This document shows positions 1-64,000 of a DNA stretch of 64,000 nucleotides, one piece after another; within the stretch, counting starts at the first letter, position 1, and every line of letters starts with the position of its first letter. A model generated the notes under the pieces. The model ran no database searches and had not been told where the DNA came from. It saw only the letters and a program-made list of their open reading frames with translations. Origin of the DNA: Lachnospiraceae bacterium (GTDB lineage: Bacteria > Bacillota > Clostridia > Lachnospirales > Lachnospiraceae); the NCBI GenBank assembly GCA_015057585.1, contig SVEF01000003.1, forward strand, positions 1 to 64,000, written 5' to 3'. Made by a program: the position numbers and the translations under genes.

Positions 1-29
1 AAGAAATGGGTTTTTTGTCGTGTACAGCC

Positions 30-379
30 TTATGGCTCAAGCGGGTAGCTCGTTTCTTTTTTTATGTCTATTATGTCATACAAATATTTCTTTCCATCTT
101 CTGAATGTCGAATCAATAACGAGGCATAAATAATTGTGAATATTATAGCTAGTCTCTCAAGAATCTCTTTCTCTTCGTCAAGTTTTTTACTTGGACAAGC
201 TCACTAATACTTTTTCCTCTTTTCACTAACAAATCTTCAACTTGCTCAGGATAAAACTCCAATTCATTATCATCACATTCCAGTAATCTTCCTGCTATAT
301 ATAATGTTTGCGTTGAAAATCCTCTCCACGCTGCTTCTGCCCCTTTTTCAGACTGCAATACATTGTCTCTAATATCCAT
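30..379 (-). pseudogene. Frameshifted remnant resembling the N-terminus of a Cap4/DUF4297-type nuclease
   Basis: An open frame of 76 codons (149-379) starts with the segment GAEAAWRGFSTQTLYIA and reaches SELVQVK near residue 60. Both recall the start and the QVK nuclease core of DUF4297 (Cap4-type) dsDNA nucleases, which are usually several hundred residues long. At a run of six A on the coding strand (positions 183-188) the frame ends after 11 further codons. One extra base there would continue into a 51-codon open frame down to a stop at 30-32, whose end (GKKYLYDIIDIKKETSYPLE) also looks like real protein. It is either a one-base frameshift or two joined gene fragments. The family match is by eye only and is uncertain. 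A possible -10 (TATAAT) lies near 440. Bases 1-29 hold only a small AGCC/GGCT hairpin (26-37). Confidence 0.4.
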
Positions 380-934
380 CTGTCTCTCTCCTCGATTTTC
401 TAAAGTAGTTATTTACACTCATTCTTTATCAAAATTATACAATACTCATATTCCTTTATCTATTTCTGTTTTTAGGCACTCTATTTATTCAGTTCAATAC
501 TTTTAAAACAAAAAGGCAACCCCAAGCCGTCCTCCAACACCTCGAAATTGTCTTTCCACACTTTATAAACTTTACTTTCATCCTTATTCAGTCATTATCA
601 GACCTCCAAGTATCCAGCCACGTCACAGCCCCAAATCTTTAATTTTTTGGCTTAAATTTGGTATAAAAATCCTCTCTCAAACTCCCACAACCCTTGATTT
701 TCCTAGACTTTTCCCCAAAAGCAACTTGCTGCCGTGGCATCCTTTCATTCTCCCCCGCATCTTCCTTCTCCCATCTCTCATCATTATACCATATCCTCCC
801 ATATTTTCCCATACCTCTTGTCAAAATCTGTCGACTTCTGACGACTTTTCTCCCAACGTTCATGAACAAAAAAACACTGAGCCAAGGACCTTCCGTCCCC
901 GACTCAGTATTGCTTTCTGCTTTATTCTCACTTT
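380..934. other. Intergenic stretch without a credible gene
   Basis: This 555-bp stretch separates the remnant at the left end from the ArsC-like gene. Open frames exist on both strands, but they lack ribosome binding sites and have low-complexity composition. The only element I can support is the terminator at 867-908. Confidence 0.6.
867..908 (-). terminator. Intrinsic terminator of the ArsC-like gene
   Basis: On the minus strand an ACTGAGTC / GGCTCAGT stem with an inner paired part is followed by a run of seven T (A-run on the plus strand, about 868-874). It lies just after the stop codon of the ArsC-like gene. Confidence 0.75.
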
Positions 935-1285
935 CTACTTTATCCTCTCTTCCCACTCTGCTTCCTTAAAACCGACCAGCACAAAGTCGTCTCCCACCAC
1001 CAGCGGGCGCTTTACCAGCATTCCGTTGGTTGCAAGCAGCCGGAGTTGTTCCTCTTCCGACAGTTCCGGAAGTTTGTCCTTCAGTCCCATCTCCTTATAC
1101 AACAGGCCGCTTGTGTTGAAAAACTTTTTCAGCGGCAGACCGCTCAGCTGATGCCACTGCTTCAGTTCTTCATAGGACGGATTTGCTTCTGCAATCGGGC
1201 GCTCCTCAAACTTCACATGATGCTCTTCCAGCCATTTTAATGCCCTTTGACAGGTGCTGCACTTTCTGTAAACTAAAACCAACAT
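935..1285 (-). CDS. ArsC/Spx-family thioredoxin-fold protein
   Basis: A 116-residue protein of the arsenate reductase/Spx family, at the family's usual length. A CxxC pair (C9, C12, in RKCSTCQRA) follows the first beta strand, and the conserved KRP segment with Arg93 stands before the last strand, as in ArsC and Spx proteins. Members either reduce small substrates with thiol partners or, like Spx and MgsR, bind the RNA polymerase alpha subunit. The sequence alone does not decide between these roles. No arsenic genes lie nearby, so a stress-related or general thiol role is as likely as arsenate reduction. The start has a strong GAGGAGG site. The gene ends at its own terminator and follows the methyltransferase gene by 30 bp on the same strand. 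Confidence 0.85.
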   Translation of the reverse strand: MLVLVYRKCSTCQRALKWLEEHHVKFEERPIAEANPSYEELKQWHQLSGLPLKKFFNTSGLLYKEMGLKDKLPELSEEEQLRLLATNGMLVKRPLVVGDDFVLVGFKEAEWEERIK

Positions 1286-1315
1286 TTCTGACTCCTCCTC
1301 TTTCTCTTTCCTACT

Positions 1316-1906
1316 CTATTTTGTCCGTTTCCCGACCAAATTACACCACTTTTCCGCTTCTCTGCCCTCTCGCACATCCCCTGTCAGTGCAAACTCTATT
1401 ACAGCAAAGCCCGCCTCGTTAAACAAGGTCCTCGCCTGCTCTTCGGTAAAGTTGCTGAACCTTCTTTCCCCTCGCATGCACTCGCCATCACCGTATTTAA
1501 AAGAAGCATACAAAATGCCATCCGCCTTTAATGCCCTGCGAAACCGTCCGAGCACCTCCGGCAAGTCCTTCTTTGGCACATGTAAAAGCGACGCACTCGC
1601 CCAGATGCCGTCGTAGCAATCTGTCTCCGTTACATCCTCAAAGCGGCGGCATTCCACCATCCGTCCCAAATATTCCGAAGCAAATTTACAAATTTCTTCG
1701 GACGCATCAAACGCCGTCACCTGATAGCCCAAATCTGAAAAAACCTTACTGTCTCTTCCGCTGCCGCATCCGGCATCCAAAATATGACCACCCGGTTTTA
1801 CATAGTTCAAAAACATTGCCTGGTACTGACTCATATCCGCCTGCAACGTTCCTTCACAAAATTCCTTTGCGTTCTCGTTATAATACTTGATTGTGTTATT
1901 TTCCAT
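1316..1906 (-). CDS. Class I SAM-dependent methyltransferase
   Basis: A 196-residue Rossmann-fold methyltransferase. Motif I (ILDAGCGSGRD, residues 42-52) binds the methionine part of SAM, and an acidic residue after the second strand (FDAS, about D67) would bind the ribose. The layout resembles small TehB-like or methyltransferase-domain-25 proteins. The substrate cannot be told from the sequence. It precedes the ArsC-like gene by 30 bp in the same direction and probably shares its transcript. The start has a GGGAG site eight or so bases upstream. Confidence 0.85.
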   Translation of the reverse strand: MENNTIKYYNENAKEFCEGTLQADMSQYQAMFLNYVKPGGHILDAGCGSGRDSKVFSDLGYQVTAFDASEEICKFASEYLGRMVECRRFEDVTETDCYDGIWASASLLHVPKKDLPEVLGRFRRALKADGILYASFKYGDGECMRGERRFSNFTEEQARTLFNEAGFAVIEFALTGDVREGREAEKWCNLVGKRTK

Positions 1907-1975
1907 CTTGATATGCTCCCATAAATAGATTCATAACAAATCTCTCTTCTTGTTTACCTGCTCAGTATAACATAT

Positions 1976-2641
1976 CTATCTTAAACCAAAAAGTTTTTTC
2001 TTCCCCCGTTTCTGATAATCCGCATTTATCTCCTCATTCCACGTACAGTTATCCATCGCATTTCCTACGCAGGACGGTTCTGCCATGCGCACCGCGCAGA
2101 CTGCCTTGCTCACGGAACGGTATAACATCTGCGTGCCGACTTCATCGTGCACATAGTTTACCGCCCGGTCCTCACGGATACCGAACCGTTTCGCCTCCTG
2201 TATCGCATCAATGTTCGCACCGATAAAGAGAAATTCCCAGCCGTACTTTTCCTGTTCCTTTTTAATCATCGCCTGCACCTTTTCATAGGAATAGTGGCGG
2301 CTGGCATTCTCCATCCCGTCCGTCGTAATCACAAACAAAGTCTTCTCCGGGCGGTCTTCCTCTCTGGCATACTTATGGACATTGGCAATGTGCCGGATGG
2401 CGCCGCCTACCGCATCCAAAAGTGCCGTGCAACCACGGACATAATACTCTTCGTCTGTCATAAGCGGTACGCGATCCATCGGAATCCGGTCGTGAAGCAC
2501 CTCGCTTTTGTCATCAAACAACACCGTGGACACATACGCCTCCCCTTCTTCCTTTTTCTGTTTTGCAATCATGGCATTAAAGCCACCGATGGTATCTGCC
2601 TTCACTTTTGTTATGTCGTTACGAATAATTTGAAACGGCAT
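1976..2641 (-). CDS. Chimeric von Willebrand factor A protein without its MIDAS DxSxS motif
   Basis: Residues 17-221 (from TIGGFNAM) match a common Lachnospiraceae vWA protein family, including the MIDAS threonine (T72, in GCTALLD) and aspartate (D108, in ITTDGMENA). Family members normally begin with a strand ending in a DxSGSM metal-binding motif. Here the first 16 residues are MPFQIIRNDITKVKAD, which I recognise as the start of macro-domain (ADP-ribose-binding) proteins of the same bacteria. The gene therefore looks like a fusion made by a deletion between neighbouring macro-domain and vWA genes. The fused gene keeps a strong AAAGGAGG site, so a protein is probably made, but metal-dependent ligand binding should be lost. 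The family recall is from memory and unchecked. Confidence 0.75.
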   Translation of the reverse strand: MPFQIIRNDITKVKADTIGGFNAMIAKQKKEEGEAYVSTVLFDDKSEVLHDRIPMDRVPLMTDEEYYVRGCTALLDAVGGAIRHIANVHKYAREEDRPEKTLFVITTDGMENASRHYSYEKVQAMIKKEQEKYGWEFLFIGANIDAIQEAKRFGIREDRAVNYVHDEVGTQMLYRSVSKAVCAVRMAEPSCVGNAMDNCTWNEEINADYQKRGKKKLFGLR

Positions 2642-2668
2642 GGTGTGCCTCCTTTATCCGTTTGTTTG

Positions 2669-3931
2669 CTATTCTTTATATGTCATATCAAATGCCGGAG
2701 CCATTCCTTCAATCTCACTTCTGCTCAATCCATATCGTTGTGCGAGTATTCTCCAATTACTCTCCACAACATTTTTTATTTCCTTTAATTCATCTAATGC
2801 CTGTGCATCTGTCAATCCATACATTTTTGCAACAGACAATGCCAAATTAAAATCAATAAGATTACTGTCAGCATCCACATTGAGCGACAACGTATCTCCA
2901 TAAATATCAGGATTCACATCATATAACGGCGACAGACTCCACCCATCCTTCACCAAAAGAAATCCATGATTTCTCAAATGGTCATCCGTGTTTGATACTG
3001 CCATATTAAACACAATTCTACGCCATAATTCCCGTAAATCTTTTCCCGGAGTTGCACTATTCGCTTTTATAATAGAGGCAATCTCCATATAGCCGGAACC
3101 TTCCGTTGCATTTGCCCCGTCTTTTTTCCCCAACAGAGTCATTGCAGACGCGAAATGAATTCTTCTGTCTCCCACTCGGTCAAACCGTTTTGTCAAAAAT
3201 GTACTTCCTGTTTTAGAAAAATTCTCCAATTTTGCTTCGGGCACATTCAATCCACACATCATAGCTAAATCATGAACTACCATTTCCCATGCACCTACGT
3301 TTATTTCGTCATGCTTTGACGGAAATTTGGCAATCCACAAAGAGCCATCCGGCGCTACAACAGAAGCCTTTGGTCTGGCTCCTCCTAAGGATGAGCCCGG
3401 TGCCACCAGCTGTTGCAGCCACTTTTCTTCCATTCCGTCATCATTCTTCTCAAATGCAAGGGAAGCTGATTCCAGTTTACGAAGCGTTGTCCAAGGAGGC
3501 GTTGCCAATTCTTTATCGTCCGACATAAAAGGTCCCCCGGCCGATGCAGAAAATCTTAAGCCGCCCATTCTTGTCTTGTCATAAACTCCTATCAGGAAAT
3601 CCACTTCTGTTAAAGTTCGGGGTTTTCTCTCTTCTTTCTTTGCAATAATTGCCTCACGTCTCTTCATCAAAAGACGCCCCCATCTGTCCGGACAGGAATC
3701 TTCAAATACCCCAAACATCAACTTATCTGCGGGAGTATACTGTCTTCCTTTGAACATTCTCAAGTCCGGGTCTAAGGTCACATTATTAGTTAAATCATTC
3801 AACCATTCCTCAGCATATGCAAACGAAACAACCTGTTTTCCTCTGTCGCCGTCCACATACAATTTCCCTATTAACGATGGAGTATCTGTTTTCCAATTTT
3901 CATATACATAAATCTCATTTACATTATCCAT
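2669..3931 (-). CDS. hipA: HipA-type serine/threonine kinase toxin
   Basis: A 420-residue HipA-family kinase. In Escherichia coli HipA phosphorylates glutamyl-tRNA synthetase and causes growth arrest. Visible motifs are GARPKASV (184-191, nucleotide loop), the ATP-binding lysine K202 in WIAKFPS, the catalytic loop NTDDHLRNH (314-322) and the metal-binding DVNPD (338-342). The N-terminal subdomain (about 1-110) and the kinase core look complete, and the length is normal. The gene starts 10 bp after the HipB gene, the usual antitoxin-first order. Targets vary within the family, so the substrate here is unknown. All catalytic residues are present, so it is probably active. Confidence 0.9.
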   Translation of the reverse strand: MDNVNEIYVYENWKTDTPSLIGKLYVDGDRGKQVVSFAYAEEWLNDLTNNVTLDPDLRMFKGRQYTPADKLMFGVFEDSCPDRWGRLLMKRREAIIAKKEERKPRTLTEVDFLIGVYDKTRMGGLRFSASAGGPFMSDDKELATPPWTTLRKLESASLAFEKNDDGMEEKWLQQLVAPGSSLGGARPKASVVAPDGSLWIAKFPSKHDEINVGAWEMVVHDLAMMCGLNVPEAKLENFSKTGSTFLTKRFDRVGDRRIHFASAMTLLGKKDGANATEGSGYMEIASIIKANSATPGKDLRELWRRIVFNMAVSNTDDHLRNHGFLLVKDGWSLSPLYDVNPDIYGDTLSLNVDADSNLIDFNLALSVAKMYGLTDAQALDELKEIKNVVESNWRILAQRYGLSRSEIEGMAPAFDMTYKE

Positions 3932-3941
3932 CTAATAATCC

Positions 3942-4256
3942 CTACTTCCTTTTTGCCCGTTTCGGAGTAATTAAATTCATGTCCTGTATTCTTCTTCCAA
4001 ACTCATCATCGTGTGCCACCAGCTCTAAGTCTTTATCCATCCCACCCAGTGCATGTAACACCGCAGCATAAGTGCCTATCGCCACTGTTGGAGTGCCTTT
4101 TTCCACTGCCCACAATGTAGCCCTGCTAATCCCTGCTCTTTCTGCCACTAATTCTGTAGAAAGATTACGACGCAGTCTGGCCATCTTTATTTGTTCACCC
4201 ATATTCTCTAATATCTTTTGCGTATCCGGCATAACTATCACTGATTTCTTACTCAT
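3942..4256 (-). CDS. hipB: HipB-type antitoxin, XRE-family repressor
   Basis: A 104-residue Cro/C1-type helix-turn-helix protein. The HTH spans about residues 28-75, with the recognition helix around AERAGISRATLWAVEKG. The upstream in-frame ATG at 4307 lies inside the promoter. The start at 4256 has a good AAGGAGTGAGG site and is preferred. By family analogy it binds HipA and represses the operon through the inverted repeats flanking the promoter. The C-terminal tail (residues 80-104, basic end KRAKRK) would be the part contacting HipA or exposed for proteolysis. Confidence 0.85.
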   Translation of the reverse strand: MSKKSVIVMPDTQKILENMGEQIKMARLRRNLSTELVAERAGISRATLWAVEKGTPTVAIGTYAAVLHALGGMDKDLELVAHDDEFGRRIQDMNLITPKRAKRK

Positions 4257-4270
4257 AACCTCACTCCTTA

Positions 4271-4319
4271 TGTTTAATATAATAAACCTTTCATCTGTTT
4301 TTGTCAATTTTATTAAACA
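4271..4319 (-). promoter_or_regulatory. hipBA promoter flanked by an inverted-repeat operator
   Basis: Minus-strand promoter: -35 TTGACA (4302-4307), 17-bp spacer, -10 TATTAT (4279-4284). A perfect 9-bp inverted repeat, TGTTTAATA (4271-4279) and TATTAAACA (4311-4319), brackets the promoter, as expected for a HipB dimer pair that loops or covers it. Confidence 0.75.
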
Positions 4320-4454
4320 TTACCAGTTTCGTTATAATTACAATTATACCCAAACACATGGCAAACAATACCGTTTCCGTTTTACTTCATCGCCTTCATC
4401 ACATAAAACAAGATCCAAATCGGAAACGTGAAAACGATAAATAAATTCCCTTTC

Positions 4455-5210
4455 CTACGCAATCCGTATCACCTGCTCGTACAAAAGAATTTCCTGCGCA
4501 TTCACATTCTGGTTATCATGATAATGCCCGAAAAACCACTTTGTATACTGTACCTCCTGATGGATTTCCTCCAGATAGGTATTCAGATCATCTGTCTGAA
4601 ACATGCTTCCACCGATAAACACCTGCGTACTTGCCGCACAGCAATGCGTTACAATAAAATCCACCTTATTCCCATGCGCCATAAGGTTTTGTCTGCCTTC
4701 TTCCATCTCCTCCGCAGTCGGCAGTTCCTGCTTCCACCAGCTGACATGGTTGATACGGTACGGCTTATCGCCTGCATCGAGTACCTTCTTCTTTCTGCGG
4801 TACTCCGGATCATCCCTGTCTAAAATACCGCCGGAGATATCATGGCTGCTTGCCCCGCCAAAGGTAAAGATTTTCTTCCCGTCAATGAGAAACACTTGCC
4901 CGCGCATCAAATGCAGCACGGTTGGGCGGATTTTATGGACCTTCCCGCCATTCCACTCCTCTACAGGTAAAGCATACAGGCGGTCAAAATTTTCGTGATT
5001 CCCGTCGACAAACAAAGTTGTGAACGGCTTTTCCTCCAACCAATCCATCATCCAGTTTTCTTCTTCACTTTCTGCGTCAGTATCCCAGACTCCGCCAAAA
5101 TCGCCGCAGATAATCACAACATCATCCTTTGTCATATCCTTCTGTTCCGGAAAATTGTACGTGTTAAACCGGGTATAATTCCGGTGGCAATCACCTGTAA
5201 TATAAATCAT
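4455..5210 (-). CDS. Metallophosphoesterase of the calcineurin-like superfamily
   Basis: A 251-residue phosphoesterase with all metal-binding motifs: GDCH (6-9), GDFGG (about 36-40), GNHEN, an internal histidine segment (THCC) and GHYHDN near the C-terminus. These place two metal ions for hydrolysis of phosphomono- or diesters. No signal peptide or membrane segment is present, so it is cytosolic. Similar proteins are common in Lachnospiraceae and have no known substrate. It lies 61 bp after glpK with a hairpin between them, and has its own GAAGGAGAG site. No functional link to glycerol use is evident. Confidence 0.85.
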   Translation of the reverse strand: MIYITGDCHRNYTRFNTYNFPEQKDMTKDDVVIICGDFGGVWDTDAESEEENWMMDWLEEKPFTTLFVDGNHENFDRLYALPVEEWNGGKVHKIRPTVLHLMRGQVFLIDGKKIFTFGGASSHDISGGILDRDDPEYRRKKKVLDAGDKPYRINHVSWWKQELPTAEEMEEGRQNLMAHGNKVDFIVTHCCAASTQVFIGGSMFQTDDLNTYLEEIHQEVQYTKWFFGHYHDNQNVNAQEILLYEQVIRIA

Positions 5211-5233
5211 ACGGATCTCTCCTTCTTACAACG

Positions 5234-5260
5234 AAAGCCGCGACATTTTGCCACGGCTTT
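5234..5260 (-). terminator. Hairpin after glpK, weak terminator
   Basis: Arms AAAGCCGTGGC / GTCGCGGCTTT form an 11-bp stem on the minus strand just after glpK. The T-tract is poor, so it may attenuate or protect the transcript rather than end it. Confidence 0.5.
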
Positions 5261-5271
5261 GCTCTTACCAT

Positions 5272-6771
5272 CTACTCTTCTTCCTGCCAGGAAAGTGCAC
5301 ATTTTACTGCCTTATTCCAGCCGTACAATAACTTCTTTCTCCGTTCCTCCTCCATGCTTGGAACGAATTCTCTCTGCAACTGCCAGTTTTCCTTAATTTC
5401 TTCTTTATCCCTGAAATAGCCTACCGCCAGACCTGCCAGATATGCCGCACCCAGAGCCGTTGTTTCAATACAGCCCGGACGGTGCACGGTTGAACACATA
5501 ATGTCTGCCTGGAACTGCATCAAAAAGTCATTGGCACTGGCACCTCCGTCTACCTTTAATACGCGGAGCTTCGTCTTGGCATCCTGCTCCATGGCACGCA
5601 GTACACTGTAGGACTGGTACGCAATGGACTCTAAGGTCGCACGGATAAAGTGCTCCTTCGTGCAGCCTCTGGTCAGGCCCACAATGGTGCCTCTTGCGTG
5701 CTGGTTCCAATACGGCGCTCCAAGGCCCGAGAATGCCGGAACAATGTACATGCCGCTCGTATCTTCCACTTCTTCTGCATATTCCCGGGACTGTGCCGCT
5801 GTCTTAATCATACGCAGTCCGTCCCTTAACCACTGAATGGCTGCTCCTGCTACGAATACGCTGCCCTCTAAGGCATATTCCACACGGTCGGCTCCGCTTG
5901 CCGCAATTGTCGTTACCAGACCGTTTTCCGATTTCACTGCTTCGCATCCCGTGTGCATCAAAAGGAAGCATCCGGTACCGTATGTATTTTTTACATCGCC
6001 TTCTTCAAAGCAGCACTGTCCGAACAGCGCCGCCTGCTGGTCGCCTGCCGCACCGGCAATCACAATCTCACCGCCAAGCAGTCCGGAATCCGTCTTTCCG
6101 TAAACACAGCTGGACGGCTTTACCTCCGGAAGCATGGAAGCAGGAATCCGGAACTTTTCTAACAGTTCCTCGTCCCAGCAAAGTCTGTGAATGTCATACA
6201 GCATCGTTCTGGACGCATTGGTATAGTCTGTCACGTGAATCCGGCCCTTGGTCAGATTCCAAATCAGCCACGTGTCTACCGTACCGAACAGCAAATCGCC
6301 GGCCTCTGCCGCCTGTCTTGCTCCCGGCACATGATCCAAAATCCAGGTGATTTTCGTTGCGGAGAAATACGCATCCGGCACCAGACCGGTCTTTGCCGTA
6401 ATCGTCTCACCAAAGCCCTCTGCCACCAGCTCCTCTACCATACCTGCCGTACGATGGCACTGCCACACAATGGCATTATACACCGGTTCACCGGTGTGAC
6501 GGTTCCATACGATGGTCGTTTCTCTCTGGTTCGTAATACCAATCGCCGCCACATCCTCTGCACCGGCGCCGATTTTTGCCATTGCCTCAGTGACCACGCT
6601 CAGCTGTGTGGACCAGATCTCCATCGGATTGTGCTCCACCCAGCCCGGATTCGGGTAAATCTGGGCAAATTCCTTCTGCGCCATACTGCAGATATTTCCC
6701 TTTTTATCAAATAAAATGCATCTGGAGCTTGTAGTTCCCTGATCCAGTGCCATGATATATTTATTTTTCAT
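5272..6771 (-). CDS. glpK: Glycerol kinase
   Basis: A 499-residue FGGY-family kinase that phosphorylates glycerol to sn-glycerol 3-phosphate. The N-terminal phosphate loop DQGTTSSR (10-17), the glycerol-binding region ([25 protein letters not shown]) and the C-terminal ATP-binding DGGASAND are typical of GlpK, and the length matches the family. It is the last gene of a cluster with a DUF1667 protein and two FAD oxidoreductases, starting 12 bp after the DUF1667 gene. Product glycerol 3-phosphate would be oxidised by the GlpA-like enzyme encoded upstream. The conserved histidine region used for PTS-dependent activation was not resolved. Confidence 0.95.
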
Positions 6772-6783
6772 CTTGTAAACTCC

Positions 6784-7143
6784 TTATACTTCTACATTCT
6801 TTGTTGCTACCAGTGCCACTCCGGTCCCTGCGATATTTTCACAAAGCACATCACCGATTCTGACAGGAGCCGTTGCCGTCAGCTGATGAATTTCCCGCAT
6901 ACACTCCTCAATCTTTCCTTTCGGAATATCGGTTGCGGTTTTCACCGGAACCATAACCGCCGTACCGCCCGCAACCCGTACCGATGACGTGACGGTTCTT
7001 CTCGGGTCGGTCAGCTCCTTTTTCGCGTAATCCACGCCTCGCGGGCAGGTATTTCCGGTCACGGTAAACTCCCCGTTTTCTTCGCTCACCGTCAGATTAC
7101 ATCCCATCGGACAACCGATGCAAATCAATTCTTCCTGTCTCAT
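6784..7143 (-). CDS. DUF1667 iron-sulfur-type small protein of the glycerol cluster
   Basis: A 119-residue protein of the DUF1667 family. Four cysteines in the N-terminal third (CIGCPMGC and NTCPRG) could bind a metal or an iron-sulfur cluster. The family is found next to GlpA-like and NAD(P)/FAD-dependent oxidoreductases in Clostridia and Thermotogae, where the three form a presumed glycerol-3-phosphate dehydrogenase complex. Its start codon overlaps the stop of the upstream oxidoreductase gene by 4 bp, so translation is probably coupled. The electron-transfer role is inferred from context. Confidence 0.85.
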   Translation of the reverse strand: MRQEELICIGCPMGCNLTVSEENGEFTVTGNTCPRGVDYAKKELTDPRRTVTSSVRVAGGTAVMVPVKTATDIPKGKIEECMREIHQLTATAPVRIGDVLCENIAGTGVALVATKNVEV

Positions 7144-8432
7144 CCCGGCACCTCCTGCTCATTTTTCACCAGACAGATGGAAATTTCCTTCAAATCGGAA
7201 ACACTCTGCAGTTCTTCCTTTTTCAGGCGCAGCTCCTCCATCTCTCCCGGTGCTACCATACGCTTCTTTATCACACGTACCACAGAGTCATTCAGACGTA
7301 CCTCTAACTGTACATTCCGGTACACATTGTCCACACGGAACCGTACCAAAACGGACTCCTCCAGCTTTTCCGGATGAATCTTTTGCGGCACGGTATAACG
7401 CACACCGCCACGCCCCTTTAACGGCACGGCAAAGCCGCTCTCCCGGTTACTGTTTCCTGCCGCCTGCGCTTTGACATACTCCGCCGCATGACGTCCGGCA
7501 TTGCCGGCTTCCGCAGACACATAATCCACCAAATCGTGTACATGCAACACATTTCCGCAGGCAAACACACCCGGTACTCCGGTTTCCAGACTCTCATCCA
7601 CCACCGGTCCCGATGTCACCGGATCGATTGGGACACCCGCCCCGCTGGACAATCCATTTTCCGGAAGCAATCCTACGGAAAGCAACAGGGTATCGCACGC
7701 AATCTCTTCTTCCGTCCCCGGAATCGGACGACGGTTTTCATCCACACGTGCAAGGACAACACCTTCCACACGTTCTTTTCCTTTGATATCCACAACCGTA
7801 TGGCTTAATTCGAGCGGAATCCCGTAGTCGTTTAAGCACTGCACGATATTTCTCTTTAACCCGCCGGAATACGGCATCAGTTCTGCGACCGCCTTCACCT
7901 TAGCGCCTTCCAACGTCATACGCCTTGCCATAATAAGACCGATGTCTCCGGAACCTAAAATGACAACTTCCTTTCCCGGCATCTTTCCTTCCACATTCAC
8001 AAAGCGCTGTGCCGTTCCGGCAGAGAAAATACCGGACGGACGGTAGCCCGGAATGCCGAGCGCACCTCTCGGGCGCTCCCTGCAGCCCATCGCCAGCACA
8101 ACCGCCTTTGCCTGTATATGATACAAACCAAGGTCTCTGCTCATCGCAGTCACAACCTTGTCCTCGGACAATTGGATGACCATCGTTCCCAGACGGTATT
8201 CTATGTTTTGTTCCTTTACCTTTTCAATAAATCTGGCCGCGTATTCCGGTCCTGTCAGCTCCTCCTTAAAGGTATGCAGACCGAAACCGTTATGGATGCA
8301 CTGGTTTAAAATGCCGCCAAGCTCCCGGTCGCGTTCTAAAATCACTACCTTTTCAATTCCGGCTTCTCTTGCCGCCAGGGCTGCTGCCAGTCCGGCAGGG
8401 CCTCCGCCGATAATCACAACATCATAACACAT
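7140..8432 (-). CDS. FAD/NAD(P)-dependent oxidoreductase subunit of the glycerol cluster
   Basis: A 430-residue pyridine nucleotide-disulfide-type flavoprotein. It has an N-terminal FAD motif (IIGGGPAGLAAALAA, residues 7-21), a second Rossmann motif for NAD(P) (ILGSGDIGLIMARR, about 155-168) and the FAD-ribityl segment GVFACGNVLHVHDLVD. The last 100 residues are an extra domain. In related clusters this subunit is thought to pass electrons between the GlpA-like FAD enzyme and NAD(P). Its first codons overlap the end of the GlpA-like gene by 11 bp. Confidence 0.85.
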   Translation of the reverse strand: MCYDVVIIGGGPAGLAAALAAREAGIEKVVILERDRELGGILNQCIHNGFGLHTFKEELTGPEYAARFIEKVKEQNIEYRLGTMVIQLSEDKVVTAMSRDLGLYHIQAKAVVLAMGCRERPRGALGIPGYRPSGIFSAGTAQRFVNVEGKMPGKEVVILGSGDIGLIMARRMTLEGAKVKAVAELMPYSGGLKRNIVQCLNDYGIPLELSHTVVDIKGKERVEGVVLARVDENRRPIPGTEEEIACDTLLLSVGLLPENGLSSGAGVPIDPVTSGPVVDESLETGVPGVFACGNVLHVHDLVDYVSAEAGNAGRHAAEYVKAQAAGNSNRESGFAVPLKGRGGVRYTVPQKIHPEKLEESVLVRFRVDNVYRNVQLEVRLNDSVVRVIKKRMVAPGEMEELRLKKEELQSVSDLKEISICLVKNEQEVPG

Positions 8433-9837
8433 GCGAACCCCTCCCCGACTTTCTGATTTCTTCGACCGGAACGTTCCATTCCTTAGCCAGAAGTTCCATC
8501 GTCTTCGGTGAGCAAAAGCCCGCCTGGCATCTGCCCATCCCGGCTCTGGTACGTCGTTTTACACCGTCTAACGTCTTTGCTCCCAAAGGTCTTCTGATAG
8601 CATCCAGGATTTCTCCTTCGGTCACTGTCTCACACCGGCACACTACAACCGCATAGGAAGGATCCTTTGCAATCAGCGCCTTCTGCTCCTCCTCCGGAAG
8701 TTCTGCCATATGTACAATTCCCTTACGTGTTGCCACAAAGTCATCCTTTAACGCAAAGGTCTCTTTTTCCATCATAAGGCCTGCCACATATTCACCAATT
8801 ACCGGCGCACAGGTCAGTCCCGGCGATTCAATCCCTGCCACATCGTAAAAGCCTGCTGCATCCGGCGCTTCCTGTATGATGAAGTCTCCGTTCACCTCAT
8901 GGGCACGCAGTCCGGCAAAGGACGTAATCATCTGTCGTCCGGACGGCATGGTGCAAAGGCTTTCCGCAGCTTTCACACTCACCTCCAAAAGGCCCGTTCC
9001 TGTCGTATTCACGCCCTCTTTATCCTCGATATCGGTTGCTGTCGGTCCGAGCAGCAGATTTCCGTGTACGGTAGGGGATACAAGTACGCCCTTGCCATAC
9101 TTGGTCGGCAGCTGAAATATCGTATGCTCTACCAGTCCGCCCACCTGCTTATCGTATAAATTATATTCTCCCTTTCTTGCCACGATTTCCATCGGAGCGG
9201 CACTTACCATATGGTGTACTTTGTCTGCATACACACCTGCCGCATTGACTATCATACGGGTCTCAAACACACCCTGCTCCGTAGTAATCCGGTAGCCGCC
9301 ATCCGTCTTTTCGATTCCGGTTACCCCATGTTCAAAGAAAAATTCCACGCCGTTGACATACGCATTCTCCGCCAATGCAATTGTCAGGCCAAACGGACAG
9401 ACAATCCCTCCCGTCGGTGCCAAAAGAGCCGCAACCACCTGCTTTGACAGAGCGGGCTCGATTTTTCTTGCTTCCTCTCCGCTAAGGATACGAAGTTCCT
9501 TTACTCCGTTCTTCTTTCCGTTTTCATACAATTTTTCCAGCTCCGGCCGGTTCTCTTCCGAGAAGCACAATACCATGGAGCCGTTACGCTTGAACGAAAA
9601 ATCAAGTTCCTTTGACAGTTCTTCCATTTTCTCATTTCCGGCTACGTTTAACTGTGCCTTTCTCGAACCAGGCTCCGCATCAAATCCTGCATGCACAATG
9701 CCGCTGTTCGCCTTGGAAGTGCCTTCACAAACATCCGATTCCTTCTCCAGCACCGCCACCCGAAGTTTGTATTTTGCCAGTGTCCGTGCCACTGAGCATC
9801 CGGTCACTCCGGCACCAATGATTATTACATCATACAT
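8422..9837 (-). CDS. GlpA-like glycerol-3-phosphate dehydrogenase with a C-terminal BFD-like domain
   Basis: A 471-residue DAO-family flavoprotein. The FAD-binding GXGXXG is at residues 8-13 (GAGVTG), followed by the family segment EGTSKANSGIVHAGFD. The last 80 residues carry CRCE and GRCQAGFC, the four-cysteine pattern of BFD-like [2Fe-2S] domains. It should oxidise glycerol 3-phosphate to dihydroxyacetone phosphate. It is translationally linked to the next oxidoreductase gene. The start has an AAAGGATG site. The acceptor is not shown by the sequence. The lack of a membrane anchor and the paired NAD(P) flavoprotein suggest a soluble complex. Confidence 0.9.
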   Translation of the reverse strand: MYDVIIIGAGVTGCSVARTLAKYKLRVAVLEKESDVCEGTSKANSGIVHAGFDAEPGSRKAQLNVAGNEKMEELSKELDFSFKRNGSMVLCFSEENRPELEKLYENGKKNGVKELRILSGEEARKIEPALSKQVVAALLAPTGGIVCPFGLTIALAENAYVNGVEFFFEHGVTGIEKTDGGYRITTEQGVFETRMIVNAAGVYADKVHHMVSAAPMEIVARKGEYNLYDKQVGGLVEHTIFQLPTKYGKGVLVSPTVHGNLLLGPTATDIEDKEGVNTTGTGLLEVSVKAAESLCTMPSGRQMITSFAGLRAHEVNGDFIIQEAPDAAGFYDVAGIESPGLTCAPVIGEYVAGLMMEKETFALKDDFVATRKGIVHMAELPEEEQKALIAKDPSYAVVVCRCETVTEGEILDAIRRPLGAKTLDGVKRRTRAGMGRCQAGFCSPKTMELLAKEWNVPVEEIRKSGRGSHVL

Positions 9838-9889
9838 ATTCTCTACATCCTTTCAAAAAGGCACGGACCCACACACTAACCTTCTGAAA

Positions 9890-10171
9890 CTACAATCCCC
9901 AGCCGGCTGCCACCGATACTACCATCGATACCGCAACCCACCAAAGGACAGATACTGTCTTCGGCAACTCCGCAAAGCTTATCCCCGTTACCATAAACAC
10001 CAGATTCACCAGCAAAAGAAGTGCAATCACACCAAGTAAAAGGTCGAGCGGTGTCACCTTTTTCTTCGCTTTTTTCTGCTTTCTTCTGTCCTCCAGCCGG
10101 ATAATTTCTGCATTTCCGTGTCCGTATTTTCTATTCTCTAAGTTTCTGATTTCTACTGCGTATGCTCTCAT
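9890..10171 (-). CDS. Small two-helix membrane protein
   Basis: A 93-residue protein of unknown function. The first half is charged (EIRNLENRKYGHGNAEIIRLEDRR in two blocks, then KQKKAKKK). Two hydrophobic segments follow (about residues 40-57 and 70-91). A GTG at 10180 is in frame, but the ATG at 10171 has the better spaced GGGTGG site. It lies 52 bp before the GlpA-like gene in the same direction and may be its first cistron. I know of no family assignment, and a role in the glycerol cluster is only suggested by position. Confidence 0.7.
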   Translation of the reverse strand: MRAYAVEIRNLENRKYGHGNAEIIRLEDRRKQKKAKKKVTPLDLLLGVIALLLLVNLVFMVTGISFAELPKTVSVLWWVAVSMVVSVAAGWGL

Positions 10172-10257
10172 ATGTGCCACCCTTTCTTTCTTCGGAATGT
10201 AACTTGTTTTTTGTTTCTATCCGAAAGATAACACATATCAAGTCCATTTTAACGGAC

Positions 10258-11250
10258 TTATCTGTACGTATCCGCCAGTTTTTCCGCAAACTCCTTCATT
10301 TCCTGCACGACCTCGTCAGGGCCCTCAATTTTCACCCACCGGCCAAGGCTGGCAATCCATCCGAAGAACTGCTTGCTGACCGCCACACTGACTGCGGTCT
10401 CACTTCTTCTGTCTCCGGCCGGATGAATCGGAATCTCTTTACCGAACCGGTCAATAAACACACCTACCATGTAATCCGGAAAAGAAATCCTTACCTTTCT
10501 CACCTCGCCGTGGTACATGCCGAAATTTTCTTTGGAATACGCCGCCATGTCAAAGCTCTGAAACAGTTCTTTTCCGCCGCGCATTTCGGGAAGCACGGAA
10601 ATTTTCAACATCTTATCCACGCGGTAGTGCTTGATTTTTTCTTCAAAATGGTCAAACGCCACGAGGTAATAATACTCATCGTCCCAGGTCAGTGCCCACG
10701 GACTTACCTCAAAAAACTTACCGCCGTTTAACGGCTGCAGTTTTTTATCCGTAAACCAGCCGCAATACTGAAAGGAAATCCGGTTATTCCCGGCAATCGC
10801 CGCATGCAGGGCATCTACATTATAATAAATGCTTTCATTCATCGTCTTAATCCTGCCGTGCACATAAACCTGCCGCTGCAGCTGCGCCGCCTGATGGTGA
10901 CTGACCAGTCCTTTTACTTTTTTAATCAGTTCATTCGACTTCTTTTCGGTAATAAATTTCGAGGACTGGATGGCATCAATCAAAAGCTTAATTTCCGCAA
11001 CCTCAAACTCACGTCCTGCCACGTGATAATACGTCTCCTTGCCAACCTTCTCCTTGACAATCTCTATCCCCAGTTTATCTGTCATATCGGCAAAATCATC
11101 ATAGATGCTTTTGCGTTCTGCGGACACGTCATACCGCGCCAGTTCCTCCAGAATCTGCGGCATCGTAAGACCATGCTCATCGTCTGTCTTCTCTAACATA
11201 ATCCGGGTCAGATAGGACAATTTCAGTTTTGAATTATTCCCTTTTGCCAT
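10258..11250 (-). CDS. WYL-domain transcriptional regulator
   Basis: A 330-residue DeoR/YafY-type regulator. Residues 1-75 form a winged helix-turn-helix (the MLEKTDDEHGLTMPQILEEL region). A WYL domain covers about 140-220, with WALTWDDEYYYLVAFD standing in for the WYL core. A C-terminal extension (about 235-330) follows. WYL domains bind nucleotides, nucleic acids or other small ligands to control DNA binding. Its promoter overlaps a short palindrome (11290-11302), which may be the autoregulatory site. Targets are unknown. The adjacent downstream glycerol cluster is the nearest candidate. Confidence 0.85.
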   Translation of the reverse strand: MAKGNNSKLKLSYLTRIMLEKTDDEHGLTMPQILEELARYDVSAERKSIYDDFADMTDKLGIEIVKEKVGKETYYHVAGREFEVAEIKLLIDAIQSSKFITEKKSNELIKKVKGLVSHHQAAQLQRQVYVHGRIKTMNESIYYNVDALHAAIAGNNRISFQYCGWFTDKKLQPLNGGKFFEVSPWALTWDDEYYYLVAFDHFEEKIKHYRVDKMLKISVLPEMRGGKELFQSFDMAAYSKENFGMYHGEVRKVRISFPDYMVGVFIDRFGKEIPIHPAGDRRSETAVSVAVSKQFFGWIASLGRWVKIEGPDEVVQEMKEFAEKLADTYR

Positions 11251-11284
11251 CGTAAGTTCTCCCCTTCCGGTTGCCCTTTTCTCT

Positions 11285-11312
11285 ATTATAACAGAGTCTG
11301 TTACAAAAACAA
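11285..11312 (-). promoter_or_regulatory. Promoter of the WYL regulator gene with overlapping palindrome
   Basis: Minus strand: -35 TTGTTT (11307-11312), 16-bp spacer, -10 TATAAT (11285-11290). The palindrome AACAGAnTCTGTT (11290-11302) fills the spacer and is a plausible operator. Confidence 0.55.
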
Positions 11313-11334
11313 CCCCGGGGAAACTCCCCGGGGC
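11305..11334 (-). terminator. Intrinsic terminator of the first chemoreceptor gene
   Basis: A CCCCGGGG ... CCCCGGGG stem (about 11313-11333) with a short AGTTT loop is followed on the minus strand by TTGTTTTTG. It separates the chemoreceptor from the WYL gene. Confidence 0.8.
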
Positions 11335-11363
11335 TGCAAATCGTTTCCTATGTAAGCATCCGA

Positions 11364-13100
11364 TTAAATTTCTTTGAACTTTTCTACTTCAGACTGTAAG
11401 CCTTCCGAAATTTCTCTGTTGCTTTCTGCATCATTACCGATAGCACCGAGCAACTGTACCAGATTTCCGGTATTGTCAGCAACTACAGATACGCCTTCTG
11501 CGTTTTCTTCCATTGCCGTATTGATACCGCGGATACCCTCTGCTACTTCTTCTAACATGTTTTCAAGAGCCGCTGCCTTTGTACGGAAACTTACCATCAT
11601 TTCATCCATGCTGTCTGCATCGCTGTGGTACTCATCCGACATACCAACGAATTTGTCGTAGTCTACCAATACAACTTCATCGACGAACTTTAACATGGCA
11701 CTTGCATTCTCTGCCAGTCTGGATACGGCGTCGGTTACCATTGCACTGATGCTCTGGATATTGTTTGCTGTCTGTGTACTGTTATCTGCAAGGCCACGGA
11801 TTTCATCTGCTACAACTGCAAAACCACGTCCGGCTTCTCCGGCTCTTGCTGCTTCGATAGAAGCATTCAGGGATAACAGGTTGGTCTGGCTGGCAATGTC
11901 TAAGATATCGCCGGTCAGTTCGTTAATCTTTGCTACATTGCGGCTGTTTTCAATCGCAAGTTCTAACTGCTGTTTATTTTCACGCAGCATGCGGATGGTA
12001 TTGTCCTTGCTCTCTGCTGCTTCTTTTCTCACGCCCTGTGCCTTCGTCTTTACGCCGCCCATGTGCTCTGCACCGTTCTGTGCCATCGCGAAGATTTCCT
12101 TTGCTTCGGAAAGCATCTGCTCGGAATTTTCATTAATCTGCTCTACGGTAGCCGAAATCTCCTCGATACTTGCGGACATCTCTTCCATTGTTGCAGATAC
12201 ATCACTTGCACCGTTACCGGCGGTTACAATATTTCCGTTAATATTGTTCACCTGAACGTTCATCTGTTCGGAACCGTCCTTTAACTTTCTCATGATACCC
12301 TGTAACTGATCCATGAAGGAGTTAATACCTTCGGACAACTGTCCGACTTCATCTCTTGTAGCCACTGCAACACGCTGGGTTAAGTCACCCTCATGATTAT
12401 TAATACCTGTAATGATTTCTTCTAATTTCTTAGTTGCTGTCTTTGCAGGCTTCACTACGGTAAATTTCACAATCAGAATAGCCGAGGCAATAAAAGCGAT
12501 GGTAACAAAGCAGATAACGATAGAAACCATCGTTAAAAATTCTACCTGCTTCACACTGCTTGCGCCCATATCCGCTGCACTTGTCGCAAGTAAATCCGCA
12601 AATGCCGTCTGCTTCTCCTGCATTACCATAACGAGGTTCATGAGGTTGCTGTTTTCTGCAACCGCACCGGCTCTATCCCCTGCCAAATATAACTCTGCTA
12701 CTTTTTTAATATTATCTTCAACCTTTAATAATTCTGCTTCATACGCTGCCAGGGCATCCATCAAAGCCGGATTATCTACTTCGGCACAAAGTGCATTTAA
12801 CTGTGCCATCGCAGTATCCATTGCTCCTGTAACGATTGGCACCTGACTGTTTGCAATAGCCATGGCGGTCTGCTCATTGCTTAAAATAATCAGATTGTTG
12901 TACAATCTGCCTTCGGTAACATTTCTGGTTACAACTTCATTCTGCACCTGCATCTGAAGGTAATCCTCGGACAAATCTCCGATAATCCCTTTCATCGTCG
13001 AGAGTCCCATGTTCGAAATCAGCCCATATGCAAACACTGCCACAAAAATAGCAGCCAGCAACGGATAAACCTTTGCTCCAATACTCTTAAATTTCTTCAT
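11364..13100 (-). CDS. Methyl-accepting chemotaxis protein with a four-helix-type sensor domain
   Basis: A 578-residue chemoreceptor. TM1 is at about 10-30, a helical extracellular sensor domain of about 160 residues follows, TM2 is at about 190-212, then a HAMP domain (about 213-270) and the long cytoplasmic signalling coiled coil. The hairpin tip region ([18 protein letters not shown] and [15 protein letters not shown]) that binds CheW and CheA is conserved. The sensor has the spacing of 4HB_MCP domains, with no clear ligand motif. It has its own promoter and terminator, so it is a single-gene unit. A second, shorter receptor lies at 19881-21299. Confidence 0.9.
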
Positions 13101-13139
13101 TTTACCCTTCCTCCTAGTGGTTAAGAATTTGCATAGATT

Positions 13140-13168
13140 ATTATAAGACTTTCTGTCGAATTATTCAA
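13140..13168 (-). promoter_or_regulatory. Sigma-A promoter of the first chemoreceptor gene
   Basis: Minus strand: -35 TTGAAT (13163-13168), 17-bp spacer, -10 TATAAT (13140-13145). No sigma-28 type sequence is evident. Confidence 0.65.
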
Positions 13169-13387
13169 CAATTCTTTGGAAACTTTTTAAATTAATTCTA
13201 TAACACTACTCAAATTTGCAAACTAATCCATATTTTTTCCTTCACAATCCCTTTATTCTGAACATTGTTTTTAGTTTCTCACATCCTGCATTTGATAATC
13301 CTGTCTGTTTGTACTATAATAAAAAAAGAACCATTGAACTTGCAGCGGGCAGGCCGCACCCACCGGCCAACCGGAAAGGATCGTTTT

Positions 13388-14041
13388 ATGAAGCCAACCA
13401 TCAAAAAAGAAAATGTTACGCCTTTATTTGATTCCAAATACATTAAGGTATTTGACCTCGAATACGAAAAAGGAAAGCACTATTTCGATGCTTCCCGCAG
13501 GACCAAAGAAAACCTCATGGCAATTAAGACAGACGAAGCATTCCAGCGCGCACTTCCGGATGCTGTCTCCTGCGTCGTTATTTTAAAAATCGCGGACGAT
13601 GAACCAAAGCTCTTACTGACAAAAGAATACCGATATCCGGCCGGGCAATTTTTGCTCAGTCCGCCGGCAGGTCTTTTGGATGCAGAAGATGAAAACGAAG
13701 AAAATCCGCTCCTTGCTACGGCAAAAAGAGAAATTGAAGAAGAAACCGGACTGGTACTCACAGAGCACGACCGGCTTCATGTCATCAATCCTCTTTTGTT
13801 CTCCACACCGGGCATGACCGACGAGAGCAACGCGCTGGTCTGTGCCGTAGTGCATGCAAATGACACCTCCGCCCTTTCGCAGGAGGGTGCTGTCGGCACG
13901 GAACAATTTGACGGCTTTGCGCTTCTGACCAAGGAGGACGCCCTCCGCATCCTAAAAAACGGCAGGGATGATGACGGAATTTTTTACTCCATCTTCACCT
14001 GGGCCACCCTGATGTATTTTGTATCGGATTTGTGGAAATAG
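13388..14041 (+). CDS. NUDIX hydrolase, ADP-ribose pyrophosphatase-like
   Basis: A 217-residue NUDIX protein. The NUDIX box is readable (PPAGLLDAEDENEENP, then KREIEEETGL). It contains a few extra residues between the glycine and the REUXEEXGU part, as seen in many Clostridial ADP-ribose pyrophosphatase-like members. Such enzymes split nucleoside diphosphates linked to another moiety. The start at 13388 has a GGAAAGGA site. An in-frame extension to 13265 lacks one and would add a non-conserved hydrophobic stretch. The DUF2971 gene follows 13 bp after its stop, so the two are probably co-transcribed. Confidence 0.85.
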   Translation: MKPTIKKENVTPLFDSKYIKVFDLEYEKGKHYFDASRRTKENLMAIKTDEAFQRALPDAVSCVVILKIADDEPKLLLTKEYRYPAGQFLLSPPAGLLDAEDENEENPLLATAKREIEEETGLVLTEHDRLHVINPLLFSTPGMTDESNALVCAVVHANDTSALSQEGAVGTEQFDGFALLTKEDALRILKNGRDDDGIFYSIFTWATLMYFVSDLWK

Positions 14042-14054
14042 AAAGGAGACAACC

Positions 14055-14876
14055 ATGCTGTATCATTATACCGACTTCTCTGCCTTTGACGGTATCATCC
14101 GTTGTGCAGAGCTTCGTTTGAACAACATTTTAAATATGAACGACGCCTCAGAAATGCGTCTTTTTATGAACGGCATCTGCAAGGCCGTCATCGAAAAACT
14201 GGAGGCCGACGGCGAAAAAGAAAAAAGCCGTGCGGCAGAAAAATTCTTCCGCACCGAGCTGATGAAAGAATTCCATTACTCCGCCTATGCAGCCTGCTTC
14301 TCCAAATACCGTGACGACGCCTCCCAGTGGGAGCGCTACGGCCATTACGGACAGGGGGTATGCATCGCCTTCCACGAGGAGATGATGCAAAAGATGACCG
14401 GTGGTGCCGTTTCCCTGGAAGAAGTCTTTTACCAGGAGGATATGCATGAACACCGTCTGGTCGAGGCATTCTACCGTCAGATAAAAGATACGGAGAAATT
14501 CAGCGAGGACTCCGGTGCTCTGCACGACCTGATGAACGACGCGTGGATTCAATCCGCAGCCTTCAAGCATCCGTCCTTCGCGAGCGAAAAAGAATTCCGT
14601 CTGGTCGTTTCTCCGTTCATCTCGAATGAATTTGCGGTAGAACCGAAATACCATGTTGCCAAGGACCGAATCAAAAAATACTATCCGCTTAACCTAAATC
14701 GCATGTGCAGCAAGTTAAACATGCACTTATCCGATTTGGTCGGCGAAATCATCATCGGACCTACGTCTCCGCAGTCCATCCCGATTTTACAGGACTATTT
14801 ATCCGACTGCGGACTCAACGTCCTCAAGAACAAAATCCACATGTCGAATTGTCCTCTGAGGAAGCCGACGTCTTGA
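14055..14876 (+). CDS. DUF2971 family protein
   Basis: A 273-residue protein that opens with LYHYTDFSAFDGIIRCAELRL, the conserved start of DUF2971, and contains the family segment SAYAACFSKYRDDASQWERYG. DUF2971 proteins are cytosolic and uncharacterised. Their H-Y-T and D-S-W-Y pattern has been compared with ADP-ribosyltransferase-like folds, a remote link I cannot test here. Some occur in defence islands. Here it follows a NUDIX hydrolase gene by 13 bp, which would fit a nucleotide-related role. The preferred start has an AAAGGAGAC site. Confidence 0.75.
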   Translation: MLYHYTDFSAFDGIIRCAELRLNNILNMNDASEMRLFMNGICKAVIEKLEADGEKEKSRAAEKFFRTELMKEFHYSAYAACFSKYRDDASQWERYGHYGQGVCIAFHEEMMQKMTGGAVSLEEVFYQEDMHEHRLVEAFYRQIKDTEKFSEDSGALHDLMNDAWIQSAAFKHPSFASEKEFRLVVSPFISNEFAVEPKYHVAKDRIKKYYPLNLNRMCSKLNMHLSDLVGEIIIGPTSPQSIPILQDYLSDCGLNVLKNKIHMSNCPLRKPTS

Positions 14877-14971
14877 TGGTTTCCGAGGTGAAGATTTTCT
14901 CTCACTGTCCGATTACACAACGATGAATTTTATAGAATTTTGCATGCAGAAATTCATATGTAACGTGACCG

Positions 14972-15009
14972 CCCCGAAATCCGCCCTCCTTGGCGGTTCG
15001 GGGCTTTTT
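14972..15009 (+). terminator. Intrinsic terminator after the DUF2971 gene
   Basis: Stem CCCCGAAnnCCGCC / GGCGGTTCGGGG (14972-15003) is followed by CTTTTT. It lies about 95 bp after the stop codon. The rest of the gap up to 15243 shows no gene or signal that I can support. Confidence 0.75.
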
Positions 15010-15243
15010 CTGACCTCCTGTCAGAAAATCACTGAAAACGAAGCAAAATTCTTAAAATTCTATCGTTGCTCCATCATGGACATCTTCGAGAAAATCTTCA
15101 TCATCAAAACCAGGCAAGACCGTCGGCTTCTTTCAGACAATTCGACATGTTCCTACAGACAGAACCAGCACCGACATTTTCCCGAGCTTGGCGTATGCTA
15201 TCAACCCACACATCACACTCTTCGCTTGAAGTAACTTTGGGCA

Positions 15244-15425
15244 GAAATTAGTGTAACGCAAAAAGAAATCCCTATTTCATTACTCAATTGTACTTCCTCT
15301 CAGCGGATGGATGTACGTATCCCGGCGAACATGCCTTTAGGTATGATTCGCCGGAGACGTATATCTGTCCGAGGAGCGGAAGCACAAGAGTAAGAAATAG
15401 GGATTTCCTACGTTACACTAATTTC
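15244..15425. repeat. 182-bp near-perfect hairpin
   Basis: The outer arms are a perfect 15-bp pair (15244-15258 with 15411-15425). Inside, GAAATCCCTATTTC is matched by GAAATAGGGATTTC. Further in, TTGTACTTCC / GGAAGCACAA and CCGGCGAA / TTCGCCGG pair down to a small TTTA loop. Almost the whole 182 bp can fold into one rod, with small bulges. It stands nine bases after the lipoprotein stop codon (minus strand) and could act as terminator and 3'-end stabiliser. It does not share the loop motif seen at 33.7 and 42.1 kb. Confidence 0.8.
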
Positions 15426-15434
15426 GTTTTCAAA

Positions 15435-16175
15435 TTACTTCACTGTAATACCTGTGATGTGTGGGTTGATACCATCATACCAGTACACGAAACCTTCCAC
15501 GTCAATGGTATCGCCAACCTTTAAGTTCTGTGCTGCCTTGTAAACATCGGTATCCTTACCGCAAAGGTAGGACTCTACTAAGAAAGTGTAGGTCTTTCCG
15601 TTTACGGAAACGTTGAAGTAAACGTCATCGCCTTCTGCACCGGAGCCGTTCCACTTGTAAAGGAAAGGAACTTCGTTGCCGTCTGCATCCTTAGAGGCCT
15701 CAACCTTAAGGCCCTTGAAGGAAGCAAATTCATTCTGGTGCTTAATCATATCATCTGTGCCAAGAAGGGAAGTTAAATCTGCAGCTTCTGCTACATAGTT
15801 GCCTTCTAAGATTTCGAAAGTACCGTCAATAATTTCTACTTCGCCTGCGTACTCAGCCTTGTAGCCCTTTACGCGGATCTTTGTACCAGGAACTAACTTT
15901 GCAGCGTCAGCTTCTGTACAAGCCATGTTGTATGCGAAGTATGCACCGTCGCCATCCTGTAAGTAAGCAACAATCTTATTGTCCCACCAGCTCTGTGTTG
16001 CCTGAACGTAAGCTTCGATGGTAACTTCAGCGTCTAATGCTGCTGCCGTGTACTCTGCGTGTGTCATAACACCTTCGGACTTTGCATTGACGTCTTCCTT
16101 TGCGCCGCCGCATGCGGTAAGACCAACGACCATAACTACTGCTAAAAGTAATGCTGTTAACTTTTTCATTTTCAT
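15435..16175 (-). CDS. Secreted lipoprotein with OB-fold-like repeats
   Basis: A 246-residue lipoprotein. The signal peptide ends in the lipobox LTAC (Cys22 counted from the first Met), followed by a GGAK linker. The mature part has two halves with similar strand patterns: VTIEAYVQATQSWWDNKIVAYLQDGDGAYFAY, and a C-terminal segment with TYTFLVESYL and GDTIDVEGFVYWYDG. These recall OB-fold nucleic-acid-binding domains of exported clostridial lipoproteins. Ligand and function are unknown. It has its own promoter and is followed by the 182-bp hairpin. It is separate from the ABC importer operon, which ends 95 bp upstream. Confidence 0.75.
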   Translation of the reverse strand: MKMKKLTALLLAVVMVVGLTACGGAKEDVNAKSEGVMTHAEYTAAALDAEVTIEAYVQATQSWWDNKIVAYLQDGDGAYFAYNMACTEADAAKLVPGTKIRVKGYKAEYAGEVEIIDGTFEILEGNYVAEAADLTSLLGTDDMIKHQNEFASFKGLKVEASKDADGNEVPFLYKWNGSGAEGDDVYFNVSVNGKTYTFLVESYLCGKDTDVYKAAQNLKVGDTIDVEGFVYWYDGINPHITGITVK

Positions 16176-16218
16176 CTCTCCTCTTTCGATAAGATTTTGT
16201 TGTTTTATAACGAAGGAT

Positions 16219-16248
16219 ATTATATATCCAAACGTATCATAATTTCAA
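16219..16248 (-). promoter_or_regulatory. Promoter of the OB-fold lipoprotein gene
   Basis: Minus strand: -35 TTGAAA (16243-16248), 18-bp spacer, -10 TATAAT (16219-16224), about 40 bp before the start codon. Confidence 0.7.
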
Positions 16249-16270
16249 GCCCATAACGGATTTTGTTTGT

Positions 16271-17875
16271 TTATTTCTTTTTTCGGGTGCTCTTTACCTT
16301 TTGAAGCACAACATAGCACAAAATCAGCACCCAAGCCGTACCGAGCGATGCCAAAAGAAGCACGGCCGTCGTCGGCAATTCCTCAAACTCCGTTGCCCCG
16401 AGCCTCGTGTTTAACTTATCAAGGCCAAAGAGCGTCGTCACGGAATCAAACTGCGTCTCCATAAACTTATCATCCACGGTCTGTTTTCTTCCGGAGGCTC
16501 TTGCCGCATTATTGATGAGCTGTCCCGACGCATCGCGGAGAGAAGCCGAGCCGTTAAACACCGGCGTCACAAAGGTATTCTCAATGTTATCGAGCACAAG
16601 CTTTGCTGCCTTGATTTTTACATCGTAATACAGGTCATTGTCCTCGCCCATGCGGGATAAATAGTCCTGATACTCCTCTGCCTCAAGCGCCTTTGTCGTT
16701 ACCGGCACATACCCCTCCGTTTGGGAATAGGCAATTTGCACCTCGTTTGTCAGCAGATACTGTACAAACAACCAGGATGCCACAACCTCCTGCGGGTCTT
16801 CCTTATTAAAAATACAAATCGAAGGTCCCTGGGAAATCATCTGCGGATGCTCCGGGTCATATTGCGGAATTGCCATGACCGCCGTTTCAAACGGAATCAG
16901 CTTGTCTTCATCGATTTCCTGAAGAGGCGCATACGGTCCCATCCAGGTTGCGCCTGCGGTAGAGTCCACCGCAAAAATGCACTGGCCGGCATTAAATTTA
17001 TTGCCCGGATAACTTACAATATTAAACGTAGAGAACGCGCCCGTACCGGCATGCTCTGCCACATCGTACAAAATTTCTTTCGTTGTCTCGTGAAACAGAC
17101 CGATATTGCCCTTATCATCCGAATAAACGGCGCCCTGCTGACGCAGCATCTGAATCATCATGTTGTCCACGGATTTATAGATGAACGGAATCATAACCTC
17201 CTGACCGTTAATCCGGAATTTTCCGTCCGCATCCTTTGCCATGGCAGCCTCGGAAACCTCCCAGACAAAATCCCAGGTCAGGGTCTCCGGCAGGGTATAA
17301 CCGAGTTCTTCCACATAGGTCTTATTCACATAACAGGCCTCCGACGAACGCATAAACGGCATTGTATAATAATGCCCGTTAAACTTACCTTCCTCTAAAA
17401 ACTTGGCAACAAGTTCCTCCTGTGACGGACCGTCAAACTTCACCTGCGTTCCGCCAAAACCGAAGGTGCTACTGGTAAACAGTTCATCCATCGACACCAC
17501 CTGGTTCATACCGGTCAGATAGGTTGCCACATGGTCCGGATAACTGATACAGACATTCGGTGTCGTGGCAGTCGCCAAGTTTGTAATGACATCCTTATAA
17601 ATATCACCGTAATTTGTGTATAAGCGAAGCGTCACATCCACGTTTGGATACAGCGCTTCAAAGTCCGCAATCGCCTGCTCATAAATTCGGGTCTGCACCA
17701 TGTTGGTATCATTTTTAGCCCAGAATACGATGTCGTACTCCTTTGTCATGTCAAACTCTTCCGGAAGCACAAACGCAGGAAGCCCCTTGGAGCCGTGACA
17801 GCCGGAAAGCGCCGCCATACAAAGCAACACTCCGCTCGCCAGAAGTACCTTGAAACGAAATACTCTCTTTCTCAT
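16271..17875 (-). CDS. ABC sugar importer substrate-binding lipoprotein with a C-terminal membrane helix
   Basis: A 534-residue family-1-type extracellular solute-binding protein. A lipobox (LSGC, about residue 26) should anchor the N-terminus. The binding domain contains typical pieces such as YDIVFWAKND, GQCIFAVDSTAGATW and SWLFVQYLL. Unusually, the last 35 residues form a hydrophobic helix (LLLASLGTAWVLILCYVVLQ) with a basic end (KVKSTRKKK), so the protein would be held to the membrane at both ends. The start overlaps the upstream permease stop by 4 bp. The substrate is probably an oligosaccharide or sugar derivative. No ATPase gene is present, so a shared MsmK-type ATPase is expected. Confidence 0.85.
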   Translation of the reverse strand: MRKRVFRFKVLLASGVLLCMAALSGCHGSKGLPAFVLPEEFDMTKEYDIVFWAKNDTNMVQTRIYEQAIADFEALYPNVDVTLRLYTNYGDIYKDVITNLATATTPNVCISYPDHVATYLTGMNQVVSMDELFTSSTFGFGGTQVKFDGPSQEELVAKFLEEGKFNGHYYTMPFMRSSEACYVNKTYVEELGYTLPETLTWDFVWEVSEAAMAKDADGKFRINGQEVMIPFIYKSVDNMMIQMLRQQGAVYSDDKGNIGLFHETTKEILYDVAEHAGTGAFSTFNIVSYPGNKFNAGQCIFAVDSTAGATWMGPYAPLQEIDEDKLIPFETAVMAIPQYDPEHPQMISQGPSICIFNKEDPQEVVASWLFVQYLLTNEVQIAYSQTEGYVPVTTKALEAEEYQDYLSRMGEDNDLYYDVKIKAAKLVLDNIENTFVTPVFNGSASLRDASGQLINNAARASGRKQTVDDKFMETQFDSVTTLFGLDKLNTRLGATEFEELPTTAVLLLASLGTAWVLILCYVVLQKVKSTRKKK

Positions 17876-18747
17876 CCCTTTGTACCTCCTCTTGATACGC
17901 CTTCCATAACCTTATCCCTGAAGACCAGAAACAGGACAACCAACGGTACGGTTACTGCTACGACTGCTGCCATCATGGCCGGAATATTTTCACGTCCGAA
18001 GCCGTTTTCGCGAATGGCCTGGATACCGTTCGACACGAGGTAATATGCCGTATCATCGGTAATCAGTCGCGGCCACACATAGGAATTCCAGCACTCGATA
18101 ATTTTCAAAATGATAATCGTAATAAAGGTCGGCCTGGAAATCGGAATCATAACCTTTAACAGATATTTCAAATCCGATGTACCGTCTGCCTTTGCGGCAA
18201 GGTACAACGTCTCCGGAATCTGCTCAAAGTTTTCTTTTAATAAATAGAGATAAAACACCGACATGACCGACGGTAAAATCAGACCGGCAAAGGTATTTCT
18301 CATCTCCAGATTCGTAATCGTCACAAAGTTTGTGATGACCACCAGTTCATTCGGAATCATCATCATGGAAAGGAAGATTACAAACGCGAGGTTCTTTCCT
18401 TTAAACTCCAGCCTTGCAAACGCAAACGCCGCCAGAGTAATCACCACCAGCATAATCGCCGTGGTCAGTACCGCAAACACGATGGTGTTGAAAAAGTATT
18501 TGGCAAGCGGCACCGCCGTAAATGCCTTAATGTAATTTTCAAACGTAGGCGCCAATGTAAAAAACTTTGGAATGTATTCGGCATTGTACGCCCCGTAACT
18601 TTTTACCGAAGTCAACAGCATCCAGTAAAACGGGAACAATACCAGCACGGCCCAAAAAGTCAGAAACGCATACGTCAGGATTCTTCCCGCCAGTTTCTTC
18701 CGGTTTGCCGCCTGTTCTATTTTTGCATAATCTGTTTTCTTTTCCAT
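17872..18747 (-). CDS. Sugar ABC transporter permease, MalG type
   Basis: A 291-residue inner-membrane permease with six predicted helices. The EAA-type cytoplasmic loop (AAKADGTSDLKYLLKVMIPIS, in two blocks) contacts the ATPase. It pairs with the MalF-type permease encoded 11 bp upstream and with the binding protein encoded downstream, which overlaps it by 4 bp. The order permease-permease-binding protein is the reverse of the common one. Confidence 0.9.
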   Translation of the reverse strand: MEKKTDYAKIEQAANRKKLAGRILTYAFLTFWAVLVLFPFYWMLLTSVKSYGAYNAEYIPKFFTLAPTFENYIKAFTAVPLAKYFFNTIVFAVLTTAIMLVVITLAAFAFARLEFKGKNLAFVIFLSMMMIPNELVVITNFVTITNLEMRNTFAGLILPSVMSVFYLYLLKENFEQIPETLYLAAKADGTSDLKYLLKVMIPISRPTFITIIILKIIECWNSYVWPRLITDDTAYYLVSNGIQAIRENGFGRENIPAMMAAVVAVTVPLVVLFLVFRDKVMEGVSRGGTKG

Positions 18748-18758
18748 AACGGCACCCC

Positions 18759-19673
18759 TTAATAATGTACTTTCTTTTTGCTGATTAACAGGTTAATACA
18801 GGTAATGGTCAGCACAATGCTAAACAAAAGAATCGCTGCGGCCGACGCAAAGGACGGATATCCGCCACCGTCTCCGTACAACATATCATACACATAACCT
18901 ACAATGGTATTCATCCCGTTTGCATTTAAATCCGTACCAAACAAAGCCACGGCATCGCTGTATGCCTTAAAGGCACCGATAAAACCGGTAATCACCAGAT
19001 AAAAAATCATCGGAGAAATCATCGGCAGGGTAATCTTTGTAAAAATCCTCCGCTTTCCCGTACCGTCGACTTTTGCCGCATTGTAATACGTTTCGTCCAC
19101 CGAGGCGAGGGCGCTCGTTAAAATCAGAATCTTAAACGGCATAACCACCCAGATGGTGTACAGGCACAGTACCAACATCTTTGCCCAATACGGACCTGTG
19201 ATAAAGTCCACTGCCGGTCCGCCGAACCAACTGATAAACAGATTCACCAGACCGTCCGTGTACGGTGTCTTCTGGAACAGAATCATAAATACCAGACCGA
19301 CAGCCAGCGTATTTGTAACATACGGCAGGAAATATATCGTCTGGAATAATTTACGCAATGCGGTTACCGAACTCAACGCAAGCGAAATCAAAAGGGCAAT
19401 CCCTGTCGATAACGGCACCGTGATGATAACCAGAATAAAGGTATTTTTTACCGCCTGCAAAAAGAACGGGTCACGCAGGACATACGCATAATTATAAAAA
19501 CCGATACCCGAGAATGTCTGTGCCACGGAATTGTACCCTTCCTCAAACGAATACACAAACACATCAATCAGCGGATATACCATAAAAGCACCCAGAAAAA
19601 TCATGGCAGGTAATAAATACAGCCATCCTTTCAAATGCTCCAGCTTCTTTATACTCCATTTTTCTTTCTTCAT
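18759..19673 (-). CDS. Sugar ABC transporter permease, MalF type
   Basis: A 304-residue permease with six predicted helices and the EAA loop (NAAKVDGTGKRRIFTKITLP). It is the first gene of the importer operon and has its own promoter. Together with the MalG-type partner it forms the membrane channel. The substrate cannot be read from the sequence. Confidence 0.9.
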   Translation of the reverse strand: MKKEKWSIKKLEHLKGWLYLLPAMIFLGAFMVYPLIDVFVYSFEEGYNSVAQTFSGIGFYNYAYVLRDPFFLQAVKNTFILVIITVPLSTGIALLISLALSSVTALRKLFQTIYFLPYVTNTLAVGLVFMILFQKTPYTDGLVNLFISWFGGPAVDFITGPYWAKMLVLCLYTIWVVMPFKILILTSALASVDETYYNAAKVDGTGKRRIFTKITLPMISPMIFYLVITGFIGAFKAYSDAVALFGTDLNANGMNTIVGYVYDMLYGDGGGYPSFASAAAILLFSIVLTITCINLLISKKKVHY

Positions 19674-19763
19674 CTTCCTACTCCCATCTGTTCACCCTGC
19701 ATTTGGGGATGATATCTATTCTCTCTGTCTTTCATACTTTTGTACAGCAACGGAACAAAGAAT

Positions 19764-19792
19764 ATTTTAACATGAATGCTATTTTTTTTCAA
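19764..19792 (-). promoter_or_regulatory. Promoter of the sugar ABC importer operon
   Basis: Minus strand: -35 TTGAAA (19787-19792), 17-bp spacer, -10 TAAAAT (19764-19769), about 90 bp before the first permease start. The leader shows no clear riboswitch. Confidence 0.65.
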
Positions 19793-19824
19793 TGTGTCTT
19801 AGGTGGTTCCCTTTTATTATAACC

Positions 19825-19855
19825 AAAAACAGGGAGTCCCTTTGGACTCCCTGCC
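19825..19855 (-). terminator. Intrinsic terminator of the second chemoreceptor gene
   Basis: Stem GCAGGGAGTCC / GGGACTCCCTG with an AAA loop is followed by TTTTTGG on the minus strand. Confidence 0.85.
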
Positions 19856-19880
19856 GGATTTTCATTTGCAATTTTAAATT

Positions 19881-21299
19881 TTATAACTTTTTAAACCGCT
19901 GTACTACGGCAATCATATCTTCGGATATCTGATGGTTTCTGTCGGTCTCGCCCTGGATATCCACCATGGCTTCTACCAGGTCTGCAGCGTCCGTAGCAAC
20001 TACGGTAACTGCATTTGCGCTCTCGTCCACAGTTGTTGCAATATCATTGATACCCGCATTCACAGACTGCATGGTCTTTTCCATATCGGAAGCCTCTCCG
20101 GCAAATTCCGTGAACAGCTTTCCGAATGTTTCTGCATCCTTACGGTACTGGTTTACGATTTCAACAAAGGTATCGTAATCTTTTACCACATTTGTATCCA
20201 TAAATGTCAGCATTTCCTTGGAAGTTTCCACCAGCTTATTTACGGCTGTAATGACCGTGCCGCTAATCTGCTGAATACTGTTCGCTGCCTGATGGCTGTT
20301 ATCGGCGAGATTGCGGATTTCCTCGGCTACTACCGCGAAGCCACGGCCCGCTTCTCCTGCTCTTGCTGCCTCAATCGAAGCATTAAGTGCAAGAAGGTTT
20401 GTCTGTCCGGCGATATCCAAAATTCCGTTTGTCAGCTCCTGAATCTGTCTTACGCTTGCACTTTCTGCCACGGAAACTTCTAATTCCTTCTGAATGTTTA
20501 CCATTACGGAGGCTGTGGTTTCCTTGCTGGAAATCACGTGCTCACGAATCTGTGCCACTCTTCCCTGAAGTTCCGTTACCGTACCCACGCCGGAATCTGC
20601 ATCCTTACTGATGCCCTGCGCCTTTGCAAGCACATTATTACTGCCGGATGCAATCTCCTGAATGGTAGCTGCCACAGCTTCCATGCTGGCTGCCAGTTCC
20701 TCGGTAGACGAAGAAACGTTGGTTACGCTCTGGTTGGAACTTTCCACCTTGTCCATTACGGTCTGCATGGATTCACGCAACGCTTCGGAGTTGTCTCGCA
20801 TCGTTACCATATTGCTCTGCAAAAGTTCTACAAAGCCATTAATATCCTGTGCCAGCTGTCCGATTTCATCGTTACTCTTCACCTCGGCACGAATGGTAAG
20901 GTCACCCTCGTTATTTTCAATACTATGTACAATTTCTCTTAGGGAATTACTTACCTTCCGGGTCGGGGTTACAATCATGCGGAAGGATACCACAATGGAT
21001 ACCGCTGTCACCACAAGTGCAATCACTACCAGGATGATGTCAAATACATAAGTACCGTCAATCTTAATGTCAATTCGTTCCATCAGGTAATCTACCTGAT
21101 TCACAATGCCGTCCACCTCAGCAGCACCGTCGGTATGCCCCTCCAGGGCAAGAATCTGTTCCGTCAGCGCAACATTATAGTCTCTCAGCACCTGATACGC
21201 CATCAGATTCAACACACACATCAGGGTAGTAATAATTCCTAACCCAATCAGAATGCCACTCACCTTTTTTGCTACACTGGATTTTCTCTCTTTTGCCAT
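19881..21299 (-). CDS. Methyl-accepting chemotaxis protein with a minimal extracellular loop
   Basis: A 472-residue chemoreceptor. TM1 is at about 13-35, and only about 45 residues follow before TM2 (about 82-105), so there is no room for a folded ligand domain. HAMP (about 106-165) and the full signalling hairpin come next, with the tip [18 protein letters not shown] and [15 protein letters not shown]. It could sense through the membrane, the HAMP domain or a partner protein. It shares its cytoplasmic layout with the receptor at 11364-13100, including the unusual [14 protein letters not shown]-type region. The gene has its own terminator. The promoter is not clear. A TGAACA/TGTTCA hairpin lies in the leader (about 21345-21371). 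Confidence 0.9.
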
Positions 21300-21476
21300 A
21301 ATTCCTCTCTCCTTTTCTGTCCTGCAAGCTCATCATTTTATTTTCAATGAACATTACTCCCTCTTGTTCATATTGTGTAGAAATTTAATGAAAAAAATAC
21401 TATTGTCTGACAACTCGTACTTTTATTCTACCACTTCCCCGGCAAAAAGGCAACCTTCTCCCACCATTTTCTTTAT

Positions 21477-21508
21477 AAAAAAGGAGAGCGGATTTTTCCG
21501 CCCTCCTC
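21477..21508 (-). terminator. Intrinsic terminator of the GPH symporter gene
   Basis: Stem GGAGGGCGGA / TCCGCTCTCC around AAAA is followed by TTTTTT on the minus strand, 17 bp after the stop. Confidence 0.8.
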
Positions 21509-21524
21509 GCACTCTGTCAAAAAA

Positions 21525-22949
21525 TTATTCTTCTGTCACTGCTGCTTCTGCAACTGCTTCCACCGGCGCCTGTGCAGCCTTCATAGCTGCCATCTGTGCC
21601 TTCTTTTCCGGTGTGATGTTCCATACGAACTTAAATGCAGCCCAGGAACCGAGTACGAATACTGCCGGAATCAATACACAAAGCACCTTTAAACCGATAA
21701 CGGTTCCTGCGGTCTGGTATTCCACTGTACCGTTATATCCAATCCAGCCGAGCGCATAAATCGCAAAGCCCTGGCCGATGGTCTGACCGACACGACGGGA
21801 AAGGTTGAACGTACCGTAGATGGAACCTTCGGTTCTCTTACCGGTAACGAGTTCGTTGTAATCAATGGCTTCACCAACAAGCCCCCACTGCATCTGAATG
21901 GAAACCATACCCATACCCATGGCAAGACCGGAGATTACGGAGTGAATCAGCGGATGTACATCCATAATCATATGCATGCCGAATAAAATGGCATAGACAC
22001 CGCCACCGATTAACAGGGAGTAACGGATCACCTTCATAAGACCAAGCTTTTTACACATAAACGGAACCGCAATCATGGAACCAATCATAATCGGGCTGGA
22101 AAGTGCCGTACCGATGGACTGGTAAGCCGTATTGTGGAACACGGAAGAGTACATATAAATGCTGAGTGTCTGCGCAACATACTGCATGGTACAAATACAT
22201 ACGCCGTGGATACAAAGTGCAACGAACGGACGGTTGTTCTTCACAACAACTAAAATATCGGAGAATTTGATATCGTCAGCCTTTGCATTTTCACCAACGG
22301 TAGTGCGCTCTTCTGTCATAAAGTAGTGCAGCAGGCAGATTACAAAACCTACGCTTGCACAAATAACAGCTGTAATCATGTATGGTGTGCTTTCCTGTGT
22401 CTTATACATATTTAAGATAATCGGAGCAAGCATTGCAGGAATCATGTTACCGAACATAGAGCCCACACCACGCGCAGAAGACAGGGACGCTCTTTCTGTA
22501 TCTGTCGTAGACATGGCAGAAAGTAAGGAACCCATCGGGATATTAAACATGGTATATGCTGCCTCGTATAAAATCTTACACATGAAGAGCACAACTAACA
22601 GTGTTACACCTTCAAAGAAGGTAGGAACAATAAAAAGTGCAATGAATGTAACTGCCAGCAACGGAGTTGCACGAAGCAGCCACGGACGGAATTTTCCGTT
22701 CTTATTGGAATGTTTTGCAAACACCTTATCCATCAGTGCACCCATCATCGGGTCATTGACCGCATCCCAGATTGTCCAGATAATTACAAGTGTTCCGAGA
22801 ATTCGGGTATCCACACCCAGACAGTCCGTACAATACACGGTAAAGATAGAACTCATGAGGGTAAAGGTCATACAACCGCCCCAGTCACCAAACATGTAGC
22901 CCAACCAATGCTTCAGGGTCAAGCCGCCTCTAGAAGTTTTTTTCTTCAT
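21525..22949 (-). CDS. GPH-family sugar:cation symporter
   Basis: A 474-residue twelve-helix major facilitator of the glycoside-pentoside-hexuronide family. The signature WTIWDAVNDPMMGALMDK (residues 56-73) with the two conserved aspartates is clear, as is the cytoplasmic HSNKNGKFRPWLL motif. The C-terminus is long and Ala-rich (QAPVEAVAEAAVTEE). As the last gene of a cluster with an esterase and a DUF2264 enzyme, it probably imports the glycoside or uronide that those enzymes process. An inverted repeat between it and the esterase suggests local control. Confidence 0.9.
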   Translation of the reverse strand: MKKKTSRGGLTLKHWLGYMFGDWGGCMTFTLMSSIFTVYCTDCLGVDTRILGTLVIIWTIWDAVNDPMMGALMDKVFAKHSNKNGKFRPWLLRATPLLAVTFIALFIVPTFFEGVTLLVVLFMCKILYEAAYTMFNIPMGSLLSAMSTTDTERASLSSARGVGSMFGNMIPAMLAPIILNMYKTQESTPYMITAVICASVGFVICLLHYFMTEERTTVGENAKADDIKFSDILVVVKNNRPFVALCIHGVCICTMQYVAQTLSIYMYSSVFHNTAYQSIGTALSSPIMIGSMIAVPFMCKKLGLMKVIRYSLLIGGGVYAILFGMHMIMDVHPLIHSVISGLAMGMGMVSIQMQWGLVGEAIDYNELVTGKRTEGSIYGTFNLSRRVGQTIGQGFAIYALGWIGYNGTVEYQTAGTVIGLKVLCVLIPAVFVLGSWAAFKFVWNITPEKKAQMAAMKAAQAPVEAVAEAAVTEE

Positions 22950-22988
22950 TGAAAATTTCCTCCTCGTTTTTTCTGATGTAACCGTTTT

Positions 22989-23013
22989 AGCAGAAATTTA
23001 CACAGTTTCTGCT
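22989..23013. promoter_or_regulatory. Inverted repeat upstream of the symporter gene
   Basis: AGCAGAAA and TTTCTGCT (8 bp perfect, 9-bp spacer) lie 40-64 bp before the start codon. It may be an operator or a leader hairpin. Confidence 0.4.
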
Positions 23014-23114
23014 TATCTCACTCCTCTATTTTATCAAATCCTGGGTGCAAATAAAATTACAAAAAGCACAATATACATTGCAAATCTCGCAAAATTCCTC
23101 CGCAGAATTCTCCC

Positions 23115-24137
23115 TTACTTCTTTTCAATCTGCGCCAGCTTTTCGTTCAACGCTTCTGCCATCTGCGGCAGACGGACAAAATTAAGCACATCACGGAGTT
23201 TCATCTTTAACACCAGATGTGCTTTCCCGCTAACCCCTTTCACCATTTCATTTCCGGACTGTTCCAGTTCGGTCATCCAGTCATTCAACAGTTTTGCTGC
23301 CGCTTCGTTCTTCATCAGACATTCCATCGTGCAGTCCACGGTATACTGCGCTTCAAAGTCATCGTTTACTCTTGCCTTACAGGCAGGTACTTCCAATCCT
23401 GCCGGGCCAAAATCCCCGAACATTTCCTTTAACCAGCCGATGCTGTCTTCCACCCAATCCGGAATGCGTGCACTCATCTTTGTTTCCTTCGGCTGGATGG
23501 AAGAATCTGCCGTGGAAAATCCGTGCGGTCCGAAGGAATAGATATGGCTCTCAAAGGAAATCCCGTACTTGGCAAGTGCCCCCATAAATTCAATGGAATT
23601 TTGAATCGGCACCAGATTGTCGGTTCTGGAGGAGAACAAAAAGCATGGGCAGGTCTGATAATCCACTGCCTCTATCGTGCTTGGCGCGGAAAGGAGGCAC
23701 CCTTTGACATCCTCACCCAGGACTGCATATCCTAAAATTGCCGCATTCGGACGGTTCTTTGACATCGTTGCCGCCGCACCCGCCAGATGACCGCCGGCCG
23801 AAAAGCCGATGACTGCAATTTTATCTGCATACAGATTCCATTCCTCCGCATTATTACGGATCAGTGCCATTGCCTCATCATAATCGTTGAGCGGATTTGG
23901 CCAGGCCGCATTTTCACCGAGGGAATACCGGAGAATAAACACCTGGTATCCGGCCGCAAGGTACGGCATCGCTACCGGATCTGCCTCGCGTTCCGAACAA
24001 AACTGATATGCACCGCCCGGTAAAATCAAAATTGCCGGACGCTTCGTCACGTAGCGGAATTCTCCACCCACGCCCTGCAAATATGCCGTCAGTGTCACAT
24101 TTCTTTCTTTATTTAAGGTTACTACTTCTGTCTTCAT
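23115..24137 (-). CDS. Acetylesterase-type alpha/beta hydrolase with an extra C-terminal domain
   Basis: A 340-residue alpha/beta hydrolase of the BD-FAE/acetyl-xylan esterase type. It has the oxyanion segment LPGGAYQF, the nucleophile elbow GFSAGG (about residues 116-121) and a late FGPHGFS holding the catalytic histidine. Such enzymes remove acetyl or other acyl groups from plant glycans. The last ~95 residues form an extra, mostly helical domain without a match I recognise. No signal peptide is visible, so it acts on imported oligosaccharides. It sits between a DUF2264 enzyme gene (49 bp upstream) and the symporter gene. Confidence 0.85.
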   Translation of the reverse strand: MKTEVVTLNKERNVTLTAYLQGVGGEFRYVTKRPAILILPGGAYQFCSEREADPVAMPYLAAGYQVFILRYSLGENAAWPNPLNDYDEAMALIRNNAEEWNLYADKIAVIGFSAGGHLAGAAATMSKNRPNAAILGYAVLGEDVKGCLLSAPSTIEAVDYQTCPCFLFSSRTDNLVPIQNSIEFMGALAKYGISFESHIYSFGPHGFSTADSSIQPKETKMSARIPDWVEDSIGWLKEMFGDFGPAGLEVPACKARVNDDFEAQYTVDCTMECLMKNEAAAKLLNDWMTELEQSGNEMVKGVSGKAHLVLKMKLRDVLNFVRLPQMAEALNEKLAQIEKK

Positions 24138-24186
24138 GATAAAACCCCTTTCTGATTTCAGTTTCTGCTATCTGACAGCTGCTGCA

Positions 24187-26253
24187 TTACAAACACAGCC
24201 CTGCTTCCATCTCGTCAAAATTAACCCGTCGCACCGTACCGTCTTTCAGTGTCACCGTAATTGTGCCGTAAGCGCCGGTTTTTGTACTGTCTTCGTACTC
24301 CACCTTCGCAATCGGGAACAATTCTTCTTCTGCAAACGCCTCATGACTCTCTTTGGTAATCACCTGGGATATCATCGTGTAAAACTCCGAGGAGCCGTAT
24401 TGTTTTTTCTTTTCTGTTACCGCATAAACCACAATGGAGTTTTCCGAATCCGGGTTCGTTCCCGTACTGTGTACAAACCGCAAGTCGTCCAAGCCGTCAT
24501 AAATTGTCATGGCAAGCTGTTTTTCATTTCCAAGGGAATCGTATCCCTTTACTACCATTGCCCTGGCACCCATAGAGAGATCTTCCCTCGTCAGGAGTTC
24601 CGTTTCGCCGTTATCCGGGAAGCCGTAAGCCCCCAGGGTAAACCGTACCGGTCGTTGGAACAGGCGGTGCTTATCCACACGGATAACGCCGTACGGCACC
24701 GTAAAATCCGCCAGATTAATTGCCGGAATCCAATGTGCTTCGTCATTTAAATTATAATCAAAAAACTGCCGCCGATACAAAACCCGGTCCTTTTCCCCAT
24801 ACCAAAACGTCACATTGGCGCGACGGTCATGTCCGTCCGGAAGCTCCCGCATCACATACTGCTGCGATTCGATTCCCTCTGCCGGTGCCGCCTCCCATGG
24901 ATATTTGGTATTAAAGCAAAGTTTGGAATAATTCCACATCCCGTGGATGTCTCCTTTGTTTTTTAACACCTTACCGGTACGAAGTATCGTCTCTCCGTTT
25001 GCATTATGATTCGAAAAGCAAAGTGCCGGACCGTTCAGCGTCGTCACCTTGACCTCTTCCGGTCCGAGTTCTTCCCATGTCCCGTTATTTTCCTTTGCCG
25101 TCCAGAACGGATGCTCCTTTGGCAGATGCAGGCACAGAAATGCCTTTCCCATCCAAAACGGTGATTCCGCACAGGAATACCCCTGCACCAGCGGAGAAAA
25201 CTGACCGTAAAAGCCCAATTCCGGACCCCCGTTTGTAAACACATCCTCCCGCCCGAAAAACTGGAGCAGCGAACCGGAGCAAATACGCCTTGCCAGTCCC
25301 GGATTCATCTTTGGATGCTTGAGAAAGAAATTGGCATCAAAGGCACTGGTAGAAGCATTGCGGTAAATGCCGCTTCTTCCCCACATATTGGTATATCCGT
25401 CCCGGTCAAAAAAGTCCGCGTAGGTTTCCATGAGACGGTTCGACTGTTCTTCAAATCTTCGTGCCAACTCCGGCTCATGCTCATAGCCGTACCAGAGATT
25501 CCAAAGCGGTGCATACACCTGAAATGCCCAGCACGAATAATAGTCAAAGGAATGACCGTCACGGTACCAGCCGTCGCCCACCGAATATGCCAGAATTGCC
25601 TGCGCATGGTCCATCATAATCTCGTGCGATGCAGGATAGCCTTCCATATGAAGAAAGGCAAGGTCTAACATATTAAACAGACGCCAGTTTTGCGGCACGG
25701 TGTTCGCATGGGCGTAGCTTGCTATAAATCCGGCAATCAAATCCCGCTCTGCCTTCGTATAGGTATCCCAGATTTCCTCCTTGCACATCCACAGACAAAT
25801 AACCAGTGCACAGGTTTCTACGGTCTGCTGAAAACAACGGTTCGGGTTTCTCCATCCGTCTGCCTCCTGCAAATCCTCATAGGTTCCGACATAAATCGGG
25901 TCTGTTTTCGTACAGGAACGAAGTACCTGGTTTTTGTAATACTCCCGGATATTATATCCGCAAATTTCCGTCTCAGGATTTTCATGGATTAGCGGTGCTG
26001 CAAAGAAAAAACTGCGCGTCAGCCCTTCAAATTTTTCTGCTTTGCACTCTGCTTCCAAAGCCTCCGGCGAGCTGTTTTTATGCGGATAGGTAATCTCCGT
26101 TTCCTTTCGCGGCATCACAACCGGTTCCTCAAACGAAGATATATTGGAGAAAATTCCGTTTAACACGTATTCTGCCGCTTCCAGCCAGGACTCTCTTGTC
26201 AGTCCGGTATACGGGCTTACGGTAAAGTCTGTCGTTTTGGGTATAAATTTCAT
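24187..26253 (-). CDS. DUF2264 family protein, probable glycan-processing enzyme
   Basis: A 688-residue cytosolic protein that matches DUF2264 over its first ~380 residues (LTRESWLEAAEYVL, FEGLTRSFFFAAPLI, then an (alpha/alpha)-barrel-like pattern with SYAHANTVPQNWRLFNML and VGDGWYRDGHSFDYY). A beta-rich C-terminal half follows. From memory, some DUF2264 members have been assigned to a glycoside hydrolase family acting on glucuronosyl linkages. I cannot verify that here. The neighbouring esterase, symporter and AraC regulator support a role in breaking down plant polysaccharide fragments. The start has a good AAGGAGG site. Confidence 0.8.
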   Translation of the reverse strand: MKFIPKTTDFTVSPYTGLTRESWLEAAEYVLNGIFSNISSFEEPVVMPRKETEITYPHKNSSPEALEAECKAEKFEGLTRSFFFAAPLIHENPETEICGYNIREYYKNQVLRSCTKTDPIYVGTYEDLQEADGWRNPNRCFQQTVETCALVICLWMCKEEIWDTYTKAERDLIAGFIASYAHANTVPQNWRLFNMLDLAFLHMEGYPASHEIMMDHAQAILAYSVGDGWYRDGHSFDYYSCWAFQVYAPLWNLWYGYEHEPELARRFEEQSNRLMETYADFFDRDGYTNMWGRSGIYRNASTSAFDANFFLKHPKMNPGLARRICSGSLLQFFGREDVFTNGGPELGFYGQFSPLVQGYSCAESPFWMGKAFLCLHLPKEHPFWTAKENNGTWEELGPEEVKVTTLNGPALCFSNHNANGETILRTGKVLKNKGDIHGMWNYSKLCFNTKYPWEAAPAEGIESQQYVMRELPDGHDRRANVTFWYGEKDRVLYRRQFFDYNLNDEAHWIPAINLADFTVPYGVIRVDKHRLFQRPVRFTLGAYGFPDNGETELLTREDLSMGARAMVVKGYDSLGNEKQLAMTIYDGLDDLRFVHSTGTNPDSENSIVVYAVTEKKKQYGSSEFYTMISQVITKESHEAFAEEELFPIAKVEYEDSTKTGAYGTITVTLKDGTVRRVNFDEMEAGLCL

Positions 26254-26268
26254 TTTCCGTGATCCTCC

Positions 26269-27222
26269 TTACACAGTTCCGTCCAGATTTTTATATTGCC
26301 TCGGTGAAATTCCGTATTCCTGCTTGAATGCGCGGTAGAACGTGGAATAATCGTTAAAACCCACCTGCTCTGCCACTTCCTCCATCGGTATGCCGCTGTT
26401 AATTTTATTTTTTGCGGCAATCAGCCTGCGTTGTGTCACCACCCGGTAAAAACTGACTCCCATCTGTTTTTGAAAAATCTGGCTGATGGTACTGGAGCTG
26501 ACCAGAAACTGTTTTGCAGTCCCCTCTAATGTAATTTTTTCAGAAAGATTTCTCTCTACATAATCCATTACCTTATCCAGGAGTTCCGGCCGTTCCGCCT
26601 TTGCCTGCGCGGATGCGTCCTCCTTTATTGCTCTTATAAAAAGCGTCAGAATCCGAGCCGTATTGGCACACACCATCGTCTGCCAGCCAAATTCCTTTTT
26701 CTCTGCCTCTGCCACTCCTTCGTGAATATATTCAACCAAAGACGTCCACTTGCTACCTTTGGTATGAAGCAGTGCATGTCCTCTTGCATCTTCAAAGTCT
26801 GCCCCGTGCAGATGCGTCCGAAGTCCTTCCACAAACTCCCTGGAAATCCAAATCACCTCTCTGTGATATGGTGTTGTTGTCTCCGTCGTCCATATCGGCC
26901 GGTGCGGTATTCCCGGTGCCACCAGGATAATGTCTCCCTGCTTCAGACGATAACGCTCACTTCCGATCAGATACTGGACGCTGCTTTGGCTGCGACAGCA
27001 AATCATCTCATAAAAGCCGTGGCTGTGCAGCTGCACCACGCCTCCCGCTTCACTGACATCCTGATGCGTATCCACCAGTCGGGAAGTCATCTCCAGCTCC
27101 TGATACAGATTATTCAAATCATATCCCCGGCTTTTTAAAAACTCTCTTACCTCGTTCACATCCCGGCAATCACCGGTACGTACAAACTCTTCTGCCAGCA
27201 GTTTCATTTCCCCTAACTTCAT
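26269..27222 (-). CDS. AraC-family transcriptional regulator with a cupin sensor domain
   Basis: A 317-residue regulator. A cupin-like ligand domain (about 45-150, with LHSHGFYEMI) is followed by two C-terminal helix-turn-helix motifs (TLEGTAKQFLVSSSTISQIF, then EEVAEQVGFNDYSTFYRAFK). The start at 27222 has a GAGGGG site. An upstream frame to 27282 runs into the promoter. It is the first gene of a cluster with the DUF2264 enzyme, esterase and symporter, and is divergent from a type-B esterase gene. It probably activates both directions in response to a sugar. Confidence 0.9.
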   Translation of the reverse strand: MKLGEMKLLAEEFVRTGDCRDVNEVREFLKSRGYDLNNLYQELEMTSRLVDTHQDVSEAGGVVQLHSHGFYEMICCRSQSSVQYLIGSERYRLKQGDIILVAPGIPHRPIWTTETTTPYHREVIWISREFVEGLRTHLHGADFEDARGHALLHTKGSKWTSLVEYIHEGVAEAEKKEFGWQTMVCANTARILTLFIRAIKEDASAQAKAERPELLDKVMDYVERNLSEKITLEGTAKQFLVSSSTISQIFQKQMGVSFYRVVTQRRLIAAKNKINSGIPMEEVAEQVGFNDYSTFYRAFKQEYGISPRQYKNLDGTV

Positions 27223-27253
27223 GCCAACATCCCCTCTCGGTTTCTTTTTAAAA

Positions 27254-27332
27254 AGTTTACTACGATTTTGTGATATTTGCAATCAAATATCCGATTATTG
27301 CAATTTACATTGCGCGTACAACGTGTTAAAAT
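27254..27332. promoter_or_regulatory. Divergent promoters around a shared TTGCAAT inverted repeat
   Basis: The minus-strand promoter for araC-type gene: -35 TTGCAA (27277-27282), 17 bp, -10 TAAACT (27254-27259). The plus-strand promoter for the esterase: -35 TTTACA (27304-27309), 17 bp, -10 TAAAAT (27327-27332). The inverted repeat TTGCAAT (27277-27283) / ATTGCAA (27297-27303) fills the gap between the two -35 boxes and is a likely regulator site. Confidence 0.65.
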
Positions 27333-27385
27333 TTGGATAGCAATTAGGATACTTTATACACAGAAAAAGAAAGAGGAACGCATTT

Positions 27386-28756
27386 ATGACAGATACCATT
27401 CTTACTTCATGCGGAGAAATCAGAGGAACTGCCTGCCGGTGGCCGGGCATCCGGGCCTATAAGGGCATCCGTTACGCTACTGCCGGACGTTTCGAATATC
27501 CGGTGCAGGTGACCCACTGGGACGGCGTATACGATGCTACCAAATACGGACACTGCAGTTATCAGCCGCGTGCCTTCTACAACGAAGAAGACATGCCGAA
27601 AAAAATCTTTTACTATAACGAATTCCGCCGTGGTGAAACCTACACCTACAGCGAGGACTGCTTATTCTTAAACATCTGGACACCGGAAAACGCCGGTCCC
27701 GATGCGAAATTACCGGTCATTTTCTACATTCACGGTGGCGGATTCACCGGTGGTTGCGGACACGAAAAGCATTTTGACGGTCCGGTTTGGCCGACCAGAG
27801 GTGTGGTGGCCGTTACGATTAACTACCGTCTCGGACCTCTCGGCTTTGCCTGCATAAAGGAAGCCGCAGACCGTGACGGACACACCGGAAACTACGGCTT
27901 ATACGACCAGATGACTGCCCTTCTTTGGGTACGGGACAATATTTTGGCCTTCGGGGGCGACCCGGACAACATCACGATTATGGGACAGAGTGCCGGTGCC
28001 ATGAGCGTACAGCAGCACTCCTTAAGCCCTCTTACAGACGGTCTTTTCCATAAGGCAGTGATGAGCAGCGGTGCCGGAGTTAACAAATTTTTATCCGCCG
28101 CACCTGCCGAAAACCGCTACGAGTTTTGGAAGGCAGTCATGCAGGATGCCGGATGTAAAAGTTTTTCGGAGTTTTGTGAATTGCCTGCAGAGCAGTTATT
28201 TGCCTCCTGGAAAAACGTGCAGACGGCACAGAAAAAAGGTATGGTTTGTTCCCCTTGCATCGACGGTGTATTCTTAACCGAATCGGCTGTGGACACCGTC
28301 GCTGCCGGAAAGCAGAAAGCTATCCCATATATGACCGGAACAACCAGTCACGATATGATGCCGCCGATTTTATTCTCTATGGCAAAGAACTGGACACTGA
28401 CCCAGGATAAGCAGGGCAAACAGCCATCCTATACCTGGTTCTTTGACCGGATGTTACCGGGAGATGAACACGGTGCATGGCATTCCAGCGACCTTTGGTA
28501 CTGGTTCGGTACTCTCGAAAACGGCTGGCGTCCGTTTGCGGAAAAGGATTACGCAATCAGTGACCAGATGGTTTCCTATCTTACAAACTTTGCAAAGACC
28601 GGAAATCCGAATGACAGCACCCTTCTTACCTGGGAGCCGGTGACAGAAACGCAGGACAAGGTTCTTTGTATCGGTGAAGGAGATACCCGAATGGGCAAAC
28701 CTTCCAAGTTAAAATTAACAATTACTATGCTAACCAACAAGGCTGTAGGCGAATAG
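27386..28756 (+). CDS. Type-B carboxylesterase/lipase family protein
   Basis: A 456-residue carboxylesterase. The family signature EDCLFLNIWTP is followed by the oxyanion loop IHGGGFTGG and the nucleophile elbow GQSAG (usually GESAG). The N-terminal part (SCGEIRGTACRWPGIRAYKGIRYA) is typical of the family. It is somewhat shorter than the usual ~500 residues. There is no signal peptide, so it is cytosolic. Divergent from the AraC regulator gene and separated by a shared operator, it probably de-acylates substrates entering through the neighbouring symporter. Confidence 0.9.
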   Translation: MTDTILTSCGEIRGTACRWPGIRAYKGIRYATAGRFEYPVQVTHWDGVYDATKYGHCSYQPRAFYNEEDMPKKIFYYNEFRRGETYTYSEDCLFLNIWTPENAGPDAKLPVIFYIHGGGFTGGCGHEKHFDGPVWPTRGVVAVTINYRLGPLGFACIKEAADRDGHTGNYGLYDQMTALLWVRDNILAFGGDPDNITIMGQSAGAMSVQQHSLSPLTDGLFHKAVMSSGAGVNKFLSAAPAENRYEFWKAVMQDAGCKSFSEFCELPAEQLFASWKNVQTAQKKGMVCSPCIDGVFLTESAVDTVAAGKQKAIPYMTGTTSHDMMPPILFSMAKNWTLTQDKQGKQPSYTWFFDRMLPGDEHGAWHSSDLWYWFGTLENGWRPFAEKDYAISDQMVSYLTNFAKTGNPNDSTLLTWEPVTETQDKVLCIGEGDTRMGKPSKLKLTITMLTNKAVGE

Positions 28757-28782
28757 CCTACCTCCTTTTCCCTTCCATTTAG

Positions 28783-28826
28783 AAAAGCAGCTCGCGATTC
28801 CCCATTCGCGAGCTGCCCTTGTTTTC
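28783..28826. terminator. Terminator between convergent esterase and GH5 genes
   Basis: An 11-bp stem GCAGCTCGCGA / TCGCGAGCTGC (28787-28797 with 28806-28816) has A-rich sequence on the left and T-rich sequence on the right, so it can serve both strands. Confidence 0.75.
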
Positions 28827-28830
28827 CTCT

Positions 28831-30222
28831 TTATTTTTCGTTCCGTGTCTTATTGTACTCCATCAACACATCATATAACGTAGCCGTCACACAATTTTCT
28901 GTCTTTGTTGTCTCACAGGCTGCCACAAACTCTTCGTAGGTACAGGATGCCACATTACACTTCACATCTTCTCTTTCCGTCCAGAACTTTAACTGGTTTG
29001 TATAAACGCCCCAGGAAGAAGTCCACCAGCCGGTCACGGTTGTCTTGTAACTCCAAATCGTCCAGGAATAATTCCTTTCATCAAACATCTCCAGCTGTTC
29101 TGCCCACTGCTCCTTATCCTCAAACACGGTAAACTCACCGATGTAGGTCGGCACATCATAATCACGGCCGATATTTAACATATCCTGATAGATATAATAC
29201 AATTCATACGGAAGCAGACTGGACCACAGGTTGTACCAGTGATACTCATACATGACATTTTCCCAGCCGTAGTCTGCCGGGTCCGGAAGCGTATCAAAGC
29301 CCCAGCAGCCTTCCATCGTTACCACATGGGCGTCCCCGTTTTCGCGGATGACATCATAAATTTGGTCAAATACTTCATGACATTCCTTTGTGGTAATGCC
29401 GTTTTGCGTATAGAGCGGTTCGTTGATAATATCGTAAGTAGCAATCCATTTTCCGAGATCCGGTCTGGTATTTAAGTAATGCTCCGATACAAAATCCCAA
29501 ATATCCACGGTTGCTGCCACATTTTCTTCGGATTTCCACAATCCCGGCACCTTCGACATAAAGCCGGAATGTTCATAGCCGTTCTGACCGCCGGGTGCAC
29601 CATGCAAATCGAGCACAATGTAAAGACCATACTTTCCTGCCGTCTCAATAAACCAGTCCAGATAAGCAAAGGCATCCTCTTCGCTCTTTCGGGTCAGGTC
29701 TTCGTTTAACACATCCAGATAATAGAACGGAAAACGGATGGTGTTCATTTGTAATTCTTCCTTAATAATACGGAAATCCTCCTCCGTCCAGAAGCAGTCG
29801 CGGTAGACTTTTGCGAGCTCGTCATAAGTATACTCCTTCAAATTCGGATTTGACGCAATCGCCTTTCGAAATTCCTCTTCCGTAAACTCCGGATACTGAA
29901 TGTTACCGTCCTTGTCTTTCACGTAAGAACCATCTTTATTTTTTAACGGTTCTGTTGCAAACGGACTCATCCAGCTCTCCTGCAAGAGCACCTGTCCGGC
30001 ATTGATACCGCGCAGCTGCAGCTGATTTCCGTCTGCATCATACAGCGACCTGCCGTGCGCCCGCACCAGCCCCGTGTTATTTTCTATGGTTGCTGCCTGC
30101 TCCGGTACCTTATAGGTTTTGTGGTAGATAACTACTGCCGTAAAAAAAATGAGAAGTGCCACTACCGTCCAAAAACAAATCCGCAGCGAAATCATGAGTC
30201 CTTTTTTCACTTTTGTATTCAT
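28831..30222 (-). CDS. Membrane-anchored glycoside hydrolase family 5-like enzyme
   Basis: A 463-residue protein. A basic N-terminus and one hydrophobic helix (about residues 12-33) without a clear cleavage site suggest a signal anchor. The catalytic domain (about 48-440) has GH5 features: LRGINAGQVLL, the acid/base glutamate in YDIINEPL, the histidine in MYEYHWYN, the nucleophile in YIGEFTVF, and WTIWSYK at strand eight. It probably cleaves beta-linked glucans or related polymers at the cell surface. It stands alone, with a GGGAGGAG site and a shared terminator downstream. Confidence 0.85.
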   Translation of the reverse strand: MNTKVKKGLMISLRICFWTVVALLIFFTAVVIYHKTYKVPEQAATIENNTGLVRAHGRSLYDADGNQLQLRGINAGQVLLQESWMSPFATEPLKNKDGSYVKDKDGNIQYPEFTEEEFRKAIASNPNLKEYTYDELAKVYRDCFWTEEDFRIIKEELQMNTIRFPFYYLDVLNEDLTRKSEEDAFAYLDWFIETAGKYGLYIVLDLHGAPGGQNGYEHSGFMSKVPGLWKSEENVAATVDIWDFVSEHYLNTRPDLGKWIATYDIINEPLYTQNGITTKECHEVFDQIYDVIRENGDAHVVTMEGCWGFDTLPDPADYGWENVMYEYHWYNLWSSLLPYELYYIYQDMLNIGRDYDVPTYIGEFTVFEDKEQWAEQLEMFDERNYSWTIWSYKTTVTGWWTSSWGVYTNQLKFWTEREDVKCNVASCTYEEFVAACETTKTENCVTATLYDVLMEYNKTRNEK

Positions 30223-30375
30223 ATAAACTCCTCCCGCAATTTCATTCTTCCCTAATTTTACAACAATTTCAAACTTTTCTCAACCAAAACAGACGACTCC
30301 GTCCTTTTTATCCAATCATCTGCCTTCCTTATCTTATCTATTAAAATATTTCTCCGATTTTTCTCATCTTTACAC

Positions 30376-30403
30376 TTGTGATTTTCTCAAAAACAGATAT
30401 AAT
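30376..30403 (+). promoter_or_regulatory. Promoter of carB
   Basis: -35 TTGTGA (30376-30381), 16-bp spacer, -10 TATAAT (30398-30403), about 60 bp before the start. No PyrR-type attenuator is visible in the short leader. Confidence 0.6.
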
Positions 30404-30465
30404 ATATCATGAGAAAAAACGAACAAAAATAAATAATGCGGAAAACAATTTAGGAGGATAAAACC

Positions 30466-33400
30466 ATGCCAAAAAGAACAGACATTAACAAAGTACTGAT
30501 TATTGGTTCCGGTCCTATCATCATCGGACAGGCGTGCGAGTTTGACTATTCCGGTACCCAGGCTTGTAAGGCGCTTCGCAGCCTTGGCTATGAAATCGTA
30601 CTCGTGAATTCAAACCCTGCTACCATCATGACTGACCCTGAAACAGCAGATGTTACCTACATTGAACCACTCAACGTAGAACGTCTCGAGCAGATTATTG
30701 CAAAGGAACGTCCGGATGCTTTACTTCCGAACCTTGGTGGACAGTCCGGTTTAAACCTCTGCTCTGAATTACACGAAGCAGGTATCCTTGACAAGTATAA
30801 CGTAAAGGTAATCGGTGTTCAGGTCGATGCCATTGAGCGTGGTGAAGACCGTGTCGAATTCAAGAAGGCAATGGAAGCCCTCGGTATCGAGATGGCACGC
30901 AGCGAGGTTGCCTATACCGTTGACGAAGCTCTTGCCATTGCGGACAAGCTCGGTTATCCTGTTGTTCTCCGTCCGGCCTATACCATGGGCGGTGCCGGTG
31001 GTGGCTTAGTATATAATAAGGAAGAACTCAGCACCGTTTGTGCCAGAGGTCTTCAGGCTTCCTTAGTGGGACAGGTTCTCGTAGAAGAATCCATCCTCGG
31101 TTGGGAAGAGTTAGAAGTAGAAGTAGTCCGCGATGCAGATAATAACATGATTACCGTCTGCTTCATTGAAAATATCGATCCGCTCGGTGTTCATACCGGC
31201 GACTCTTTCTGTTCCGCTCCGATGCTCACGATTTCCAAGGAGTGTCAGGAACGTTTAAAGGAACAGGCATTCAAAATTGTTGAATCTGTAGAAGTTATTG
31301 GTGGTACCAACGTGCAGTTTGCACATGATCCTGTCAGTGACCGTATCATCGTTATCGAAATTAATCCACGTACTTCCCGTTCCTCCGCTCTTGCAAGTAA
31401 GGCAACCGGTTTCCCGATTGCTCTTGTTTCCGCGCTGCTTGCAGCAGGACTTACGTTAAAAGACATTCCTTGCGGCAAATACGGCACATTAGATAAGTAT
31501 GTTCCGGACGGCGACTACGTGGTAATCAAGTTTGCACGCTGGGCATTTGAAAAGTTCAAGGGTGTTGAGGATAAGTTAGGCACCCAGATGCGCGCCGTTG
31601 GTGAGGTTATGAGTATCGGTAAGACCTACAAGGAAGCGTTCCAGAAGGCCATCCGCTCCTTAGAGACCGGTCGCTACGGCCTCGGATACGCAAAGAACTT
31701 CCATGAACTTTCCAAGGAAGAATTGTTAAAGTTGTTAATCACTCCTTCGAGCGAGCGTCACTTCATCATGTATGAAGCACTCCGCAAGGGAGCTACCGTA
31801 GAAGAAATCCATGCAATTACCAAGGTTAAGCATTTCTTCATCAAGCAGATGCTGGAACTCGTAGAGGAAGAGGAAGCACTTCTTACCTGCAAGGGCGGTC
31901 TGCCATCCGATGAAATGCTTGTAAGTGCAAAGAAAAATGGTTTCTCCGATAAATATTTGAGCAAGTTACTTGAAATTTCCGAAGACGAAATCCGTGCCCG
32001 CCGTATGGTTCTCGGTGTGGAAGAAGCCTGGGAAGGCGTACACGTAAGCGGCACCGAAAACAGTGCTTACTACTACTCCACCTACAATGCTCCGGATAAG
32101 AATCCGGTTTCCGAAGATAAGCCAAAGGTTATGATTCTTGGCGGCGGTCCAAACCGTATCGGTCAGGGTATCGAATTCGACTACTGTTGCGTACATGCAT
32201 CTTTAGCATTAAGAAAACTCGGCTTTGAAACGATTATCGTAAACTGTAATCCGGAAACGGTTTCCACCGACTACGATACATCCGACAAGTTATACTTCGA
32301 GCCTCTGACTCTGGAAGATGTTTTAAGCATTTACAAGAAAGAAAAGCCGGTTGGCGTCATCGCACAGTTTGGCGGTCAGACTCCACTGAACCTGGCTGCT
32401 GACTTAGAGAAAAACGGAGTCAAGATTCTTGGTACTTCCCCTGCAGTCATTGACCTTGCAGAAGACCGTGACTTATTCCGTGAAATGATGGACAAGTTAG
32501 AAATTCCAATGCCGGAATCCGGTATGGCTACCACTGTGGAAGAAGCGCTGGAAATTGCTCACCAGATTGGTTATCCGACGATGGTTCGTCCTTCCTACGT
32601 ACTGGGCGGACGCGGTATGGAAGTCGTTTATGACGATGAGAGCATGATTAATTATATGAATGCAGCGGTTGGCGTAACTCCGGACCGTCCGATTCTCATC
32701 GACCGTTTCTTAAACAACGCACTGGAATGCGAAGCCGATGCCATCAGTGACGGTACAAACGCTTTTGTGCCTGCCGTTATGGAACACATCGAGCTTGCCG
32801 GTGTTCACTCCGGTGACTCCGCTTGTGTACTTCCTTCCAAGCACATCTCTCCTGAGAACGTGGCTACCATCAAGGAATACACAAGAAGAATTGCAGAAGA
32901 AATGCACGTTAAGGGCTTAATGAATATGCAGTATGCCATCGAAAACGGCAAGGTATACGTACTCGAGGCAAACCCAAGGGCTTCCCGTACCGTGCCGCTC
33001 GTTTCCAAGGTATGTAACATCCGCATGGTACCGCTTGCTACAGAGATTATCACTTCTGAGCTGACCGGAAACCCATCCCCTGTTCCGGGTTTAAAGGATC
33101 AGAATATCCCGTACTACGGAGTAAAGGAAGCGGTGTTCCCATTCAACATGTTCCCTGAGGTTGACCCGCTTCTCGGACCGGAAATGCGTTCCACCGGTGA
33201 AGTACTCGGTTTATCCGCATCCTACGGCGGTGCTTTCTATAAGGCACAGGAAGGAACCCAGTCGAAGCTTCCTTTAAGCGGAACCGTACTGATTTCCGTA
33301 AATCGCAAGGATAAGGCAGATGTCGTTGAAGTTGCAAGAAGCTTTGCAAACGACGGTTTCAAGATTCTCGCTACCGGCGGTAACTGTGATTTATTAAATG

Positions 33401-33690
33401 CCTCCGGTGTTCCGGCAACCAGAGTAAACAAGCTCTCCGAGGGCCGTCCGAACATCCTGGACTTAATCACCAACGGTCAGATTGACTTAATTGTCAACAC
33501 TCCTGCCGGCAAGGACAGCATCACAGACGACAGCTACCTGCGTAAGGCTGCCATCAAGGCAAAGATTCCTTACATGACCACCGTTGCTGCAGCAAAGGCT
33601 ACCGCAGACGGCATCCACCATGTATTGAAGCACGGCCGCAGCCAGGTACGTTCCTTACAGGAATTGCATGCGGAGATTCATGATAAGTAA
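30466..33690 (+). CDS. carB: Carbamoyl-phosphate synthase large subunit
   Basis: A 1074-residue CarB at the usual length. Two ATP-grasp halves are clear (first half around EDRVEFKKAMEALGIE, second half starting at KVMILGGGPNRIGQGIEFDY), as are the oligomerisation middle and the C-terminal MGS-like allosteric domain (about 935-1074, ILATGGNCDLL). It makes carbamoyl phosphate from bicarbonate, ammonia and two ATP for pyrimidine and arginine synthesis. The glutaminase subunit gene carA is not adjacent, which is unusual, and must lie elsewhere. It has its own promoter and is followed 15 bp later by a long hairpin element. Confidence 0.97.
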   Translation: MPKRTDINKVLIIGSGPIIIGQACEFDYSGTQACKALRSLGYEIVLVNSNPATIMTDPETADVTYIEPLNVERLEQIIAKERPDALLPNLGGQSGLNLCSELHEAGILDKYNVKVIGVQVDAIERGEDRVEFKKAMEALGIEMARSEVAYTVDEALAIADKLGYPVVLRPAYTMGGAGGGLVYNKEELSTVCARGLQASLVGQVLVEESILGWEELEVEVVRDADNNMITVCFIENIDPLGVHTGDSFCSAPMLTISKECQERLKEQAFKIVESVEVIGGTNVQFAHDPVSDRIIVIEINPRTSRSSALASKATGFPIALVSALLAAGLTLKDIPCGKYGTLDKYVPDGDYVVIKFARWAFEKFKGVEDKLGTQMRAVGEVMSIGKTYKEAFQKAIRSLETGRYGLGYAKNFHELSKEELLKLLITPSSERHFIMYEALRKGATVEEIHAITKVKHFFIKQMLELVEEEEALLTCKGGLPSDEMLVSAKKNGFSDKYLSKLLEISEDEIRARRMVLGVEEAWEGVHVSGTENSAYYYSTYNAPDKNPVSEDKPKVMILGGGPNRIGQGIEFDYCCVHASLALRKLGFETIIVNCNPETVSTDYDTSDKLYFEPLTLEDVLSIYKKEKPVGVIAQFGGQTPLNLAADLEKNGVKILGTSPAVIDLAEDRDLFREMMDKLEIPMPESGMATTVEEALEIAHQIGYPTMVRPSYVLGGRGMEVVYDDESMINYMNAAVGVTPDRPILIDRFLNNALECEADAISDGTNAFVPAVMEHIELAGVHSGDSACVLPSKHISPENVATIKEYTRRIAEEMHVKGLMNMQYAIENGKVYVLEANPRASRTVPLVSKVCNIRMVPLATEIITSELTGNPSPVPGLKDQNIPYYGVKEAVFPFNMFPEVDPLLGPEMRSTGEVLGLSASYGGAFYKAQEGTQSKLPLSGTVLISVNRKDKADVVEVARSFANDGFKILATGGNCDLLNASGVPATRVNKLSEGRPNILDLITNGQIDLIVNTPAGKDSITDDSYLRKAAIKAKIPYMTTVAAAKATADGIHHVLKHGRSQVRSLQELHAEIHDK

Positions 33691-33705
33691 GATGTAACAT
33701 GCAAC

Positions 33706-33840
33706 GAAAAATGTAGCAGAATTTAAGTTATAGAATAAAGCCCCACCGGAGAACTATTCCACGCGCTCATGGCAAAAATCGCTGCTTAGGAATAGTTCTC
33801 CGGTGGGGCTTATTTATGTTTTGAATCTGCTACATTTTTC
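33706..33840. repeat. 135-bp long hairpin element with conserved apical loop (copy 1)
   Basis: Outer arms of 15 bp (33706-33720 / 33826-33840), an irregular internal region, then a perfect 23-bp inner stem (33738-33760 / 33789-33811) and a 28-nt loop. Read on the minus strand, the apex is CTAAGCAGCGAT ... GAGCGCGTG. The same two loop blocks occur in the element at 42097-42257, although the stems share no sequence. It sits between carB (plus) and a short convergent frame whose stop codon is inside the right arm. Confidence 0.85.
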
Positions 33841-34069
33841 TGTTCCAGATGACAAACGCTCTTATTGCATCTGCCTCAAATTCATCATAAATCAGGTTTC
33901 GCCACTCGCATTCGCCACGATACACCTTGATAAACTTCTCAAATCCATACTTTTGAATGAAGTACCATACATAAACACCGGCATAATCATATCCCTGATT
34001 ATCAACAAAATTGTCAAAGCCAATCAGGTCAGTCACCCTTGGGCACTCCGAAGCACTGATATAGTTCAA
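33830..34069 (-). CDS. Short frame after the ABC-F gene, likely C-terminal remnant of a peptidase-like protein
   Basis: A 79-codon frame with a TTG start that overlaps the ABC-F stop codon (TTGA), without a strong ribosome binding site. The sequence GYDYAGVYVWYFIQKYGFEKFIKVY resembles the C-terminal helices of gluzincin (MA clan) peptidases, where a Y-hydrophobic-IxxKYG segment is common. It lacks any catalytic motif. It may be translated by coupling to the ABC-F gene, or be a dead fragment joined there by a deletion. The last codons lie in the arm of the long hairpin. Confidence 0.4.
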   Translation of the reverse strand: MNYISASECPRVTDLIGFDNFVDNQGYDYAGVYVWYFIQKYGFEKFIKVYRGECEWRNLIYDEFEADAIRAFVIWNRKM

Positions 34070-35670
34070 ATCCGTCTGCTCTGCAACTCTATTACCTTAT
34101 TTGCAATTCTTTTACCAAACTCCTCGTTATGTTCTACGAAAATCAAGGTTAGTTCCTCATCCATCAGCGCGGTCTCCAACTGCATTTTAAACTGCACGTC
34201 CATATAATTCAAGGGCTCGTCTAAGAATAAAACATGATGATTTCCTGCGAGCGTCCTTGCAATATCCACCTTTTTTAGTTCACCACTGCTGAGCGTTTCT
34301 AATGGACGTCTTTCAAAATCCTCCGGCAAATCAAACAATCTGCACAAGTCTCTGAACCTTGCATAAACCTCGTGGTAATCCTTACTCATCTGCGTTTCTG
34401 CATGTAGAAAATCCTTAATATTTCCTTTCCGGCAAACCGGTTCCTGTGGCACATACGCAATGGACAGCCCCGCCCTCCGGCGGATTCCGGTTCCCGTAAG
34501 CCGTCCTGCCAGCAATTTTAGCAGGGTCGTCTTTCCCGCACCATTTTGCCCACGGAGCCAAATTTTATCGCCCGGATATACTTGAATTGTCACATTCTTA
34601 AGTATCGGAGCAAAAGCACCTTCATAGCAAAAGCTTATCCCATCTGCTGCCAATAAACATTCCTGCTCTGATATTTCCTGATAAATGCTGAGCTGCTTTT
34701 CTTCCTCCAAATTGCAAAGCAGTTGCTTTTTTTCTGCAAGATTCTCCTGAATCTGCTGTTCCGCTGCCTTTGCCTGCCGCATGTAGGCTCTGGTTCCGTT
34801 TGCCCTGGCATTCCCTGCAAAGTGATATTTTTGCTTGTTTCCGATATCGGACCAGGTTCTGGTTGTCTTCGATTGCCTCTCCAGCTGGTTGATTTCCTGC
34901 ATCAGCCGCTGTCTCGTGCGCAATTCAAACTGTTCCTTCCACTCCATGTTTCTGCGCCAGGTCGAATAATTTCCCTGCTCGATGGAAATATCCGCTTTGT
35001 TGATTGCCAGAATATGGTCTGACACTGCATCCAGAAAAACCGTGTCATGTGATGCAATGATGTACCCTTTTTTCTTTTTCAGATATTCTTTCAGATGCTC
35101 CTTTTTCTCCTTGTCCAAATGATTGGTCGGTTCATCCAATAATACAAAAGCATCCTTACGCAAAAACAACGCAACAATCAGCATACAGGTCTGCTCACCA
35201 CCGGAAAGTGTTGCAAACTCCTGCTCCAAAAGTTCGGTAGATAAACCCATTTGCGACACTTCTTTGCAGATTCGGCTCTCCATTGCATATCCGTCGCTCT
35301 CCACATATTGGCTCAATGCTTCCAAATACTTCTCATTTTCGTTTGCATCGGGATTTGCTTCGTACTTCTCCAATTGCAATTCCAACGTTTTCAATCCTCC
35401 GATGCACTCTTTTACAATATCAAATGTTTTCGTAAACGAAACATCCACAGTATAGGGAAAATAGGACACCGTCCCGCTTCGCCGAATGATTCCCTCGGAC
35501 GGTTCCAAACTTCCGTCCAGCAGTCGTAACAACGTACTCTTTCCACGTCCGTTCCGACCGACTAATGCCATCTTCCAGTCCGTATCCAGATTCACACTCA
35601 AATGTTCAAACACCGGATGATAAAAATCATCATAATAAAATGTCATATCTCTTACTTCAATTTGTGCCAT
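34066..35670 (-). CDS. ABC-F family ATPase, probable antibiotic-resistance or ribosome-protection protein
   Basis: A 534-residue soluble protein with two ABC domains and no membrane helices. First domain: Walker A GRNGRGKST, signature LSGGEQ, Walker B LLDEPTNHLD. Second domain: GQNGAGKTT, signature LSSGELKK, LFLDEPLNYMD. A linker of about 80 residues between them is basic and helical, as in Lsa/Vga-type proteins that displace lincosamides, pleuromutilins or streptogramins from the ribosome. The start at 35670 (MAQIEV) has an AGGAGA site. The frame continues to 35691 without one. It is preceded by a leader peptide and hairpin typical of drug-induced ABC-F genes. The resistance range cannot be predicted. 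Confidence 0.85.
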   Translation of the reverse strand: MAQIEVRDMTFYYDDFYHPVFEHLSVNLDTDWKMALVGRNGRGKSTLLRLLDGSLEPSEGIIRRSGTVSYFPYTVDVSFTKTFDIVKECIGGLKTLELQLEKYEANPDANENEKYLEALSQYVESDGYAMESRICKEVSQMGLSTELLEQEFATLSGGEQTCMLIVALFLRKDAFVLLDEPTNHLDKEKKEHLKEYLKKKKGYIIASHDTVFLDAVSDHILAINKADISIEQGNYSTWRRNMEWKEQFELRTRQRLMQEINQLERQSKTTRTWSDIGNKQKYHFAGNARANGTRAYMRQAKAAEQQIQENLAEKKQLLCNLEEEKQLSIYQEISEQECLLAADGISFCYEGAFAPILKNVTIQVYPGDKIWLRGQNGAGKTTLLKLLAGRLTGTGIRRRAGLSIAYVPQEPVCRKGNIKDFLHAETQMSKDYHEVYARFRDLCRLFDLPEDFERRPLETLSSGELKKVDIARTLAGNHHVLFLDEPLNYMDVQFKMQLETALMDEELTLIFVEHNEEFGKRIANKVIELQSRRI

Positions 35671-35685
35671 ATTGTCTCCTATTCC

Positions 35686-35717
35686 AAACAATCTGGCGAC
35701 TTCTCACCAGATTGTTT
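35686..35717 (-). promoter_or_regulatory. Leader hairpin of the ABC-F gene
   Basis: A perfect 11-bp stem (35707-35717 with 35686-35696) has a 10-nt loop that holds the leader peptide's stop codon. The first arm is made by the last four leader codons, so a ribosome at the end of the leader would keep it open. The ABC-F ribosome binding site begins 6 nt after the hairpin. A second GC-rich hairpin (35779-35822) lies before the leader start. Confidence 0.65.
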
Positions 35718-35760
35718 TCTTAAAACTTGTTTTTAGGTACAATCTTCTCTTAATAATCAT
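35704..35760 (-). CDS. 18-residue leader peptide of the ABC-F gene
   Basis: MIIKRRLYLKTSFKKTIW, with a strong AAGGAGG site (about 35763-35769) correctly spaced before its ATG. It is too short for ordinary gene calling. Its last codons form one arm of the hairpin before the ABC-F gene. Leader peptides with this layout control macrolide, lincosamide and pleuromutilin resistance genes by ribosome stalling. The basic and aromatic content fits a stalling nascent chain. The assignment rests on position and structure, not on a known homologue. Confidence 0.65.
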   Translation of the reverse strand: MIIKRRLYLKTSFKKTIW

Positions 35761-35890
35761 CCTAATCCTCCTTGTTTTCCGAAGGAAAATGCGAGCCGCG
35801 TTACGCGAGCAGAGGATTTTCCCTCATACTTTCTATTATTTTGCGCAACAAAAAAAGAGCCTGAGAAGTTCCCACGCAATAAAAAATCCT

Positions 35891-35919
35891 ACTATAATGC
35901 TAATCTCCGAAGAGCACAA
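35891..35919 (-). promoter_or_regulatory. Promoter of the ABC-F leader transcript
   Basis: Minus strand: -35 TTGTGC (35914-35919), 17-bp spacer, -10 TATAGT (35891-35896). This gives a leader of about 210 nt before the ABC-F start. Confidence 0.5.
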
Positions 35920-36140
35920 GAAAATCCCCGGATATCCTAATTGCTGTCAAAGACAGTTTTCCAGATGTCCGGAACGCCCCGCTTATGTCTTCATGCATTT
36001 TAGTAGGAATTATTTACGAATGATCAATTTCTTCTCAACCTCTTGTTTATGTCACTATCTTTTTGTTTTGCAACAAGGAAATAGTAGCATATGCATCAAA
36101 GCCTGTCAAGAAATCAATATCATTCAACATAACATTTCGC
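35920..36140. other. Gene-free stretch between the ABC-F leader and the AbiF locus
   Basis: A plus-strand open frame crosses this stretch but has no ribosome binding site and an improbable composition. I see only a weak inverted repeat (CCTACTA near 35888 and TAGTAGG near 36001). Confidence 0.5.
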
Positions 36141-36169
36141 TTGCATCGAACAAACGTTTGTGTTATAAT
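36141..36169 (+). promoter_or_regulatory. Promoter with a perfect LexA (SOS) box in its spacer, facing the AbiF locus
   Basis: -35 TTGCAT (36141-36146), 17-bp spacer, -10 TATAAT (36164-36169). The spacer holds CGAACAAACGTTTG (36147-36160), which fits the Gram-positive LexA box CGAACRNRYGTTYG at every position. A transcript would start near 36176 and run through the small-RNA unit into abiF. Confidence 0.75.
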
Positions 36170-36212
36170 TCACTTAAGAGCTGCATATCATATTAACACT
36201 ACCAAAAAAGAG

Positions 36213-36241
36213 TTGACTTTCCTCACGAAATAACTTATACT
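36213..36241 (+). promoter_or_regulatory. Promoter of the AbiF-associated small RNA
   Basis: -35 TTGACT (36213-36218), 17-bp spacer, -10 TATACT (36236-36241). The predicted start is at about 36248. Confidence 0.75.
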
Positions 36242-36247
36242 TTCGGT

Positions 36248-36314
36248 AGTGAATGAGTTACGGAAACTTGAGAAGCCCGTGACCCGGACGGCTCCTGCGG
36301 GGGCCGTTTTGTTA
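36248..36314 (+). ncRNA. Small structured RNA upstream of abiF, resembling the abiF RNA motif
   Basis: A unit of about 65 nt has its own near-consensus promoter and a terminator-like 3' hairpin (ACGGCTCC / GGGGCCGT with a TGCG loop, then TTTTGTT, about 36288-36314). The body contains ACGGAAACTTGAGAAGCCCGT, which can pair ACGG...CCGT and leaves GAAACTTGAGAAG as an internal loop. The GC-rich RNA stands out in AT-rich surroundings. A conserved RNA upstream of abiF-type genes is known from comparative genomics. Membership here is inferred from position and form. Confidence 0.7.
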
Positions 36315-36330
36315 TTTACGGAGGTATTTT

Positions 36331-37260
36331 ATGTCTGGTCATATTCACCCAAAATCTTTTCTGGATTATCCTTCACAGATAAATTTGCTCAAGCAAAAAC
36401 AATTAACTATCCACAACGAGACAATTGCTACAAACATTTTAAAAAAGATTAGTTATTACAGTCTTATCAACGGATATAAAGAGATTTTTAAGGATTCGTC
36501 CACAAATAATTATTATCCTGGGACCTCTTTTGACGATATTCATCAACTATACTTGTTTGACGCGAAATTACGAGAAATTTTTTTGAAATATATCCTTATA
36601 TTTGAAAAACATATAAAATCCTCCATATCATATCACTTCAGTAATACATATGGCAACGGTATTGCTGCTTATCAGGATTTCAATAATTACGATTATGGAA
36701 AAAATTTGGCTGATGTTCAGCATCTTTTCAAAAAAATGAATAGTAAGATTTACGGCAGACATCCCTCTTTGCAGGTAACCCACCATATAACCATTTATAA
36801 TGATGTTCCCTTGTGGGTTTTAACAACTGATTTAACCCTCGGAGAAACAGCTTGTATGTACCGTTACCTAAAGGGGCACTGCAAAACTCTTGTTTGTAAT
36901 GACTTTCAGCATATCGGCAGAGCAGAACTCGGCAAAATGCTTATTATTTTAACTAAGTTCCGCAATATTTGTGCCCACGGCAACCGCTTATTTAACGTCA
37001 AAGTTCAAGACTCTATCCCTGACCTTCTTGCACACAAAAAGTTGCATATTGCAAGAAAGAATTTCAGATATCAACATGGAAAATCCGACCTGTTTGCAAC
37101 TGTTATTTCACTTAAATACTTACTTGAGCCTGCAGACTTTCGACTTTTTTATTATGAATTAAAAAGGACAATCAAAAAATATTCTCTTCCCGATAAAGTA
37201 TTATCAGCAATGGGCTTTCCTCCAAATTGGATGTCAATATTGCGAATAAAAGTCTACTAA
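36331..37260 (+). CDS. AbiF/Abi_2-family HEPN ribonuclease, abortive-infection protein
   Basis: A 309-residue protein of the Abi_2 (AbiD/AbiF) family. The N-terminal part (KSFLDYPSQINLLKQKQL, ISYYSLINGYKEIF) is typical. FDAKLREIFLKYILIFEKHIKSS, in two blocks, is the conserved helical pair. The HEPN motif RNICAH (R211-H216, RX4H) is followed by GNRLF. HEPN proteins of this family act as RNases or RNA-binding toxins in phage defence and are considered close to the ancestors of Cas13. One HEPN motif implies that a dimer forms the active site. The gene is more AT-rich than its neighbours, which suggests transfer. It has an ACGGAGGT site and its own terminator. The RNA just upstream is its likely partner or antitoxin. 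Confidence 0.85.
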   Translation: MSGHIHPKSFLDYPSQINLLKQKQLTIHNETIATNILKKISYYSLINGYKEIFKDSSTNNYYPGTSFDDIHQLYLFDAKLREIFLKYILIFEKHIKSSISYHFSNTYGNGIAAYQDFNNYDYGKNLADVQHLFKKMNSKIYGRHPSLQVTHHITIYNDVPLWVLTTDLTLGETACMYRYLKGHCKTLVCNDFQHIGRAELGKMLIILTKFRNICAHGNRLFNVKVQDSIPDLLAHKKLHIARKNFRYQHGKSDLFATVISLKYLLEPADFRLFYYELKRTIKKYSLPDKVLSAMGFPPNWMSILRIKVY

Positions 37261-37266
37261 TTTTAC

Positions 37267-37319
37267 AAGAGGTTCCCTAGTTAAGATTGAAAAGTCTTTA
37301 TCCAGGGAACCTCTTTTTT
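37267..37319. terminator. Terminator after abiF
   Basis: AAGAGGTTCCCT (37267-37278) pairs with AGGGAACCTCTT (from 37304) and is followed by a T-run. The A-rich left flank may also serve the convergent lipoprotein gene. Confidence 0.8.
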
Positions 37320-37335
37320 GATACACCTCTATACT

Positions 37336-37701
37336 CTATTCGCTCTCTCCATCCACCTTAAAATCATCAATATGATATCGTTCGATTACTGCTTTGTCCG
37401 AACCGCTTTCCCATATCCAGGCTAAGATTTCTCCCGTTGCAAACTCATATACCGCCCGTTGAGTGAGTTTTTCATCCGCATAATACTCTGCAATTCGATA
37501 AGAAGCGGTTTCTTCTATTTTCATGTATGCATTCTCACCCATTTCAAATGTTTGACTATCAAGAATTTCCTCCTCTATCACCGGGGAATTACCGGTCTCT
37601 TCTTCTGTGGGTGCCTTTATCTGACACGCAACCACGGACAAAAACAACAGCATCATTAAAACCAATACCCCATATGTTACAAACGATTTCTTACCCTTCA
37701 T
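37336..37701 (-). CDS. Small lipoprotein at the end of the DUF2812-PadR operon
   Basis: A 121-residue predicted lipoprotein. A basic start (KGKKSF), a hydrophobic stretch and the lipobox SVVAC are followed by a mature part of about 95 acidic residues (TEEETGNSPVIEEEIL). The start at 37701 is preceded by GGAGGAAAAGAAA. The in-frame ATG at 37716 has no such site. It begins 30 bp after the PadR gene and should belong to the same transcript. I do not recognise a family. It may monitor the same envelope condition as the DUF2812 membrane proteins. Confidence 0.7.
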   Translation of the reverse strand: MKGKKSFVTYGVLVLMMLLFLSVVACQIKAPTEEETGNSPVIEEEILDSQTFEMGENAYMKIEETASYRIAEYYADEKLTQRAVYEFATGEILAWIWESGSDKAVIERYHIDDFKVDGESE

Positions 37702-37731
37702 TTTCTTTTCCTCCATACAATATATATTTTT

Positions 37732-38046
37732 CTACAGATTTTCTAACTTTCCTGCTCCATCTTCTACCATAACCTTTAAACGGTCATATTCTTTTTTTAG
37801 CATATCCCGTCCGATATCCGTGATAACATACGATTTCCTTCTGCCGATTGCCACGGTAAGCTCTATCACATCATTTTCCTCAAACTTTGCAAGCATGGCA
37901 TATAATGTCCCCGGTCCGACCAAAACACGGCCATGTGACAGTGTTTTTACCTTTTCCATGATGTCCACGCCGCAGCATTCCTCCATAAGAGCAAGCAGAA
38001 TGTAATACATCGGTTCTGTCAGTGTTTGAAATTGTTCTCTTGCCAT
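37732..38046 (-). CDS. PadR-family transcriptional repressor
   Basis: A 104-residue PadR-type winged-helix protein. It has the family's opening (LTEPMYYILLALMEE), the recognition region (GPGTLYAMLAKFEENDVIEL), the wing (GRRKSYVITDIGRDML) and a short dimerisation helix at the end. It begins 8 bp after the third DUF2812 gene and lacks its own promoter. It most likely represses the operon through the two identical palindromes at the operon promoter. PadR with DUF2812 neighbours is a recurrent Clostridial arrangement. The inducer is unknown. Confidence 0.9.
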   Translation of the reverse strand: MAREQFQTLTEPMYYILLALMEECCGVDIMEKVKTLSHGRVLVGPGTLYAMLAKFEENDVIELTVAIGRRKSYVITDIGRDMLKKEYDRLKVMVEDGAGKLENL

Positions 38047-38054
38047 GTCATCAC

Positions 38055-39344
38055 CTACTTAAAATCCATTTTGTGACGGATGATGTCAATTTGTTCTTTT
38101 GTCAAATACACATCCGGCAGTTCATGCAGGACAAATATCATATTGTTATATTTTACATAATAATCGCCACCGCCGTTTCGAAACGCCTCCTCCGCCTGCC
38201 AGTCCTCTGTACAGTACGTGATGCCGTCAGACATCGCCTCTTTCTTGGCATTCCTCCATATCTTGTTTAACACCCAATCACACCGGGATTCATAAGCATT
38301 ATATCGGATTCTTTGGTCTGTCTTTTCATCGATTGTATACCAGGCCGTATACTCCGTACTTTTTCCAAAGATACTTCTCGTCCGGGAAATATCTGACAAT
38401 TTATACTTCGACGCATGTGGATATTCCCGGTAGTGCGTTACCAAAAACGGCATTTCCTGTGCTGCATTTTTCCTCGAATCCACTGACTCGGAATTATTCA
38501 TTCCCATCACCATAAATCCAAGAAAGATTGCTACCCAATAGACTATCAGCATCTCTTTGCTTTCCCTTCTCTTCGGGAATACTCTCCGTAAAAAAATACA
38601 GAACAGAATGATCGCAACTGCTGCTACCAAAGCAAATGCCACAATTTTCACATGCCCTAAAAGGCACAGATCCATCAGAAAAATAACAATTGCAACTAAC
38701 AAAAGAACTTGCAGCATGTAAATATGAAAAGCACCTTTTCTGTGATTCCCCAAATAGATTTCTCTTCCGTTTTTTTTATCCGCCCCAAGTCGGATTCTTA
38801 TCCATATCCTTTCCCCATAGGAATAAAACAAACCAAACAAAGCGATGCAGAAGAACATGCCCCTAAACACTTTCTCGTACGCAAAGATGAAATTTGTAAA
38901 TCCTGCAAACGAAGCAAACGAGTTTACAACAAACGCCATAAACCCTATACACAGAACTACGGCTATTATTTCCGCAATATGAAAGGATGCTTTCCATGCA
39001 TTTTTCACCCGTTCTTCCGAATCAAACAACGGTACTGCATCCTCACGTATCTTTTTTAAAACATAAAACTTTCTCCGGGAGTCTATAAACTTCCACCCGG
39101 CCGCTTCACAATACTCGCTAAATTCAAAGGCATCCCATCCCGGTTCCAAATCCCTTTCCTTTGCTTTATCAAACACTTCCACTGCATAGGTCACATCCGC
39201 CGGCTCTCCTTTTTCAAATACCAACCTGTCTTCCCATATCTTAAAGTGCCATCCCTTTGCCGCCATCTCACTTAAATACGCAGCAAAATCATCACAATGC
39301 ATGTAATCGAATTCTTTTCTTACTCTTTTATATTTTGATGCCAT
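38055..39344 (-). CDS. DUF2812 membrane protein, third copy
   Basis: A 429-residue protein. Residues 1-115 form a DUF2812 domain (VRKEFDYMHCDDFAAYLSEM, GWHFKIWEDRLVFEKGEPAD, AGWKFIDSRRKFYVLKK). Four to five membrane helices follow (about 125-290), then a C-terminal domain of about 130 residues ending in IDIIRHKMDFK. It lies 7 bp after the second copy. DUF2812 proteins have no proven function. The cytosolic N-terminal domain and the C-terminal domain could sense or relay an envelope signal. The N-terminal domains of the three copies are nearly identical while the membrane and C-terminal parts differ. Confidence 0.85.
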   Translation of the reverse strand: MASKYKRVRKEFDYMHCDDFAAYLSEMAAKGWHFKIWEDRLVFEKGEPADVTYAVEVFDKAKERDLEPGWDAFEFSEYCEAAGWKFIDSRRKFYVLKKIREDAVPLFDSEERVKNAWKASFHIAEIIAVVLCIGFMAFVVNSFASFAGFTNFIFAYEKVFRGMFFCIALFGLFYSYGERIWIRIRLGADKKNGREIYLGNHRKGAFHIYMLQVLLLVAIVIFLMDLCLLGHVKIVAFALVAAVAIILFCIFLRRVFPKRRESKEMLIVYWVAIFLGFMVMGMNNSESVDSRKNAAQEMPFLVTHYREYPHASKYKLSDISRTRSIFGKSTEYTAWYTIDEKTDQRIRYNAYESRCDWVLNKIWRNAKKEAMSDGITYCTEDWQAEEAFRNGGGDYYVKYNNMIFVLHELPDVYLTKEQIDIIRHKMDFK

Positions 39345-39351
39345 AATCTCC

Positions 39352-40617
39352 CTACCTTAATCCCATTTTATCGCGGATAATATCAATCTGGTTTTTTGTT
39401 AATTCTTCCCATTCATATAAAACAAAATAAACATTCTCATATTTTACGTAATAATCTCCGTCGCTGTCCAGGTAAGCCTCTTGCGCTTCCCACTCTGCCG
39501 CGCAGTCTGTCGGAACTCCTTTTGCCATGCCTGCCTTTGCTATATCCCACATGCCGTCAATCAGCCACTCATATTCGGAACAATACGTTTGATATCTTAG
39601 TATCCTTGTATCATATAGTGCTACATATTCTGTAAATTCTCCAAGAACGTTTTTCAAGCAGTTAATATCTGCCGTCCAAAGTTTCTCCTCATATGGTTTG
39701 TAATCCGAATAACGAAGCGGAAGCTCCTGCTTTATCTGTTGAATCTCCTCCGACGTTCTCTTTTCTGTTCCCAAAGCCTTGGATCCCAAAACAAGCACCG
39801 TCACCAATAAAACGGAGAAAATCACCCAATAGATTTTTCCCTGTGTTCTGTCAGGATGCGCTCTTACGATTTTTGTTGCAAAAAACAACGCCCCGACAAT
39901 AACCAGTGCATAAAATACTGCATATCCGATTTTATCTGCCAATATCAGACTTTCCAAAAAGGCTGCCACCAAAAACATTGCCGTAATCCATTTGACCCGG
40001 ATATATCCAATCCATTGCTTTTGATTACCAATATAAAGTGTTTCTCCCTGCCGACTTCTCTTTGTATATTGCGCTTTTTTCACCACTGCATATACAAATT
40101 TCCACAGTTCTGCACCTAAGAGCACCATCCACAAGCCCCAGATAAAGAACAGATCAAACGGGAACAAAAAGCTCTGCCATGCCGGTATCATAAAAAAGCA
40201 CTGTACTAATGCAATCAAGCTATAGAGTACAAGGGACCATACCGCACCGCCGGACACAGAAGCCTTATAGGCATTTTTCACACGTTCCTCAGGTGTAAAC
40301 AACGGAACTGCATTTTCCTTTATCTTCTTTAAAATGCAAAACTTCCTTTGGGAATCTACAAATTTCCACCCCGCCGATTCACAATACTCACTGAATTCAA
40401 AGGTGTCCTGCTCCGGTCCGAAATCCCCTTCCTTTGCTTTTGTAAACACTTCAACCGCATAGGTCACATCCGCAGGCTCCCCTTTCTCAAATACGAGGGT
40501 ATCCTCCCACAGTTTAAAGTGCCATCCCTTTGCCGCCATCTCACTTAAATACGCAGCAAAATCATCACAATGCATATAGTCAAACTGTTTTCTAACTCTT
40601 TTATACTCTGTCCCCAT
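39352..40617 (-). CDS. DUF2812 membrane protein, second copy
   Basis: A 421-residue paralogue. It has the same N-terminal DUF2812 block (FDYMHCDDFAAYLSEMAAKG, LVFEKGEPADVTYAVEVF), four or five membrane helices (about 125-285) and a C-terminal domain ending in IDIIRDKMGLR. The spacing to its neighbours (12 bp after the first copy, 7 bp before the third) shows that they are one operon. The variable middle suggests that the copies have diverged to handle different signals or to form hetero-oligomers. Confidence 0.85.
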   Translation of the reverse strand: MGTEYKRVRKQFDYMHCDDFAAYLSEMAAKGWHFKLWEDTLVFEKGEPADVTYAVEVFTKAKEGDFGPEQDTFEFSEYCESAGWKFVDSQRKFCILKKIKENAVPLFTPEERVKNAYKASVSGGAVWSLVLYSLIALVQCFFMIPAWQSFLFPFDLFFIWGLWMVLLGAELWKFVYAVVKKAQYTKRSRQGETLYIGNQKQWIGYIRVKWITAMFLVAAFLESLILADKIGYAVFYALVIVGALFFATKIVRAHPDRTQGKIYWVIFSVLLVTVLVLGSKALGTEKRTSEEIQQIKQELPLRYSDYKPYEEKLWTADINCLKNVLGEFTEYVALYDTRILRYQTYCSEYEWLIDGMWDIAKAGMAKGVPTDCAAEWEAQEAYLDSDGDYYVKYENVYFVLYEWEELTKNQIDIIRDKMGLR

Positions 40618-40629
40618 CAGTTACCTCAC

Positions 40630-41937
40630 CTACTTTAACTTCATTTTGTCACGGATGACGGCAATCTGCTCTGCATCCAGAGTAACCCCTTCAAACTCAC
40701 GCAACATGAAAATACAATCCTCATACCTTACAAAATAATCCGACCATTCCTCATTTTGAAATGCTTCTACTGCTTCCCACTCTTGTGTACACTCCTCAAG
40801 CGGGGCGTAACTTCCCCACAGTCTCAAAAGGTCATTCCAAACCAGTTCTAATATTTTGTCACTTCGGGATTCATAAGTAGCATACACCACACCGATATCC
40901 GTGTTTTCATCTTCTTCGAACCACAGAATATATTCTTCATGTTTACCAAAAACACTGTGTTCCTTCGTGACGTCAAGCCAGGCCATTTTCATCGGAATCT
41001 CTCTGTAATCCGTAACATCAAGCGGCAATTCCTGTCTGGCTTCTGTCCAATCTAACTTTGTATCAAAAAAATCATACCATTTTGCACTTGTATAAAAATA
41101 ATCCGGCGATAAGGTAACAAAGAAAAACACTACAACCAGCATCATACCATAAAAATAATGTATGCTCCGCTCCGTATTTCTCAAAAAAAGATATCGGAAA
41201 AGGACCGTAAGTCCCAGCGCAATACTGTAATAAATCGTTTCTTCCATTTCACCGGCAGATAACTGACATGCAATCAATGTAACAACGGAAACCGCAAGGA
41301 TAATGTCATAAATCCATACATACACTGCTTTTTTCTTCCGGTTTCCGATATAAAGTTCCTTTCCCTGACTGATATCTTTCATATAACGTTTCTTGCAGAA
41401 CAAGCCATATCCGTAATATCCTGCCTGTGTCAAAATCAGAATCCACCAAACAAGGTCACGCATCAGTGCTTCGGAAGAAAAAACCTTGCCCACAAGACTA
41501 CCATTCACGTGCAGTCCCAGCCAAAGTCCAAAGCCTAATATAAGGAACAGCAGACCTATTATTCCCCCTATCCGATACTCTTCCTTTAATGCATTCTGAA
41601 GTCTCTCCTCCGGTGTAAACAGTGGTGACGCGTCCGGGCTGACCTTACGCAAAACACAAAATTTTCGTCGGGAATCCACAAACTGCCAACCTGCGGCTTC
41701 GCACATCTCAGAAAATTCAAAAACGCTTGGATCCGGTTTAAAACCGGAGTCTCTTGCTTCTCTAAAAATCTCTACCGCATAGGTTACATCTGCCGGTTCG
41801 CCCTTCTCAAATACTAAATTTCTCTCCCACAGTTTAAAATGCCATCCCTTTGCCGCCATCTCGCTTAAATACGCAGCAAAATCATCACAATGCATGTAAT
41901 CAAACTGTTTCCGTACTGTTTTATACCGCGCTCCCAT
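40630..41937 (-). CDS. DUF2812 membrane protein, first copy
   Basis: A 435-residue paralogue and the first gene of the operon. The DUF2812 block (residues 1-115) is followed by a membrane part (about 125-290) that is clearly different from the other copies, then a C-terminal domain ending in IAVIRDKMKLK. The start is 20 bp downstream of the first PadR-type operator and has an AAAGGAG site. It should be the most strongly expressed member of the set. Confidence 0.85.
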   Translation of the reverse strand: MGARYKTVRKQFDYMHCDDFAAYLSEMAAKGWHFKLWERNLVFEKGEPADVTYAVEIFREARDSGFKPDPSVFEFSEMCEAAGWQFVDSRRKFCVLRKVSPDASPLFTPEERLQNALKEEYRIGGIIGLLFLILGFGLWLGLHVNGSLVGKVFSSEALMRDLVWWILILTQAGYYGYGLFCKKRYMKDISQGKELYIGNRKKKAVYVWIYDIILAVSVVTLIACQLSAGEMEETIYYSIALGLTVLFRYLFLRNTERSIHYFYGMMLVVVFFFVTLSPDYFYTSAKWYDFFDTKLDWTEARQELPLDVTDYREIPMKMAWLDVTKEHSVFGKHEEYILWFEEDENTDIGVVYATYESRSDKILELVWNDLLRLWGSYAPLEECTQEWEAVEAFQNEEWSDYFVRYEDCIFMLREFEGVTLDAEQIAVIRDKMKLK

Positions 41938-41957
41938 ACTCTTTCCTTCTCCTTTAT

Positions 41958-42014
41958 TATCGACACTCGATATTTCTTGTTTTTATTATATTATCGACAC
42001 TCGATATTTGTCAA
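41958..42014 (-). promoter_or_regulatory. Consensus promoter with two identical PadR-type operators
   Basis: Minus strand: -35 TTGACA (42009-42014), 18-bp spacer, -10 TATAAT (41985-41990), both perfect. The palindrome TATCGAnnnTCGATA occurs at 41992-42006, inside the spacer, and again at 41958-41972, just after the start of transcription. The copies are identical and 34 bp apart. This fits tight repression by the PadR protein of the same operon. Confidence 0.85.
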
Positions 42015-42096
42015 GAGGTACTTTTACATTTTTTTCGCATACGCTCATTTCTATTTTTTCCGTAGCACATAAGCGGACTCTTATTCTAATCTTCGC

Positions 42097-42257
42097 AAAC
42101 AAATCAGGGATTTCGTCCTCTAACTACAACACCCCGGGCTGACAAATATATCTAAGCAGCGATCATTCGGGGCCGCATAAGCGGCATCCGAGTCGCGCGT
42201 GATATATTTGTCAGCCCGGGGTGATTTTCTCAGTTTATAGAAATCCCTGATTTGTTT
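42097..42257. repeat. 161-bp long hairpin element with conserved apical loop (copy 2)
   Basis: Outer arms of 18 bp (42097-42114 / 42240-42257), an irregular AT-rich internal region, a perfect 22-bp inner stem (42130-42151 / 42202-42223) and a 50-nt apex. The apex begins CTAAGCAGCGAT, contains a small GCCGC/GCGGC hairpin and ends GAGTCGCGCGTG. The same end blocks occur in the element after carB. It lies nine bases after the mmsA stop codon. The 24-bp outer region between it and the DUF2812 promoter shows nothing else. Confidence 0.85.
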
Positions 42258-42266
42258 CTCAATTAT

Positions 42267-43769
42267 TTAGATGGTACCGTCCCATGTGCTGACGGTCGTC
42301 TTCTTCATTTCTTCTTCATCAAACCAACGTGTGGTTACGCACTTGCTCTCTGTATAGAACTTGATGCCGTCCTTACCAAGACAGTGCAAATCACCAAAGA
42401 AGGAATCCTTATGTCCGGAGAATGGGAATACACCAACCGGCACCGGAATACCAACGTTGATACCCACCATACCACCGTGTGTTCTTTCCATGAACTCTCT
42501 GGAATAATAACCGCTCTGTGTAAAAATAACGGAACCGTTTGCAAACGGATTGTTATTCATGATTTCAAGACCTTCCTCGAATGTCTTTACTCTCTTGATG
42601 CAAAGAACCGGTCCAAAGATTTCATTCGTACCAATGCTCATATCTTCGGTGACATGGTCAAAGATGGTTGGTCCTAAATAATAGCCGCCTTCAAAACCTT
42701 CTACCGTTACATTTCTTCCGTCAAGTACAAGTTCTGCACCCTCATCGATACCTTTCTGGATCCACTTCAAGATGCTCTCCTTATGCTTTGCATTCACCAC
42801 CGGACCGAGACCGGAGGTCTTGTCATAAGCCGGACCTACCTTTAAGCCCTGTGCAAGTTCTTTTAACTTAGCCACGAGTGCATCCGCAATGCCTTCCTGA
42901 GCCACTACCACCGGAAGAGCCATACAACGCTCACCTGCACAACCGAATGCAGAGTTCATAATACCTGCTGCAGTACGGTCCACCGGAGCGTCATTTAAAA
43001 CAAGGGCATGGTTCTTTGCTTCACAAAGTGCCTGTACTCTCTTTCCGTGCGCTGCTGCTACGGAGTAGATGTGCTTACCAACAGAGGTCGATCCTACGAA
43101 GGAAATACCCTTAATATCCGGATGTGTCAAGAAAATTTCTGCCTCGTCTCTGCTACATGTCACAATGTTAAGAACACCGTCCGGAAGACCTGCTTCCTTA
43201 TATAATTCTGCAAAGCGGAGTGCTGTTCTTGGTGTGAAACTGGCACCCTTTAACACGATGGTGTTACCTGCTGCGATACACATCGGAGTCATCCAGCCCA
43301 TTGGAATCATTGCCGGGAAGTTAAACGGAATGATACCTGCAAATACACCTAAGGATTCTCTGTATAATACCGTGTCAAATCCTTTGGAAGCATTCATTAA
43401 GGATTCACCCATAATAAGACTTGGTGCAGAGCAGGCAAGTTCAGTTCCTTCCTTTGCCTTTAATACATCGCCTTCTGCCTCGCTCCAAACCTTACCGTGC
43501 TCCTGTGCCACAAGGTAAGTGAGTTCTTCCATATGCTCTTCAATCAACTGGCGCACCTTATAAAGAATCTGTACACGCTTTACGATAGGCACCTTAGACC
43601 ATGTCTTGTAAGCTTCTTTTGCAATCGCGATAGTTTCCTCTACCTCTTCCTTTGTACAGCAAGGCACAAGCGCAGTTACTTCACCTGTACTCGGATTGTA
43701 AACTTCATTGTACTTGTCGGTCTTGGACTCACGATACTGTCCGCCGGCAAAATATTTTAACTTTTCCAT
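42267..43769 (-). CDS. mmsA: CoA-acylating methylmalonate-semialdehyde dehydrogenase-type enzyme
   Basis: A 500-residue aldehyde dehydrogenase of the MmsA/IolA group, which turns malonate or methylmalonate semialdehyde into acetyl- or propionyl-CoA with NAD+ and CoA. It has the cofactor loop GSTSVG, the catalytic cysteine in GCAGERCMALP and the group segment FNFPAMIPMGW. The start at 43769 has an AAAGGAGG site. An upstream in-frame start to 43811 lies across the promoter region. It is divergent from a MarR gene and has its own regulated promoter. The typical inositol or valine pathway genes are absent nearby, so the substrate is not certain. Confidence 0.9.
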   Translation of the reverse strand: MEKLKYFAGGQYRESKTDKYNEVYNPSTGEVTALVPCCTKEEVEETIAIAKEAYKTWSKVPIVKRVQILYKVRQLIEEHMEELTYLVAQEHGKVWSEAEGDVLKAKEGTELACSAPSLIMGESLMNASKGFDTVLYRESLGVFAGIIPFNFPAMIPMGWMTPMCIAAGNTIVLKGASFTPRTALRFAELYKEAGLPDGVLNIVTCSRDEAEIFLTHPDIKGISFVGSTSVGKHIYSVAAAHGKRVQALCEAKNHALVLNDAPVDRTAAGIMNSAFGCAGERCMALPVVVAQEGIADALVAKLKELAQGLKVGPAYDKTSGLGPVVNAKHKESILKWIQKGIDEGAELVLDGRNVTVEGFEGGYYLGPTIFDHVTEDMSIGTNEIFGPVLCIKRVKTFEEGLEIMNNNPFANGSVIFTQSGYYSREFMERTHGGMVGINVGIPVPVGVFPFSGHKDSFFGDLHCLGKDGIKFYTESKCVTTRWFDEEEMKKTTVSTWDGTI

Positions 43770-43792
43770 TCCGGTTCCTCCTTTAATATGTA

Positions 43793-43854
43793 CACTTTTT
43801 ATAAAGTGCAAACAAATTTACCATAAATATAACATAAACTCCACAATAAGTCAA
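43793..43854 (-). promoter_or_regulatory. mmsA promoter and downstream palindrome
   Basis: Minus strand: -35 TTGACT (43849-43854), 17-bp spacer, -10 TATATT (43826-43831). A palindrome CACTTT-TTAT-AAAGTG (43793-43808) lies in the early transcribed part and may be an operator. Confidence 0.65.
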
Positions 43855-43945
43855 TTGTCGTCCCACCAGTTTTTATTATCTTTTTGTGTCTTTCAAGTAA
43901 CTTGCCGATTCCTTAAAATCTCACAAAAAAAAGCATGCGAAACAC

Positions 43946-44033
43946 TTGACACTCCCACAATAACATGCTATGATGGCCTACAGATTTGTTCATGTTGTGA
44001 ACTTTTCACAAGTTGAACTGTTCACTTTTTGAA
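43946..44033 (+). promoter_or_regulatory. marR promoter followed by three operators at 16-bp period
   Basis: -35 TTGACA (43946-43951), 17-bp spacer, -10 TATGAT (43969-43974). Three palindromes TTCA-N5-TGAA start at 43989, 44005 and 44021, exactly 16 bp apart. The outer two extend to GTTCA-N5-TGAAC. They lie just after the transcription start, in the 5' leader of the MarR gene. Confidence 0.8.
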
Positions 44034-44064
44034 CTTATGCAAAGTTAAACAAGGAGGAATCGGT

Positions 44065-44508
44065 ATGTTAAATACAAATGAAGCTTTACTCGGAGCCTGG
44101 CTCAGATTGTCCACCACGATTAATAACAGCCGTCTTGTCACTGACATGCCGTATAATGAATCTCTCATCTGCAATGTCTTATACCGGAACGAATTAACCT
44201 CGCCGGAGAAAAAATTGACGGCAACTGAACTTTGTGCCGAAACCAAAATACTGAAATCACAGATGAACCGTATTTTAGAACAGATGGAAGAAAAACAACT
44301 GATTTTCCGCGAGCGTTCCCCGAAAGACAAACGAAAAATCTACATACGTCTCAACCACGATCCGGAATCTGCTTACTTTCAGCAGCACGAAAAGATACTC
44401 GCCATTATGGATTCCGTTATCGAACGGCTGGGAGAAGGGAAATCAAGAATCGTTGTAAGAACATTAAACGACATCTCCGATGTTGCTGATGAACTGTTTT
44501 ATTCGTAA
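44065..44508 (+). CDS. MarR-family transcriptional regulator
   Basis: A 147-residue winged-helix protein. The HTH spans about residues 45-85 (KKLTATELCAETKILKSQMNRILEQM), followed by the wing ERSPKDKRKIYIRL with the typical D-KR. The start at 44065 has an AAGGAGG site. An upstream in-frame start to 44029 lies in the operator. It probably binds the three palindromes in its own leader and may also control the divergent mmsA gene, whose start is 295 bp away. The effector is unknown. Confidence 0.85.
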   Translation: MLNTNEALLGAWLRLSTTINNSRLVTDMPYNESLICNVLYRNELTSPEKKLTATELCAETKILKSQMNRILEQMEEKQLIFRERSPKDKRKIYIRLNHDPESAYFQQHEKILAIMDSVIERLGEGKSRIVVRTLNDISDVADELFYS

Positions 44509-44587
44509 TTTTGTCACACACTACGGATGAAGCACTGCTACAAACGAAACACTAATAATATGAAGAAAGAAAGGTCAGGAATTTTAT

Positions 44588-45427
44588 ATGATAAGAATTG
44601 TTGTAGACTCTTCTGCTGATTTTACACAGGAGGAGTTGTCAGAAAGAGAGATTGAGTTAATTCCGCTCTCCATCACGTTAAACGATACCATCTACCAGGA
44701 TGGTGTCAATATTACCAGAAATGAATTATATGAATGGCTACTTGCCGACAGCACCCACTTTCCAAAAACCTCACAGCCTTCTCCGCAGGACTTTTTATCT
44801 GTCTTTGACGATGCCGCGGAAAATGGCGATGAAGTAGTATGTATTCTGCTGTCTTCTTCCTTAAGCGGCACCTGCCAGAGCGCTTTCCTTGCAAAGAGCA
44901 TGGCAGACTATGACAATATCTACCTCGTGGATTCCTTAACCGCTACCCATATGATCCGTATTCTGGCCTTGCATGCAGACCGGATGCGCCGCAACGGTTC
45001 CACCGGAAAGCAAATCGTAACCGCACTGGAAGAATTAAAAAGTAAAACAAAAGTTTTTGCTGCTCTTGATACGTTAGAGTACTTACAGCGCGGCGGACGC
45101 TTGAGCAAAGCCGCTGCTGCTGTCGGAACACTTGCAAACTTAAAACCAATCATTACCGTCAGCGAAGAAGGTAAAGTAGAAGTTGTCCAGAAATGTATGG
45201 GTAAAAACAAGACGCTCAGTTACCTGATGGGCAAAATCCAAGAATTGGATATTGATACGGGATTCCCCCTGTACAGCGTCTATACTTATGGCACGGAAAA
45301 TTCGGAATCGTTTGAGAAAAAGCTGGTTGATGCCGGATATCGCATTTCGGAACGCGTCCAGGTCGGTGCTACCATCGGCTGTCACATTGGACCGGGTGTG
45401 TGCGGATTCATTTATGTGGAAAAATAA
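44588..45427 (+). CDS. DegV family fatty-acid-binding protein
   Basis: A 279-residue DegV protein, at family length. It starts with IVVDSSADFT and has the conserved LSITLNDTIYQDG, TSQPSPQDF, LSSSLSGTCQSA and GPGVCGFIYV segments that line the fatty-acid pocket. In Firmicutes, FakB (DegV) presents exogenous fatty acid to the kinase FakA for entry into phospholipid synthesis. It lies 79 bp after the MarR gene and may be read from the same promoter. It ends at its own terminator. Confidence 0.9.
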   Translation: MIRIVVDSSADFTQEELSEREIELIPLSITLNDTIYQDGVNITRNELYEWLLADSTHFPKTSQPSPQDFLSVFDDAAENGDEVVCILLSSSLSGTCQSAFLAKSMADYDNIYLVDSLTATHMIRILALHADRMRRNGSTGKQIVTALEELKSKTKVFAALDTLEYLQRGGRLSKAAAAVGTLANLKPIITVSEEGKVEVVQKCMGKNKTLSYLMGKIQELDIDTGFPLYSVYTYGTENSESFEKKLVDAGYRISERVQVGATIGCHIGPGVCGFIYVEK

Positions 45428-45435
45428 TTGACAGG

Positions 45436-45496
45436 ACAGGCATTTTGCTCTATCATTTCACTAATGTGTAAAAGAACGGCAAAGTGCCTGTTTTAT
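45436..45496 (+). terminator. Terminator after the DegV gene
   Basis: ACAGGCA-TTTTGC (from 45436) pairs with GCAAAG-TGCCTGT (45479-45491) and is followed by TTTATT. Confidence 0.65.
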
Positions 45497-45531
45497 TCTA
45501 TAGTTTGCGATAAAATAAGGAGATTTCTACT

Positions 45532-46725
45532 ATGTTAAACGAGCGAATGGTCGGACTCGGAACCCAGCGTTCCGTTATCCGTGAATTATTTGAATTTGGT
45601 AAGATGCGCGCGGCTGAGGTTGGCGCAGAAAATGTCTTTGACTTCTCCATCGGAAATCCAAGTGTTGCCGCCCCGGACTGCGTCAATGAAACTGCAATGC
45701 GCTTAATTAAGGAACTTGACCCGGTGGTATTACACGGCTACACGAGTGCGCAGGGCGATGCCGGTGTACGGGCTCTGATTGCGGATTCTTTAAACCGGCG
45801 TTTTCAGACGGCCTTCCGTCCGGAAAACCTCTATATTACCGTCGGTGCCGCAGCCGCACTCTGCTGCTGTTTAAACGGCATCTGTTGTCCGGGTATGGGC
45901 GATGAAGTCATTGTGTTCGCCCCATATTTCCCAGAATACAAAGTATTTATCGAAGGAGCCGGTGCCAATATGACACTGATTCCTGCCGACGTTGAAGCAT
46001 TCCAGATTGACTTTGCTGCACTCGAGGCTTCCTTAAATGAACATACGAAAGCCGTTATCGTGAATTCCCCGAACAACCCTTGCGGTGCAGTTTATTCAGA
46101 GGAAACAGTAAAGAAACTGGCGGTCGTGCTGGAATCCTACTCTGCAAAGTTCGGACATCCGATTTATCTGATTTCCGACGAGCCATACCGTGAAATTGTA
46201 TATGATAACACCGTAGTCCCGTTTTTACCGAACTACTATAAAGATACGTTAGTCTGCTATTCCTGGTCGAAATCCCTCTCTCTTCCGGGTGAGCGCTTAG
46301 GCTATGTGCTTGTTCCGGATAGTGTGACAGATGCTTCTCTTGTATACGCGGCCGTTGCCGGTGCCGGAAGAAGCCTCGGCTACGTCAATGCGCCTAGTCT
46401 GTTCCAGAGAGTATGCGCGGAATGTGCAAATGAAACTGCAGACATCTCCATCTATGAAACCAACCGGAATCTTTTAGTGGAAGGCTTACGCCGCATGGGC
46501 TATCATGTCGTGGCTCCGCAGGGCACCTTCTATCTGTTCCCGCGTACCCTGATTGCAGACGATGTTTCCTTCTGCGAAAAAGCCAAAGATTTTAATCTTC
46601 TCATCGTGCCGGGTACCGGGTTTGGTTGTCCGGGCCATGCAAGAATTTCCTTCTGCGTCCCGACCGAACGCGTGGAACGGTCGCTTAAGGCATTTGAAGA
46701 GTTGGCAAAGTTTTATTTGGGCTAA
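45532..46725 (+). CDS. PLP-dependent class I/II aminotransferase
   Basis: A 397-residue fold-type I aminotransferase. Substrate and cofactor motifs are clear: SIGNPSV near the start, NSPNNPCGAVY, SDEPYREIVYD, the PLP-lysine segment YSWSKSLSLPGERLGY, and the carboxylate-binding arginine in GHARISFCV. It belongs to the aspartate/aromatic/alanine group, and the amino donor cannot be fixed by eye. It stands alone between two terminators and has an AAGGAG site. Confidence 0.9.
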   Translation: MLNERMVGLGTQRSVIRELFEFGKMRAAEVGAENVFDFSIGNPSVAAPDCVNETAMRLIKELDPVVLHGYTSAQGDAGVRALIADSLNRRFQTAFRPENLYITVGAAAALCCCLNGICCPGMGDEVIVFAPYFPEYKVFIEGAGANMTLIPADVEAFQIDFAALEASLNEHTKAVIVNSPNNPCGAVYSEETVKKLAVVLESYSAKFGHPIYLISDEPYREIVYDNTVVPFLPNYYKDTLVCYSWSKSLSLPGERLGYVLVPDSVTDASLVYAAVAGAGRSLGYVNAPSLFQRVCAECANETADISIYETNRNLLVEGLRRMGYHVVAPQGTFYLFPRTLIADDVSFCEKAKDFNLLIVPGTGFGCPGHARISFCVPTERVERSLKAFEELAKFYLG

Positions 46726-46742
46726 ACCGTATTCTTTTCGCC

Positions 46743-46781
46743 GCAGGGATATAGAACAAATATATCCCTGCTTCTTTTTTT
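46743..46781 (+). terminator. Terminator after the aminotransferase gene
   Basis: GCAGGGATATA (46743-46753) pairs with TATATCCCTGC (46761-46771), followed by TTCTTTTTTT. Confidence 0.85.
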
Positions 46782-46819
46782 GTCCCTGTTTATCGAAAAT
46801 GTCCCGTCTTCTTTCCCTA

Positions 46820-47052
46820 TTTGTATGTATAGATATTTTTTCTATGCTTTCTATACAAAATCCCAGGAAATCTCCCCTATTCTTGCCATAATTGTATGTA
46901 TACAGAAAAAAACGCTTATTTCTATACCGACATTCGCCTATTTGTGTATAAAAACTCACAGATTTTTTCCTATACATACAATCCGTAACAAGTCCATACT
47001 ATCCCCCCTCAAATTTGTATATATTTCAATCAAAACATTCCTATACATACAA
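46820..47052. repeat. Cluster of TTGTATGTATAG repeats in a convergent gap
   Basis: Copies of TTGTATGTATA(G) occur at 46821 and 46892, and as the reverse complement at 46970-46981 and 47041-47052. Degenerate copies are at 46941, 47015 and 46851. Spacing varies from about 30 to 75 bp. The gap lies between the 3' ends of the aminotransferase and glucosidase genes, where promoters are not expected. A minus-strand open frame (46486-46977) is produced by the repeats and is not credible as a gene. Confidence 0.6.
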
Positions 47053-47151
47053 AATAGTAGCTTCCTACTTTCAAAGCAACAAAAAAAGACAATCGGATGC
47101 CGAAAATCGCACCCCGTTGCCTTTTTTTCATAAAATAACTCCTGATAAAAC

Positions 47152-48999
47152 CTACTTCACATAAATTCTCGCTTCATATGCGCCAAGCACCGGCATATCC
47201 TCCGCGTCATCTAACAGCACCATTTCGTAACCATCATGTTTCCATGCTTTTCTTGGTTTTGCACCAAGATTACAGTCGATGACATATTCCTTTCCTTCGT
47301 ATGTTCTGCTGTAAACAAAACGGTCCTTCGACTTATCAAGCACTTTAAACTCACCATAAACAAGTGCAGGTTCCTGATGTCTTAATGCAATCAGTTCCCG
47401 ATAAAATTCCGTCACCTCTGTACGTACCTTTTGGATAAGTTCCGGTCTCGTACCTTCCGGAAATTCGTTCCAAGGCAGAAGCACTCGCGTATGTTCACGG
47501 GTTCCGGCTAAGATGACTTTAAATGCCTCTTCCGGTGTCTTCCCTGCTTCCAACAGTTCTGCATATTTTCCCTTGGCTTCCACATCATACACTTCCTCCA
47601 TAGAGATGAACGAATAGTTAACCAGGCCCATCTCATCACCCTGGAACATAAACGGTGTACCCTTTAGCGTAAACTGCATCGTTGCAAGTAGCCGTGCCAA
47701 TGGCACCGCATGCGCCTCCTCCGTGCTGACTTTACTGATCATACGCGGATTGTCGTGATTGTTGTAGAACAGGGACATCCAGCAATTGTTTCCGTAGTTC
47801 TCCATCCACTGAATCATATAGTCGCGGTAATAATTCAAATCATATTTGTAATCATCAAAACGCACATGTCCCGGAGTTTCCAGCTGGTCAAAGTTAAATA
47901 CCATATCCAGCTCCTTGCGCTCCTCACCGGTAATCATACGTGCCATGTTAAGCCCGATGCCCGGTGTTTCACCAACCGAAAATGCACCGTGCGGCTCAAA
48001 TGCCCGCATCCGCACCTCGTGCAGGTATTTGTGCAGGTTTGGTCCGTAGAAATACTGCTCCACACCGGTGAATTCCATCATACTGCCGATGAGTTCGTTG
48101 CCCTGCGGCAGACCCTCCGGCTTGGAAATATAGTTGATAACGTCCATGCGGAAGCCGTCTACGCCCTTATCGAGCCACCAGTTAATCATATCCACCAGTT
48201 CATCCCTGAGAGCCGGGTTGTCCCAGTTTAAGTCCATCTGCTTTTTCGAGAACAGATGAAGTCCCCACAATTTCTGCTCTTCATAATAATTCCATGCCGG
48301 CCCCGAGAAAAAGGATACCCAGTTGTTCGGCAGTGTCTTTGTCCCGTCATCCAGACGGAACATATAGTAATCACGATATTTGGAGGTTTCATCCTGCAGC
48401 CCCTGTACAAACCATTCGTGTTCATCCGAGGTGTGGTTTATTACCAGGTCCATAATCAGACGCATACCCTTCTCATGTACTTTCGCAAGAAGCTCGTCGA
48501 AATCCTCCATCGTACCGAATTCCTGCATGATTTTCCTGTAATCACGGATGTCATAGCCGTTGTCATCGTTCGGAGAATCATAAATCGGGGACAGCCAAAG
48601 TGCATCTACTCCCAGCTCCTTTAAATAATCCAGTTTTTCAATGATACCGCGCAGGTCGCCGATACCGTCATGGTTTGTATCATAAAAGCTTCTCGGATAA
48701 ATCTGGTAAAAGACCGCTTCCTTCCACCACTGCTTTGTGATGGCACCGTCGGTTCCTGCAGGTTCTCCGGTCTCCGCATTCAGCATATTGATAATTGCCG
48801 TAAAAAACGTATCGTCTAACCTCTTCCCTGCCAGCTTCTTTAGTCCTGCCAGGGTAATGTTTCCGACAACCGGATTCGTTACCACCCAGTCACCAAGTCC
48901 AAGCTGCATTAATACCTTGCCGAGAATATCCTTTCCGACCGGACTGGCATAAACCTCTTTCAATTTGCTTTGCATTGTCACCTTGCTTGCTCCGCTCAT
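47152..48999 (-). CDS. GH13 alpha-glucosidase (oligo-1,6-glucosidase type) with an N-terminal extension
   Basis: A 615-residue family GH13 enzyme. The catalytic barrel begins at about residue 90 (WWKEAVFYQIYPRSF). The four GH13 regions are present: DLVINHTS, the nucleophile in GFRMDVINY, the acid/base in SVGETPG and the stabiliser in YNNHDNPR. It should hydrolyse alpha-1,4 or alpha-1,6 gluco-oligosaccharides in the cytosol. Most relatives start near the barrel. Here about 88 residues precede it (MQSKLKEVYASPVGKDILGK, then a helical part), resembling N-terminal regions seen on some beta-glucosidase-type proteins of the family. It has its own promoter. Confidence 0.9.
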   Translation of the reverse strand: MSGASKVTMQSKLKEVYASPVGKDILGKVLMQLGLGDWVVTNPVVGNITLAGLKKLAGKRLDDTFFTAIINMLNAETGEPAGTDGAITKQWWKEAVFYQIYPRSFYDTNHDGIGDLRGIIEKLDYLKELGVDALWLSPIYDSPNDDNGYDIRDYRKIMQEFGTMEDFDELLAKVHEKGMRLIMDLVINHTSDEHEWFVQGLQDETSKYRDYYMFRLDDGTKTLPNNWVSFFSGPAWNYYEEQKLWGLHLFSKKQMDLNWDNPALRDELVDMINWWLDKGVDGFRMDVINYISKPEGLPQGNELIGSMMEFTGVEQYFYGPNLHKYLHEVRMRAFEPHGAFSVGETPGIGLNMARMITGEERKELDMVFNFDQLETPGHVRFDDYKYDLNYYRDYMIQWMENYGNNCWMSLFYNNHDNPRMISKVSTEEAHAVPLARLLATMQFTLKGTPFMFQGDEMGLVNYSFISMEEVYDVEAKGKYAELLEAGKTPEEAFKVILAGTREHTRVLLPWNEFPEGTRPELIQKVRTEVTEFYRELIALRHQEPALVYGEFKVLDKSKDRFVYSRTYEGKEYVIDCNLGAKPRKAWKHDGYEMVLLDDAEDMPVLGAYEARIYVK

Positions 49000-49065
49000 A
49001 CGTAAAAACCTCCGTTTTTCTCTTTGATTTGCGTAAATTTTTATTTCGATTCCGACTTTACTGCT

Positions 49066-49094
49066 ATTTTATCAAAAACCGAAAGTGCTTGCAA
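49066..49094 (-). promoter_or_regulatory. Promoter of the GH13 glucosidase gene
   Basis: Minus strand: -35 TTGCAA (49089-49094), 17-bp spacer, -10 TAAAAT (49066-49071). A CTTGCAAG palindrome overlaps the -35. Confidence 0.6.
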
Positions 49095-49116
49095 GCAGAC
49101 ATACACATTACAAAAG

Positions 49117-49146
49117 AGAAACGGCTCCCGACGGAGCCGTTTCTTT
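49117..49146. terminator. Terminator after the NSS transporter gene
   Basis: GAAACGGCTCC / GGAGCCGTTTC around a CGAC loop, with an A-run on the left that gives a T-tract on the minus strand. Confidence 0.8.
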
Positions 49147-49157
49147 CACACGCATCT

Positions 49158-50516
49158 TTATCCTAAAATTCCCACTAAAAATATCACGAACAAAATCACA
49201 GGCAGCACAAAGGTCATGTAGCCGCGCATCCACTTTGCCACGCAAAGCCCCTTTCCTTCGTTCGCCTCACGCACAAAGTTGTCCCAGCCCCAACCGTAGC
49301 GGGTCGTACAAAATAGCACAAATACAAGGGAGCCCAGAGGAAGAAGCAGGTTGCTCACCAGAAAATCTTCCAGATCCATAACATTGCTACCCTGTCCCAA
49401 CGGTTCAAAGCCACTCCACAGATTAAAGCCAAGCACACAAGGTACCGAAAGGACCGATAATGCGATGCCGTTTAAGACGCAAGCCTTTTTTCTTCCCCAG
49501 CCAAACAAATCCATCGTACAGGAAACCAGGTTTTCAAATACGCCAAGCACCGTAGTTAAAGCAGCAAATGACATAAACACGAAAAACAGGCTTCCCCAGA
49601 CTCTTCCCAAAGGAATGTGATTGAATATGTTCGGTAATGTGATAAATATCAGACTTTTTCCACTATCGACCTGCACTCCGTACGCCAGACATGCCGGGAA
49701 AATAATGAGTCCCGATGCGAATGCCACAAACGTATCAAGTGCTGCTACATTGACAGCTTCTCCTAACAAAGTGCGTTCTTTTCCTATATAGCTTCCGAAT
49801 ATCGCCATACTTCCCATGCCGATGCTCAGTGTAAAAAATGCCTGATTCATTGCTCCGACAATAATATTTCCCAATCCGACCTCTGCCATTCTGTCAAAAT
49901 CAGGTAATAAATAAAATTTCAGCCCAGCCGCACTGCCTTCCATAAATACACTGTTTACCGCAAGCACCACCATAATTCCGAGAAGCGCCGTCATCATCCA
50001 TTTTGTAATCCGCTCCAACCCCTGTTCCAATCCGGCCGAACAGACCAAAAGAGCAATCAAAACAGATACTGCGACATAAATGAGCATCGTTCCCGGCTTC
50101 GTCAGCATCTCTTCGTAAATCTGACGGATTCCGGCTGTGTCCCGGCCTGCGAACGCACCGCCCGCCGTCTTTACAAAATACTGCATCAGCCAGCCGGCAA
50201 CACTCGTATAAAACATAAGCAGCAAATAATTCCCTATCAGCGCAACATAACCGTGCAGATGCCATTTACTCCCCTTTTTTTCTAACTGACGGTAAATCAT
50301 CACCGGGCTTTTCTGCCCCGCACGTCCCATGGCAAACTCCATGGTCAGCACCGGAACTCCCAGTATCGCCAGAAACAATACATATATCAGCACAAAGGCG
50401 CCACCGCCGTATTGTCCGACCATATAAGGAAACTTCCATACGTTTCCGATTCCGATTGCGCAGCCCGCGCTAAGTAAAATAAAGCCCAACCGGCTTCCCA
50501 GCTTTTCTCTCTGCAT
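49158..50516 (-). CDS. Neurotransmitter:sodium symporter family transporter
   Basis: A 452-residue LeuT-fold transporter with eleven or twelve helices. The family signature is in TM1 (AIGIGNVWKFPYMVGQYGGGAF) and its continuation, and the fold's TM6/TM8 regions (GAMNQAFFTLSIGMGSM, FVFMSFAALTTVLGVFEN) are readable. Bacterial members carry amino acids with sodium. The substrate is not determined. It stands as a single gene with a consensus promoter and terminator. Confidence 0.9.
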   Translation of the reverse strand: MQREKLGSRLGFILLSAGCAIGIGNVWKFPYMVGQYGGGAFVLIYVLFLAILGVPVLTMEFAMGRAGQKSPVMIYRQLEKKGSKWHLHGYVALIGNYLLLMFYTSVAGWLMQYFVKTAGGAFAGRDTAGIRQIYEEMLTKPGTMLIYVAVSVLIALLVCSAGLEQGLERITKWMMTALLGIMVVLAVNSVFMEGSAAGLKFYLLPDFDRMAEVGLGNIIVGAMNQAFFTLSIGMGSMAIFGSYIGKERTLLGEAVNVAALDTFVAFASGLIIFPACLAYGVQVDSGKSLIFITLPNIFNHIPLGRVWGSLFFVFMSFAALTTVLGVFENLVSCTMDLFGWGRKKACVLNGIALSVLSVPCVLGFNLWSGFEPLGQGSNVMDLEDFLVSNLLLPLGSLVFVLFCTTRYGWGWDNFVREANEGKGLCVAKWMRGYMTFVLPVILFVIFLVGILG

Positions 50517-50588
50517 CTTCTGCTCCTGTCTCTTTCACTTTTGCCCAAACACTTTGACGCTTTGCTGTCATAAAGCAAACCTCTGCTT

Positions 50589-50617
50589 ATTATAGCCGTA
50601 CTCTCCCAAAAAGTCAA
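50589..50617 (-). promoter_or_regulatory. Promoter of the NSS transporter gene
   Basis: Minus strand: -35 TTGACT (50612-50617), 17-bp spacer, -10 TATAAT (50589-50594). Confidence 0.75.
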
Positions 50618-50662
50618 TGTGTTTTTTTAGCAGTTCTTATAAGTTTCAGAAAGAAAAAATAA

Positions 50663-50729
50663 TTGATTTCTGAGAACTCTTCCCTTATAATTATTCTATC
50701 ATTTTCACCGGGGATACTTTCTCTGGTGA
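50663..50729 (+). promoter_or_regulatory. Promoter and short leader of the GMP synthase subunit gene
   Basis: -35 TTGATT (50663-50668), 17-bp spacer, -10 TATAAT (50686-50691). A small TCACC/GGTGA hairpin (50705-50729) opens the transcript. The conserved pieces of a purine riboswitch are not present. Confidence 0.65.
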
Positions 50730-50764
50730 TTTATACTTTATATCGAAATTTGAAGGAGGCTACT

Positions 50765-51748
50765 ATGAATTCTAACGTGAGACCGGAAACCATGGAACGT
50801 ATTACGACCCCTGCACTGGCCGAGGCATTCATTGCAGAGCAGGTCGCTCTTGTCCGCGAGCAGGTAGGAAACAAGAAAGTATTATTAGCATTATCCGGAG
50901 GTGTAGACAGCTCGGTTGTTGCCGCCCTCTTAATCAAGGCTATCGGCAAACAGTTAGTTTGCGTGCATGTAAATCACGGTTTGATGCGCAAGGGCGAAAG
51001 CGAACAGGTCATCGAAATTTTCCGCAATCAGTTAGATGCCAACTTAATCTATATCGACGCAACCGACCGCTTCTTAGACAAGCTTGTAGGCGTTGCCGAG
51101 CCGGAAAAGAAGCGTAAAATCATCGGTGAAGAATTTGTCCGCGTCTTCGAAGAAGAAAAGGCAAAAATCGAAGGCATTTCCTTCCTTGCCCAGGGTACCA
51201 TTTATCCGGATATCCTTGAGAGTGACGGTGTAAAAGCACATCACAACGTAGGCGGACTTCCTGAGGATTTTGAATTTGAAGGTCTCGTTGAGCCTGTTAA
51301 ATTATTATACAAGGATGAAGTCCGTGAAGTCGGTCGTGCCCTTGGTCTTCCGTCCGGCATGGTTGACCGCCAGCCGTTCCCGGGCCCGGGACTTGGCGTC
51401 AGATGCTTAGGCGCTATCACCAGAAACCGCTTACACGCATTAAGAGAATCCGATGCCATTTTAAGAGAGGAATTTGACAATGCAGGCCTGACCGGCAAGG
51501 TTTGGCAGTTCTTTACCGTTGTGCCGGATTTCACCTCCACAGGTGTAAAAGACGGCAAACGTCTCGATTACTGGCCGGTAATTATCCGTGCCGTAAATAC
51601 CGTGGACGCTATGGTATGTACCGTTCCGGAAATCGACTGGGCAGTTTTAAAGAAGATTACCGACAGAATCTTAAACGAAGTAGACGGCGTGTGCAGAGTA
51701 TGCTTTGATATGAGCCCGAAGCCGATTGCTACAATAGAGTGGGAATAA
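50765..51748 (+). CDS. guaA: GMP synthase ATP-pyrophosphatase subunit without glutaminase domain
   Basis: A 327-residue protein that matches the ATP-PPase and dimerisation domains of GuaA, including the P-loop SGGVDS (44-49), KAHHNVGGLP, FPGPGLGVRC and the C-terminal KPIATIEWE. It turns XMP to GMP using ATP and ammonia. Bacterial GuaA is normally about 510-525 residues with an N-terminal glutamine amidotransferase domain. Here the protein starts directly at the synthetase domain, with a strong GAAGGAGG site, as in archaeal two-subunit enzymes. No amidotransferase gene lies in the window. It either uses a partner encoded elsewhere or free ammonia. Confidence 0.9.
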   Translation: MNSNVRPETMERITTPALAEAFIAEQVALVREQVGNKKVLLALSGGVDSSVVAALLIKAIGKQLVCVHVNHGLMRKGESEQVIEIFRNQLDANLIYIDATDRFLDKLVGVAEPEKKRKIIGEEFVRVFEEEKAKIEGISFLAQGTIYPDILESDGVKAHHNVGGLPEDFEFEGLVEPVKLLYKDEVREVGRALGLPSGMVDRQPFPGPGLGVRCLGAITRNRLHALRESDAILREEFDNAGLTGKVWQFFTVVPDFTSTGVKDGKRLDYWPVIIRAVNTVDAMVCTVPEIDWAVLKKITDRILNEVDGVCRVCFDMSPKPIATIEWE

Positions 51749-51771
51749 TCGCGAACACAATAAGCGATGCA

Positions 51772-51877
51772 GTTGAAAATAATAAAGTGCCACTGACAAG
51801 CTCACTTGTCAAATGGCACTTTTTATTTTCGACTATAGCGCGCTTGCGCGCGTAGTAAGTGCCTGTAAGGCACTTAC
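51772..51877. terminator. Three tandem hairpins between guaA and the acyltransferase gene
   Basis: Hairpin 1 (51772-51833) has a nearly perfect 29-bp stem with an AAAGTGCCA / TGGCACTTTTT part and serves as the guaA terminator. Hairpin 2 is GCGCGC-TT-GCGCGC (51838-51851). Hairpin 3 is GTAAGTGCC / GGCACTTAC (51855-51877) and contains the stop codon of the convergent acyltransferase gene. Confidence 0.8.
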
Positions 51878-53001
51878 GCCGAGCGTTTGTGTTCCTTGCG
51901 ACAGCCCACTGCCGCAACGCATTTATATATCGGTTTCTCTATCCACAAATACGAGCATGCCGCCAGCAAAATCTGAGCAATTGCCATCAGCCAATACATA
52001 TAGGCTTCACCGTACGGAATATGCAGTTGAAAGCGGTTCTCGATGGCCGCCAGCCACACATAAAAAGGAAAATTCCATACGTAAAGACTGTACGATATCT
52101 TTCCCAAACCGGCCAACACTTTATTCCCTACGATTCCATCCACTACTCTGTTTTGCGACAACAGAATCAGCAACGGTGCATAAAAGAACAGCACTGCCGG
52201 CAATACCTTATTCAAAACAGGTCCCGCATATATAAACTCCTTGCAAACGCTGTAAAAAACCACATACCCGGCCAGCAAAGCCAGACTGAAGTAACACAAT
52301 TTCTTTTTTTCCGCATGCTTCACAATGCCTGCCACCAATACCCCTGCAAAAAAGCCGATATAGCCTCTGCACATATCCGCATTTAACAGTACGATGTTTA
52401 AACCTTTTCCTTTTAACAGAATCGCCAGCACCACCGGCACCGCCATAATAAAATACTTAACTTTTAATTTTTCTCCCAGCTTCACCAATACAAAGTATAA
52501 TATACAGCAGAAAAAATAAACGCTGACATACCATAACGGACCGTTTAATGTATGAAAGGATTTTCCCCACACCTGGATGTTCAAAAGATTTTCTATAATA
52601 TAGCCCGCTTTTATTTCTGTTTTGTACCAGAGTTCTCCCGTAAGCGAATGATAATACCAGAGCCCCGCCACCATCACGACCGTAGAAAGTATCGTCATCG
52701 GAAAGAGCCTTACCATTCTCTTTTTTATGTAATTTCCAAAACCAATTCTATTTTCCGCTATTTTTTCATATTGGTAAAACAATTGAAAGCCGCTTATCAT
52801 AAGTAAAAGTTCCATTAACGTAAAGGTCCTTTTAAAAGAGAAATGGGTAACGGCATTGGTTAACGCGGTAAACCAGGCATTTTTCCCTTCACACCAGTAA
52901 CCTGCCGGCGTAAACTGCCAGTAATGTCCGATGGTACAGGTAAGCAGTACGACAATCCCCTTCAGACTGTCAAACGATTTTATATACTTTCTCTCCTCCA
53001 T
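51874..53001 (-). CDS. Acyltransferase 3 family membrane protein
   Basis: A 375-residue integral membrane O-acyltransferase with about ten helices. The first helix segment SFDSLKGIVVLLTCTIGHYW carries the family histidine, and ISGFQLFYQYEKI with FGNYIKKRMVRLFPMTI follows. Such enzymes acetylate or otherwise acylate exported polysaccharides, peptidoglycan or glycolipids. The upstream frame to 53094 has no ribosome binding site, and the start at 53001 has a weak GGGGAAT one. It stands alone, so its target is unknown. Confidence 0.85.
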   Translation of the reverse strand: MEERKYIKSFDSLKGIVVLLTCTIGHYWQFTPAGYWCEGKNAWFTALTNAVTHFSFKRTFTLMELLLMISGFQLFYQYEKIAENRIGFGNYIKKRMVRLFPMTILSTVVMVAGLWYYHSLTGELWYKTEIKAGYIIENLLNIQVWGKSFHTLNGPLWYVSVYFFCCILYFVLVKLGEKLKVKYFIMAVPVVLAILLKGKGLNIVLLNADMCRGYIGFFAGVLVAGIVKHAEKKKLCYFSLALLAGYVVFYSVCKEFIYAGPVLNKVLPAVLFFYAPLLILLSQNRVVDGIVGNKVLAGLGKISYSLYVWNFPFYVWLAAIENRFQLHIPYGEAYMYWLMAIAQILLAACSYLWIEKPIYKCVAAVGCRKEHKRSA

Positions 53002-53182
53002 ATTCCCCTGTTCCTTTCCTTTTACAATCTCACACTTCCTTTTGCACTTGCCAAAAGAGCATCCTGAAGAACCCGCGAAAAATTCTGCATTCATTATATC
53101 CTACAGGACACTCCTTTTCTACTTGGAATATTCCACAAAATTTAGTAACGTTTTTGTGGTATCTGCACAAAAAACAGATATG

Positions 53183-53266
53183 GCAAAATTTTGCAAAATA
53201 TTAGAAGTACTCTATTCCCCCTTTCCCATTTCTCCTCTTGATTATTTCCCCTACATCAAAGATAAT
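53183..53266 (+). promoter_or_regulatory. Promoter region of the rhamnosidase cluster
   Basis: -35 TTGATT (53238-53243), 17-bp spacer, -10 GATAAT (53261-53266). About 45 bp upstream is a perfect palindrome GCAAAATTTTGC (53183-53194), a candidate activator or repressor site. Confidence 0.5.
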
Positions 53267-53304
53267 ATTCTTAAATAAAAGTTCTCACAAAGGAGACCGT
53301 ACCT

Positions 53305-55272
53305 ATGCATACCACAGACCATGATTTTCTTACAAAATCAAACCTCATCTGGTTGGACGACGAAAACAATGTCAACACCTGGATGTGCTTTAGAAAAGAG
53401 TTTACTTACCATAAAAAAGCGGTTCCCGCAATTGCCCGGATTGCCGTGGATTCCAAGTATTGGCTTTATGTCAACGGCACTCTTGTTATCCGCGAGGGCG
53501 GATTAAAGCGCGGACCATCACCAAAAGGCATCTACTTTGATGAAATAGACCTGACAGAGCACCTGAAAGACGGCACGAACCGCCTGGCCGTTTTGGTCTG
53601 GTATTTCGGAAAAAGCGGCTTTTCCCATCTGTCCAGCGGCAGAGGCGGTCTGATGTTTGCAATGCAAAACGGTGACTCCCTGTTACTTTCCGATGATACA
53701 TGGAAAGTATCGAAACACCCTGCCTTTGTGGCGGCTGACCCTGCAGATGCTCCGACAAACTTCCGATTGGCAGAATCCAATCTTTACTTTGATGCCGCAA
53801 AGGATATCCCTGATTGGTACGCGCCTGACTATGATGACACCGCCTGGCAGACGGCACAAATTTTCCCGCAGGATAACTGGGGTGAATTTGTCAAGCGCAT
53901 CATCCCGCAGTTAAAAGATTTTGGTATCCGGGATTACATAAACACCACAGAACACACGGATATCACCACGGAACAGGACAGCATTCTCACTATGCGCCTT
54001 CCGTATAATGCACAATTCACGCCGGTTCTTGAAATTACAGCCCCGGCCGGTAAAAAAATTACCGTAAAAACCGAAAATTACGCTTGCGGTATGTACGACG
54101 AAAAATGTGCCATCGCAGTTTACTATACCAAAGAAGGATACCAGACCTTTGAAGCTTACGGCTGGCTCAACGGCGAAACTGCCTGCTACCACATTCCTGC
54201 AGGCGTAACCGTACATCGCTTGTCCTACCGCGAAACCGGCTACAACACGGAATTTGTAGGAAGTTTTTCCTGTGAAGATCCGTTCTTCAATAAACTTTGG
54301 GAAAAATCACGCCGCACCCTCTACATTACCATGCGCGACACCTTTATGGACTGTCCCGACAGAGAACGTGTCCAGTGGTGGGGCGATGTGAACATTGAAA
54401 TGCAAATGGCAATGTACTGTCTGGACGAAAGCGCATTACTGCTTTACAAAAAAGGCGTGGACTCTTTAGTCGGCTGGGCAGAGCACGTCGGCCACATGAT
54501 GACGGTTGTTCCGTCAGGTACCGACCAGTTTGAACTGCCGTTCCAGAACCTTGCCGGCATCTGGGGCTTTCATTTCTATTATGAATGTACCGGCGATGAC
54601 AGCGTGCCAAAGCGTGCTTATGAGATGTCCAAGCACTATCTGAAGCTTTATGAAATGGGAGAAGACGGTTTCGTCCTCCATCGTTCCGGCAGTTGGGACT
54701 GGCCGGACTGGGGCGAACACGCGGATAGTAAAGTTATGGAAAATGCCTGGTATTACATGGCATTGGAAAGTTGCAAAAAGATGGCCGGTCTGCTTGGTTG
54801 TACCGATGATATTGCCTTCTATGAAGCCCGTATGACCTCCATCCGTACGCACTTTAACAAAACCTTTTTGACACGTGAAAACGGTTACTATTCCCACACT
54901 GACAACGGTATTCCGGACGACCGCGCCAATGCCCTTGCCATTCTCTCCGGACTGGCGAGCCCGGAAAGTAAAGAAGGGGTTCTCAAAATTCTGACAACAG
55001 TAGAGAATTCCAGTCCGTACATGGAAAAGTATGTCTTAGATGCCTTGTGCGAAATGGGTTGCATAGACGAAGCACTGAGCCGAATCAAACGCCGTTACAA
55101 AAATATGGTTGACGAGGAATACTCCACTCTTTGGGAATTCTGGGACAAATCCGGCACCATGAACCATGCCTGGTCGGGCGGTCCCCTCATTATCTTGTCC
55201 AAATACCTGGCAGGAGAACAGCCGATGGATGCCATCCGGCGCAACCGAACCGGTAAAACCACTATCGAATAA
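53305..55272 (+). CDS. GH78-type alpha-L-rhamnosidase-like protein
   Basis: A 655-residue protein. An N-terminal beta-sandwich (about 15-150, with AVDSKYWLYVNGTLVIREGG) is followed by further beta domains and the (alpha/alpha)6 barrel. The GH78 core DCPDRERVQWWGD, holding the presumed acid residue, and the late SGTMNHAWSGGPL are clear. No signal peptide is present, so it acts on imported oligosaccharides. It is shorter than many GH78 enzymes (about 900 residues). It is the first gene of a plus-strand cluster with a GPH symporter, PIG-L deacetylase, GH3 enzyme and HAD phosphatase, which suggests use of rhamnosylated or pectin-type glycans. Sugar specificity is inferred. Confidence 0.85.
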   Translation: MHTTDHDFLTKSNLIWLDDENNVNTWMCFRKEFTYHKKAVPAIARIAVDSKYWLYVNGTLVIREGGLKRGPSPKGIYFDEIDLTEHLKDGTNRLAVLVWYFGKSGFSHLSSGRGGLMFAMQNGDSLLLSDDTWKVSKHPAFVAADPADAPTNFRLAESNLYFDAAKDIPDWYAPDYDDTAWQTAQIFPQDNWGEFVKRIIPQLKDFGIRDYINTTEHTDITTEQDSILTMRLPYNAQFTPVLEITAPAGKKITVKTENYACGMYDEKCAIAVYYTKEGYQTFEAYGWLNGETACYHIPAGVTVHRLSYRETGYNTEFVGSFSCEDPFFNKLWEKSRRTLYITMRDTFMDCPDRERVQWWGDVNIEMQMAMYCLDESALLLYKKGVDSLVGWAEHVGHMMTVVPSGTDQFELPFQNLAGIWGFHFYYECTGDDSVPKRAYEMSKHYLKLYEMGEDGFVLHRSGSWDWPDWGEHADSKVMENAWYYMALESCKKMAGLLGCTDDIAFYEARMTSIRTHFNKTFLTRENGYYSHTDNGIPDDRANALAILSGLASPESKEGVLKILTTVENSSPYMEKYVLDALCEMGCIDEALSRIKRRYKNMVDEEYSTLWEFWDKSGTMNHAWSGGPLIILSKYLAGEQPMDAIRRNRTGKTTIE

Positions 55273-55274
55273 AC

Positions 55275-55315
55275 TTCGTAATTTCTTTACGAATATCATC
55301 GCTGTATGTTATAAT
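55275..55315 (+). promoter_or_regulatory. Promoter and operator of the second GPH symporter gene
   Basis: -35 TTTACG (55286-55291), 18-bp spacer, -10 TATAAT (55310-55315). The perfect inverted repeat TTCGTAA / TTACGAA (55275-55281, 55287-55293) overlaps the -35 and is a likely operator. Confidence 0.6.
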
Positions 55316-55347
55316 TGAAACAACAATCAAAAACGGAGGACATTCCT

Positions 55348-56820
55348 ATGGAAGACTTAAAACAACGTAAAACCAATATGCTGATGTTCCCTCTCGGCAC
55401 CATCGGAAGAGACATGGTTTACTGCTTGGTAACCAACTTTCTTCTGACGTATATTTTGTTTACCAAGGGGCTTACCCAGGCACAGCTTGCCGCTATTACG
55501 GCCATCATGGTAATTGCCCGTGTATTTGACGCATTAAATGACCCGATTATGGGTAATATCATCGAAAACACAAAATCCCGCTGGGGAAAATTCAAACCAT
55601 GGCTCGTCATCGGTATGTTACTGACTTCCGTAGTCGTTTACATGGTATTTTCCACAAAACTGACCGGTTGGAATTTCATTATCTTATTTGGTGTATTTTA
55701 CTTCTCGTTCAGTATCGCCTATACGATGCATGATATTTCCTACTGGGGACTTGTTCCTGCGCTCAGCTCTGATGCGGCAGCCAGAGACCAGTTTACCTCC
55801 AAGGCTACCCTTTGCGCCGGCATCGGCGGCACCTTAGCCTCCATCGTAATCCCGATGTTAACCACAGGCGGCATGACCATCGGCGGCAATGCCTCCACTG
55901 CCTACGCAGTCATTGCACTGATTATCTGTATCCTGATGCCTCTTTTCCTGCTCTTTACCATTTTCGGTGTTAAGGAACGCAGAGAAGAACCTGCAAATAC
56001 AGAGAAAACCTCCGGCGGTCTGAAAAAGATTGTAAAGACGGTAAAAGAAAACGACCAGCTCCGCTGGATTGCTGTTATCTTCCTTATTCAGCAGGTTGGT
56101 AACGGTCTCATTGTGGGCGGTATCGGTTCCACCTATATTTACTTTGAATACGGCTACGACGGCGGCCTTTACTCCCTGTTTACTACAGTTGGTATGTCGG
56201 CTACCGCATTTTTGATGATTTTCTATCCGACGATTTCAAAAAAGATGCACAGAAAGCCTCTGATGACCTTAATGGCTATCATTTCCGTCATCGGCTATGT
56301 GCTTATGCTTTTTTCCCGTCCGGTGCCGGGTACCATCGGTTTCTGGGTACTGGTCATCGGCTACATGTTATCCAACTTCGGCCAGTACTGCTACTACCTC
56401 GTAATGATGATTTCCATTATCAATACGGTAGAATATAACGAGTACAAGACCGGCGAGCGTGACGAAGCCATCATTGCTTCCGTGCGTCCGTTCTTTACCA
56501 AGATGGCATCTGCCCTGATTGTCGTACTGACCTCTGCCAGCTACATGATTTTCGGTGTGACCAACTACACCAACCAGATTTCCGATTTGGAAAGTGCCGC
56601 AGCCAGCGGTCTCATGACAGAAGCAGACAAGCTGACCGCCATCAGCGGTGTTATCAGCGGTGTAGAACGCGGACAGACACTCGGAATGCTGATTTTCATG
56701 ACGGTGCTTCCGTGTGCACTGATGCTCATCTCTTACTTCTTGTATAAAAAGAAATACACCTTGGACGAAGCAGAATACGACCGTATCTGCAAAGAAATTG
56801 CAGCGAAAAAGGAAGCATAA
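55348..56820 (+). CDS. GPH-family sugar:cation symporter
   Basis: A 490-residue twelve-helix symporter. The family signature RVFDALNDPIMGNIIENT and the SRWGKFKPWL loop are clear. The start at 55348 has a CGGAGGA site. It should import the glycoside that the rhamnosidase and GH3 enzymes process. The PIG-L gene begins 3 bp after its stop, so the two are translationally close. It has its own promoter with an operator, so the cluster can be read from at least two points. Confidence 0.9.
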   Translation: MEDLKQRKTNMLMFPLGTIGRDMVYCLVTNFLLTYILFTKGLTQAQLAAITAIMVIARVFDALNDPIMGNIIENTKSRWGKFKPWLVIGMLLTSVVVYMVFSTKLTGWNFIILFGVFYFSFSIAYTMHDISYWGLVPALSSDAAARDQFTSKATLCAGIGGTLASIVIPMLTTGGMTIGGNASTAYAVIALIICILMPLFLLFTIFGVKERREEPANTEKTSGGLKKIVKTVKENDQLRWIAVIFLIQQVGNGLIVGGIGSTYIYFEYGYDGGLYSLFTTVGMSATAFLMIFYPTISKKMHRKPLMTLMAIISVIGYVLMLFSRPVPGTIGFWVLVIGYMLSNFGQYCYYLVMMISIINTVEYNEYKTGERDEAIIASVRPFFTKMASALIVVLTSASYMIFGVTNYTNQISDLESAAASGLMTEADKLTAISGVISGVERGQTLGMLIFMTVLPCALMLISYFLYKKKYTLDEAEYDRICKEIAAKKEA

Positions 56821-56823
56821 ACT

Positions 56824-57597
56824 ATGGGACTGACCAAGTTGATTTTAAAATTTGCTGCACCATTACCAAAATTAGAAGCCTACGACAAATACCTGTTTAT
56901 CGGCCCGCATCCGGACGATATTGAAATCGGCGCGGGTGCCACGGCGGCAAAACTTGCCGCTGCAGGAAAGCAGGTCTGCTTCCTCATCTGTACGGATGGG
57001 CGTTTTGGCGACGGAAATGCTCCCGACGGAATTTCCGGGCAGGCCCTGGTTGAGATGCGTAAGCAGGAGGCCATCGCTTCCGCTGCCGCACTCGGTATCA
57101 CCGATGTCCGGTTTCTTGGTCTTTCGGATGGTGGTTTTTATGAACTGCACGATTTGGAGCAAGGTATCGCCGGAGTAATCGGCGACTTTAAGCCGGACGT
57201 TATCTTTGCGCCGGACCCTTGCGTCACAAGCGAATGCCACAAGGACCACTTAAATGTCGGCAACGCCGCAAAACAGTTTGCCTGCTTTGCCCCTTACCCG
57301 GGCATCATGGAAGGCTACCGTGCCGCTGCCGCAAATATACAGGCGATTGCCTTTTATATGACCGCAAAACCGACCCGTTTCGTCGGCACACACGGATTCG
57401 TAAAAAAGCAGTTGACCGCCATTTTCGAGCATCACCTCAGCCAGTTTCCGAAGGGCTCTGCGGACGGCAATGCCATCCGCCTGTATCTGACGCTCCGTTC
57501 GATTGACTTTGGACTCCGCTCCTTGAAAGGGCGTGCCGAAGGCTTCCGGGTGCTCGGCGTCACACACATGCACTGTCTGCCGGAGGCAGGACGTTAA
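56824..57597 (+). CDS. PIG-L family deacetylase
   Basis: A 257-residue LmbE/PIG-L protein. The zinc site PHPDD (about residues 28-32) and the later HKDHLNVG with its histidines are present. Members remove acetyl groups from N-acetylglucosamine-type sugars or related conjugates. There is no signal peptide. With the GH3 enzyme downstream and the symporter upstream it probably acts on an imported amino sugar or acylated glycoside. It ends at a terminator, so it is the last gene of its transcript. Confidence 0.85.
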   Translation: MGLTKLILKFAAPLPKLEAYDKYLFIGPHPDDIEIGAGATAAKLAAAGKQVCFLICTDGRFGDGNAPDGISGQALVEMRKQEAIASAAALGITDVRFLGLSDGGFYELHDLEQGIAGVIGDFKPDVIFAPDPCVTSECHKDHLNVGNAAKQFACFAPYPGIMEGYRAAAANIQAIAFYMTAKPTRFVGTHGFVKKQLTAIFEHHLSQFPKGSADGNAIRLYLTLRSIDFGLRSLKGRAEGFRVLGVTHMHCLPEAGR

Positions 57598-57616
57598 CTA
57601 AATCTTAAATATTCCT

Positions 57617-57656
57617 AAAGCCAACGACATTTCATTGAAATTACGTTGGCTTTTTG
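57617..57656 (+). terminator. Terminator after the PIG-L gene
   Basis: AAAGCCAACG (57617-57626) pairs with CGTTGGCTTT (from 57644), followed by TTTTG. Confidence 0.85.
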
Positions 57657-57711
57657 TTAGAATAAAAGAGATAGGAAATGCAAATACTATATAGAAAAGG
57701 GGACAAAACTT

Positions 57712-59481
57712 ATGGTAGATTTAAAAGCAAAACCTTACCTTCTCTCGGACGAGGACATCAAGTGGGTCAACGACACCATCGCTTCCATGACCGCTGAGGA
57801 AAAGGTCGGCCAGCTGTTTTTCCAGCTGTGTGCCGCAAACACGGAAGACTACTTAAAGGAACTCATGGAAAAATATCATCTGGGCGGTTGCCGTTACAAC
57901 AACATGCCAAGCAAGATGGTACAGGACCAGAACCGTTTCTTACAGAAATATGCTAAGGTTCCGGTATTTATCGCATGTAATACGGAAGCCGGCGGCAACG
58001 GTGCCTGCTCCGACGGTACCCCGATTGGCTCCGGCATTAAGATTGGTGCTACCGGCAATGTACAGTACGCACACGACTTAGGCCGTATGGCAAATGAACA
58101 GGCAGCACTTATCGGCTGTAACATGGCATTTGCTCCGGTCAGCGACATCCATATGTATTGGGAAAACGAAGAGGTTATCTCCCGTTCCTTCGGTAATGAC
58201 CCTGCGCGCTGTGCCGAGATGAGTAAGGCTTACATGGACGGTCTCCACACCATTCCGGGTTATGCATGTACCGCAAAGCACTTCCCTGGTAACGGTATCG
58301 ACTTCCGTGATGCCCACATTTCCAACAATATCAACGATTTAACTGAGGAAGAATGGATGAAGTCCTTCGGTCTCGTTTATAAAACACTCATCGACAACGG
58401 TCTGGACGCTATCATGGGCGGCCACATTATGATGCGTACCTACATGAACGAAGTAAAACCGGGTATTGCAGACGACGAGCTGCTTCCTGCAACTCTCTGT
58501 CCGGAAATCATGACCGGTCTGCTCCGTGACAAGTTAGGCTTTAACGGCATGGTAGTTACCGATGCTTCCCACATGGTAGGTATGACCGACCGTATGACAC
58601 GTAAGGAGATGCTCCCTGCTTCCATCAATGCAGGCTGTGACATGTTCTTATTCTTCAACGACCCGGACGAAGACTTCGCAACCATGTTAGACGCTTATAC
58701 GTCCGGCATCATCAGCGAAGAAAGAATGACCGAAGCCCTGACACGTATCCTTGGTCTTAAGGCTCGTATGGGTCTTCATAAGAAAGCTAAGGAAGAGCTT
58801 GTACCGGGCGAAGAGGCGTTAGCAGCTTTCCATAAGCCGGAATACAAGGCAGCTTCCGAAGCAATCAGCAAGGACAGTCTTACTCTTGTAAAATATAAGG
58901 ACGAGGGTGCGCTTCCTTTAGATCCAAACAAGCAGAAGCGTATCATGATTGTTCCTGTCAAGGGTCCGGACAACCCACTGATGGCACTGGCTGCCATGGC
59001 AATGGGTATGGGCTCCAAAAAGTCACCTGCCGAAAAGCTCTGTGAACGCTTAATTGAAAAGGGCTTTGATGCATTCATTTATGAAAGTCCAATCGATAAG
59101 ATGAAAAAGATGATTGCCGCAGGCGAAAAGCCAAGCCTTAACATGTACTTTGCCGGAAAGCATGCCATCGAGGACTTCAAGGCAGGTCAGGATGTTATCA
59201 TTTCCTTATGTGATGTTCCGAACGGACGTCCTTCCTTTGGCATCAGCAAGGGCGGCGGCGAAATTCCGTGGTATGTATTCGAGCTTCCGGTTATCGGCAT
59301 CAGTGTAAGTGCCCCAACCATGCTCGCACATCTTCCGATGCTTCGTACCTATATCAACACCTACGACAGCAACGACGATACTATGGATGCACTCGTTGAA
59401 GCTCTGGTTACAGGACCGGAAGCGTTCAAGGGCAAGGACCCGATTGACAGCTTCTGCGGCCTTTGGGATACACGCCTGTAG
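57712..59481 (+). CDS. GH3 glycoside hydrolase, beta-N-acetylglucosaminidase-like
   Basis: A 589-residue GH3 protein. The N-terminal barrel has KHFPGNG (K189-G193 core) and VVTDASHMVG, with the nucleophile at D284. A second domain (about 380-589) follows. The KHFPG and early barrel pattern resemble the NagZ-like branch, which acts on N-acetylhexosaminides or phosphorylates them. The usual His in the D-x-H dyad loop is not clear. No signal peptide is present. The gene starts after its own terminator gap with an AAAAGGGG site and is followed 14 bp later by a HAD phosphatase gene. Confidence 0.85.
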   Translation: MVDLKAKPYLLSDEDIKWVNDTIASMTAEEKVGQLFFQLCAANTEDYLKELMEKYHLGGCRYNNMPSKMVQDQNRFLQKYAKVPVFIACNTEAGGNGACSDGTPIGSGIKIGATGNVQYAHDLGRMANEQAALIGCNMAFAPVSDIHMYWENEEVISRSFGNDPARCAEMSKAYMDGLHTIPGYACTAKHFPGNGIDFRDAHISNNINDLTEEEWMKSFGLVYKTLIDNGLDAIMGGHIMMRTYMNEVKPGIADDELLPATLCPEIMTGLLRDKLGFNGMVVTDASHMVGMTDRMTRKEMLPASINAGCDMFLFFNDPDEDFATMLDAYTSGIISEERMTEALTRILGLKARMGLHKKAKEELVPGEEALAAFHKPEYKAASEAISKDSLTLVKYKDEGALPLDPNKQKRIMIVPVKGPDNPLMALAAMAMGMGSKKSPAEKLCERLIEKGFDAFIYESPIDKMKKMIAAGEKPSLNMYFAGKHAIEDFKAGQDVIISLCDVPNGRPSFGISKGGGEIPWYVFELPVIGISVSAPTMLAHLPMLRTYINTYDSNDDTMDALVEALVTGPEAFKGKDPIDSFCGLWDTRL

Positions 59482-59495
59482 GAGAGGTCAACACT

Positions 59496-60350
59496 ATGTC
59501 TATATTCGATAATTATACAAGAAAACACGATTACCTCGTGTGTGTCGACTCCGACGGCTGTGCGATGGACACGATGAACTGCAAGCATTTCCACTGCTTC
59601 GGACCTTGTATGGTGACCGAGTGGGGACTGGAAGAATGGAAGGATGACATTCTGACAAGATGGAATGAGATTAACTTATTTCAGATGACCCGAGGTATCA
59701 ACCGTTTCAAGGGTCTGGCACAGGCACTTGCCGAAATCAATGAAAAGTACACTCCGATTGAAGGTGTGGAAACACTGATTGACTGGGCAGAGCACGCTCC
59801 TGCTCTTTCCAATGACGGAGTAGCAAAGGCGGCCGCAGAGTGTACCGACCCACACGGCAGACAATGTCTTGAGAAGGCGCTCTCCTGGAGCAAGGCAGTC
59901 AACGCAAGCATCGTTATACTTCCGGAGGAATTAAAGGTTCCGTTTCCGGGCGCAAAGGAAGGGCTTGCTGCAGCACACACCTTCGCTGACGTTGCCGTTG
60001 TTTCCAGTGCAAACCGCGATGCCGTGGACGAGGAATGGACCACACACGGCTTACTTGACCACGTAGATATCGTTCTGGCTCAGGATTGCGGTAGCAAGGC
60101 GCACTGCATCAGCGAAATGTTAAAGTTCGGCTATGAACCGGACAAGGTGCTGATGGTCGGTGATGCACCGGGTGACAGTGATGCCGCCGAAAAGAACGGT
60201 GTCCTCTACTTCCCGATTCTCGTAAACCGCGAGGGCGAAAGCTGGAAGGAATTCAAAGACATTGCACTGGACAAGCTTCGTGACGGTGTTTACGAAGGAG
60301 CTTATGCCGAGGATAAGAAAAAAGAATTTTTGCGTAATTTGGGCGGCTGA
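59496..60350 (+). CDS. HAD-superfamily hydrolase
   Basis: A 284-residue phosphatase-like protein. Motif I is VDSDGCAMD with the nucleophile D18 and acid D20. The metal-binding motif VGDAPGDSDAAEKNG is near the C-terminus, and a cap of about 150 residues (including TRGINRFKGL) sits between. The start at 59496 has a GGAGAGG site, 14 bp after the GH3 stop. It probably dephosphorylates a sugar phosphate of the same pathway, which is only inferred. Confidence 0.85.
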   Translation: MSIFDNYTRKHDYLVCVDSDGCAMDTMNCKHFHCFGPCMVTEWGLEEWKDDILTRWNEINLFQMTRGINRFKGLAQALAEINEKYTPIEGVETLIDWAEHAPALSNDGVAKAAAECTDPHGRQCLEKALSWSKAVNASIVILPEELKVPFPGAKEGLAAAHTFADVAVVSSANRDAVDEEWTTHGLLDHVDIVLAQDCGSKAHCISEMLKFGYEPDKVLMVGDAPGDSDAAEKNGVLYFPILVNREGESWKEFKDIALDKLRDGVYEGAYAEDKKKEFLRNLGG

Positions 60351-60374
60351 TTGATTCCCCCGCCTGAATATAAA

Positions 60375-60410
60375 AAGGACCGAAGGAGAGCTGCTGCTCC
60401 TTCGGTCCTT
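60375..60410. terminator. Bidirectional terminator between HAD and cell-wall protein genes
   Basis: AAGGACCGAAGGAG (60375-60388) pairs perfectly with CTCCTTCGGTCCTT (60397-60410). An A-run on the left and T-rich sequence on the right serve both convergent genes. Confidence 0.85.
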
Positions 60411-60423
60411 ATTCTTTCTTAAC

Positions 60424-62442
60424 TTATTTCATATCAAACGAACCTGCCATACCCGCACCAAGCGTTTTTGCTTTGGTTGGACGATTGACATATGCTGTGT
60501 ACCCGTACATGTAGGAATTTGTATATTTTGCAAACCATTTCTGCACCACACAGTTCAACTGCCCGCCGGTGTTCCAGTTCGAATCTACTACCCAGATACC
60601 ATCGGATTCCACGGAATAAACCACAATGGAATGCCCATTGACACGGATAACATCGCCCGGGCGTACATACTTTTGTACGTTTGTTTTATTAAACTTAATG
60701 GTTGCCACACGCTGTCCGACAATGTTTTCATCCGCACTGTCCGCAAACAGATACCACTGTGCAAAGCAGGCAAATCCGAAACAGGACTGACCGTTATAGG
60801 CTCTTCTGCTCGAATTGACATCGTGCGCCGGGAAGTAATTGATGTTTACCGTACCAAACAAATTCTTGAACCACGAGGTCTGCACAATATCTGCCACGTT
60901 ACAGTTGGTACAGCCATGCGAACTCTTACGTGAAGAACTGCATGCCTTTTTATTCACAGTAAAATATACCGTCTTTTTATCCGCTCCCAGTTTCTCCAAC
61001 AGATGATCCAGTTTTTCCTGTACCGTAATCTGACCCACCTGCGAAGTTGGCTTTGGCGTCGGAGTCGATGTCGGTTTCGGTGTTGCCGTCGATGTCGGCT
61101 TCGTCGTTGGCTTCGGTGTGGCTGTCGGTGCCTTCGTTGCCGTCGGCTTTGGTGTAGACGTCGCTGTCGGCTTCGGTGTTGCCGTAGCCGTTGGTTTTGG
61201 TGTAGATGTCGGCTTTGGTGTCGGTGTTGCCGTTGGCTTTGGTGTCGGCGTCGGCTTCGGTGTAATCTTTAACTGACCGCTCTTTTTCAGATGGAAATGC
61301 TGCTTGCTTTCCTTATGTATGTTGACATCCGATTCCTTGACCCGGTCGACAATGACCTTTGCCACTTCGTAATCGCCCTTATATAGCAGGGTTCTCTTCC
61401 GGATTCGGCAATTCAAATCGCTTTCATCACCGTTACAATCAACCACGACGATTCCGTCTTCTTCTACCGCATATACAATCACGGACTGCCACTCCTCCAG
61501 ACGAAGTACATCGCCCGGACGGACGTACTTATCTACAAATTCTTTTTCAAAAATACCGGATGCCACCTTTTCACAGGTGATTTTCTGATTGTTATCCGAA
61601 GCATACACAAACCACTGTGCAAACATCGTAAATCCACGATCCGAGGACGCCACGTTACTGGCTACCGTCTCTGTGGAATGCTGTGACGGAAGATTGGTAA
61701 ACTTGATATCACCAAATTCATACCAGAACCAGTCCGAATCCATGACACTGACATTCAGACAGTTCTCACAGGAATGTTTATAAATTTCTCTCTTGTCCAG
61801 ACACGCCTTTCCGTCAACAGTGAAGTACTTTCCCTCCAAAGTTTCAACAAGTTCATCTAAGCGCATCTGTATGTATTCTTCTTCCGTCTTCGGTTTTTTC
61901 GTTGGTTCCGATGTAACCTTTATCGTTTCATTTTCGGTGCCTTCTGCTTTTGCAACCCATTCTTTTAACTTTTTTAATTCTGTCTTTACCTTCGTATCTG
62001 ACAGCATCTTTTTCATCATTGCAAGCGTCAACTCACCGGTTTGTGCGTACCCGTTTGCCTGCTGCCACTTCTTTAAAGCCTTCTGTGTACCGTTGCCGCC
62101 GATGCCGTCAAAGCTGCCGGAATAATATCCCTTTTCCTTTAAGTACCGCTGGACATCCTTTACGGTTTCTTTAATGAACGTCCAATCCGCATCCGTCACC
62201 ATGCCGTCCTCATCCATATGCAGCTCCTTCTGCAGCTTAAGTACGGCGTTCTTTGTTTTATTGCCGTAGGAAGAATCCACTCCTCCGGTGGAAAATCCCA
62301 GTAAGGTCAAATTCTGTTGCAGGCGCTTTACCTCTGTTCCCTTGGACCCTTTTTTCATGGTTGCTGCTTCTGCTTTCATTGCCGGTAGCATTGTCACTAT
62401 TATCACTGCGGTTAAAAATACTGCCAGTAGTTTCTTCTTCAT
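60424..62442 (-). CDS. Secreted protein with two peptidoglycan-binding domains and two papain/CHAP-like domains
   Basis: A 672-residue exported protein. Signal peptide about 1-26. Two PG_binding_1 repeats (about 31-92 and 93-148; [16 protein letters not shown] and [17 protein letters not shown]). First papain/CHAP-like module about 200-385, a Thr/Pro-rich linker about 392-470, and a second module about 480-650. The modules align ([20 protein letters not shown] with [19 protein letters not shown]). The second has plausible catalytic residues C554 (or C559) and H604, with the DSNW segment. The first has D, M and Q at these places and should be inactive. It likely binds and cleaves or remodels cell-wall peptide. 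The exact reaction is unknown. Confidence 0.8.
61041..61265 (-). repeat. Low-complexity Pro/Thr/Lys linker repeat within the cell-wall protein
   Basis: About 17 imperfect copies of a TPKPTA-type hexapeptide, coded by 18-bp units such as GTCGGCTTTGGTGTCGGC on the plus strand. It is a coding low-complexity tract likely to vary in length between strains, not a CRISPR array. Confidence 0.9.
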
Positions 62443-62710
62443 GGTATTCCTACCTCCTTGCTTCCTCCTTGGTTCCGAACCGTTTCCCTCCTTGGAAACG
62501 CTAGTACATTATACCCATATTGTACTATCAATTTAATGTTTTTGCAACAATTATGTAACAGTTTGCCATTTCTTGCTCTTTTAGGTACTCTTTTCCAAAG
62601 CTACAGGCTTGCAAATCCCCCTAAACCAATTATAATGAATAGTGTAGGCATTTTTTAGGCAAAGAAACGTCAAAAATGGTACAAAAAACAAAAATCCCCT
62701 GCGTAAGGGG
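62443..62710. other. Divergent regulatory gap before the cell-wall protein and MerR genes
   Basis: A palindrome GTACATTATACCCATATTGTAC (22 bp, arms given as GTACAnTAT / ATAnTGTAC) lies at 62504-62525 and contains a TATAAT for the minus-strand gene. No gene is visible in this stretch. Confidence 0.5.
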
Positions 62711-62741
62711 TTGCTCATTACGCTGCGTCATGTGGTATTCT
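62711..62741 (+). promoter_or_regulatory. MerR-type promoter with 19-bp spacer
   Basis: -35 TTGCTC (62711-62716), 19-bp spacer, -10 TATTCT (62736-62741). A GCGTAA / TTACGC inverted repeat (62701-62723) overlaps the -35. The long spacer is a hallmark of promoters that MerR proteins untwist. Confidence 0.7.
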
Positions 62742-62767
62742 CACAGACGTAAGGAGGTGAAAACGCC

Positions 62768-63535
62768 ATGTCCGATAGAAAAGAAGCCCTTTACACGACC
62801 GGAGAAGTTGCAAAACTTTGTAACGTTTCCGTCCGTACCGTACAGTATTACGACACCCGCAATATCTTAATTCCAAGTGAATTAAGCGAAGGTGGCCGAC
62901 GTCTGTACTCTGCTGACGATGTGAAACGAATGAAAACCATCTGTTTTCTCCGTGACCTCGGTCTTCCCATCAATACCATCAGCGGTCTGTTTGCAGAAGA
63001 ACATCCGGAAAAAGTTATTTCCATTCTTTTAGAACAGCAGTCCACCGTATTGAAAGAGGAAATCGAAGAACGCGAAACACAGTTGCAGCTGATTTCCGAA
63101 CTGGAACAGGGCTTAAAAACCTTAAACCGCTTCTCCGTCGGTGCTATCGGTGATGTTGCGATCATTATGAAAAGTAAAAAGAAATTACGGCAGCTCCGAA
63201 TTCTTATGTTGGCTCTTGCAATTCCATGTGAGATTATAGAGACCGGTTCCTTTTTTTACGGAATTTTCACCGGCAACTGGCTTGTATATCTTGCCTGGCT
63301 TCCGGTCGTTTTAGTGCTTGCAGCCATTATTTCATGGCTGTACTTTGCAAAGGTATCCTATCTTTGCCCGGAATGCCACGAGGTATTCCGTCCAAATTTC
63401 AAATCTGCATTCTTTGCAGCTCACACGCCAACAACAAGAAAACTCACCTGTACCTGTTGCGGACACACCGGGTTTTGCGTGGAGGTATATCGTGAAGAAT
63501 CAAAAACCGAAAAAGAAGAAAAGGAGAAAAATTAA
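62768..63535 (+). CDS. MerR-family regulator with membrane helices and a zinc ribbon
   Basis: A 255-residue protein. The N-terminal MerR winged helix (residues 8-75, TTGEVAKLCNVSVRTVQYYD) is followed by a coiled coil (about 85-125), two membrane helices (about 140-163 and 166-190) and a C-terminal zinc-ribbon-like part with C200-x2-C203 and C228/C230/C231. A membrane-bound MerR regulator of this layout would link envelope or metal sensing to transcription. Its stop codon overlaps the start of an ABC ATPase gene by one base, so the two form an operon. A strong AAGGAGG site precedes the start. Confidence 0.85.
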   Translation: MSDRKEALYTTGEVAKLCNVSVRTVQYYDTRNILIPSELSEGGRRLYSADDVKRMKTICFLRDLGLPINTISGLFAEEHPEKVISILLEQQSTVLKEEIEERETQLQLISELEQGLKTLNRFSVGAIGDVAIIMKSKKKLRQLRILMLALAIPCEIIETGSFFYGIFTGNWLVYLAWLPVVLVLAAIISWLYFAKVSYLCPECHEVFRPNFKSAFFAAHTPTTRKLTCTCCGHTGFCVEVYREESKTEKEEKEKN

Positions 63536-64000
63536 TGTTATCCATACAACACTTAACCAAAATATATAAAGGCGGCAAAAAAGCTGTCTCCGATGTATCC
63601 CTTACCGTTAATGCCGGCGATATCTGTGCCTTCATCGGTCACAACGGCGCAGGAAAAACTTCCACTATCAAATGTGTGGTCGGAATCCATGGTTTTGACG
63701 AAGGCGAAATTTTCATCGACGGAATGTCCGTAAAAACACAACCGCTCGAATGTAAAAAAATCACCGCCTACATTCCGGACAATCCGGATTTATACGAATA
63801 CTTAACCGGCATCCAGTACTTAAATTTCATTGCCGACATATTCGGCCTGACCGCCGCAGAGCGCGAAGACCGGATCAAAAAGGAAGCTGCTGACTTCGAA
63901 ATCGAAGCCGCCCTCGGCGATTTGATTTCTTCCTATTCCCACGGCATGAAGCAAAAGCTTGCCATCATCAGCGCGCTAATTCACAAGCCAAAGCTTCTCA
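63535..64000 (+). CDS. ABC transporter ATP-binding protein, cut by the window end
   Basis: The first 155 residues of an ABC-2-type ATPase. Walker A GHNGAGKTT (about 36-44), the Q-loop region YIPDNPDLYEYLTG and a signature SYSHGMKQKL (the usual LSGGQ replaced by SHGMKQ, common in this group) are visible. The Walker B lies beyond the end. The gene starts at the MerR stop (TAATG overlap), so it is the transporter controlled by that regulator. A permease gene should follow. Confidence 0.9.
   Translation, partial: MLSIQHLTKIYKGGKKAVSDVSLTVNAGDICAFIGHNGAGKTSTIKCVVGIHGFDEGEIFIDGMSVKTQPLECKKITAYIPDNPDLYEYLTGIQYLNFIADIFGLTAAEREDRIKKEAADFEIEAALGDLISSYSHGMKQKLAIISALIHKPKLL

Follow-up and report, generated by a model that had tools for sequence, protein, structure and literature searches.

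A REP-like gene-end repeat in a Lachnospiraceae genome, set in a long rod with an inverted copy of the host gene's end

Palindromic repeats behind genes are common in bacteria, and the origin and upkeep of long matched stems is an old puzzle. REP/BIME repeats go together with a Y1 (REP-associated) transposase in the genome. In the available excerpts of PMC12306157 and PMC1590033, REP/BIME and similar palindromes (Bor, Ype, Efa) are described as dispersed, located near gene 3′ ends and transcribed with the gene, and in those of PMC3733652 REPs are described as small (20–40 bp).

Here we analyzed a window of 64,000 nucleotides from Lachnospiraceae bacterium (GCA_015057585.1, contig SVEF01000003.1, positions 1 to 64,000), in which a long hairpin stands behind a lipoprotein gene. 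The core of this hairpin belongs to a repeat family that is closest in habit to REPs and similar gene-end palindromes: it is a dispersed palindromic repeat found outside genes and near gene ends, with 11 copies in the own genome (G000). Unlike REPs, which are small units with a conserved stem of their own, the core measures ~113 nt and is embedded in a rod that reaches up to ~300 nt and whose stems are locus-specific; half of the tested core copies are accompanied by the inverted coding end of the gene. A further difference is that the Y1 transposase domain PF01797 was not found in G000 or in the genomes G107 and G153, although it is present in the relatives G001–G003.

The rods resemble intrinsic (bidirectional) terminators in standing behind the stop codon and, in many cases, in carrying an A-tract, a stem and a T-tract, but their stem is several times longer, and they also contain the conserved core of the repeat and the coding end of the gene in inverted form. 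Terminal inverted repeats common to the copies, as in MITEs, were not found; here the centre is conserved and the ends are locus-specific, and no direct target-site duplication caught the eye. Template-switch mutations at quasipalindromes, as described in part of PMC8794818, also leave reverse-complement copies beside a hairpin; in contrast to these, the rods recur at gene ends, are tied to dispersed cores and extend tens of nucleotides into the coding sequence. The open-licence papers searched, to the extent that their text was available, contained no description of inverted gene-end copies beside palindromic repeats.

The rod behind the lipoprotein gene

A preliminary description proposed a 182-bp rod at 15244–15425, with a perfect 15-bp outer stem, small bulges and a TTTA loop, and all of these elements were borne out by folding. 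It also held that the reading would fail if the fold were no better than that of shuffled sequence or if the hairpin were part of a known transposable element. The minimum free energy of 15244–15425 was −107.9 kcal/mol as compared with −39.3 ± 4.1 for 200 dinucleotide shuffles, none of which was as good (z −16.9), and no known transposable element was recognised in the hairpin. The position nine bases after the lipoprotein stop codon was likewise correct. The extent needs correction, since the rod stands but its ends do not: the pairing spans 15195 to 15475 through the additional inverted repeats 15227–15258/15411–15442 and 15195–15217/15453–15475, and thereby enters the lipoprotein coding sequence by 41 nt. 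Both the entry of the arms into the gene and the copying of the gene end by the far arm had been overlooked. The parts of the locus are listed in Table 1, where the sense strand of the core is the strand of the gene that the core follows.

Table 1. Features of the lipoprotein–DUF2971 locus (window coordinates).
Feature	Position	Strand	Basis
Repeat core, ~113-nt rod with conserved internal loops	15281–15392	−	9 aligned own copies, models R1/R2, covariation
Near inner stem, stop codon to core, locus-specific sequence	15393–15434	−	pairs with 15235–15280
Far inner stem, T-run TTTTTGCG on sense strand	15235–15280	−	folding, T-run counts
Outer far arm, inverted copy of the last ~40 nt of the lipoprotein gene including the stop codon	15195–15234	−	
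Lipoprotein gene; coding end 15435–15475 is the near (ancestral) outer arm	15435–16175	−	ORF list
Neighbouring rod built on TwoAYGGAY RNA	14838–15153	.	Rfam match 14910–15076 (minus), palindrome scan
DUF2971 gene, convergent with the lipoprotein gene	14019–14876	+	PF11185, 44.7 bits

Over 23 nt, the outer far arm is 96% complementary to 15453–15475, and its coding-only score is 21.0 over 41 nt against a 99% point of 8.2 in the null. The C-terminus of the lipoprotein is conserved in G001 and G003, and among the relatives listed, with up to 69% identity, most come from rumen and gut Clostridia MAGs. Inside both rods of the locus there is also a 103-codon ORF (14923–15234), which is probably not a gene.

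The hairpin has no family name in Rfam. Weak matches over it (mir-653, sroH, mir-880) were rejected as far below the gathering scores. The hairpins at 33.7 and 42.1 kb of the window also stand behind gene ends, and their loop motif recurs at L012:16342–16482. The suggestion that the lipoprotein hairpin might be of a different family with the same position habit proved apt: its core forms a repeat family of its own, distinct from those elements, and the homologous hairpins that had been proposed as a check were found, core copies being present behind the stop codons of other genes.

The repeat family and its stems

A DNA search of the own genome (3.01 Mb, 39 contigs) returned ten rows, namely the query on both strands and eight other places; because the core is nearly symmetrical, both strands often match and rows outnumber copies. 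Only the middle of the hairpin (15281–15392) aligns between copies; the outer stems differ from locus to locus, yet they pair. Model R1, built from nine own cores, detected 10 own copies and gave matches in all four genomes of the genus, own included. Model R2, built from 36 sense-oriented cores whose alignment contains covariation, added the 11th own copy and, with the stricter filters used in that search, matched 3 of 150 genomes of the family, own included. In total, 52 copies were surveyed (11 own, 18 in G001, 12 in G002, 6 in G003, 3 in G107 and 2 in G153). Two of them were set aside, one being a duplicate situated in the inverted end of contig G001:C8 and the other lying 5 bp from the end of its contig, which left 50. 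In a tree of 36 cores, the 10 own cores among them form one clade with support 1.0, which points to a lineage-specific burst. A search with R1 of 80 loci round relatives of the lipoprotein gave no match in 609,390 bases, a result that concerns these loci and says little about whole genomes.

A clear gene, defined as an open frame of at least 100 codons ending within 110 bp upstream on the sense side, was present for 36 of the 50 copies. The distance from stop codon to core had a median of 42 bp; it was 33–59 bp in 33 of these and 20, 71 and 79 bp in the others. With a limit of 200 bp on both sides, a gene was found for 45 of 50 copies, and the sense-side gene was closer or the sole one in 37 of the 45. 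The copies are thus mostly in one orientation relative to the gene. The host genes are mutually unrelated and include those for topoisomerase IV A, a DNA topoisomerase, an aconitase X swivel protein, a MatE transporter, an aminotransferase, a formyltransferase and a lactate/malate dehydrogenase.

For 44 copies, the median alignment score of the arms was 34.2 over 69 nt; when partners were swapped between loci, the median was 1.6 and the 95% point 7.9, and the highest swapped score (33.6) probably comes from an orthologous pair. When only the coding part of the near arm was compared, 18 of the 36 copies with a clear gene scored above 8.2, the 99% point of a null of 216 swapped comparisons, as against ~0.4 expected, and the inverted coding end spans 24–60 nt in these 18. 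The other 18 copies with a clear gene have no coding copy beyond the null. In all arm and coding-copy figures, orthologous copies of two species are counted separately.

Seven rods that occur in more than one species allowed us to compare the fate of the pairs. In the stop-to-core stem, 222 pairs were unchanged and 26 double changes kept Watson–Crick pairing; the other changes were 16 Watson–Crick/G-U singles, 34 Watson–Crick/mismatch and 11 others. In the coding-end part of the same rods, 82 pairs were unchanged, and the 34 changed pairs (25 Watson–Crick/mismatch, 8 Watson–Crick/G-U and 1 other) included no double change, an outcome whose probability, by simple arithmetic, is about two in ten thousand if both stem parts behave alike. 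It should be noted that in three of the seven species pairs the alignment of the far arms is poor (identity 0.54–0.59), so that false double changes are possible there, and that some double changes are clustered in blocks, e.g., in G001:C116/G002:C44. Such blocks fit template switching as well as selection.

Watson–Crick pairing amounts to 91% within 20 nt of the core and 79–85% further out. On the sense strand, G-U pairs exceed A-C in the arms (108 vs. 39 in the stop-to-core stem and 51 vs. 20 in the coding part); in the core the relation is reversed (49 vs. 89). These mismatch counts speak for RNA of the sense strand in the arms and not in the core. The excess in the arms could also stem from a C-to-T bias on the sense strand of the transcribed gene. 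Scarce G-U in the core was considered as a sign of mending at the DNA level, and this idea was dropped because counts were mixed between arms and core. To judge from the substitution patterns, the copied coding end looks like a scar, and the stop-to-core stem looks like the part that is kept.

In many copies a T-run follows the stem, as in intrinsic terminators, and the lipoprotein copy carries TTTTTGCG inside its far stem. The far arm contains TTTT 9–60 nt away from the core in 33 of 50 copies, compared with a share of 0.37 in shuffles, and in the other direction it is read in 33 of 50 copies as well. GCC followed by TTTT within two pyrimidines was found in 13 copies of 50 (0.22 expected) and TTTTGCG in 8 (0.17 expected). 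In the mRNA, the rod would likely act as an oversized terminator-like hairpin, terminating the transcript and protecting it.

Sites without the rod and the origin of the far arm

At five loci, sites without the rod were found in relatives, with short terminators or a short spacer in its place. In G003 the convergent lipoprotein and DUF2971 genes are 65 bp apart with a plain short terminator between them, and the outer far arm of the lipoprotein rod is absent. In the own genome these genes are separated by 558 bp, a stretch that accommodates two rods: the lipoprotein end is inverted in one, and the DUF2971 end in the other, a TwoAYGGAY rod. The contig of G002 ended at this locus. Behind the gene that we take, from sequence resemblance, to be purN, G001 and G002 have a spacer of ~15–20 bp before purD (named in the same way), with neither a hairpin nor a terminator, and G003 has another hairpin at the site. 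Behind the presumed glyA (named in the same way), the aminotransferase and topoisomerase IV A genes, short terminators were found in G001, G002 and G003. The coding ends are conserved in the relatives without the rod, and hence the near arm represents the ancestral state and the far arm a new copy. As is typical of template switching, a derived reverse-complement copy thus lies beside its ancestral source, the inverted copy being present only at filled sites.

Two further observations were made in relatives. The lipoprotein gene of G001 (L242) has a different core at its end, with a short inverted gene end recognised by eye, and this gene-end site may have been reused by different cores. In G002, behind topoisomerase IV A (L210), a plain terminator is followed by a second, inverted copy of the terminator's 5′ arm that reaches the stop codon; this arrangement resembles the outcome of fold-back at an ordinary terminator.

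Based on the above results, we suggest with moderate confidence that the core is a REP-like non-autonomous repeat of gene 3′ ends, whose arrival involved fold-back copying of the target gene end. The anatomy of the rods (core, paired inner stem and, in half of the copies with a clear gene, inverted gene end) is demonstrated, and we infer the copying step and the spread. The process would start with the arrival of the core behind a stop codon. The strand running from the gene into the core would then fold back on itself, and its 3′ end would copy the gene end, after which synthesis would rejoin the downstream template (template switching or snap-back synthesis). The copying would deposit the far arm and replace the old terminator or spacer. 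Later, the coding part of the copy would decay, and complementarity of the inner stem may be maintained through selection acting on the transcript, through continued template switching, or through a combination of the two. Fold-back synthesis from a strand that has passed the core is the simplest route to the order gene, stop codon, stem, core, stem, inverted gene end. According to the available part of PMC8794818, hairpin stems can be both created and mended by template switching. A near-perfect young copy was not found among the copies, whose arms have diverged already.

Other explanations have to be weighed against the same data. The fixed orientation and position of the copies and the lineage-specific burst resemble targeted insertion, so that a retroelement or a Y1 (REP-associated) transposase might insert the core and make the arms; G001–G003 do contain Y1 domains, and G002 and G003 contain reverse transcriptase domains as well. 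The searches detected neither of the two in the own genome (estimated as 97.8% complete), G107 or G153, all of which carry the core, and no half-core with an intervening ORF appeared among the rows of the general DNA search of the own genome, which was not aimed at such structures. We therefore regard an enzyme of this kind as unlikely. Another proposal is that the core was inserted into the loop of an older long terminator, the outer arms being the old terminator stem. Many rods do have an A-tract, a GGCT..AGCC stem and a T-tract at the base of the inner stem, but the relatives at the five loci above have no such long stem, and a terminator stem is not expected to hold the gene's coding end in reverse. 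This origin appears quite unlikely as a general account and may still hold for the copies without a coding copy.

The rods might also have arisen as RNA structures through stepwise selection of single bases in the transcript, with no copying at all. The compensated changes and G-U intermediates of the stop-to-core stem and the excess of G-U over A-C in the arms agree with this, but selection would have to rebuild 24–60 nt of reverse coding sequence, where none of the 34 changed pairs is a double change, and we consider such an origin very unlikely. Chimeras from assembly or whole-genome amplification are known to produce inverted repeats; in G001, several copies are located close to the ends of contigs, and the two ends of contig G001:C8 are identical in inverted orientation. 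Nevertheless, the arms are only ~79–91% Watson–Crick paired and are thus old, the seven shared rods stand at the same gene in two species, and the cores are a structured family with covariation, all of which makes an artefact highly improbable. Fold-back copying of the gene end is the reading that we retain.

TwoAYGGAY RNA and other gene-end hairpins

The second rod of the locus is built on TwoAYGGAY RNA (RF01731), which matched the minus strand with 94 bits (gathering score 43). Its far arm is the inverted coding end of the DUF2971 gene, with a score of 21.8 over 38 nt. Including the two other own copies (G000:C13:168524 and G000:C14:50020), this RNA resembles the core family: all three copies have the same orientation relative to the gene, lie 33, 51 and 52 bp behind the stop codon and are flanked by long outer arms that pair, and one of the three passed the coding-copy test. 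The difference is that hairpin 15244–15425 is not matched by the Rfam covariance model of TwoAYGGAY, even at E values up to 5.

A k-mer scan of 161.8 kb of the own genome, selected mainly because copies were present there, revealed 18 long palindromes; in 609 kb surrounding relatives of the lipoprotein in other Clostridia, it revealed 9. Some of these palindromes carry other cores.

Several more hairpins were seen in the course of the analysis. Those at window positions 33690–33860 and 42040–42310 and at L012:16342–16482 are long gene-end hairpins sharing the loop motif ACGCGC...GATCGCTGCTTAG, or a close variant of it; their arms are paired between the stop codon and the loop. The hairpins L014:5762–5956 and L011:2064–2205 have the loop motif GACGCGCTTTCGCTCGG, and the former, located behind purD, contains an inverted purD coding end by eye. 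The large branched palindromes L009:4263–4585 and L012:10841–11079 are alike over much of their length, inner arms included, and are possibly a separate mobile element. Window positions 46772–47095 hold AT-rich inverted repeats between two genes with several copies of TTGTATGTATA, and at L015:517–821 TTTGTTGG/CCAACAAA repeats are clustered, some in each orientation.

The source (the gene end), the copy (the far arm) and the rod-free sites can be read at the same loci, which makes fold-back copying directly testable. More tentatively, the rods may represent a class of bacterial mobile elements that inversely duplicate their target, so that each insertion would lie in a rod tailored to the host gene and several cores, including TwoAYGGAY and the purD type, would share this route. 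No function is given for TwoAYGGAY RNA in the available portions of the open-licence literature. The rod data suggest a location and a lifestyle for this RNA, and if such a class of elements exists, TwoAYGGAY would be a mobile gene-end element.

Follow-up and report, generated by a model that had tools for sequence, protein, structure and literature searches.

A putative two-stage, ribosome-operated leader upstream of a divergent Lsa-like ABC-F gene in Lachnospiraceae

Introduction

The attenuators known for ABC-F resistance genes mostly carry one upstream open reading frame (uORF). The experimentally proven leaders of vmlR (PMC9226507) and cplR (PMC10201436) combine a short uORF with a terminator and a stem that sequesters the Shine-Dalgarno (SD) sequence. 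In the 219 nt of the vmlR leader of Bacillus subtilis, a single short uORF (MIN) is found before the ABC-F together with an intrinsic terminator and a stem masking the ABC-F SD, and stalling on the uORF leads to read-through, with control of both transcription and translation (PMC9226507). The leaders of cplR from Clostridioides difficile and of lmo0919/vgaL likewise combine transcriptional and translational attenuation, using one uORF (consensus MR[I/M]) and one terminator that hides the ABC-F SD (PMC10201436). Two drug-sensing peptides, MefAL (MTASMRLR, with a +X+ motif) and MsrDL (MYLIFM), control the ABC-F of mefA/msrD; both are transcription attenuators, and mefA lies between them (PMC10314930). 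In are5sc of Streptomyces coelicolor, two predicted uORFs precede one ABC-F gene; they overlap, only the first was found to be translated, and there is no separate translation module (PMC12421871). In erm attenuators (ErmDL, PMC8298421; the two-peptide ermB leader, PMC8274638), a ribosome stalled on the leader ORF refolds hairpins and frees the main SD. Single-uORF versions (vmlR, cplR, vgaL, msrD) and a two-peptide transcriptional arrangement (mefA/msrD) are established already.

Here we analyse the leader of an ABC-F gene in a window of 64,000 nucleotides (contig SVEF01000003.1, assembly GCA_015057585.1) from a Lachnospiraceae bacterium belonging to a small genus. This leader shares with vmlR the short uORF, the terminator and the masked SD, but it has two uORFs in ~405 nt, the second of them serving the translation step and the first having an SD that itself forms a terminator arm. 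That first uORF (MIIRK here, MRIR in relatives) resembles the cplR/vgaL consensus, whereas the jobs done there by one uORF and one terminator are split here over two modules. Unlike in mefA/msrD, both uORFs precede the same gene, one after the other, and the second would act on translation; unlike in erm attenuators, the main gene is an ABC-F, the second uORF of the window has Lys-Arg-Arg rather than RLR, and a transcription attenuator lies ahead. In the open-access literature, whose coverage is incomplete, we recognised no report of a tandem transcription-plus-translation two-uORF leader for one ABC-F gene, nor of the present Lachnospiraceae leader. The design would be a more elaborate variant of the known attenuators.

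The ABC-F protein and its promoter

34066 to 35670, minus strand: ABC-F gene, 534 aa, Lsa-like and of the ribosomal-protection type, with an ATG start at 35670
35676 to 35680, minus strand: ABC-F SD, AGGAG
36081 to 36109, minus strand: promoter, with -35 TTGACA (36109-36104), a 17-nt spacer ending in TG and -10 TACTAT (36086-36081)

Lsa-type proteins are active against lincosamides, pleuromutilins and streptogramin A. The protein encoded here has two ABC domains, each with its catalytic Glu (LLDEPTNHLD and FLDEPLNYMD), and its nearest solved relative is Lsa(A) (E 5.5e-75), in an alignment that spans the linker. Two ABC domains, an interdomain antibiotic-resistance linker and a solved relative that is itself an ARE ABC-F place it, in the broad sense, among ribosomal-protection (ARE) proteins. 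Its resistance range cannot be assumed, because it scores below both curated NCBIfam cut-offs, with 391.5 bits against 750 for the Lsa family NF000167 and 367.9 bits against 380 for the generic ribosomal-protection ABC-F model NF000355. In a protein tree made by a quick method, which flags its own long branches, this ABC-F and its close relatives form a clade that a long branch separates from the common Lachnospiraceae Lsa-like proteins.

The promoter matches the consensus at 10 of 12 positions, and its location gives the ABC-F gene a 5' leader of ~405 nt, with transcription starting at ~36075. An equivalent promoter (TTGACA-17-TACAAT) occupies the same place in two congeners (L010 and L012). 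Reading along the minus strand, the promoter is followed by uORF1, a terminator-like stem-loop (T1), the 3' arm of a second terminator (T2), uORF2, a hairpin (H3) and the ABC-F gene. The leader matched no known RNA family in Rfam at gathering or permissive thresholds.

Related leaders

We compared the window leader (L001) with those of orthologues from its own genus (L009=L011, L010 and L012; ~74-76% identity), from two other genera of the family (L014 and L043-L048; L015, L049 and L050; 45-50%) and from other families of the order (L051-L053; ~50%). Both uORFs, each preceded by an SD and in the same order, are present in 14 of 14 leaders from three genera, whose ABC-F proteins are 45-76% identical. 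The peptide of uORF1 is MIIRR in L009, L010 and L012, MRIC, MRIR and MRIR in L015, L049 and L050, MRIRK and MLIHK in L047 and L048, and MLINLL..., MIINLL... or MLIYLL... in L014 and L043-L046. Ile stands at codon 3 in every relative compared, and the window differs from its congeners in uORF1 by two synonymous changes and one Lys/Arg change, and by nothing else.

At the place matching uORF2, 13 relatives have a short ORF (MIIFTRPEMATKTIIL, MLIRKNAARKYEN, MLIRLRFMLESE, MWKIRLRIMKESE, MWIFKLRSKVYLG and others). These peptides, with that of the window, begin MIIKRR..., MIIFTR..., MLILMN..., MLIRKN..., MLIREN... or MLIRLR..., or, in a Trp type, MW(K/I)IRLR..., MWIRLR..., MWIFKLR... or MWMIRLR.... 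The first-pass annotation of this DNA had proposed comparing close homologues for a conserved leader peptide; place, SD and an M-[I/L/W] start are kept in every one of them, but beyond codon 3 the peptide is no longer conserved, even between the window and its congeners. A hairpin always follows uORF2 in the relatives, with the place of H3 kept and the sequence different.

Further out, L053 (50% identity, from another family) has only a uORF1 (MRIREK) and T2, directly before the gene, so uORF1 and T2 can occur by themselves, and uORF2 forms a second module that can be separated from them. No recognisable uORF was found within the bases read for L051, L052 and L054 (45-51% identical). More distant Lachnospiraceae Lsa-like ABC-Fs (34-37%) were rejected as leader homologues, since theirs is a different, single uORF. 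As a separate observation, the commoner Lachnospiraceae Lsa-like ABC-Fs have a single short uORF that ends in or near Cys, often as Ser-Cys (L016, L019, L022, L024, L026, L028-L031, L034, L035, L038, L040 and L057), with peptides such as MRITSC, MKMFSC, MINISC, MRTLSC, MINFSCK, MIIISCR, MKTTSC, MIYTSCI, MMIIAC and MIDHSC; in L016 and L018 a TTGC stretch at this uORF may pair with a downstream GCAAGAA.

The transcription module

36031 to 36044, minus strand: SD region of uORF1, AAGAGGTTGAGAAG, which doubles as the 5' arm of T2
36010 to 36027, minus strand: uORF1, TTG ATC ATT CGT AAA TAA, five codons from a TTG start, encoding MIIRK
35881 to 36009, minus strand: T1, a large intrinsic-terminator-like stem-loop with U6 at 35886-35881
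35850 to 35868, minus strand: 3' arm of T2, CTTCTCAGGCTCTT, the anti-SD of uORF1, with U7 at its end

As in attenuators of this kind, a short, SD-preceded uORF that is conserved in homologues opens the long leader, ~265 nt upstream of uORF2. The 5' arm of T1 (TTCCTACTAAAATGC) begins at the uORF1 stop, and its 3' arm (GCATTATAGTAGGA) runs into the U6. T2 is made by the SD region of uORF1, which pairs with 35868-35855, and the distal anti-SD arm with its U7. Folded as one, the module reaches -66.9 kcal/mol (z = -5.29), with none of 200 shuffles as good. Across nine distinct leaders, 95.7% of the cells in the T2 helix are paired, a percentage favoured by the way the arms were selected, which was by eye, and then joined. 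The helix has 7 double-sided changes, with exchanges of U-A/C-G/U-G and G-C/A-U/G-U, and a covariation score reached by none of 500 shuffles and far above that of every slid register; judged from these alignments, covariation is the stronger part of the evidence for T2.

The T2 arm with its U-run is found upstream of the ABC-F in 9 relatives. A strict T2 pattern occurs at only 5 places in 397 genomes of the family, two of them ABC-F leaders. The other three lack the uORF1 layout (two are apparently the reverse strand of coding sequence and one is an ordinary terminator), and for these 397 genomes T2 was rejected as a module of other genes.

Folding with a ribosome placed on the RNA indicates that the terminator between uORF1 and the gene conflicts with a ribosome on uORF1. 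With codons 3-5 in the P site, T1 melts in L001, L012, L047 and L048, and more weakly in L010. In L014, L043 and L046 uORF1 itself contains the terminator 5' arm, which ribosomes at early positions weaken. In the window leader a ribosome at the uORF1 start codon does not block T1 in these calculations, so drugs that arrest at the start codon alone might not bypass it. By geometry, a ribosome at this position must cover the 5' arm of T2, because that arm is the SD of uORF1. As a read-out of ribosome position, the probability of pairing for the T2 3' arm as a whole was uninformative, because the arm also pairs elsewhere and five bases of the SD lay outside the assumed footprint.

The translation module

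35767 to 35773, minus strand: SD of uORF2, AAGGAGG
35704 to 35760, minus strand: uORF2, 18 codons from an ATG, MIIKRRLYLKTSFKKTIW
35686 to 35717, minus strand: hairpin H3, 35717-35704 with 35699-35686, loop GAAG at 35703-35700, with the uORF2 stop inside
35671 to 35692, minus strand: alternative hairpin, AUUGUUU 35692-35686 (the H3 3' arm) with AGACAAU 35677-35671

The first-pass annotation had singled out this part of the leader, and the 18-codon ORF with a consensus ribosome binding site that it described is there, with AAGGAGG just before the ATG. The window contains the motif AAGGAGG-N4-8-ATG 5 times, where shuffles give an expectation of 0.86. The 11-bp stem placed at the end of the ORF is a real hairpin but is 14 bp long, with one G-U pair. 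Its geometry also needs correcting: the stop (TGA, 35706-35704) forms the apical end of the H3 5' arm instead of lying in the loop, and it is 23 nt, not six bases, before the ABC-F SD, from which the H3 3' arm ends ~5 nt away. Drug-inducible stalling, the core of that reading, is well supported by the comparison, but it describes only the second half of the device; the promoter at 36109-36081, uORF1 at 36027-36010 and the two terminators had been missed. H3 has an RNAfold z of -5.06, and 1 of 200 shuffles folds as well. It was rejected as a terminator, because no U-run follows it.

In 13 leaders we moved a ribosome footprint codon by codon along uORF2 and calculated, for each position, the energetic cost of opening the ABC-F SD. 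In all 13 the SD is cheaper to open with the ribosome early or midway on uORF2 than near its stop. For the window, the cost falls to ~0.3 kcal/mol with codons 8-10 in the P site and rises to 5-6 kcal/mol with codons 13-17 there; in a further calculation, stalls at codons 9-11 open the SD best, at 0.3-1.0 kcal/mol against 3.6-5.5 kcal/mol late. The difference for the window is matched by 4 of 500 shuffles and robust to four footprint sizes. The late-minus-early difference exceeds that of dinucleotide shuffles in each of 11 leaders (p 0.010-0.079); a Fisher combination over six leaders gives p ~7e-7, which overstates the evidence because these leaders share ancestry. With a ribosome at the end of uORF2, the alternative hairpin is predicted to hold the ABC-F SD in a small loop. 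In drug-free window RNA the SD is computed to be only half closed (1.3 kcal/mol). As in erm-type systems, a leader ORF adjoins the gene and, in silico, the position of the ribosome decides whether the main SD is masked or free.

Alternative pairing of segments 2:3 and 3:4 is present in the window. Pairing of segments 1:2, in which segment 1 mimics segment 3, is significant in L015, L049 and L050 only, weak in the window (p 0.08-0.125) and absent from L047 and L048, and exact mimicry of the H3 3' arm within uORF2 was rejected as a general rule. The hairpins keep their behaviour and lose their sequence, as expected of a selected switch; given this divergence, the precise pairs described for the window should be read as predictions. 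Peculiar to the window leader and absent from its congeners is a stable hairpin at 35770-35830 on the minus strand (GGAAAATCCTCTGCTCGCG...CGCGGCTCGCATTTTCC), inserted between T2 and uORF2, whose AATCCTC can pair with the uORF2 SD region GAGGATT.

Other features of the window

At 36213-37260 on the plus strand lies a divergent Abi_2/AbiF gene (PF07751, 146 bits) with its own promoter at 36213-36241. A GC hairpin with a T-run just ahead (36286-36309) gives it the layout of AbiF with an RNA antitoxin (PMC12373285); RF03085 was not among the Rfam matches listed at this gene. Elsewhere, a TwoAYGGAY RNA (RF01731) scores 94 bits against a threshold of 43 at 14910-15076 on the minus strand. Two adjacent, similar membrane-type proteins of 429 and 421 aa, the first matching DUF2812, are encoded at 38055-40617 on the minus strand and adjoined by a PadR regulator at 37732-38046.

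A putative two-stage switch and its alternatives

We propose that the leader at 36075-35671 is probably a two-stage, ribosome-operated switch of an antibiotic-response ABC-F gene. In the first stage, without drug, ribosomes would complete the five codons of uORF1 and depart, T1 and T2 would form, and RNA polymerase would halt ahead of the gene. A drug-halted ribosome on uORF1 would cover the uORF1 SD, and thereby the 5' arm of T2, allowing the polymerase to read on; one halted at codons 3-5 would also cover the base of T1. In the second stage, on read-through mRNA, ribosomes that reach the uORF2 stop would unwind H3, and the freed 3' arm would pair over the ABC-F SD (35692-35686 with 35677-35671), keeping translation low. 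If the ribosome instead stalled within the first half of uORF2, H3 would stay intact and the SD open, and ABC-F would be made. Sequence and computation give the parts, their conservation, the covariation of T2 and, in silico, the dependence of SD accessibility on ribosome position; that the two uORFs are translated, that ribosomes stall on them, that a drug is the signal and that the protein confers resistance is what we infer from this arrangement.

An alternative is that transcription attenuation suffices, with uORF1, T1 and T2 as the switch. In this case uORF2 with H3 would be a leader ORF without regulation, or would help re-initiation by delivering ribosomes to the start of ABC-F. L053, with uORF1 and T2 only, would fit this, as would the status of T2 as the best-conserved part, the poorly conserved uORF2 peptide and the precedent of vmlR and msrD, which are controlled mainly by transcription. 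We nevertheless regard it as unlikely: uORF2, its strong SD and the hairpin are kept in all 14 leaders despite their divergence in sequence, and the position-dependent masking of the ABC-F SD exceeds that of shuffles. Much less probable still is that hairpin and small ORF are chance or mRNA-stability features of a constitutive gene; short ORFs are common and segment 1:2 pairing is statistically weak in single leaders, but z-scores near -5 for both halves of the leader, conserved order and place, the covariation of T2 and the shuffle controls all speak against it. Amino-acid (Ile/Arg/Lys) or charged-tRNA attenuation is the least probable reading. Ile and basic residues do abound in both peptides, but the gene encodes an ABC-F and has no biosynthetic role, codons past Ile3 vary freely, Rfam finds no T-box or amino-acid leader, and the similar-looking vmlR/cplR-type leaders respond to drugs.

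If the leader is a two-stage switch, the comparison would point to ribosome-targeting drugs as inducers, and to no narrower class. Very short uORFs fit lincosamides, pleuromutilins and streptogramin A, which arrest ribosomes at the start codon or just past it (PMC10201436), and RLR/KLR is the macrolide/ketolide +X+ arrest motif, present as Arg-Leu-Arg in ErmDL (PMC8298421). RLR/KLR occurs in the uORF2 of 7 relatives (L014 and L043-L048); L048 uses different codons for it, a hint of selection on the peptide. In the window, Lys4-Arg5-Arg6 of uORF2 fits +X+ loosely, in a peptide that is basic anyway. Conceivably, though less likely than not, the two stages form an AND gate, in which stalls on uORF1 (for mRNA) and on the differently coded uORF2 (for translation) are both required; if so, the ABC-F protein would be present only while drug still stalls ribosomes. 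On this reading, relatives that combine an MRIR/MII uORF1 with an RLR uORF2 may have one sensor for each of two drug classes.

The ABC-F genes of this divergent subfamily in gut Lachnospiraceae are likely to be antibiotic-response genes. A conserved tandem with control split between transcription and translation would account for the silencing of a costly ribosome-protection factor. It would also be a natural system in which to ask whether the range of inducing drugs becomes broader or narrower when two peptides are tuned to different stalls.
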